Shown here: one piece after another, positions 1 through 21,881 of the stretch
Layout: the number at the start of each line of letters is the position of its first letter
Numbering within the stretch: position 1 is the stretch's first letter
Virus record (IMG/VR): IMGVR_UViG_3300044535_001729
Span: 1 to 21,881 of that record
Length of the DNA stretch: 21,881 nt
Strand: one strand, 5' to 3'
Source: a virus
The notes under the pieces: model-generated
The model's input: only the letters and a program-made list of their open reading frames with translations
What the model was told of the DNA's origin: nothing
Database searches by the model: none
Position numbers and translations under genes: made by a program

Positions 1-102
1 ATATAGGTAACACCCACCCCCCTCTTGGGGGTCCTGGTACCCCGTGGTCCTATGCATTGAACTGCCATCCATTGGTTCCTGATCCATTGGACTCGGATGC
101 AT
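1..102 (-). CDS. Possible 5' end of a gene leaving the window (after TerS-like gene)
   Basis: An open minus-strand frame starts at an ATG at 100-102, eight bases past the TerS-like stop, and stays open for 34 codons to the window edge. Further in-frame ATGs lie at 87, 72 and 57, so the true start is uncertain. A GGAGG-like stretch inside the end of the preceding gene lies about 15 bases upstream of the first ATG. In phages the gene after a small terminase is usually the large terminase, but none of its motifs is visible in this fragment, so that identity is only a positional inference. The frame could also be chance. Confidence 0.3.
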   Translation of the reverse strand, partial: MHPSPMDQEPMDGSSMHRTTGYQDPQEGGGCYLY

Positions 103-104
103 AG
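16..104. repeat. Cluster of short inverted and direct repeats at the left edge
   Basis: A perfect 6-bp inverted repeat, ACCCCC/GGGGGT with a 5-base loop, lies at 16-32. CTATGCAT at 50-57 is mirrored by ATGCATAG at 97-104. Between them ATCCATTGG occurs twice, at 67-75 and 82-90. The cluster sits just after the TerS-like gene, where packaging or regulatory sites may occur. It overlaps the possible partial gene, so the repeats could also be coincidental coding sequence. Confidence 0.35.
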
Positions 105-109
105 AAGTC

Positions 110-547
110 CTATTTCCCTCCTCCGAACGCTCCGAGTAGGGCTCCGGATACCGATAACTCCTTCCCTCCTTTACCGGTGTGTTCCAATTGAGCTCGGGCT
201 ACGTAGCCACGGGTTCTTTCCAGTAACCATGCGGAGCCTTGCCAACCTGGGCCGCAGTTAGACACCACACGAGTCAGTTCTAGTTCCCCGATGGAACGGA
301 CCCTTTCTAGTTCGGCGGCAAAGTCGGGATTCCTTGTGAGGAACTGCGACCACGTACCCGATGAGTTAGTCGGGAACCCTGCGAGAACTGCGACCCGTTC
401 CATCGGCATCCCGAGTCGGGCTGCTTCAAGTGCCATTTTTTTGTTCTCTTCGGAAACGGATTTTAGAGGCCTTCCCGTTTTCCTTTTCTCCACAACCTGA
501 ACCGCTCTTTCCGTCGGTTCTCCTTCCTTGTTCCCCTTCTTGGCCAT
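110..547 (-). CDS. Terminase small-subunit-like DNA-binding protein
   Basis: This 145-residue protein starts with a Lys-rich segment and a GRPxK-type motif. A helical region follows (residues about 30-60) that looks like a helix-turn-helix, with the core LGMPMERVAVLAGFP. Further on is a WLLERTRGY segment typical of small terminase-like proteins that carry a 'WxLER' motif after the HTH. Such proteins recognise phage DNA and direct the large terminase to it. The start is supported by an SD-like AGGAAGGGG just before the ATG. It is transcribed leftwards out of the window, where a large terminase would be expected. The tail is Gly-rich. TerS sequences diverge strongly, so a generic HTH regulator remains possible. 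Confidence 0.6.
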   Translation of the reverse strand: MAKKGNKEGEPTERAVQVVEKRKTGRPLKSVSEENKKMALEAARLGMPMERVAVLAGFPTNSSGTWSQFLTRNPDFAAELERVRSIGELELTRVVSNCGPGWQGSAWLLERTRGYVARAQLEHTGKGGKELSVSGALLGAFGGGK

Positions 548-571
548 GCCCCCTTCCTAGCCTGTTGGAAG

Positions 572-623
572 CAACTCGCCACAAAAAACCAGCAACTCGC
601 CCCTTTTTTGTGGGCGAAAGTTG
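572..623. terminator. A/T-flanked hairpin between divergent genes
   Basis: CAACTCGCCACAAAAAA (572-588) pairs with TTTTTTGTGGGCGAAAGTTG (604-623) apart from a one-base bulge and a small mismatch near the base. The loop carries a second copy of GCAACTCGCC. Runs of A on one side and T on the other give a U-tract on either strand. The hairpin lies between two divergently transcribed genes, where a terminator is not strictly needed. It may stop read-through or act as a regulatory structure in the leader of either gene. Confidence 0.45.
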
Positions 624-624
624 A

Positions 625-638
625 CCAGTGTCTTAAAT
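625..638 (+). promoter_or_regulatory. Leader motif, copy 1
   Basis: CCAGTGTCTTAAAT lies 12 bases before the start codon at 650. A 12-of-14 match occurs before the next gene, at 1034-1047. Neither copy resembles a standard -35/-10 pair or an SD sequence. The shared position before two successive start codons suggests a common regulatory or translation signal. Confidence 0.35.
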
Positions 639-649
639 AGTCGGCTCCA

Positions 650-985
650 ATGAAAAACGCAGCAACGACCGCAACGACAGCAACCACCACCGAGAAGCCC
701 TTCGCTTCCTTCACCAATGTAGGATGGGTCCGACCCGGAACATTCGTTCCGATTGCAACCATCAGCCCGACGCCCGACTGGGTTCCGGGAGTGACGGACT
801 CCCATCACGGAAATCATGAAATCCTTTCGGGCACCGAGAAAGATTGCTGGTGTATGGTTTTCGTTCGCTTTGGTGCGGGCGACGGCCTGCCTCCCGGCGA
901 TTGGCTGATTTACTACCGGTATGATGATGATGATGGAACTCATGATCACCAACTCTGCGTTGCAGCCCGCATCACCCCGCAGTGA
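650..985 (+). CDS. Hypothetical protein
   Basis: This 111-residue protein of unknown function has a Thr/Ala-rich N-terminus (residues 2-14). The body is rich in Trp, Gly and Asp, with GWVRPGTFVP, DWVPGVTDSHHGNHE and PGDWLIYYRYDDDDGTHDHQ segments. It ends after the hydrophobic CVAARI. There is no signal peptide, membrane segment or recognised domain. The ATG is in a CCAATG context seen before several other genes in the window. Long frames also exist on the opposite strand here, but they would clash with the TerS-like gene and have poor protein character. The chance that this is a real gene is moderate. Confidence 0.5.
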   Translation: MKNAATTATTATTTEKPFASFTNVGWVRPGTFVPIATISPTPDWVPGVTDSHHGNHEILSGTEKDCWCMVFVRFGAGDGLPPGDWLIYYRYDDDDGTHDHQLCVAARITPQ

Positions 986-1033
986 CCGGATCCGGTGACT
1001 TCCGCTGGGAGTCATCTGGTCTGGTCATTGTGG

Positions 1034-1047
1034 CCAGTGTTTCAAAT
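1034..1047 (+). promoter_or_regulatory. Leader motif, copy 2
   Basis: CCAGTGTTTCAAAT ends one base before the ATG at 1049 and matches the motif at 625-638 in 12 of 14 positions. It overlaps a CTGG...CCAG inverted repeat (1021-1037). It ends almost at the start codon of the membrane microprotein and there is no SD, so it may be part of an SD-independent start context. Confidence 0.35.
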
Positions 1048-1048
1048 C

Positions 1049-1153
1049 ATGAAATCCAAACTCCTCCGCGCTCTAGGATTCCTAGCGCTTCACCTCCTCC
1101 TCCTCCCGGTCATCTGGCTTCTTGCTGACGCTTTGATCGGAGGTGCCCAATGA
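1049..1153 (+). CDS. Single-pass membrane microprotein (34 aa), coupled to the GP88/DUF7227-like gene
   Basis: A 34-codon frame starts MKSKLLRALGFLAL and continues as a Leu-rich hydrophobic stretch (residues about 9-29) before a short polar end. It is a basic N-terminus followed by one membrane helix, as in small inner-membrane proteins. Its stop overlaps the next start as ATGA (1150-1153), indicating translational coupling. A second 34-residue membrane protein beginning MKSALRKLSSFLAL lies directly before the other DUF7227-like gene at 20253-20924. The recurring arrangement supports a real gene. The function is unknown; a holin-like or anchoring role is possible but not shown. Confidence 0.65.
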   Translation: MKSKLLRALGFLALHLLLLPVIWLLADALIGGAQ

Positions 1154-1854
1154 ACGGATTCATCCTTCATGAAGATCGCGATCGCGTGATCATCGCGACG
1201 GGCTTCGAGACCCCAAGCGACAACCGGAAGACGGGCGACATGATCCAAGTGTGGATCCTAGTGAAATCTGTTTCCCCCACCGAAGCGATCAAATCGGGCT
1301 TGGACCGTTTGATTTGTGGCAATTGCGTCCATCGCGGGCACGAAGAAAACGGTCGCTTCGGTGTGGAAAGGACATGCTACGTAAATCCCGGCCAAGCTCC
1401 CCAAGGGATTTGGAAAGCGTGGAAAGCGGGCCGATACTCTCCCTTGCGTAGTCTCGAGTGTTTCGCAGGCCGGAAAGTCCGTTTCGGAGCCTACGGGGAC
1501 CCCACACATTTGCCCCTTCCCCTTGCGCTCGCGATCGCCGGCGTTTCTTCCGGATGGACAGGCTATACTCACCAATGGAGAAAACCCTCTTTGCAGGCTT
1601 GGCGTTCCCTTCTAATGGCTTCCGTTGATTCCATCGCTGAACTTGTGATCGCCCGTTCCCTTGGCTGGAGTACTTTCCGCGTCGGCTCCGAAGCTTCGGT
1701 AGGCGAGTCGCTTTGCGCCTCCGAGCGTGTCGGTGCCGCTTGCGCCGACTGCCTCCTTTGCGCCGGGGCTCGGGGTGGTCTCGAGTCTGTCCACATTCCG
1801 CCCCACGGGACCGGTGCCCGCCATTTCGTGGACATGCCTGCTTTGATCGCTTGA
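1150..1854 (+). CDS. Cys-rich phage protein, GP88/DUF7227-like
   Basis: The 234-residue protein has Cys clusters near both ends: C56, C59 and C76 in ICGNCVHRG...TCYVNPGQ, then CADCLLCAG followed by a conserved PHGTGA. In between are WKAGRY, FGAYGDP and GWTGYTHQWR segments. The same framework occurs in the protein at 20253-20924 (CPFKKSGCYA, HNQAGDLPG, GFTYTHKPLT, CDKCRLCAKA, PHGTGAK), so the two are distant paralogues. Proteins of this kind are frequent in phage genomes, with no established biochemistry that I know of. The spaced Cys residues suggest a metal or Fe-S site (inference). It is translationally coupled to the membrane microprotein upstream. Confidence 0.7.
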   Translation: MNGFILHEDRDRVIIATGFETPSDNRKTGDMIQVWILVKSVSPTEAIKSGLDRLICGNCVHRGHEENGRFGVERTCYVNPGQAPQGIWKAWKAGRYSPLRSLECFAGRKVRFGAYGDPTHLPLPLALAIAGVSSGWTGYTHQWRKPSLQAWRSLLMASVDSIAELVIARSLGWSTFRVGSEASVGESLCASERVGAACADCLLCAGARGGLESVHIPPHGTGARHFVDMPALIA

Positions 1855-1914
1855 ATTTCCCGGTGAGCCCATGCGCAAGCGTGGGTTCCACGGGCAATTG
1901 ATGCCCTTCAAACT

Positions 1915-2154
1915 ATGCAATCCATTCAAACTAAATACCTACCCGCAACAACCCATCGAGGGTCCCGAATCAAAGCAATCTGCGAAAGGGGAACCCTGAC
2001 TCTGCCCTATCGTTACGACATGGACGGGTACGACTGCCATCGAGAAGCAGCCCGCCAGTTGTTCGACAAGTTGTTTTCCAAAGACTTCGGCGGGCCGGTT
2101 GTTTTCGCGACCGGTTGTCTCCCGGATGGAACCTATGCCCATGTTCTCCTTTGA
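1915..2154 (+). CDS. Conserved phage hypothetical protein
   Basis: A 79-residue protein begins MQSIQTKYLPATTHRGSRIK, continues with TLPYRYDMDGYDCHREAARQL and ends in a Gly-rich hydrophobic strand. The pattern is typical of a small alpha/beta protein found in many phages: 'TKYxxxTxxRGSRIKA', then a helix with an Ala/His-rich face, then 'GLPDGTYAHV'. I know of no assigned function. The 3' end overlaps the start of the next gene by 14 bases, suggesting co-translation. The leader repeats TTCAAACT before and inside the start, and no SD is present. Confidence 0.7.
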   Translation: MQSIQTKYLPATTHRGSRIKAICERGTLTLPYRYDMDGYDCHREAARQLFDKLFSKDFGGPVVFATGCLPDGTYAHVLL

Positions 2155-2500
2155 ACCCATGAAATTCCTTTCCCCCCCTATCAATTCGCTCGAAGCGGTT
2201 TTCCCCGGAAAGGGAAAGCGGGCGAAGGAGATTCTCCGGATGAGCCGGCGTGAGCTCGAGCAATTGCCCGCGGGCGCTGCACGGGTTCGGGAATGCTGCA
2301 ACCCGCCGTCAACCCGGGACCTCCGGATGGAATGCCTGAACGAATTGCTCGAGACCCATGGGGTTGAGGCTTTCGAGACCGAAAAGGGTTGGTGCTATTA
2401 CCTGAACGTCGGCGACCCATACGTCACGACGGTCTTGAAGTTCAACGGGCACTATCGTCTCTGCTGTTGGGGAGACATTGCCGAAAGGTACGCAGTATGA
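2141..2500 (+). CDS. Conserved phage hypothetical protein
   Basis: This protein is 119 residues from the ATG at 2141, or 113 from the ATG at 2159. Both start codons lie close to the previous gene's stop at 2154. Segments such as SLEAVFPGKGKRAKEIL, then ECLNELLETHGVEAFE, then YYLNVGDPYVTTVL and a final GHYRLCCWGDIAERY match a widespread phage protein architecture of unknown function. The central part is helical and the C-terminal part beta-rich. The stop is shared with the next start as ATGA (2497-2500), so it forms a small operon with the genes on both sides. Confidence 0.7.
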   Translation: MFSFEPMKFLSPPINSLEAVFPGKGKRAKEILRMSRRELEQLPAGAARVRECCNPPSTRDLRMECLNELLETHGVEAFETEKGWCYYLNVGDPYVTTVLKFNGHYRLCCWGDIAERYAV

Positions 2501-2589
2501 GCGATCTTTTTCGCGCCCTTGGCTATCTTCTCCTTGGCGCTTTCTTCGTTGCCCTGATGGTCCTCTCCGCCCTTGCGGGCAACGGCTGA
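2497..2589 (+). CDS. 30-residue membrane microprotein
   Basis: The frame starts at ATG 2497, sharing ATGA with the previous stop, and encodes MSDLFRALGYLLLGAFF followed by VALMVLSALAGNG. This is a short polar start, one hydrophobic helix and a Gly/Asn end. The 4-bp coupling and uninterrupted hydrophobicity support a real product. Its function is unknown. It is the last gene of the left plus-strand cluster and is followed by a hairpin with a T-rich tail. Confidence 0.55.
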   Translation: MSDLFRALGYLLLGAFFVALMVLSALAGNG

Positions 2590-2626
2590 GAAGTCGGCCA
2601 CTCTCCCTTTCGCCCCCGTATGGTTC

Positions 2627-2646
2627 GCCCTGCGGGGCTTTTCTTT
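2627..2646 (+). terminator. Likely weak intrinsic terminator
   Basis: GCCC-TGCG-GGGC is followed directly by TTTTCTTT. The stem is short but GC-only and the T-rich tail is well placed, 38 bases after the last stop of the left plus-strand cluster. It would end transcription of the 650-2589 genes. Confidence 0.45.
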
Positions 2647-2775
2647 GCCCTGATCCTGTCTCCACTCGCCCCGCTATTCCGGAGCCCGCAGCGCCCCGAT
2701 TGCGCCCCGTCTCGCCCCCTTCCTTCCTTCCTTGCCAGTCAACCCGACCCCCGGAGCCAGGTTTCGCCCCCCTAG

Positions 2776-2817
2776 GACACGCCATGTCCTACCAGGTTAG
2801 ACACGCCATGTCCTACC
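2776..2817. repeat. Two 18-bp direct repeats, one centred on a perfect inverted repeat
   Basis: GACACGCCATGTCCTACC occurs at 2776-2793 and again at 2800-2817, a 24-bp period. The first copy extends to TAGGACA-CGCCA-TGTCCTA (2773-2791), a perfect 7-bp inverted repeat around a 5-base centre. The second has one mismatch in the left arm. Paired dyads about 2.3 helical turns apart look like operator sites for a dimeric repressor. Which protein binds is not shown; the RHH-like product at 4548-4787 is one candidate. Confidence 0.55.
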
Positions 2818-2868
2818 CCTCCACCCTCGCGCCAGGATCTCCCGCACCCCCATACCCCATACAGAATT

Positions 2869-2892
2869 CGGAATTCGGAAACCCGAAATCCG
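2869..2892. repeat. Hairpin built on repeated CGGAATTC units
   Basis: CGGAATTCGG-AAAC-CCGAAATCCG forms a 10-bp stem with one mismatch and a 4-base loop. It is preceded by another GAATTC, so GAATTCGGAATTC is a near-palindromic direct repeat. No T-tract follows, so it is not an obvious terminator. It could be a protein-binding dyad or an RNA structure in the leader of the gene at 3002. Confidence 0.4.
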
Positions 2893-2914
2893 GAACCCGC
2901 TGGCCCCGAGCATA

Positions 2915-2987
2915 GAGCATGGAGCGGTACAGAATATTCTTTCCATCTCCCGCGCTTTTCCTGTTGACGACTGAGCATGGAGCGGTA
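2915..2987 (+). promoter_or_regulatory. 15-bp direct repeats with a possible promoter before 3002
   Basis: GAGCATGGAGCGGTA occurs at 2915-2929 and 2973-2987. The second copy lies between a TTGACG (2964-2969) and a TATGGT (2986-2991) separated by 16 bases, a plausible -35/-10 pair just ahead of the ATG at 3002. A repressor bound to the second copy would cover the promoter, and the first copy could act as an auxiliary site. The promoter assignment is an inference from sequence only. Confidence 0.45.
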
Positions 2988-3001
2988 TGGTGTGTCCCGA
3001 C

Positions 3002-3208
3002 ATGAAACTCAACGAGATCAAAGAGGCCGTGCTGGCCGGCAAGACTGTGCATTGGAAGAACGGGGCGTATCGGGTGGTATGCGATTCAATCGGTCAATGG
3101 TTGATCGTTTGCCCATCGACTAAAGGATGCTGGGGCCTTACATGGGCCAACGGCGTGACGATGAACGGAGACGAATCTGACTTCTTCGTGTCCCCCGAAA
3201 GCGTTTAA
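3002..3208 (+). CDS. Small conserved phage protein
   Basis: A 68-residue protein starts MKLNEIKEAVLAGKTVHWKN, then has alternating beta-strand-like segments (AYRVVCDSIGQWLIVC, GCWGLTWANGVTMNG) and ends DESDFFVSPESV. 'LxEIKxAVxAGKTVHWxN' openings are common in small phage proteins of unknown role. A start at 2987 is possible but would lie inside the proposed -10 region, so 3002 is preferred. It directly precedes the methyltransferase (12 bases to its ATG) and is probably cotranscribed with it. Confidence 0.7.
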   Translation: MKLNEIKEAVLAGKTVHWKNGAYRVVCDSIGQWLIVCPSTKGCWGLTWANGVTMNGDESDFFVSPESV

Positions 3209-3212
3209 CCCT

Positions 3213-4475
3213 ATGGACACATGGATACTACCAAAGCAATTACACACATTGGCCTGTGCGCTGGATACGGAGGCATTGAGCTTGGACTTAAACGAGCAAT
3301 CCCAGATCTGCGCACAGTCGCTCTTTGTGAGATCGAAGCCTTCGCCATCAGCAATCTGGTTGCGAAAATGGAGGCGGGATTCATGGACCCAGCACCTATC
3401 TGGCCGAATCTTAAAACCTTCCCTTGGGAAGCATTTCGTGACCGAGTGGACATCCTCACTGGGGGATATCCATGCCAGCCCTTCAGCGCAGCCGGTCAGC
3501 GCAAAGGAAAGCAAGACCCGCGGCACCTGTGGCCGTGGATTGCAGATGGCATTCGACTTCTCAGACCCCGGATCTGCTTCTTTGAGAACGTCGAAGGACA
3601 TATCAGCCTGGGGCTGTCCGACGTCATCGAAGACTTGGCAGGAATGGGTTACAGAACAACGTGGGGCATATTCAGCGCGTCTGAAGTCGGCGCACCGCAC
3701 CAGCGAAAACGGGTGTTCGTCCTGGCCGTCGCCAGTGGCTTCAGAGGTGCGTCAGGGCTTTCGGGACCGCTCCAGAGGCATGAAGGGCAGTCAGGAGAGC
3801 CTGACGACGGTAGTGGTGAAGTCATGGCCAACGCCAGCAGCCAGGGACCACAAGGACACTGGAGAGAACGTGGATATGGAGAAGGTGGCAGCGAAATCCA
3901 AACTGGCTGGAGTCGTTGCAGTGCATGGCCCAGCCGTCCCGGCGAGCGGCAGTGCGGATGGGAGCCGCCGAGAGTTGTCAGTGGATTGGAGGACGCCACA
4001 AGCCAACGAAGCCGGTGCGAAGGTGGAGACGCTCTACACCAAGGATGGACAGCCAGCGAAGCCGGGACAGAGAGCGTACCGCAAGACACCGGATGGCAGG
4101 ATGGTACTGCAATCGCAGACGATCAACCAACAGGTGGAGATGGTGCAGAACTGGCCGACACCGGAAGCATCGCAAGGGGGACGTCAGGGCGGCAGCTTCA
4201 GTCAGAACAGTTGGAAGAAGGAGGACGGCACTCCGAAGCAACCGAGTCTGGCTCAGGCAACAATCATGGACCAGCAGGTGAAGAACTGGGCGACACCGAG
4301 GGCCGAGATGGACTCGGGAGCGCACAATGGGATTCCGGACACGCTGCACAGCCAGATGAAGGTGCAGGCAGTGGGCAAACTCAACCCGCGCTGGGTGGAG
4401 ACCCTGATGGGCCTCCCAGTGGGCTGGACTATGCCGAGCTGTGCGTCACCTGTGACAATAGAACGGATGAGTTAA
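3213..4475 (+). CDS. Overlapping frame inside the methyltransferase gene: W-x-T-P repeats and motif-IX-like segment
   Basis: A 420-codon frame, shifted +1 relative to the methyltransferase, starts 8 bases before it and stays open for 1263 bases. Residues 1-165 mirror the methyltransferase motif region. The later part has five spaced W-x-[TS]-P units (W171, W205, W259, W314, W359) and ends in GKLNPRWVETLMGLPVGWT (388-406). That resembles motif IX of C5 methyltransferases, which I do not see in the main frame. Proteins with these repeats are, as I recall, common in phage databases. M.EcoHK31I is a described case in which a beta subunit bearing motif IX is encoded in another frame within the alpha gene. 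The true start may be internal (ATGs at residues 112, 190 and 222); none has a convincing SD. Whether it is translated is unproven. Confidence 0.5.
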   Translation: MDTWILPKQLHTLACALDTEALSLDLNEQSQICAQSLFVRSKPSPSAIWLRKWRRDSWTQHLSGRILKPSLGKHFVTEWTSSLGDIHASPSAQPVSAKESKTRGTCGRGLQMAFDFSDPGSASLRTSKDISAWGCPTSSKTWQEWVTEQRGAYSARLKSAHRTSENGCSSWPSPVASEVRQGFRDRSRGMKGSQESLTTVVVKSWPTPAARDHKDTGENVDMEKVAAKSKLAGVVAVHGPAVPASGSADGSRRELSVDWRTPQANEAGAKVETLYTKDGQPAKPGQRAYRKTPDGRMVLQSQTINQQVEMVQNWPTPEASQGGRQGGSFSQNSWKKEDGTPKQPSLAQATIMDQQVKNWATPRAEMDSGAHNGIPDTLHSQMKVQAVGKLNPRWVETLMGLPVGWTMPSCASPVTIERMS

Positions 4476-4555
4476 GGTTATTGGGAAATGGAGTAGTACC
4501 GCATACCGCTGAACTTGCATTCCGTGTACTCATACAGGAGTTGGCCAATGAGTGA
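3221..4555 (+). CDS. C5 cytosine DNA methyltransferase
   Basis: This enzyme transfers a methyl group from S-adenosylmethionine to C5 of cytosine in a specific DNA site. Motif I is GLCAGYGGIELGL (residues 11-23). Motif IV is GGYPCQPFSAAG with catalytic Cys85. Motif VI is FENVEG (121-126), motif VIII is QRKRVF (161-166) and motif X is LGNGVVPHTAELAF near 421-434. Residues about 170-410, where the target-recognition domain and motif IX should lie, are Gly/Ser/Asp/Glu-rich with repeated A-[DN]-[AT] units and no clear motif IX; a motif-IX-like segment is in the overlapping frame. No restriction endonuclease is adjacent, so it is likely a solitary phage methylase protecting phage DNA (inference). 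The stop overlaps the next gene. Confidence 0.93.
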   Translation: MDTTKAITHIGLCAGYGGIELGLKRAIPDLRTVALCEIEAFAISNLVAKMEAGFMDPAPIWPNLKTFPWEAFRDRVDILTGGYPCQPFSAAGQRKGKQDPRHLWPWIADGIRLLRPRICFFENVEGHISLGLSDVIEDLAGMGYRTTWGIFSASEVGAPHQRKRVFVLAVASGFRGASGLSGPLQRHEGQSGEPDDGSGEVMANASSQGPQGHWRERGYGEGGSEIQTGWSRCSAWPSRPGERQCGWEPPRVVSGLEDATSQRSRCEGGDALHQGWTASEAGTESVPQDTGWQDGTAIADDQPTGGDGAELADTGSIARGTSGRQLQSEQLEEGGRHSEATESGSGNNHGPAGEELGDTEGRDGLGSAQWDSGHAAQPDEGAGSGQTQPALGGDPDGPPSGLDYAELCVTCDNRTDELRLLGNGVVPHTAELAFRVLIQELANE

Positions 4556-4787
4556 TGTGTCTCTCACTACAACCTCATTCCAGATCGACTATCGGATGCT
4601 CACGCTTCTCCAGAAGCGGGCCAATGAACTGGGGTTCAGGTCATGGGGAGCGTACCTCCGCCACATGATCGACTTCCATGTGCTGACTTTTGAGCCAGAT
4701 CTCCTCCCCCGCCAGAGCCCCGCGAACCCCACTTACCCTCCGTCGAGTCCATCCTACCCCTCCGATGCACTGGCGACCCCTTTCTGA
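4548..4787 (+). CDS. Ribbon-helix-helix-like small protein
   Basis: A 79-residue protein whose ATG at 4548 lies inside the last codons of the methyltransferase (8-bp overlap), indicating coupling. Residues 8-16 form a beta-strand pattern (TTSFQIDYR). Two helices follow (MLTLLQKRANELGF, then SWGAYLRHMIDFHVL), the arrangement of MetJ/Arc-type DNA-binding dimers. The C-terminus is Pro/Ser-rich and probably disordered. Cotranscription with the methylase suggests a regulator of this operon, perhaps acting at the repeats in 2776-2987 (inference). The fold assignment rests on pattern only. Confidence 0.6.
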   Translation: MSDVSLTTTSFQIDYRMLTLLQKRANELGFRSWGAYLRHMIDFHVLTFEPDLLPRQSPANPTYPPSSPSYPSDALATPF

Positions 4788-4852
4788 TCGATTGCGAGGC
4801 ATCCATATCCATCCATCGGACCCGATACTTCGCAATCAGTGGAGGGTTATTG

Positions 4853-4919
4853 AAAAACCGCCGCTGAGCGCGGGGGGCCGGCACGAGCCCCCACGCAGCG
4901 TCTCAGCGTTGCGGTTTTT
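4853..4919 (+). terminator. Strong intrinsic terminator after the methyltransferase operon
   Basis: AAAAACCGCCGCTGAG (4853-4868) pairs with CTCAGCGTTGCGGTTTTT (4902-4919), with only a two-base bulge. An inner GGGGG/CCCCC stem sits at 4873-4877 and 4888-4892. A-run and T-run flanks make it work in either direction. It closes the 3002-4787 plus-strand operon. Confidence 0.85.
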
Positions 4920-4920
4920 A

Positions 4921-4960
4921 ACTCCCTAGAAGAGGGAGTGACAAGACTCCCTCTAGGGAG
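4921..4960. repeat. Alternating ACTCCCT / AGGGAGT repeats
   Basis: ACTCCCT-agaag-AGGGAGT (4921-4939) is followed by CTCCCT-ct-AGGGAG (4947-4960), giving two dyads made of the same half-site about 24 bp apart. They lie just after the terminator and some 60-100 bases before the proposed promoter at 5018-5046. They may be operator sites for the gene at 5056, or an extra terminator-like element without a T-tract. Confidence 0.5.
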
Positions 4961-5017
4961 GTAGCAGTGGGTATGGGAACTTCTTGGGGTGTGCAGCAAA
5001 ATGAACATTCCTTTGCA

Positions 5018-5046
5018 TTGACATGTTGCCGTGCATGACGCATTCT
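5018..5046 (+). promoter_or_regulatory. Sigma70-like promoter for the gene at 5056
   Basis: A perfect TTGACA (5018-5023) is separated by 17 bases from CATTCT (5041-5046, 3 of 6 matches to TATAAT). The ATG at 5056 follows nine bases later, so the transcript would be leaderless or nearly so. The paralogue at 15629-16132 has the same layout (TTGACA, 17 bases, CAGACT, 10 bases, ATG), which strengthens the assignment. Confidence 0.55.
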
Positions 5047-5055
5047 GGTCTTGCT

Positions 5056-5691
5056 ATGAGTTACCTAGACAATGGTTCAACGCTTCGGTCGATGTTCCGA
5101 CTGATGCCCCCGCAACGCCACGATGCTGATCCGGATCGATCCGAGGTTCTGGCCTACATTCGTGAGAATCTTAGATGTGAGCTTGGCCGTGCAATACGCG
5201 CATTCAACTCTATGAGGAACAAGAAGTCCCAGGTGATTGTATATGACATGGTTCATAGGCAGTGGCGTGGGTGTGACTGGGTGCCTCCGGAGGATGAGGA
5301 CAAGGTTTCGCTGCTCTTGAGAACCATCAATGAGCTGAAGCGTGACGTTGCGTATCTGAAGACTTCGGTGAAGAAGCACGAGAGGTTGTTTGGCCAACTG
5401 GAGCGTAAGCGATCGCGCAAGCGCGAGGAGGAGGAGCCCGACTCCGATGTTGAGGCTCAGGAACAGAAAAGCTCCCCGGATGTGAATCCTGAGGAGCTCG
5501 AGCGTAAGAAGAGGGAAGAGGAAGATGCGGCTTACGATAAGTCTTCCAAGGAGTTTTGGGGTGCTATCCTCGCCGAAATGAACGACGAGCCGGTGGCTTC
5601 GGCTGCTTCAACTCGGCCCCGGTCATCACCATGGGATTCCACTGCTCCCACACAATCCCACTTGGAGAATGCTGAAGATGTAGTGAGTTAG
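5056..5691 (+). CDS. MPPxRHD family protein, paralogue A (charged, unknown function)
   Basis: A 211-residue protein. Residues 1-80 (MSYLDNGSTLRSMFRLMPP, RHDADPDRSEVLAYI, AIRAFNSMR, RQWRGCDWVPP) align with the product of 15629-16132. A coiled-coil-like helix follows (about 80-115, INELKRDVAYLKTSVKKHER). The rest is a long Lys/Arg/Glu/Asp-rich, probably disordered region ending in a Ser/Thr/Pro-rich tail. ATG 5056 is chosen because homology with the paralogue starts at MSYL and the proposed promoter leaves no room upstream. The last 128 bases overlap the convergent primase-helicase gene. No catalytic motif is visible; a nucleic-acid or scaffold role is possible. Confidence 0.8.
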   Translation: MSYLDNGSTLRSMFRLMPPQRHDADPDRSEVLAYIRENLRCELGRAIRAFNSMRNKKSQVIVYDMVHRQWRGCDWVPPEDEDKVSLLLRTINELKRDVAYLKTSVKKHERLFGQLERKRSRKREEEEPDSDVEAQEQKSSPDVNPEELERKKREEEDAAYDKSSKEFWGAILAEMNDEPVASAASTRPRSSPWDSTAPTQSHLENAEDVVS

Positions 5692-7414
5692 CATCCAGCC
5701 TTGATCCGCGCTTGCAGAAGGCCAGTTGGAACCGTCGAGGCTTCGACTGGCCTACTTCTACCAAGACCGCGATCTCCCGCGCCCAGTTAGCGAGTTCGCT
5801 GGATCCGAACCCGGAGTGGGCGAGTTCCATGGTGGTCATGGGTTCGCCGTCCTTCCGCTGGGCTTTGGAGATGTGGTGCATCCAGATCCAAGCGACCTTG
5901 GTCTGGTGGAGGATGGGCTGGAGCTTGTTCCGAAGGAACGTGCTGACCTCGCCCTGGTCGCTGAGGTCTCCCCCGAAGTAGGAGAAGAGCGGGTCACCGA
6001 TGATGACATCGAGCTTCGATCGGGTGATGAATCTCTTCGCGTAGGCCAGGAATGCGTCACCGGTGCGGACGGCCTCGGTGCGGAAGTGCAGGTTCTCTTG
6101 GAGGATGCGGATGTCGGGCGTGTGCATGTTCAGCCCCTTGATGACGCCCTTGAATGCTTCGGCGAGGTCGCCCTTGTCGTTCTCGGCTTGGACGATACCG
6201 ATGCGGAGTGGTCGTACAGGTGCAACACCGAAGAAGTCCCTGCCCATGGCCCACTGGATGACGATCTGCATCATCAGGGATGACTTCCCGATGCCGGTGC
6301 CACCGGAGATGATCATGGAGGAGCCGCGTGTGAGCCACCGTTTGCCGATGAGGTTATCCGGATCGTTGTCCGGGTCGAAGTTGATGAGGTCTTTGACCGT
6401 GACGACGGTGGCCTTGTCATCATCGGTCTCCCGATCGGTGAGCCAATCTTCCCATGATCGAGCGCCGAGGTTGATGTCCAACAGCTTCTGCTTCTCTTCC
6501 CCCCGCCAGGAGCCGGGGAGCCGGGAGAAGCGCGATGGGTTCTTGTTCTTGGGATCGACATCGGGGATTGCCGAGTAGATGAGGTCCCTGCGGGCGTCCC
6601 ATTCCTTGCGGTTGGGGGCATCGACACGGACCCATGCATGGATGGACTTGCCACCGGAGTCGATGAGGACGCTGATGGGAAGGCCCGAGGAGCGGAGGAG
6701 CTGTTCCTGCTCGGCCTTGGGTTTGGAATCGAACTCCACCAGGACATGGCGGTACGCGCTGACATCGTTGTCGGAGCCGCTGTAGAGGTTGGGCTTGAAC
6801 GGGTTGATGCGTACGAAGACGCCATCGGTTCGGTCGCTGCGGAACAGGATGGACTCGGGATCATCGAAGCGAGCGATCCAGTCCTCGAGGGGAAGGAAGG
6901 AGCCGGCACTGATTGGCCTACCATCCTCGACCTGCTCGCAGATGCAGACCACCTCGGTGGCCGCGAAGGCGGATGTGAGGAAACGCTTAAACTCCGAGGC
7001 GTCGTGCGAGGCCGGTATGGGGGCTGCGGGCGGGTTTGATGGCGCGGACGGCTCCACGGACCCCTCTGGTACCCGCGGAGGCTCCACAGGCTTTGGCCTA
7101 CTGAACCGCACCCGTGTCAGGTCCAATGGCTCAGCGGGGCTGCTTGTTGAGGAATTGGCGAGGTGCCCGCGGGGCTTGGAGTGGGACTTCTCATTGGCCT
7201 GTCGGATCTTGTGGAGGAGTTCGCGGTCCTGCCAGGGTGGTTGGCATGAGCGGTTCCAATCGGACAGGAGTGTGAATGCGTCTGTGTCTGATAGGCCGAA
7301 GCCGTGGACGAGGCCAACGGCGGCGGTGTAGGTTTGTGAGTGCCCTCCGGATCCGGAGATGGCTGGCGGTACCTTGGCGAGCCAAAGCGCCGCTCGTTCG
7401 AGGAGCGTTGTCAT
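5564..7414 (-). CDS. Primase-helicase replication protein (AEP-like primase plus RepA/AAA_25-like ATPase)
   Basis: This 616-residue protein probably primes and unwinds DNA at the phage fork. Residues 1-75 (LAKVPPAISGSGGHSQTY...WNRSCQPPW...ELLHKI) resemble the helical domain found with phage primases. After a Pro-rich linker, residues 150-325 look like an archaeo-eukaryotic-type primase, with HVLVEFDSK (acidic pair), SGLPISVLIDSGGKSIHAWV and FSRLPGS. Residues 355-580 are a RepA/DnaB-like ATPase: Walker A GGTGIGKSS (371-379), Walker B LDVIIGDP (468-475) and MHHISK (512-517). The start codon lies 20 bases after the preceding gene. It is the last gene of the long minus-strand replication arm. Its 3' end overlaps the convergent gene at 5056-5691 by 128 bases. 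Confidence 0.93.
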   Translation of the reverse strand: MTTLLERAALWLAKVPPAISGSGGHSQTYTAAVGLVHGFGLSDTDAFTLLSDWNRSCQPPWQDRELLHKIRQANEKSHSKPRGHLANSSTSSPAEPLDLTRVRFSRPKPVEPPRVPEGSVEPSAPSNPPAAPIPASHDASEFKRFLTSAFAATEVVCICEQVEDGRPISAGSFLPLEDWIARFDDPESILFRSDRTDGVFVRINPFKPNLYSGSDNDVSAYRHVLVEFDSKPKAEQEQLLRSSGLPISVLIDSGGKSIHAWVRVDAPNRKEWDARRDLIYSAIPDVDPKNKNPSRFSRLPGSWRGEEKQKLLDINLGARSWEDWLTDRETDDDKATVVTVKDLINFDPDNDPDNLIGKRWLTRGSSMIISGGTGIGKSSLMMQIVIQWAMGRDFFGVAPVRPLRIGIVQAENDKGDLAEAFKGVIKGLNMHTPDIRILQENLHFRTEAVRTGDAFLAYAKRFITRSKLDVIIGDPLFSYFGGDLSDQGEVSTFLRNKLQPILHQTKVAWIWMHHISKAQRKDGEPMTTMELAHSGFGSSELANWAREIAVLVEVGQSKPRRFQLAFCKRGSRLDANSLHLQHSPSGIVWEQWNPMVMTGAELKQPKPPARRSFRRG

Positions 7415-7434
7415 GTCGTTGATTTGTTGCTGGA

Positions 7435-7701
7435 CTACGGACTGGTATCGAACGTGGACGAATCGTCTTGTTCGAGTGGCGGGCTATCCTTGGTGATCCA
7501 TGTGTGGTAGGCTCGAGTCTTCTTTGGGTAGGAGATCCACCCTTTCTTGATGCCGTATTCGATGAGGCGAGGTGCGTCCTCGATGAGCTTTCGGTTGATG
7601 TCGCTCATGGTGGTACGTTCCTCTGCGGTCAATGGGGCTGGCTTCTTGTTGGTTTCAAGGCGGCATTCGTACCATGGCTGCTCGTGTCTTGGGGTCTTCA
7701 T
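7435..7701 (-). CDS. Hypothetical small protein
   Basis: An 88-residue protein starting MKTPRHEQPWYECRLE, with a helical middle (INRKLIEDAPRLIEYGIKKGW) and an acidic tail. The start is fixed by an ATGA overlap with the upstream stop (7698-7701). It directly precedes the primase-helicase and is likely cotranscribed with it. No recognised domain, membrane segment or metal site is seen. Confidence 0.65.
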   Translation of the reverse strand: MKTPRHEQPWYECRLETNKKPAPLTAEERTTMSDINRKLIEDAPRLIEYGIKKGWISYPKKTRAYHTWITKDSPPLEQDDSSTFDTSP

Positions 7702-7943
7702 GTGGGGAGGATGCGAGCCAGGATACAATTGCAGTAGGTACCCTTGGTTTTGGAGTTACATCGAGAATGATGCACAGGATTGGAGATGACGTGTGCAGTG
7801 AGGTCGCTCGTGAGCTTGACCATGTCAGTGAGACGACTTGCTGCTTCGAGGCAGAGGGCTTGCGCGACTCCATCTGGTGATTCGATTTGGGAGCTGACGA
7901 TCTTGAGTGCCGTTACGATGTCGTGTGTTGAGGACTGGTTCAT
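7698..7943 (-). CDS. Small helical phage protein
   Basis: An 81-residue protein whose N-terminal half (VTALKIVSSQIESPDGVAQA, LEAASRLTDMV) matches a common small phage pattern, 'ALRIVxxxIxxxDGVAxxxIAEAAxRLEE'. The gene at 10424-10621 has a related segment, so the two may be distant paralogues. The C-terminal part contains two Cys (CNSKTKGTYCNC) without a clear zinc motif. It starts one base after the previous stop and overlaps the next gene by 4 bp. The function is unknown. Confidence 0.65.
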   Translation of the reverse strand: MNQSSTHDIVTALKIVSSQIESPDGVAQALCLEAASRLTDMVKLTSDLTAHVISNPVHHSRCNSKTKGTYCNCILARILPT

Positions 7944-7944
7944 G

Positions 7945-8208
7945 TTATTTCTGTTTGTGGATTATGATGCCGTTGCCCTTGGCGTCGGTGAGTTCGACTG
8001 ATCGGACGTCTTCGAGGCGGGCCAAGGTCTTGATCATCTCGATGGGATCATGGGCTTGAGCGACACAGGTGAGATGGATGTCTCCGTCGCCGTGGATCAC
8101 TTTGAGGTCTTGCTTGGTACGATCCCTTGTAATGCGGATGGTCCGCCCCTCCGAGAGGCGGACCACCTTGATTGATTCAACGAGTGGGTATTGGTGACGG
8201 TTGCTCAT
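7945..8208 (-). CDS. Hypothetical small protein
   Basis: An 87-residue, mostly beta-strand-like protein (SIKVVRLSEGRTIRITRD, TKQDLKVIHGDGDIHLTC) with a helix (DPIEMIKTLARLEDV) and a Lys-rich end. The ATG at 8208 shares ATGA with the stop of the HTH/alpha-CTD-like gene upstream, so the two are probably translationally coupled. No family is recognised. Confidence 0.65.
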   Translation of the reverse strand: MSNRHQYPLVESIKVVRLSEGRTIRITRDRTKQDLKVIHGDGDIHLTCVAQAHDPIEMIKTLARLEDVRSVELTDAKGNGIIIHKQK

Positions 8209-8744
8209 GTTTGAAGGCCGCAGTGAGGACACTTCTTACCGCTGAATGATTCAAGCGGTTTGACTTCGAGCCATTGGCAGAGGTCGGTGTAGGACTTGCG
8301 ACCGAAGTTGTCCCACTTGAAAGGAGCGATCTCCCTAGATAGAACCGCGTTGCGAGCGGCCTCCTTGGATTTCAATTCGAGGAAGTCCATCAGCTTGGCG
8401 TTACGAACGCTGAGCCCGTAGGTCCACTTGGCCCGCTCGATATCGCGCTGCTGACCGGCTTTGATGATCTGATAGACCCGCTGCTTGGACATCTTGAAGT
8501 GTTCACCGATGAGACGATAGGTGAGCCCTTCTGATCGCAGCTTGTTAACTTGATCGATTGAATCGCTGAGTTTCATGTATATTCGCTTCTTGTCCTTCTT
8601 CTTCTTACTAACTGCCACTAACTCAAAGGTGTTTGTATTGCTCGGTACCTCTTCTGTGCTTTGTGGCACTGGACACACAGGCCGTGCTTGATTATGCATC
8701 CGCATCCCAAGCAATCGGCCAATTCGTGACATAACTGTTTCCAT
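8205..8744 (-). CDS. HTH protein with an RNA polymerase alpha-CTD-like domain
   Basis: This 179-residue protein is probably a transcription regulator. After a variable, Lys-rich N-terminal region, residues about 60-95 form an HTH (VNKLRSEGLTYRLIGEHFKM, SKQRVYQIIK) like sigma-region-4 or resolvase-type motifs. Residues about 110-165 (GLSVRNAKLMDFL, then WDNFGRKSYTDLCQWLEV) resemble the helix-hairpin-helix C-terminal domain of the RNA polymerase alpha subunit, which has 'LxVRxxNxL' and 'NxGxKSLxEI'. The end is KCPHCGLQT, a single CxxC. The start at 8744 is preferred because AGAGGAAC lies 7-8 bases upstream; a start at 8801 would overlap the previous gene by 44 bp and 8573 is an internal alternative. 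It is coupled to the next gene by ATGA. Confidence 0.78.
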   Translation of the reverse strand: METVMSRIGRLLGMRMHNQARPVCPVPQSTEEVPSNTNTFELVAVSKKKKDKKRIYMKLSDSIDQVNKLRSEGLTYRLIGEHFKMSKQRVYQIIKAGQQRDIERAKWTYGLSVRNAKLMDFLELKSKEAARNAVLSREIAPFKWDNFGRKSYTDLCQWLEVKPLESFSGKKCPHCGLQT

Positions 8745-8757
8745 CGTTGTAGTTCCT

Positions 8758-9003
8758 CTATTGTTGTTTGTTGTTTTTGCTGTTCTTGATGTTCCATACA
8801 CATGACAGTGAGATGTTGTACTTTTTGGACAACTCTGGGTAAGTGCGTGACTTGTCCTCTTTCAGGATGGCATCCCGGATCTCGGTTGGAACAGCCGGCC
8901 ACCGCCGGTTGATCCGAGGGTTCGGATCCTTGAACGGAGTGACGTGGCCCACCATGCGAGACATGGACTCCTTGGTCAACCCCAATTGTTGAAGTATCGT
9001 CAT
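8758..9003 (-). CDS. Small HTH DNA-binding protein
   Basis: An 81-residue protein. The first part is polar and helical (MTILQQLGLTKESMSRMV). The C-terminal half has a clear helix-turn-helix (AILKEDKSRTYPELSKKYNI then SLSCVWNIKNSK), like small phage regulators of the transposase-HTH type. The SD AGAAGGGG is at the correct distance from the ATG. It lies just before the HTH/alpha-CTD-like gene, so two regulators are adjacent in this operon. Confidence 0.7.
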   Translation of the reverse strand: MTILQQLGLTKESMSRMVGHVTPFKDPNPRINRRWPAVPTEIRDAILKEDKSRTYPELSKKYNISLSCVWNIKNSKNNKQQ

Positions 9004-9012
9004 TTTCCCCTT

Positions 9013-9558
9013 CTATTCGCAGGTGTAGATTTTGTCGGTGGTTCGCAGGCCGGTGGGCCATTGAGGTTCGGTGAATGACTTCTCGATGAAGATGACCTTG
9101 TCGGTGGGCTGGATGGTGAGTCGTTCGCCATCGGTTCGGATGAACATGAATTCCTTGGCTTGGTTGGGTTGTCGGCTCCAGCTATCGCCGATGGGAGCGG
9201 CGGTGAAGAGGTAGTCGCCGGTGATGATTTGATCGGCGCATTTGACCTGGCATTCGAGTCCTCGGAGGAAGGTGTACTCGATGGTGGTGAAGTCGGTGCC
9301 GTAGCAGTCCCATCGCTGGGCTTGCTGCGGTGTCCATTCAAGCTCTGGATCGGAGCTGAATGCTAGCGCGTGCGGTGGCACCGCCCGGTAGACGGCCCCG
9401 CATTCAAGCATGATGGTGCAGCCCCACATCCGACCTGGGATGGATACTAGGCCAAACCAGACGCAGGGGATGAATGCTGCCCCGGATAATCCGAGGAAGG
9501 ATGCTTCGACGAAGCAGTACTGATGGTGAGGCAATTGGCCTGCTTGTGAGTAGATCAT
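9013..9558 (-). CDS. Conserved phage hypothetical protein (181 aa)
   Basis: A 181-residue protein beginning MIYSQAGQLPHHQYCFVEAS. It has GRMWGCTIMLECGAVYRAVP, RWDCYGTDFTTIEYTFLRGL and GDYLFTAAPIGDSWS segments and a beta-rich C-terminus (KEFMFIRTDGERLTIQPTDK). Proteins with this pattern recur in phages and integrated elements, with no function that I know. The start is fixed by ATGA overlap with the upstream coiled-coil gene. It is larger than its neighbours and well supported. It looks beta-rich and cytoplasmic, with no signal peptide. Confidence 0.78.
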   Translation of the reverse strand: MIYSQAGQLPHHQYCFVEASFLGLSGAAFIPCVWFGLVSIPGRMWGCTIMLECGAVYRAVPPHALAFSSDPELEWTPQQAQRWDCYGTDFTTIEYTFLRGLECQVKCADQIITGDYLFTAAPIGDSWSRQPNQAKEFMFIRTDGERLTIQPTDKVIFIEKSFTEPQWPTGLRTTDKIYTCE

Positions 9559-9740
9559 GGGTAGTCTGGTAGGGCTTTCTTGAGTTCGATCAGGGTGCAG
9601 TTGTCTCCGTCGGCCAGATGCCGATTGGCTTCGAGTGTGGATCGGATGGCTGTCTCCAGCCGCTTGATCCGTTCCTTGGCCTCCTCCAGTTCTTTCCAAG
9701 TCTTCACTGCGTCGATGGTTCTCATTTCTTCGATGGTCAT
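9555..9740 (-). CDS. Small coiled-coil protein 1
   Basis: A 61-residue, mostly helical protein with heptad-like WKELEEAKERIKRLETAIR followed by ANRHLADGDNCTLIELKKAL. It starts in an ATGA overlap with the gene before it and ends in one with the gene after it. Its 'RIKRLE' core recurs in the coiled-coil genes at 10212, 10424 and 10618. The role is unknown; the helices could mediate oligomerisation. Confidence 0.65.
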   Translation of the reverse strand: MTIEEMRTIDAVKTWKELEEAKERIKRLETAIRSTLEANRHLADGDNCTLIELKKALPDYP

Positions 9741-9940
9741 GGTTTCTTCGTAAGTGACTTGATGTACTTGTTCCTCTGCCGTGGTGTTAGACCGATGATG
9801 TAATGTAGCACCTCAACCGCGTTGATTGAGTGGAGCAATTTCCAGTACGGTCTTGCGGCATCGAGTTCCTTCGCTCGCTCAATGTCCACAACCAGCACCT
9901 CGCTGGTCATGGTGTGTCGGTAGATGAATGCGGGATTCAT
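9737..9940 (-). CDS. Hypothetical small protein
   Basis: A 67-residue helical protein (VVDIERAKELDAARPYWKLL, HSINAVEVLHYIIGLT, RQRNKYIKSL). The strong SD GAAGGAGGAGG precedes the ATG, which shares ATGA with the upstream zinc-ribbon-like gene. No family is recognised. An alternative start nine residues in (MTSEVL) has weaker support. Confidence 0.62.
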   Translation of the reverse strand: MNPAFIYRHTMTSEVLVVDIERAKELDAARPYWKLLHSINAVEVLHYIIGLTPRQRNKYIKSLTKKP

Positions 9941-10215
9941 TCCTCCTCCTTCACTTTGCCGGTGTCTGGGTCAACGATTCCAAGACTGATGGCGTTGAAT
10001 AGGATCGTGTTGCCGCAGGTACGACAGGAAACTAGGATCAGTGGAGCAATAGCCGCACCGGGGCAGTGGTTTCCTTCGTTGTATTGCTGAACCTGATGGA
10101 TGCCAGAGATGTCCCATCGGGTACTTTTGGAGCAGATTGGACATGGCCTGTTGCCAGTCCAGACTTCATTGATCCTCCGAATTATGAGGCGATTCTGTGA
10201 TTCATTGAGTTTCAT
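9937..10215 (-). CDS. Zinc-ribbon-like small protein
   Basis: A 92-residue protein starting MKLNESQNRLIIRRINEVW. It has two CxxC knuckles, CPIC (after NRP) and CRTC (in VSCRTCGNTILFNAISL), spaced like a treble-clef or zinc ribbon. It ends in an acidic DPDTGKVKEEE tail. Small phage proteins with this two-knuckle layout followed by GNTxFFNA are common. The function is unknown, possibly nucleic-acid or protein binding. The ATG at 10215 is chosen for its ATGA overlap with the upstream stop and the SD GGAGGGAAG. Confidence 0.72.
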   Translation of the reverse strand: MKLNESQNRLIIRRINEVWTGNRPCPICSKSTRWDISGIHQVQQYNEGNHCPGAAIAPLILVSCRTCGNTILFNAISLGIVDPDTGKVKEEE

Positions 10216-10427
10216 CTTCCCTCCAACCATTTTTCGAGGTCATGGAGTTCATCCACTTTGGCTTCGAGTTCTTTGATGCGTTTATTCGCTCCAGCCAGTT
10301 GCCTCTCTAGCTGACGGGCGAAGCCAGCCTTCACGAAGTGCTGGAACGCCACCGTGACAACCGGCTGTCGGTCTGTGCGCGGGGTTTTGCTGACGACCTT
10401 TTTGTTGGCGTTAACAAGATGGCTCAC
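10212..10427 (-). CDS. Small coiled-coil protein 2 (GTG start)
   Basis: A 71-residue protein with a basic N-terminus (ANKKVVSKTPRTDRQ), a helical middle (FQHFVKAGFARQLERQLAGA) and a coiled-coil end (NKRIKELEAKVDELHDLEKW). It starts at GTG 10427, which shares GTGA with the upstream stop and has the near-perfect SD AAGGAGGTGA, so the rare start codon is well supported. 'SKTPRTDxxx' openings with coiled coils are frequent in phage accessory proteins. Confidence 0.65.
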   Translation of the reverse strand: MSHLVNANKKVVSKTPRTDRQPVVTVAFQHFVKAGFARQLERQLAGANKRIKELEAKVDELHDLEKWLEGR

Positions 10428-10621
10428 AACTTCACCTCCTTCTCATTCCACAGCAGCAGATCGGCGCGGAGAGCGTCGTTCTCCTCCTCCAGCCGCTTGA
10501 TGCGGTCTTGCTGTTCTTCCAGTCGCTGTGCTGCTTCAGCAATCGCTACTGAGACAACGCCGTCATTACCGTCGGATACGATTCGCATCGCTTTGATCAG
10601 TGTTTCGGTTGAGCTTCTCAC
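10424..10621 (-). CDS. Small coiled-coil protein 3 (GTG start)
   Basis: A 65-residue protein from GTG 10621, which shares GTGA with the upstream stop and follows AAGGAGG by 8 bases. An upstream TTG at 10648 is less likely. The N-terminal part (LIKAMRIVSDGNDGVVSVAI, AEAAQRLEEQ) resembles the protein at 7698-7943. The rest is a coiled coil (QDRIKRLEEENDALRADLLL). The segment coding for LQDRIKRLEE is nearly identical in DNA to one in the next gene upstream (10699-10725), indicating duplication. Confidence 0.65.
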   Translation of the reverse strand: MRSSTETLIKAMRIVSDGNDGVVSVAIAEAAQRLEEQQDRIKRLEEENDALRADLLLWNEKEVKL

Positions 10622-10869
10622 GGCTTGGCCTCCTTGGCTTCTGTCCAAATTCTTACTCTGGCCGCATATTCAAAGGGGCAGATTGCTTCATCCCCCGCCT
10701 CCTCCAGTCGCTTGATGCGGTCTTGAAGCCGCAGGTTTTCTTCATCCAGAATTTGCTGCTGCCGGATGATTGAGTTTGCCGCGTTGAGTTCGCGTTCGAT
10801 CATCCTGATCCGCATCCCCAGATCGGCCACGTTGTGCGGAGTTGAGTCTGATATTGGGGTGTCGCTCAT
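10618..10869 (-). CDS. Small coiled-coil protein 4
   Basis: An 83-residue protein with a polar start (MSDTPISDSTPHNV), a long helix (GMRIRMIERELNAANSIIRQ, then EENLRLQDRIKRLEEAGDE) and a Lys/Ala-rich end. The SD AAGGAG and ATGA overlaps at both ends fit the surrounding operon. It is related to its downstream neighbour through the DRIKRLEE segment. It is probably a self-associating helical protein of unknown function. Confidence 0.65.
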   Translation of the reverse strand: MSDTPISDSTPHNVADLGMRIRMIERELNAANSIIRQQQILDEENLRLQDRIKRLEEAGDEAICPFEYAARVRIWTEAKEAKP

Positions 10870-11051
10870 TTACACTCCTTCCATTTGAACTGCGGTTTAC
10901 CGCTTGCGTCGTTTGTGTAGTAGGCGGCTCCTGCGAGGATGGCTTCTTTTCTCAGTGCCGTGTCACCTCTGGTGAATCCTAAGATAATTCCGATGATGAA
11001 CATGCTCACAGCAACTGCGCCTGTGAGTTTTGCTAAAGTGTCGTCGCTCAT
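10866..11051 (-). CDS. Small membrane protein
   Basis: A 61-residue protein with one hydrophobic helix at residues about 8-26 (LTGAVAVSMFIIGIILGF). A charged stretch (TRGDTALRKEA) and a polar Lys-rich end follow. Strong SD (GGGGAGG) and 4-bp overlaps on both sides support translation. It is likely anchored in the inner membrane by its single helix; the role is unknown. Confidence 0.65.
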   Translation of the reverse strand: MSDDTLAKLTGAVAVSMFIIGIILGFTRGDTALRKEAILAGAAYYTNDASGKPQFKWKECK

Positions 11052-11320
11052 TTCGCCTCCCCCCTCGCTTTGAGCATCGCGTCGGCTGCTTTGAATGAAT
11101 CCTCAGCAAGGTTTGCAAAGTGTTCGTTTTTTGTGGGAAAGGAATTCTGATTCGCGCAAAACCCCTGCAACGCAGCCGCCGCGAAGTAGTCTCTGACAGT
11201 GATACCAGATCTCGAACCGTAATGGGTCATGCAAGGTTGACCGTCTTGATAGAATCCATGCGTTGTCGCGGTTGCAGCAGTTGGAAACGCCGGTCCTCCG
11301 TCGTTGATTGGTGCGCTCAT
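11048..11320 (-). CDS. Conserved phage hypothetical protein
   Basis: A 90-residue protein starting MSAPINDGGPAFPTA, then GITVRDYFAAAALQGFCAN and a helical end (NLAEDSFKAADAMLKARGEA). Proteins with 'NDGGPAFP...GMSLRDYFAAAALQG...AxxAYxxADAMLxAR' are among the most common small phage proteins, of unknown function. The start at 11320 is set by ATGA overlap and the SD GGAGGAGGGG. Confidence 0.78.
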   Translation of the reverse strand: MSAPINDGGPAFPTAATATTHGFYQDGQPCMTHYGSRSGITVRDYFAAAALQGFCANQNSFPTKNEHFANLAEDSFKAADAMLKARGEAK

Positions 11321-11667
11321 TTCCCCTCCTCCATCACCCCGCACGGAAGCCATGTTTTACCGCCGTCAATGCTGTGTTCGTATTTTTCACACCAATCCTT
11401 TCTGTTCTCTTCGCTAGATGTGCGGTCGATCAACCAACGTGTTTTGGGGTATTCACGATTCCTCGCCTGCATTCCCAGCGGCACCTCGTCCGCAGTCCAC
11501 GGTCGGAGGACAGGGGTGGGTTTGATGCGGTACATTTTTGTGTCGTTACCCCAGTTCCAATACGGATCATCTGCTGTTGCAGTAGGTGTACGCATTGATA
11601 TCAATTCCTTCCCATCCACAAATGCCTGCATTACTTTGATGGCTTCTTTGGTTTGTTCGATGTTCAT
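11317..11667 (-). CDS. Phage hypothetical protein with substrate-strip-like repeats
   Basis: A 116-residue protein. It has a helix (TKEAIKVMQAFVDGKEL) followed by YWNWGNDTKMYRIKP, and later EKYEHSIDGGKTWLPCGVM. The 'EAIKVMQAFVDGKxI...YRIKP' pattern recurs in small phage proteins of unknown function. The start at 11667 is supported by ATGA overlap and GGAGG upstream. It sits in the chained operon and has no membrane or signal segment. Confidence 0.7.
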   Translation of the reverse strand: MNIEQTKEAIKVMQAFVDGKELISMRTPTATADDPYWNWGNDTKMYRIKPTPVLRPWTADEVPLGMQARNREYPKTRWLIDRTSSEENRKDWCEKYEHSIDGGKTWLPCGVMEEGK

Positions 11668-11861
11668 TCGGTTTCCTCCACCTTCACCATCGGAACAAAG
11701 TCCAATCGGTTGCTCTCGTCGATTGCGATTCCCCAATTGTTCCTGCGGCAGGACAGTTCGGTGGCGTTGTACACTTCCGCCACCTTCTCGTCCGGCAGGT
11801 AAATGGACAGCAGTCCTTTGAATGTTAGTCGTACCGTCTCTGATTTGTTTTGCTCGCTCAT
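11664..11861 (-). CDS. Hypothetical small protein
   Basis: A 65-residue protein (KSETVRLTFKGLLSIYLPDE, then YNATELSCRRNNWGIAIDES, ending FVPMVKVEETE), mixed alpha/beta and acidic at the end. The SD AGGAGG sits at the right distance and the start shares ATGA with the upstream RHH-like gene. No domain is recognised. Confidence 0.65.
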   Translation of the reverse strand: MSEQNKSETVRLTFKGLLSIYLPDEKVAEVYNATELSCRRNNWGIAIDESNRLDFVPMVKVEETE

Positions 11862-12019
11862 TTCGCCTCCTGTCTCTTTAGATATTCTGCAATTGCTTCA
11901 TCTGCTATGTATTGCAGTTTGTATCCTCTCTTTGCTGCGTATTCCTTCAATCTCCGATGCGTGTCGTCTGACACGACAAACATCTTAGCGACGGGGCGTT
12001 TGGGTTTGGGTTTGTTCAT
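11858..12019 (-). CDS. CopG/Arc-type ribbon-helix-helix protein
   Basis: A 53-residue protein with a Lys/Pro-rich N-terminal arm (NKPKPKRP). A beta strand (VAKMFVVSD) and two helices follow (DTHRRLKEYAAKRG and KLQYIADEAIAEYLKR), the canonical ribbon-helix-helix layout of dimeric DNA-binding repressors. The start at 12019 is one base after the thyX stop; longer in-frame starts would run into thyX. It is probably cotranscribed with thyX and a local regulator of the small-gene operon (inference). Confidence 0.72.
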   Translation of the reverse strand: MNKPKPKRPVAKMFVVSDDTHRRLKEYAAKRGYKLQYIADEAIAEYLKRQEAK

Positions 12020-12020
12020 T

Positions 12021-12665
12021 TTATTCGCTCGTAATCGCTTCGTGAATGACCTTGAAATGCTCGGCAAAAATGCCGTCTCGAATAGCCAGCGCAATCTGGC
12101 GATGTTCCTTCTGCGTACCCTTCGCACACCGCTGCTCGAAGTAATGAATCCATGAGCGGATGTTGCCGGTCATGTAGAGCGTTGTTTGTGTGCAGAGCGG
12201 GAGAACCATGCGAGCGGTTTCGCGGCTCACACCCTCCTGGAGGAGCTGGCGATAGGTCTTGAACGCAAGATCGACAGACTTGGCCACCGCGTCGTACGCC
12301 CAGTCTTGATTGAACGAATCGCCACTTCCCTGGCGATTGACTCGATCCTGAGTGCGAAGTTCGACCGGCTCCGGCGAATCACTCGGCGCATACCGTTGTG
12401 AAAATTCTTGGAAGCAGAACGAACGATGGCGAATGATCTGAGCGGAGATGGCGCGGCTGGTCTGAATCTCGACGGTCATACTGGCCTGTTCGAAAATGCT
12501 CCAGTGGCCGTTCTTGATGCAGTAGGCCAGTAACTTCGGAGCGGTCAGCAGGCTCATCTGATTGCTCGGATTGCTGACTCGCGCTGCGAACGTGATGAAG
12601 TCGGACGCGGTCATTGTGCCGTCGCCGACAAGTGGTTTTGTGATTGCTGCGATTTTGACTTTCAT
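12021..12665 (-). CDS. thyX: Flavin-dependent thymidylate synthase
   Basis: ThyX makes dTMP from dUMP using methylenetetrahydrofolate, FAD and NADPH. The 214-residue length fits the family. The signature RHRSFCFQEFSQRY (residues 79-92) matches the ThyX motif RHRxxSxxxxSxR. Upstream are HWSIFEQASMTVEIQTSRA and near the C-terminus IRSWIHYFEQRCAKGTQKEH, the latter including the nucleotide-binding Arg/His region. The start is the first ATG after a 70-base leader that has no SD (GCATCCATG context). It lies between the SSB-like gene and the RHH-like gene and supplies thymidylate for phage replication. Confidence 0.97.
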   Translation of the reverse strand: MKVKIAAITKPLVGDGTMTASDFITFAARVSNPSNQMSLLTAPKLLAYCIKNGHWSIFEQASMTVEIQTSRAISAQIIRHRSFCFQEFSQRYAPSDSPEPVELRTQDRVNRQGSGDSFNQDWAYDAVAKSVDLAFKTYRQLLQEGVSRETARMVLPLCTQTTLYMTGNIRSWIHYFEQRCAKGTQKEHRQIALAIRDGIFAEHFKVIHEAITSE

Positions 12666-12735
12666 GGATGCAAATTAAATTCTTAGGTTTGAGCGTTAAC
12701 TAGGAATGCGCTCCCCTCCCCCCGTCTTCCTTAGT

Positions 12736-13170
12736 TTAGAACGGCTTTTCTTCGTCAGACTCAGGAGCAGTCGGCGCAGGAGCTGCCTTCATGTTCTTGA
12801 TGCGATACGCCTTCTTCTTCTCTCCATTCGATTCGTACTCTTCAGCACGGACAGTGATGGCCAGCTCAAGGCCGATCATTGAGCGCAGGAAGTTGGCGTA
12901 GCTACCCTTCTTACCAAGGAAGTCCACCTCGGTTCCATCCGGCACGTTGTGATTCGTCGCAGCAACCAACTGGTTGACGCGGAACCAGACGTTCTCCTGG
13001 TTGATGAAGCGGTCGGCGATGCTCGATCCGTCCTCGGTTGCGAATGTCACCTTGCAGACCTCGCGGCCCTTTGCATCGAGCGTTTCCTCGACCTTCATCA
13101 CGGTGACGGTGTACTCGCCTTCAGCGTTGATGTAGCTGCCTCCGGCGTCCTTACGATTAACTTTGAACAT
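12736..13170 (-). CDS. Single-stranded-DNA-binding-like protein
   Basis: A 144-residue protein, beta-rich in residues 1-115 (AEGEYTVTVMKVEETLDAKG, CKVTFATEDGSSIADRF, ELAITVRAEEYESNGEKK). It ends in a Pro/Ala linker and an acidic tip, ESDEEKPF. The acidic tail closing in Pro-Phe is the hallmark by which SSB proteins recruit partners. Its location between the RecE/RecT-like genes and thyX fits an SSB that coats phage ssDNA during replication and recombination. The OB fold itself cannot be confirmed by eye; a DUF669-type phage SSB-like protein is an alternative description. Confidence 0.7.
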   Translation of the reverse strand: MFKVNRKDAGGSYINAEGEYTVTVMKVEETLDAKGREVCKVTFATEDGSSIADRFINQENVWFRVNQLVAATNHNVPDGTEVDFLGKKGSYANFLRSMIGLELAITVRAEEYESNGEKKKAYRIKNMKAAPAPTAPESDEEKPF

Positions 13171-13196
13171 ATTGTTTTAGGGATTTGGATTGTGGT

Positions 13197-13991
13197 CTAA
13201 CTCTCGGATTTATTCAGCACCCATTTCGGGCATGAAAGTGTTTGTGTCGCAGTCGGATAGGCTGGCCAACTGTCCAGTGCGCGGCACTCGTGGAGCATTG
13301 AGATGGCTTTACGCCTCAGATTCTCACCGGCCTGAAGCCACTCGATGTCCAGCTTGTAGATACCGACGGCGTACGGCGCTTTGCGTTCGACGGCCACGAA
13401 GATGAAGTTCTCAGCTCCGGTCATCGCCAGATAGTGCGCGGCTTGAATGTGGTAGCCGAACGTGGTGACGGTTCGCGAGAACGCTTCAGCCGAAGCATCG
13501 TCGGTTGTTTTGACATCGACCAGCGTGTCGTTATCGACCCACAAATCGGGACGAGCTTTGAGAGGTAGGCCAGTCTCCTCATCTTGAGCGAAGACACTCG
13601 CCTCGATCTTGTGCGGCAGGTTGATGATGTCCCAGAACGGATGGCGGCGGACGCTGTTCGCGACGCCCTGGACATCAATGTCCTCAGCATGAGTCAGATG
13701 GATGCGTGACTTGTGCTGCTCCTTCCACGCTTTGCCTTCCTTCGTACGACCGTCGATGTCCGGTGGGACAACGGCGACAACCTGCGAGTACAGTTGCGGT
13801 TCAAGGACAGCGGTGTGAATCGCCGTGCCAAGCTGCATAGCCTTCGTCGGCTCCTGATGCTCCTCCAGCGCGGCTTTGTAGTGCGCCGGTGACTTGAGGA
13901 TCTTGGTCATCATCGACTTTGAGAGAGCGTCAACGGCGTGATACTTCTCGGCTGGCATGTCGAAATTAACGTGGCGGTTTAGAATGCTCAT
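13197..13991 (-). CDS. RecE-like exonuclease (PD-(D/E)XK)
   Basis: This 264-residue protein is probably the 5'-3' dsDNA exonuclease that feeds ssDNA to the annealing protein encoded upstream. It has MQLGTAIHTAVLEP (residues 52-65), then LKARPDLWV (Asp149) and TLVDVKTTDD (Asp159, Lys161), the metal-binding D...DxK core, and YHIQAAHYLAMTG (180-192), the C-terminal motif of the RecE/exonuclease VIII family. The length corresponds to the catalytic domain alone. Its ATG overlaps the stop of the RecT-like gene by 4 bp, so the pair is translationally coupled. Confidence 0.87.
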   Translation of the reverse strand: MSILNRHVNFDMPAEKYHAVDALSKSMMTKILKSPAHYKAALEEHQEPTKAMQLGTAIHTAVLEPQLYSQVVAVVPPDIDGRTKEGKAWKEQHKSRIHLTHAEDIDVQGVANSVRRHPFWDIINLPHKIEASVFAQDEETGLPLKARPDLWVDNDTLVDVKTTDDASAEAFSRTVTTFGYHIQAAHYLAMTGAENFIFVAVERKAPYAVGIYKLDIEWLQAGENLRRKAISMLHECRALDSWPAYPTATQTLSCPKWVLNKSES

Positions 13992-14803
13992 TCGAGTGTG
14001 GGAGCTGAGAACGCCTTAGCCTTGGAGATGAAACCATCAGCGTCGCTGATGATCATGTTGGCCACCTTGGTGCTGACATCGCGGAAGTTCTGACCTTCCT
14101 TGATGAGGTTCTTCGAGAGCAGGAACGCATTGGCGATGTCGCTGTGCGGTTCGAGGATTTGCTCCAGCTTGTCTACAAGCGAGAAGGTTGATTCCGGCGT
14201 CACATTGACCGTCTGGCGCGTCGGAGTGGGTTGGGCGGGTGCTGACGGCGTAACAGAGAAGTCGGCCACCTCCTCCGGCGTGTATCGGCCTTGCGTGATT
14301 CGCGGATCGAGCATGCGAGTCGCCTTGCTGATAACGCGCGCTCGCAACATCTCAGCGGGGAACTTCGCCCAGCCGCTTCCCGGCTTTGCGGGGATTAGAC
14401 CGGCAATCTTCGCATCCTCTGCGGTGAATGAGACGCGAACCTTCTTCACACCCTTGCTGAAGTCGGCAATCGCCGCCACCGCATCGAACTGAATCCAGTC
14501 GATGTCCCATCCGGCATTCATCAGACCGGAGAGCATCGACTCGCTCTTCATGGTGATGTTGCCGTTGATCAAATGGTTCTCGCGCTTCCAGGAAAGCGGA
14601 GTCATCCGGCTGGCGATGCACTCAAGAGCGAGGACATAGCCCTGCTCAGGCTTCGTCGCGCCGAACATGCCGGAGTGTGCGATCCAGTCGCCCATCGTCT
14701 TCACCGCATCCATCGGACTGTCGATGCGGTCGTAGAAGTCAGGACTGGCTGGACTCAGAGGTTGCGGTGCTGTCAATGGAACTAGGTTGTTGTTGCTGAT
14801 CAT
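13988..14803 (-). CDS. RecT-like single-strand annealing protein
   Basis: This 271-residue protein is likely the annealing partner of the RecE-like nuclease. A helical N-terminal part precedes ECIASRMTPLSWKRENHLIN and GNITMKSESMLSGLMNAGWD. Residues 151-180 (EMLRARVISKATRMLDPRIT, then GRYTPEEVAD) carry the 'MLRxRxISxxxRxxxPxxxxGxYTPEE' motif of RecT-family proteins. A Pro/Thr-rich linker and a C-terminal helical tail follow. Gene order (annealing protein, nuclease, SSB-like) is the usual RecET layout. The family is divergent, so a Bet-like or other annealase remains possible. Its first 65 bases overlap the end of the upstream HTH gene. Confidence 0.75.
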   Translation of the reverse strand: MISNNNLVPLTAPQPLSPASPDFYDRIDSPMDAVKTMGDWIAHSGMFGATKPEQGYVLALECIASRMTPLSWKRENHLINGNITMKSESMLSGLMNAGWDIDWIQFDAVAAIADFSKGVKKVRVSFTAEDAKIAGLIPAKPGSGWAKFPAEMLRARVISKATRMLDPRITQGRYTPEEVADFSVTPSAPAQPTPTRQTVNVTPESTFSLVDKLEQILEPHSDIANAFLLSKNLIKEGQNFRDVSTKVANMIISDADGFISKAKAFSAPTLE

Positions 14804-15059
14804 TTGTATTCTCGTTGTTCTGCGGTTTTGGTTTCTTGGCTGCGTACGGATTCACAGCTCCGGTCATTGCTCGACTCTCAAGAATCGCCGCGATGTCGGA
14901 CTCGGTGAAAAGGATTCGTCGGCCAATTCTCCTGTGCTGGATGCCGTCATTGCGAACGATTCGCCTTAGCGTCTCGGTGCAAATTTGAAGCATCGCTGCT
15001 GTGGCTTTGGCGGTGTAAACTTTCAAATTTGAAAAGGGGGATGGCAACTGGGTGATCAA
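14739..15059 (-). CDS. HTH excisionase-like regulator (TTG start)
   Basis: A 106-residue protein. Residues 14-62 (VYTAKATAAMLQICTETLRR, HRRIGRRILFTESDIAAIL) form a winged-helix/MerR-like HTH of the kind seen in excisionases and small phage regulators. The remainder is a Lys/Asn/Gln/Ser-rich disordered tail coded mostly within the overlap with the RecT-like gene. The start is a TTG at 15059, right after an in-frame stop; no SD is visible, and a downstream TTG near the palindrome is an alternative. It heads the recombination operon, and the inverted repeats around its start suggest autoregulation. Confidence 0.65.
   Translation of the reverse strand: MITQLPSPFSNLKVYTAKATAAMLQICTETLRRIVRNDGIQHRRIGRRILFTESDIAAILESRAMTGAVNPYAAKKPKPQNNENTNDQQQQPSSIDSTATSESSQS
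15021..15034. promoter_or_regulatory. 14-bp perfect palindrome inside the HTH gene start
   Basis: TTTCAAATTTGAAA reads identically on both strands. It lies about 25-40 bases inside the HTH regulator gene and is AT-rich amid GC-rich sequence. Together with the inverted repeat around it, it is a candidate operator for the HTH protein. It could be a coding coincidence (Ser-Asn-Leu-Lys codons). Confidence 0.4.
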
Positions 15060-15121
15060 TCACGGGTGAAATCCAAAACACCCTGTCGCGCCACCTCGAC
15101 GCGCTCTATGCCCAGTTGCCA
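15042..15121. promoter_or_regulatory. 11-bp inverted repeat flanking the HTH gene start
   Basis: TGGCAACTGGG (15042-15052) and its exact reverse complement CCCAGTTGCCA (15111-15121) flank the start codon at 15059 and the leader, with a 58-base spacer. A dimeric or looping regulator bound at both sites would enclose the start region of the recombination operon. At RNA level the arms could also pair as a long-range stem. The sequence identity is direct observation; the binding role is inference. Confidence 0.5.
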
Positions 15122-15160
15122 AAAAATTGTCATCGTTGCGGACGTAGTGTTGCAGTTGTC

Positions 15161-15610
15161 TCAAGTCGTTGCAAGAGGATTTTCAAAAATTTTTCGGCCT
15201 AGTCGTGTCTCGATTCTTTGGAGGTAGGCCACCTGCTCCGGTGTTCCGTTCACGCCGCTGCCATTGAGGAACGTCACGCGCTGGTCCATTAGATGTTCCT
15301 TGCGGCGTTGCCATTCCTTGTCGGATTCGCCGTCGTCGCGTCGGATCGTGTACGGGCCGTTGCGGAGTTCTAGGGTGTACGTTTCGGCGTTTGGATTAAA
15401 AGGCTGACGCTCTGGTTTCGGTCCGAAGCCTTCCCAGGTGTCATCGTCGTCAACGTCCTGATAAGATGAACGCTTCAACGCTTCATCGATCTTGCGTTCA
15501 TGCTCCTTCAAGGTTTTTTCGATCCTGCCTAAACTCTTGGTTGCTCGCTCGACGAAACCGGCAAGCGTTGCAAAATTTTGTTCAAGTTGTGTGAGTTTAT
15601 CGGTTTCCAT
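15161..15610 (-). CDS. Coiled-coil protein of unknown function
   Basis: A 149-residue protein with an N-terminal coiled coil (KLTQLEQNFATLAGFVERAT, LGRIEKTLKEHERKIDEALK). An acidic patch (DVDDDD) and a basic/polar half follow, ending in GTPEQVAYLQRIETRLGRKI and FENPLATT. It sits between paralogue B and the HTH gene. The leader is A/C-rich without an SD. No enzyme motif is visible; an oligomeric scaffold or regulator is plausible. Confidence 0.68.
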   Translation of the reverse strand: METDKLTQLEQNFATLAGFVERATKSLGRIEKTLKEHERKIDEALKRSSYQDVDDDDTWEGFGPKPERQPFNPNAETYTLELRNGPYTIRRDDGESDKEWQRRKEHLMDQRVTFLNGSGVNGTPEQVAYLQRIETRLGRKIFENPLATT

Positions 15611-15628
15611 AGTCTGTTGGTTTCTGGG

Positions 15629-16132
15629 TTATTTCGAAGAATACTGCGGAAAGAGTCGTGCAAACTCGTCGGCCAAAGAAGGTTCGGTTGATTCCACGGG
15701 TTGCTCTTCAGCGGGTTCGTCGGCTGGCTCACCCGCTTTCCTATCATCGCCCCTTTTGCCCTTGGTTCGCTTTGCAGTCTTCCGCTTGAGGCCTTCAACA
15801 TCATCTTGCAACCGGCGCACAGTTGACTTCAAAACGGCCAACTGCCGCTCAAAAGCGCGATGCTCACGGATGATCGACAACTCGCTTGTCTCAGCGTCGG
15901 CTGGCCGAAACTCGCAACCCTTCCACTGCCGCTCAATCTTGTCGAACACCAGCACCCGACACTTCGGATGCCGCATCGAATTGAACGCCCGTATCGCCGC
16001 CGCCAAGTCGCAACCCATCTCCTGTCCGATGTAGGCCAGAACTTCCGACTTACTCGGGTCCAGATCATGCCGCTTTGGTGGCATCTGGCTGAACATCGTT
16101 CTTGGTGTTTTTCCTGATGGCAAATAGCTCAT
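15629..16132 (-). CDS. MPPxRHD family protein, paralogue B (charged, unknown function)
   Basis: A 167-residue protein matching the N-terminal 80 residues of the product of 5056-5691: MSYLPSGKTPRTMFSQMPPK, RHDLDPSKSEVLAYI, AIRAFNSMRHPKCRVLVFDK, RQWKGCEFRP. A coiled coil (LAVLKSTVRRLQDDVEGLKR) and a Lys-rich then Glu/Pro-rich tail follow. The ATG at 16132 aligns with the paralogue's start and lies 10 bases after a matching promoter -10. It is probably the first gene of the minus-strand replication arm. The two copies lie on opposite strands and share only the N-terminal domain and overall charge pattern. The function is unknown. Confidence 0.8.
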   Translation of the reverse strand: MSYLPSGKTPRTMFSQMPPKRHDLDPSKSEVLAYIGQEMGCDLAAAIRAFNSMRHPKCRVLVFDKIERQWKGCEFRPADAETSELSIIREHRAFERQLAVLKSTVRRLQDDVEGLKRKTAKRTKGKRGDDRKAGEPADEPAEEQPVESTEPSLADEFARLFPQYSSK

Positions 16133-16142
16133 AACGAACTCT

Positions 16143-16171
16143 AGTCTGCGGTTCATACCGACCCTTGTCAA
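16143..16171 (-). promoter_or_regulatory. Sigma70-like promoter for paralogue B and the replication arm
   Basis: On the minus strand, a perfect TTGACA (16166-16171) is followed after 17 bases by CAGACT (16143-16148). The start codon comes 10 bases later (16132). The layout is nearly the same as at 5018-5046 before paralogue A. The transcript would have almost no leader. The -10 is weak, so an activator may be needed; the phased repeats just upstream are a possible site. Confidence 0.5.
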
Positions 16172-16180
16172 GGCCCAGTA

Positions 16181-16226
16181 GTTAGATTTCCATTTTCTCG
16201 GTTAGATTCAACTCTTCCACGGTTAG
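16181..16226. repeat. Three GTTAG repeats with 20-21-bp period upstream of a promoter
   Basis: GTTAGATT occurs at 16181-16188 and 16201-16208, and GTTAG again at 16222-16226. Starts are 20 and 21 bases apart, about two helical turns, so all copies face one side of the DNA. They begin 10 bases upstream of the minus-strand -35 element, the usual place for activator or UP-element-like binding. No protein is identified. Confidence 0.5.
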
Positions 16227-16252
16227 CTACACTCACCATCTATTTCACTAAA

Positions 16253-16358
16253 ATGAAACCCCCCTTGGGATTAAAAACCCAAGGAGGGGTGGTTTCATCC
16301 CGAAAACGGTATGCTTGCTCCCCGCCTTTGAGGGCGGTGTCGCAACCGTTCGGGATGA
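16253..16358. other. Two consecutive long hairpins sharing four bases
   Basis: Hairpin 1: ATGAAACC and CCTTGGG (left arm 16253-16269) pair with CCCAAGG and GGTTTCAT (right arm 16278-16298), with a small internal asymmetry. Hairpin 2: TCATCCCGAAAACGGT (16295-16310) pairs with ACCGTTCGGGATGA (16345-16358), enclosing a small CCGCC/GGCGG stem (16322-16337). The arms share TCAT (16295-16298), so the two full stems compete. No T-tract follows either, so they are not simple terminators. It lies in a 407-base gene-free interval (16133-16539) and could be a small RNA, an attenuator-like switch or a replication-origin structure. The rest of the interval up to 16539 shows no gene I can support. Confidence 0.5.
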
Positions 16359-16539
16359 AAAAGATGAAGATGCGTCGCTCAATCGCTCGACTTGAATGCC
16401 GCGCAAACGCTCTAAACGACGCGCTGATGCGTTTTGATTGCTGGATGGTGTGATGACTGCGGACATAGGTTTGGGTGCGCTAGAATCGAATCGGTCGGAC
16501 GACCTAGTTTTGACTGCGGATTGGTGGCCGACGGGACAT

Positions 16540-16797
16540 CTAACTTTCTACGCGGTGAATGAACACCGGAGTCTGCTCGCCGACGTATGCTCCGGCTTGG
16601 TTGAATTCATGGTACTCGACTGCTTCCTCGTAGGTCATACCGCTCGCTTGAAGGTTGGCCAACACCCTTTCGTAATCGTAGGCGACGACCGGGACGCCCC
16701 CGAACGACTCGCAGATGCCGATGATGCAGTCATCGAATCCGTCCATGAGAAGCAGGTCAGGATCGATTTCGGCCAGTCTATCTCGAATGTCGCTCAT
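16540..16797 (-). CDS. Conserved phage hypothetical protein
   Basis: An 85-residue protein starting MSDIRDRLAEIDPDLLLMDG, then FDDCIIGICESFGGVPVVAY, DYERVLANLQASGMTYEEAV and EYHEFNQAGAYVGEQTPVF. This is a very widespread small phage protein of unknown function; the 'DGFDDCIIG...MTYEEAxEYxEFNxxGAYVGExTP' string is distinctive. It shares ATGA (16794-16797) with the upstream gene and ends the right-hand minus-strand cluster. Confidence 0.8.
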   Translation of the reverse strand: MSDIRDRLAEIDPDLLLMDGFDDCIIGICESFGGVPVVAYDYERVLANLQASGMTYEEAVEYHEFNQAGAYVGEQTPVFIHRVES

Positions 16798-17039
16798 GGC
16801 TTGGACCTTTCGGGCGTCGGATAAACATCGTAGTCCTCCGCCATCTCGAACGGGACGACGCGAATCCGGCCTTGCGTGTACTCGCCGGGGTTCAGCTCCT
16901 TGGCCGCTCGATCCGCCTCCTTGCGCGTGGCAAATTCGACCGTCTGGTAGCTGACAACCTTCTCCTTCAGATCGGACCAGCCAATCGCGCCGCTGATTTG
17001 GATCTTGAATTTGGGCGGTGCGAATTGATTGCGGATCAT
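16794..17039 (-). CDS. GWSDL-type small protein, copy 1
   Basis: An 81-residue alpha/beta protein (FKIQISGAIGWSDLKEKVVS, YQTVEFATRKEADRAAKEL, RIRVVPFEMAEDYDVYP). The protein at 18749-18961 shares the order KIQ-S...GWSDL...ATRK...A...RIVP...Y, so the two are paralogues. Similar small phage proteins pair a short domain with an 'R-V-V-P' strand. The start at 17039 is supported by ATGA overlap and GGGAGG upstream. The function is unknown. Confidence 0.7.
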   Translation of the reverse strand: MIRNQFAPPKFKIQISGAIGWSDLKEKVVSYQTVEFATRKEADRAAKELNPGEYTQGRIRVVPFEMAEDYDVYPTPERSKP

Positions 17040-17341
17040 TGGCACCCTCCCTTTCGGATTATCGAGCAAACCGTCTCCGCATCGTCGATCAGCATTCTCC
17101 GCCGATTATCGCCATCGCTCGTCGTGTCGCGGTACATCCGCGCGTAGAAAAGCGAGTCCTCCAGTATTGTCGCCGCGCAATCAGCGTTGCGAAGCCGGTT
17201 CGCTGCCTCGCGGAGCATTGGTGAATGCATCATGTGCGCGACTGATTCGAGATTCTCGATCAACTCCTTAAGCGGCATCGTGCTAGCCTGCACAAGAGCT
17301 GTTTCGGATAGGTTGCGATAGAATTGTTTGCGGTCGATCAT
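17036..17341 (-). CDS. Hypothetical helical protein
   Basis: A 101-residue, mostly helical protein (KQFYRNLSETALVQASTMPL, KELIENLESVAHMMHSPMLR, EAANRLRNADCAATILEDSL) with an Arg-rich segment and a CSIIRKGGCQ end. The start at 17341 is chosen for its ATGA overlap with the upstream stop. A far-upstream start would duplicate most of the neighbouring gene. No domain is recognised. Confidence 0.66.
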   Translation of the reverse strand: MIDRKQFYRNLSETALVQASTMPLKELIENLESVAHMMHSPMLREAANRLRNADCAATILEDSLFYARMYRDTTSDGDNRRRMLIDDAETVCSIIRKGGCQ

Positions 17342-17571
17342 TGCAGCGTCTCCGGTTCGCCGATCTGCATGAGCTTGTCGCCAATCTCGCGCTCGATGAT
17401 CAGCTCCAGAATCTGGTGGCCATCCGCGTCTATGAGGGAGCAGATATGCCGGTCGTCGTCGTAGATCGAGAGGGGTGTAACACCCGGAGTCTCGCATTCG
17501 CCAGTGATGATCGCGTTGAATAGATCGACAATCGTCTGGGCGTTGTCGCGGGATTGAATGGTTAGTTTCAT
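17338..17571 (-). CDS. Hypothetical small protein
   Basis: A 77-residue protein (MKLTIQSRDNAQTIVDLFNA, then SLIDADGHQILELIIEREIG), mixed alpha/beta and acidic. It starts in a CCAATG context without SD, after a short A/C-rich leader, as do several operon-leading genes here. It overlaps the next gene by ATGA. No family is recognised. Confidence 0.65.
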   Translation of the reverse strand: MKLTIQSRDNAQTIVDLFNAIITGECETPGVTPLSIYDDDRHICSLIDADGHQILELIIEREIGDKLMQIGEPETLQ

Positions 17572-17585
17572 TGGTTTCTGTTGTT

Positions 17586-17975
17586 TTACCGTCCGGTGAA
17601 ATGATGGTTTTCGGTGAATTGAACTGTCATGGAATCCTTGACGGTTCGCTGGCGTTCAAGCTCGCGCATGACACGTCGGCCATAGGCGCGCGTGGACGAT
17701 CTTTTAAGGGCTTTTGGCCCACCTTGCCAGAGCCGAGCGAGACTTTCGTCGCTGAGGTGTTTGCCGTAATGCGAGAAATAGGACTCCGCGATGAAGATCG
17801 AGATGGTCCGATTCGTTACCTGCGCGTGGGAATAGTCTGTTCCCATGATGCGGTTCACGTCGCGGACCATGATCGACTTAATCTGCAACGCGCCAAGTTC
17901 GCCGTGTTTGCCGCGCGCATGATCGTTTCCACCGGATTCGACCTGAATGAGAGCGGATAAGAGCAATGGATGCAT
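17586..17975 (-). CDS. Lytic transglycosylase-like (SLT fold) protein
   Basis: A 129-residue protein likely to cleave peptidoglycan glycan strands. Residues 1-60 contain LLLSALIQVESGGNDHARGK and GELGALQIKSIMVRDVNRI, the catalytic 'xxESGxxxxA...GxxGxxQI' core with Glu13 as the likely acid. HLSDESLARLWQGGPKAL and AYGRRVMRELER follow. It starts at the first amino acids of the domain and an in-frame stop lies 24 bases upstream, so there is no signal peptide or anchor. It could be released by a holin as an endolysin or act in the virion. No holin is clearly adjacent. Family membership rests on motif reading. Confidence 0.75.
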   Translation of the reverse strand: MHPLLLSALIQVESGGNDHARGKHGELGALQIKSIMVRDVNRIMGTDYSHAQVTNRTISIFIAESYFSHYGKHLSDESLARLWQGGPKALKRSSTRAYGRRVMRELERQRTVKDSMTVQFTENHHFTGR

Positions 17976-18049
17976 GATTTGATGCGCGATAGAGGTTTAT
18001 TCGTGGGATTTGCGCGTGGAACGGATGCGCGCACCCCCGGTTTAACGGA

Positions 18050-18241
18050 TCAGGATTCGGATTGCCAATGTCCGGTTTCCTTTTGCTTTTGGTTCACGTT
18101 GACCATGCGCCATGCGCCGCAAGGGCAGACTTGCTTGACCGTCGCCCAGCCGTGCGCGCGGGGATTCGGGCGATTTGAATCAACCGGACCAGCGAAACAT
18201 CTGCTGATGAATGTTTTTGGCTTGTGAGTGTGTTTCTTCAT
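18050..18241 (-). CDS. Small phage protein with CxC motif
   Basis: A 63-residue protein with a basic start (KKHTHKPKTFIS), then AHGWATVKQVCPCGAWRMVN and a Gln/Ser-rich end. 'HGxxxxxQVCxCGAxRxVN' is a common small phage motif of unknown function, perhaps metal-binding through the Cys pair. The ATGA overlap and SD GGGAGG support the start at 18241. Confidence 0.68.
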   Translation of the reverse strand: MKKHTHKPKTFISRCFAGPVDSNRPNPRAHGWATVKQVCPCGAWRMVNVNQKQKETGHWQSES

Positions 18242-18498
18242 GGCTGACCTCCCCTCGCCTTCCTGATTACCTCGCGCGCGTAGTCTAGGTCGTCGTCGTC
18301 GGCCATTGGATGCGTGAGACGTTCGAGGGCGGCTAGTAGCTCAGGCGCGCATGACATAAGCGGCAAAGCATCGAATCCTGAGTTGATAGGAACAGCTATC
18401 GGCTCCGAGTCGCCACACTCGAAAACGCGGACGATTGCAGGTGAGTCGCCGCAGCCGTGAGGATCGAGACGCCAAGGGCCGGGGGTATGGGATTTCAT
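18238..18498 (-). CDS. Conserved phage 'TPGPW...APELLAAL' protein
   Basis: An 86-residue protein starting MKSHTPGPWRLDPHG. It has a short beta region (AIVRVFECGDSEPIAVPIN), then ALPLMSCAPELLAALERLTH and a final helix (YAREVIRKARGGQ). The combination of an N-terminal HTPGPW with C-terminal AxxxAPELLAALExL is one of the most common small phage patterns; the function is unknown. It starts in a CCAATG context without SD. Confidence 0.78.
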   Translation of the reverse strand: MKSHTPGPWRLDPHGCGDSPAIVRVFECGDSEPIAVPINSGFDALPLMSCAPELLAALERLTHPMADDDDLDYAREVIRKARGGQP

Positions 18499-18505
18499 TG
18501 GGTTC

Positions 18506-18742
18506 TTAGGCGTTGGAGTTTTTGGAGATGACCGCGAAGGCGCGCGAACCGTCGCAATCTTGGCGAAGATCGGCGGTCGATAGGTAGAGGTATTCGCCGT
18601 CGTCGCATTTGACCGAGCGGAGGCGGACCGACATGCCGATCATGCGGCGCGTCCGAGCTTCCTGTCGGACCGCTTTCCGCGCGTCAGCATAGGAAGACGC
18701 AAACTCGGGCGAGGTATGGTTGTATCCGATTCTGTATTTCAT
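18506..18742 (-). CDS. Hypothetical small protein
   Basis: A 78-residue protein (MKYRIGYNHTSPEFASSYAD, ARKAVRQEARTRRM, LRSVKCDDGEYLYLSTADLR) with Arg-rich helices and a beta-rich C-terminal half. It starts with MKYRI, and the following gene with MRYKI, in similar surroundings. The leader has no SD. No known family is recognised. Confidence 0.65.
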   Translation of the reverse strand: MKYRIGYNHTSPEFASSYADARKAVRQEARTRRMIGMSVRLRSVKCDDGEYLYLSTADLRQDCDGSRAFAVISKNSNA

Positions 18743-18748
18743 GGGATT

Positions 18749-18961
18749 TCAGGCGTAGATGTTCTCGGTTTCTGGAGTTTCGGCGGGGACGATTCGCATG
18801 GTTTCGAGGAATTCCGACAGTTCTGAGAACTCCTCGCGCGCGGCAAGGGCTGCTTTGCGCGTGGGGAATAAACAGGTTTCGTAGGTCTGGCCGTCATTCG
18901 CGGATTCGCGGAGGTCTGACCAGCCGCCGGTTGAGGTTGAGAGTTGGATTTTGTATCTCAT
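18749..18961 (-). CDS. GWSDL-type small protein, copy 2
   Basis: A 70-residue protein (MRYKIQLSTSTGGWSDLRES, TYETCLFPTRKAALAAREEF, TMRIVPAETPETENIYA) that aligns in order with the protein at 16794-17039. Both have a short KIQ-S strand, GWSDL, a T-R-K helix and a final RIVP strand followed by Tyr. It starts at 18961, since the upstream codons lie in the intergenic spacer. The function is unknown; the duplicated gene suggests lineage-specific expansion. Confidence 0.66.
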   Translation of the reverse strand: MRYKIQLSTSTGGWSDLRESANDGQTYETCLFPTRKAALAAREEFSELSEFLETMRIVPAETPETENIYA

Positions 18962-18981
18962 AACTTCGCGCGCGTAGGGTT

Positions 18982-19236
18982 TTAGAGTGCTGCCGTCCAA
19001 TTGTTGGCAATCCAGTTCCAGACTTCCTGCGCGGAGTCTTCATGCTCTGAGGAAACACCATTACCCAATGGCGTTGCGGTACGCTCAAAGTTGAGAACCA
19101 AACGCTCTCCGAATTCCGCGCGGATCATCGATTCCAGATTGTCGCACATGCGCGAAACGTCGGACTCGGTTGCGGTGCTGCCCCAATAGGAAGGTTCCGT
19201 GGGGATTTGGATGAATACTTCGGTTTTTCTGCTCAT
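18982..19236 (-). CDS. Hypothetical small protein
   Basis: An 84-residue protein (MSRKTEVFIQIPTEPSYWGS, VSRMCDNLESMIRAEFGERL, VLNFERTATPLGNGVSSEHE, ending EVWNWIANNWTAAL) with an alpha/beta mix and a Trp-rich helical end. The start at 19236 is in a CCAATG context without SD. It follows a long GC-rich hairpin at 19264-19310. No family is recognised. Confidence 0.65.
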   Translation of the reverse strand: MSRKTEVFIQIPTEPSYWGSTATESDVSRMCDNLESMIRAEFGERLVLNFERTATPLGNGVSSEHEDSAQEVWNWIANNWTAAL

Positions 19237-19263
19237 TGGATGCTTTAGATGCGGATAGATTGG

Positions 19264-19310
19264 CCTACCCTTTCGCGCCACGCGTTGCCGCATGGCGCGC
19301 GGAGGGTGGG
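19264..19310. repeat. Long GC-rich hairpin between two minus-strand genes
   Basis: CCTACCC (19264-19270) and CGCGCCACGC (19274-19283) pair with GCATGGCGCG (19290-19299) and GGGTGGG (19304-19310) around a GTTGCC loop, with one G-U-type mismatch and small internal loops. It begins directly after the stop codon of the gene at 19311-19493. There is no T-run, so it is not a canonical intrinsic terminator. RNA processing, 3' stabilisation or partial termination are possible. Confidence 0.5.
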
Positions 19311-19493
19311 TCAGGCTAAGTTGAAATGCGCGCGAAAGTCTGCGTAGTCGTAACACAAGTCCGTCGCGAAGCGGTAGACACCAATGTCCTCCGCCCCGTC
19401 CGCGCGTCTGATCGTGACGAACTGCCACTTTTCAGAATGCATCAGGAACGGCTCTTCGAAGGCGCGCGCGCGTAGGAATTCGACAAGTTTCAA
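19311..19493 (-). CDS. Small protein with TTG start in a TTGA overlap
   Basis: A 60-residue protein (KLVEFLRARAFEEPFLMHSE, KWQFVTIRRADGAEDIGVYR, ending DYADFRAHFNLA). The only start close to the previous stop is TTG at 19493, whose TTGA overlaps the stop of the gene at 19490-19909 in the same way ATGA and GTGA do elsewhere here. An upstream ATG would lie far inside the neighbour. No SD is seen. It could be a fusion partner or coupled product of the gene before it; the function is unknown. Confidence 0.55.
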   Translation of the reverse strand: MKLVEFLRARAFEEPFLMHSEKWQFVTIRRADGAEDIGVYRFATDLCYDYADFRAHFNLA

Positions 19494-19909
19494 GCGGTAA
19501 CCTTTCCCGTTTTGCGCGCTTCGAATTCCGCGCGATAGGCTTGGTGGAGGTCGTGAAGCTCGCGCAGGGTGTCCAGATCCGTGTAAATGTGGCGGTCTTG
19601 AAGATCCGAATAAATTCCGTCCAGATCGTCGCCCAGTAAATCGCGCAGGGTCAGATATTGCCAACGCACAGGCAACGGAAACTCCGATTGAACGGCCGCG
19701 CGATAGACACGGTATGGCGTGGAAAGCTTAGCCTCGGTTTCTTCAAGACGCGCGCGAAAGGTTTCGGCCGTCCACCCGTCTTTAAGATGACAGACTTTCC
19801 ACCCGAAACCGTCGTTTCTTAGGACTTTCCCGTTTGAACGGATGGAATAGGACGTCTTAAGTTGATCGAATCGCGCAAGCTCTCGGCCGTTTTTGCTTAG
19901 GGTTGCCAT
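19490..19909 (-). CDS. Hypothetical protein
   Basis: A 139-residue protein (MATLSKNGRELARFDQLKTS, YSIRSNGKVLRNDGFGWKVC, ...YRVYRAAVQSEFPLPVRWQY, LTLRDLLGDDLDGIYSD) that is beta-rich at the start and helical later, ending GKVTA. The ATG at 19909 follows a CTAACC-repeat leader with no SD. An earlier in-frame region exists but is low-complexity (Ala/Pro-rich) and overlaps the Cys-rich gene, so it is not counted. Confidence 0.68.
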   Translation of the reverse strand: MATLSKNGRELARFDQLKTSYSIRSNGKVLRNDGFGWKVCHLKDGWTAETFRARLEETEAKLSTPYRVYRAAVQSEFPLPVRWQYLTLRDLLGDDLDGIYSDLQDRHIYTDLDTLRELHDLHQAYRAEFEARKTGKVTA

Positions 19910-19919
19910 ATGATTTGAT

Positions 19920-19937
19920 GGGTTAGGGTTAGGGTTA
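19920..19937. repeat. (GGGTTA)x3 tract before gene 19490-19909
   Basis: Three perfect GGGTTA units (CTAACC on the coding strand) fill the space between the stop of the Cys-rich gene at 19935 and the start codon at 19909, overlapping the stop. The tract is too short for a four-run G-quadruplex. It acts as part of the leader and could change length by slippage. Confidence 0.6.
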
Positions 19938-20168
19938 GAAAGTGCAGCAGCCGCAGCATGGCGCGTCTTCGCAGCGGCCGCGCGCATTGCGGGTGCCAGT
20001 CCAGCCGGACGAGGTTTTGACGCACACAAGACCGGAGTTCTCAGGCATGCGGCCGGTGCATGCGTCGCAGTCAATGCGCCATGCGCGGCCGCGCTTGGTG
20101 ACGGTGCCAAGGCCTGCGGGGATGTATTCGTGACATTGGACACATTGTCCGGGATAACGGTTGATCAT
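19935..20168 (-). CDS. Cys-rich zinc-binding-like protein
   Basis: A 77-residue protein with several Cys pairs: CVQCHEYIPAGLGTVTKRGR, CDACTGRM, then CEDAPCCGCCTF at the C-terminus. N-terminal 'CxxCxxxIPAGxG...WxxxCxxC' is a typical short phage zinc-ribbon form; the C-terminal Cys cluster is unusual. It starts in a CCAATG context after a GATTGA-repeat leader without SD. The function is unknown; metal binding is inferred. Confidence 0.7.
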   Translation of the reverse strand: MINRYPGQCVQCHEYIPAGLGTVTKRGRAWRIDCDACTGRMPENSGLVCVKTSSGWTGTRNARGRCEDAPCCGCCTF

Positions 20169-20169
20169 T

Positions 20170-20207
20170 GGATTGATTAAGTTTTGATTGATTGAGATTG
20201 AGATTGA
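20170..20207. repeat. GATTGA-type repeats in the leader of gene 19935-20168
   Basis: GATTGATT, GATTGATTGA and two GAGATTGA units follow each other (CAATCT/CAATC on the coding strand), directly before the ATG at 20168. A related GGATTGAGGGTTAG lies in the leader of the next gene (20934-20947). This low-complexity leader, with no SD, resembles the CTAACC tract before 19909. Confidence 0.5.
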
Positions 20208-20252
20208 AGAGACGTGTCAACCTACCGACGGCCGATAGATTGAAGCGGACCG

Positions 20253-20924
20253 TCAATTTCCGGCCGTTGTGATTCGTTGCACCCGTTTGGCACCCGTTCC
20301 GTGCGGTTTGAATCCGACAATGAACCCACGGTTTGCTTTCGCGCATAGGCGGCACTTGTCACACGATAGGTTGTCAACGCGTTGTGCGGGGCAGATGACC
20401 ACGCGGTTGCCATCGGGTGTTGTGAAACGGTCAGGGCTGTTTTGAGGCACTACGGCCGCAACCGGAAGGCCTGTCTTGACCAATTGGTCCGCATGATTGA
20501 CGGAATTGGCGGACAGGTTGACAACGAAACCGCGCTCATTGGCGGACCGTAGTGCGGACAGGTTGTCAGGCGTCAATGGCTTGTGAGTGTAGGTGAAACC
20601 GCGCTTGCCAGTGTTGGCGGTTGCAAGTTCATCTAGTGCGGTTGCGTCAATTGAATCACCGACACCCGGCAAATCACCGGCTTGGTTGTGACGCCACAAT
20701 TGGCCAGCTGGGAATGATCGGACTTTGGACAGGAAAGCGGACCAGTCAAAACCGCGCTGTCCGCTTGTTACTTTAGACCAATGCAACGCAAGCGGACCGG
20801 AGTCAGCATAACAACCGGATTTCTTGAATGGGCATGCATCGGAGCATGTAGCGGCCGATGATGTGGAAACCGGAATGGGGCCGGTTTTCGCGTTGGAAGA
20901 CTTGAGGGTTAAATGGACTTTCAT
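20253..20924 (-). CDS. GP88/DUF7227-like Cys-rich phage protein
   Basis: A 223-residue protein with C27, C31 and C38 in TCSDACPFKKSGCYADSGPL, then SFPAGQLWRHNQAGDLPGVG, GKRGFTYTHKPLT and VVNLSANSVNHAD. The C-terminal CDKCRLCAKA is followed by GFKPHGTGAKRVQ. This full set of motifs is characteristic of a phage family of unknown function (DUF7227/GP88-like). It is a paralogue of 1150-1854. The many conserved Cys may bind metal or an Fe-S cluster (inference). It starts in a CCAATG context without SD. A small membrane protein of the same size as the one beside the paralogue lies immediately upstream. Confidence 0.78.
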   Translation of the reverse strand: MKVHLTLKSSNAKTGPIPVSTSSAATCSDACPFKKSGCYADSGPLALHWSKVTSGQRGFDWSAFLSKVRSFPAGQLWRHNQAGDLPGVGDSIDATALDELATANTGKRGFTYTHKPLTPDNLSALRSANERGFVVNLSANSVNHADQLVKTGLPVAAVVPQNSPDRFTTPDGNRVVICPAQRVDNLSCDKCRLCAKANRGFIVGFKPHGTGAKRVQRITTAGN

Positions 20925-20942
20925 TGGTGATTGGATTGAGGG

Positions 20943-21047
20943 TTAGAATTGAGAGGCGAAGAAAAGGAAGTAAAAGGCGTAACCTAGGACAGCGTAGGTG
21001 ATGCAAAGGGCTAGGAAGGAAGAGAGTTTGCGGAGCGCGGATTTCAT
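20943..21047 (-). CDS. Single-pass membrane microprotein (34 aa), partner of the DUF7227-like gene
   Basis: The frame starts at ATG 21047 and encodes MKSALRKLSSFLALCITY then AVLGYAFYFLFFASQF. This is a short basic start and one long hydrophobic helix (residues about 10-32). Longer in-frame starts exist, but the MKS start mirrors the microprotein at 1049-1153 (also 34 residues, MKSKLLRALGFLAL). It ends 18 bases before the DUF7227-like start. Conservation of gene order supports it. The role is unknown. Confidence 0.6.
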   Translation of the reverse strand: MKSALRKLSSFLALCITYAVLGYAFYFLFFASQF

Positions 21048-21211
21048 TGCTGCGGACAGACTAGGGTGGACGTGGTGGGGAGTCAAAGAAAAAGTTTGAA
21101 AAAGTTTAGAAAGGGGGAAAAGGGCCGGATTCATTGGGGAAAATGCGCTTGTCGTCAGCCTGTCGTCAGCGCGCTTGTCGGCCCGTCAGGCCGTCTGTAC
21201 GTTCCCGACAG

Positions 21212-21673
21212 ATGAAATTGACAGATGACCAGTGGAAAACGGCGCGCGGCCTATACCTGACGGGAAGCGACTGGGGAACTATTGCGGACAAACTAGGGGC
21301 GAAGAAAGCGACTTTACAGAAACGGGCAGAGAGAGAAGGACTGACGAAATTGAGGCGGGAGGCGAAATCTATTTCTCTTACAGAAATTTCTGTAAAGACA
21401 GAAAAGAGCTTAGAAGCGCTCTCTGCTCTAGTGCGTTCGAAACTAGCTGCCGATGCCGCCAGCACGCTTGAAAGGATCGACAGCTATGACTTGGACGGGA
21501 TAAAGGACGAAAGCGTGAGGGAGACTATTCTAGGCAGCGTGGCGAAGCGTTCCGCGCTTGTGTTTGGCTGGTCGGAAACTGGTGAGCAAGCGAGCGTGTC
21601 CATCAATCTGTTGGGTCAGATGCCGGATCGAATCACGGAGATTCAAGTCATGGGAGAACCGGAAACGAAGTAA
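21212..21673 (+). CDS. HTH protein, possibly terminase-small-subunit-like
   Basis: A 153-residue protein. The N-terminal HTH (residues about 5-45) is KLTDDQWKTARGLYLTGSDW then IADKLGAKKATLQKRAEREG, as in phage HTH domains that resemble small terminases or transposase-like regulators. A helical middle follows (EKSLEALSALVRSKLAADAA, TLERIDSYDLDGIKDESVRE, then KRSALVFGWSE), ending VSINLLGQMPDRI. It is the first plus-strand gene after the right minus-strand cluster and points out of the window. If the genome is circular it lies on the other side of the structural genes from the TerS-like protein at 110-547. The ATG lacks an SD; earlier in-frame starts look like leader. Confidence 0.7.
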   Translation: MKLTDDQWKTARGLYLTGSDWGTIADKLGAKKATLQKRAEREGLTKLRREAKSISLTEISVKTEKSLEALSALVRSKLAADAASTLERIDSYDLDGIKDESVRETILGSVAKRSALVFGWSETGEQASVSINLLGQMPDRITEIQVMGEPETK

Positions 21674-21700
21674 ATATAACACCCATTGTGCAACGTAGGG

Positions 21701-21731
21701 AAACTTATGATCAGCATAAGTTTTGCTTATG
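21701..21731. repeat. CTTATG dyads after the right-end HTH gene
   Basis: AAACTTATG-ATCAG-CATAAGTTT (21701-21723) is a perfect 9-bp inverted repeat. A further CTTATG at 21726-21731 pairs with CATAAG (21715-21720) across TTTTG. Three half-sites within 31 bases in an otherwise gene-free, AT-rich region (21674-21881) look like an operator for a dimeric repressor. That region also has a short CACCC/GGGTG hairpin (21786-21802) and no gene I can support. Confidence 0.55.
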
Positions 21732-21881
21732 ACAGAAAAGGATTGTTTTTCCTAGGCTTGGCACAGTTTTTGACGTAGGACCTGGCACCCCCTTTGCGGG
21801 TGGGCTTCGTTTACGATACCCCCCTCAAAAATTTTCCACCTTTTTGACCATGATAAACAAAATCAAAATCGGTCAAACTGT

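Follow-up and report, generated by a model that had tools for sequence, protein, structure and literature searches.

In a virus fragment of 21.9 kb (IMGVR_UViG_3300044535_001729; all of its 21,881 nucleotides were analysed and are called the window below), two genes for membrane microproteins of 34 aa each lie directly before a gene for a Cys-rich protein. The pairing of such a microprotein with a gene of the GP88 superfamily (a name used here for DUF7227 and GP88 together on the strength of one weak profile match and of exchange in one slot) is real within this freshwater phage lineage, where it occurs at two distinct sites and involves three families of Cys-rich proteins. The microproteins are genuine, and the microprotein gene and the Cys-rich gene are swapped one by one and independently of each other, the breakpoints falling on or close to start and stop codons. 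With slightly better than even probability, an accessory operon begins at each site, and in it an autonomous microprotein is associated with its neighbour by shared expression or role rather than in a fixed complex.

Two microprotein genes and their junctions

The features of the two pairs are as follows.

1049-1153, plus strand: microprotein of 34 aa with a single membrane helix, family a; ATG start; pN/pS 0.25
1139-1144, plus strand: GGAGGT ribosome-binding site of the P0003 gene, read from the sequence, within the last codons of the 1049-1153 microprotein
1150-1854, plus strand: P0003, Cys-rich protein of 234 aa, phrog_2554 family, without a Pfam match; profile match to the DUF7227 family
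20253-20924, minus strand: P0004, Cys-rich protein of 223 aa, DUF7227 (PF23872) by Pfam; AlphaFold2 model with TIM-barrel matches
20943-21047, minus strand: microprotein of 34 aa with a single membrane helix, SQF family; ATG start; pN/pS 0.38; a letter-identical copy stands before GP88 elsewhere
21058-21086, minus strand: putative promoter TTGACT-17 nt-TAGTCT, lying 10 nt upstream of the ATG of the SQF microprotein

The family a microprotein reads MKSKLLRALGFLALHLLLLPVIWLLADALIGGAQ and the SQF microprotein MKSALRKLSSFLALCITYAVLGYAFYFLFFASQF. Their hydropathy maxima of 2.0-2.4 mark them as short proteins with a membrane helix. As a sequence-only reading had claimed, the small single-helix ORF precedes the Cys-rich protein directly at both sites, both microproteins being exactly 34 aa long with an ATG start, and the stop and start overlap (ATGA, 1150-1153) in the first pair. 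A mechanical scan of the whole window found an ORF of this type before a called gene at P0003 and P0004 only; the gene calls are likewise mechanical. Neither microprotein has a sequence match in Pfam or PADLOC (PADLOC gave no match at all), and the best PHROGs match has an E value of 0.44.

The junction of the first pair could mean that the small frame merely feeds ribosomes to the downstream gene by translational coupling and that its peptide has no role. The overlap with a ribosome site in the last codons would fit such coupling, and it is an ordinary junction type here, as other parts of the window also have ATGA junctions, many of which contain a ribosome site. The second pair, on the other hand, has a gap of 18 nt and no overlap. 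Moreover, six microprotein families show pN/pS of 0.25-0.40 with differences concentrated at third codon positions, which excludes a frame open by chance and speaks against a mere leader, and every one of the unrelated families retains a single hydrophobic helix. Coupling without a role for the peptide is thus extremely unlikely. The promoter-like sequence recurs, strongly conserved, 10 nt upstream of many SQF-type microproteins. The SQF microprotein is therefore probably the gene next to the promoter, with hardly any leader, and the copy at 21058-21086, which a simple consensus scan does not list, suggests near-leaderless mRNAs in this phage group.

Most of the microprotein families show no homology to each other in comparisons of family profiles; families a and c are the one apparent exception. 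The two window microproteins reach a probability of 3.3%, and class-preserving shuffles equal their ungapped identity in 9% and their local score in 1% of cases. Homology between the two is therefore not supported, and the MKS...FLAL pattern that had been pointed out in both is poor evidence for it. A third single-helix microprotein, MSDLFRALGYLLLGAFFVALMVLSALAGNG, is encoded at 2497-2589 (plus strand), where its frame overlaps the stop codon that ends the 2099-2500 ORF; in one other locus a homologue lies directly before an ORF of 103 aa. At 5564-7414 (minus strand) the window encodes a replication protein of primase/helicase-like type that contains an AAA_25 domain.

Recurrence and exchange of the two partners

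We counted microproteins upstream of relatives of the two Cys-rich genes under one start-codon rule and a hydropathy cut-off, either directly upstream or within 450 bp. A microprotein is found directly upstream of 32 of the 69 P0004 relatives and within 450 bp of 39; for the 54 relatives of P0003 the numbers are 25 and 54. Control genes have one directly upstream in 2/252 cases at the P0004 loci and 0/189 at the P0003 loci, and within 450 bp in 14/252 and 9/189 cases (about 5% of the controls overall). The relatives are metagenomic fragments of common ancestry and these counts overstate their independence. When GTG and TTG starts are allowed, all but three of the 40 closest P0004 relatives (at least 74% identity) have a microprotein directly upstream. 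Small membrane proteins also stand directly before such genes in two cultured phages: gp2 (51 aa) before GP88 (gp3) in Pelagibacter phage HTVC134P, and gp51 (55 aa) before a phrog_2554-type gene in Roseobacter phage CRP-403. The recurrence before DUF7227/GP88-like genes of other phages on which the sequence-only reading depended is thus observed, GP88 neighbours included.

The pairing does not extend to a rule that DUF7227 always has a microprotein. Outside this lineage, 4 of the 47 DUF7227 representatives tested have one directly upstream (one locus was taken per cluster, so that a few microprotein-bearing clusters were missed), the Mycobacterium and Gordonia phages examined show no small membrane protein directly before the Cys-rich gene, and most DUF7227/GP88-type genes in cultured phages are without a microprotein. 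In the Pseudomonas phages PAK_P1, VCM and psageK4e, a protein of 126-131 aa with a C-terminal membrane helix is encoded just ahead of DUF7227 or with one gene in between.

It is also evident that the partners are exchanged. At the P0003 site, four microprotein families are combined with six different middle genes (84-105 aa) or with none, and P0003-type genes with 96.7% DNA identity are accompanied by microproteins of different families. The six middle genes, which are unrelated to each other, are inserted at one junction upstream of the P0003-type gene; all end in Gly-Gly, and the codons of these two residues serve as ribosome-binding site for the following gene. Similarly, a DUF7227 protein 99% identical to P0004 is preceded by a TPNH microprotein and not by the SQF type (L003). 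A search from the microprotein side with degenerate DNA patterns found 37 DUF7227 genes, 22 GP88 genes and about a score of unrelated genes behind SQF and TPNH microproteins; the GP88 found there is true GP88 (Pfam, 4.8e-50). Other genes follow about a third of the microproteins. The exact SQF 34-mer of the window precedes DUF7227 in some phages and GP88 in others. In two loci (L480 and L504) the DNA matches the window across the microprotein as far as 20919, close to where DUF7227 starts (20924); no similarity is left within the DUF7227 gene, and the match sets in again at 20225, beyond the stop codon of that gene. This is a clean replacement of a single gene. The family a microprotein likewise precedes a 206-aa protein and others, and in two loci a 350-aa protein with a weak profile match to amidoligases. 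Swapping gene by gene at start and stop junctions also demonstrates that one slot can be occupied by unrelated microproteins, and this makes the function of the slot testable.

The exchange bears directly on the proposal that microprotein and Cys-rich protein work together as a membrane-tethered complex. A specific complex fits poorly with free swapping, with an identical microprotein before GP88 and with intervening genes. The complex is still the main rival, in a form in which the microprotein would anchor or activate a Cys-rich metalloprotein at the membrane by a generic contact that many different helix sequences could make. It would explain why all 54 P0003 relatives (a co-occurrence stronger than operon sharing by itself would require) and most of the close P0004 relatives keep an upstream microprotein, why unrelated microproteins stand before DUF7227, P0003-type and GP88 proteins alike, and why HTVC134P gp2 and CRP-403 gp51 directly precede their GP88 and phrog_2554-type genes. 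We nevertheless consider it unlikely, for unrelated microproteins are exchanged before near-identical partners, the same microprotein serves different partners or is followed by other genes, further genes are inserted between the two, and most DUF7227 genes do without. An autonomous microprotein in a shared operon fits better with the interchangeable microproteins, the different neighbours and the inserted genes.

The Cys-rich proteins and their possible relation to radical-SAM enzymes

P0004 matches PF23872 (DUF7227) with 305.8 bits (E = 2.3e-91, residues 1-219; cut-off 27 bits), and PF17338 (GP88) with 23.9 bits, just under the cut-off of 24.4. P0003 has no Pfam match and stays below the 27-bit DUF7227 cut-off; 4 of 16 members of its family match DUF7227, the best with an E value of only 0.056. 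Both proteins match phrog_2554 (E = 4e-63 for P0003 and 1.6e-50 for P0004), a PHROG entry with neither a function nor a microprotein partner, and neither matches NCBIfam. A profile-profile comparison of the wider families links the P0003 and DUF7227 families over 185 columns (93.5% probability, E = 2e-7), and by this comparison the two proteins, about 23% identical, are distant paralogues. Of the earlier claim that both are GP88/DUF7227-like, P0004 is a DUF7227 protein and both belong to phrog_2554, while the Pfam assignment fails for P0003; the "duplicated pair" is one of related and diverged Cys-rich proteins and not of a recent duplication. The two proteins share S-x-N-x-KTG and C..C..CY as well as the TH motif, CxxC..C and PHGTGA, the latter three being of the kinds that had been listed. 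In the family alignments, each family has seven invariant Cys (C27, C31, C38, C178, C188, C191 and C194 in that of P0004; C56, C59, C76, C189, C198, C201 and C204 in that of P0003), which make metal binding plausible.

P0004 matches DUF7227 of the Pseudomonas phage PAK_P1 type over its whole length and is 51-57% identical to the nearest proteins of cultured phages; unlike P0004, the cultured relatives examined have no single-helix gene of 25-45 aa directly upstream. GP88 (PF17338; the type of Mycobacterium phages and of HTVC134P gp3) takes the slot of DUF7227 behind the same microprotein, and apart from its weak profile match to P0004 there is no direct profile-profile match between the GP88 and DUF7227 alignments used here. 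In the class searched, those genomic matches to the GP88 profile that were readable are DUF5131 proteins. DUF5131 (Gp37/Gp68) was considered as a bridge to radical-SAM proteins and rejected, as it gives no profile match to DUF7227 or P0003.

The AlphaFold2 model of P0004 (pLDDT 91.6) is TIM-barrel-like; P0003 gave a poor model (pLDDT 49), and the fold search was made for P0004. The top structure match is the PFL activating enzyme (PFL-AE, 3cb8; Z = 6.1), accompanied by QueE, EpeE, PqqE, SkfB and lipoyl synthase, all at Z values of 6.1 and below, no higher than the background seen for models that have no clear match. Unrelated TIM barrels, the tryptophan synthase alpha chains, score nearly as high (Z = 5.8), so the resemblance to radical-SAM enzymes is a lead only. 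Among viral models the best matches of P0004 are DUF7227, GP88 and one Gp37/Gp68-like protein. Besides the fold, which does not discriminate at such Z values, P0004 shares with radical-SAM enzymes such as PFL-AE, QueE and EpeE an N-terminal Cys cluster ending in CYA and a C-terminal Cys cluster. The Cys-rich proteins differ from them in lacking the canonical CX3CX2C motif (the P0004 family has CX3CX6C, the P0003 family C56/C59/C76), and PDB sequence searches gave no credible match. GP88-superfamily proteins are candidates for metal-binding TIM barrels that are possibly radical-SAM-like.

Such a likeness would allow the microprotein to be the peptide substrate of a radical-SAM-like peptide-modifying enzyme, as in a RiPP-like pair. 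The small gene directly before an Fe-S/TIM-barrel candidate and the peptide-modifying enzymes EpeE, SkfB and PqqE among the structure matches would agree with this, but the microprotein families have no common core, the Cys spacing of DUF7227 is CX3CX6C rather than CX3CX2C, and one and the same microprotein stands before proteins of two different families; we consider this very unlikely. A broader two-part phage system, in which a GP88-superfamily Fe-S (radical-SAM-like) enzyme would recruit, anchor or chemically modify any of many unrelated single-helix peptides at the host membrane while the peptide part is swapped rapidly, has a low probability.

A proposed accessory operon of exchangeable genes

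The reading that we prefer is an accessory operon of exchangeable single-gene cassettes with the microprotein as its promoter-side membrane gene. A translated single-pass microprotein would come first, followed directly or after one small inserted gene by a GP88-superfamily protein, which the second slot appears to favour. The microprotein would lie in the inner membrane, N-in/C-out to judge only by the charge of its basic N-terminus, and would act alone, whereas the Cys-rich protein would be a soluble TIM-barrel enzyme that binds a metal or an Fe-S cluster and is perhaps radical-SAM-like. The two would be linked by shared expression and a shared accessory role and not as lock and key.

From its size, position and turnover, the microprotein would most likely be a modulator of the host envelope, for example in superinfection exclusion or in anti-host or anti-defence functions. 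Phage superinfection-exclusion and other host-modulating membrane proteins are short and are encoded in exchangeable accessory cassettes, which the microproteins resemble by analogy; they differ in that those of the window have no sequence match in Pfam or PADLOC and at best one with E = 0.44 in PHROGs. Type I toxins and single-gene lysis proteins are also small, with a basic N-terminus and a single helix, and by the same kind of likeness the microprotein could be a membrane toxin or a lysis or holin-like protein, with or without its neighbour as control. This is quite improbable, since the SLT lysozyme-like gene (17586-17975) is far away from either microprotein and the Cys-rich neighbour, being exchangeable, would be no dedicated antitoxin.

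A full-text literature search found no paper naming DUF7227, PF17338 or DUF5131, and a search on the expression timing of the Cys-rich genes gave no usable result. Hundreds of sequenced phages (of Mycobacterium, Pseudomonas, Pelagibacter and Prochlorococcus) encode proteins of the GP88, DUF7227 and phrog_2554 types, and a conserved, selected and exchangeable membrane gene alongside them offers a first handle on their setting. In HTVC134P, P-SSP7 and CRP-345 the GP88/DUF7227 genes begin within about the first 1.1 kb of the genome record, a position consistent with an early accessory role.
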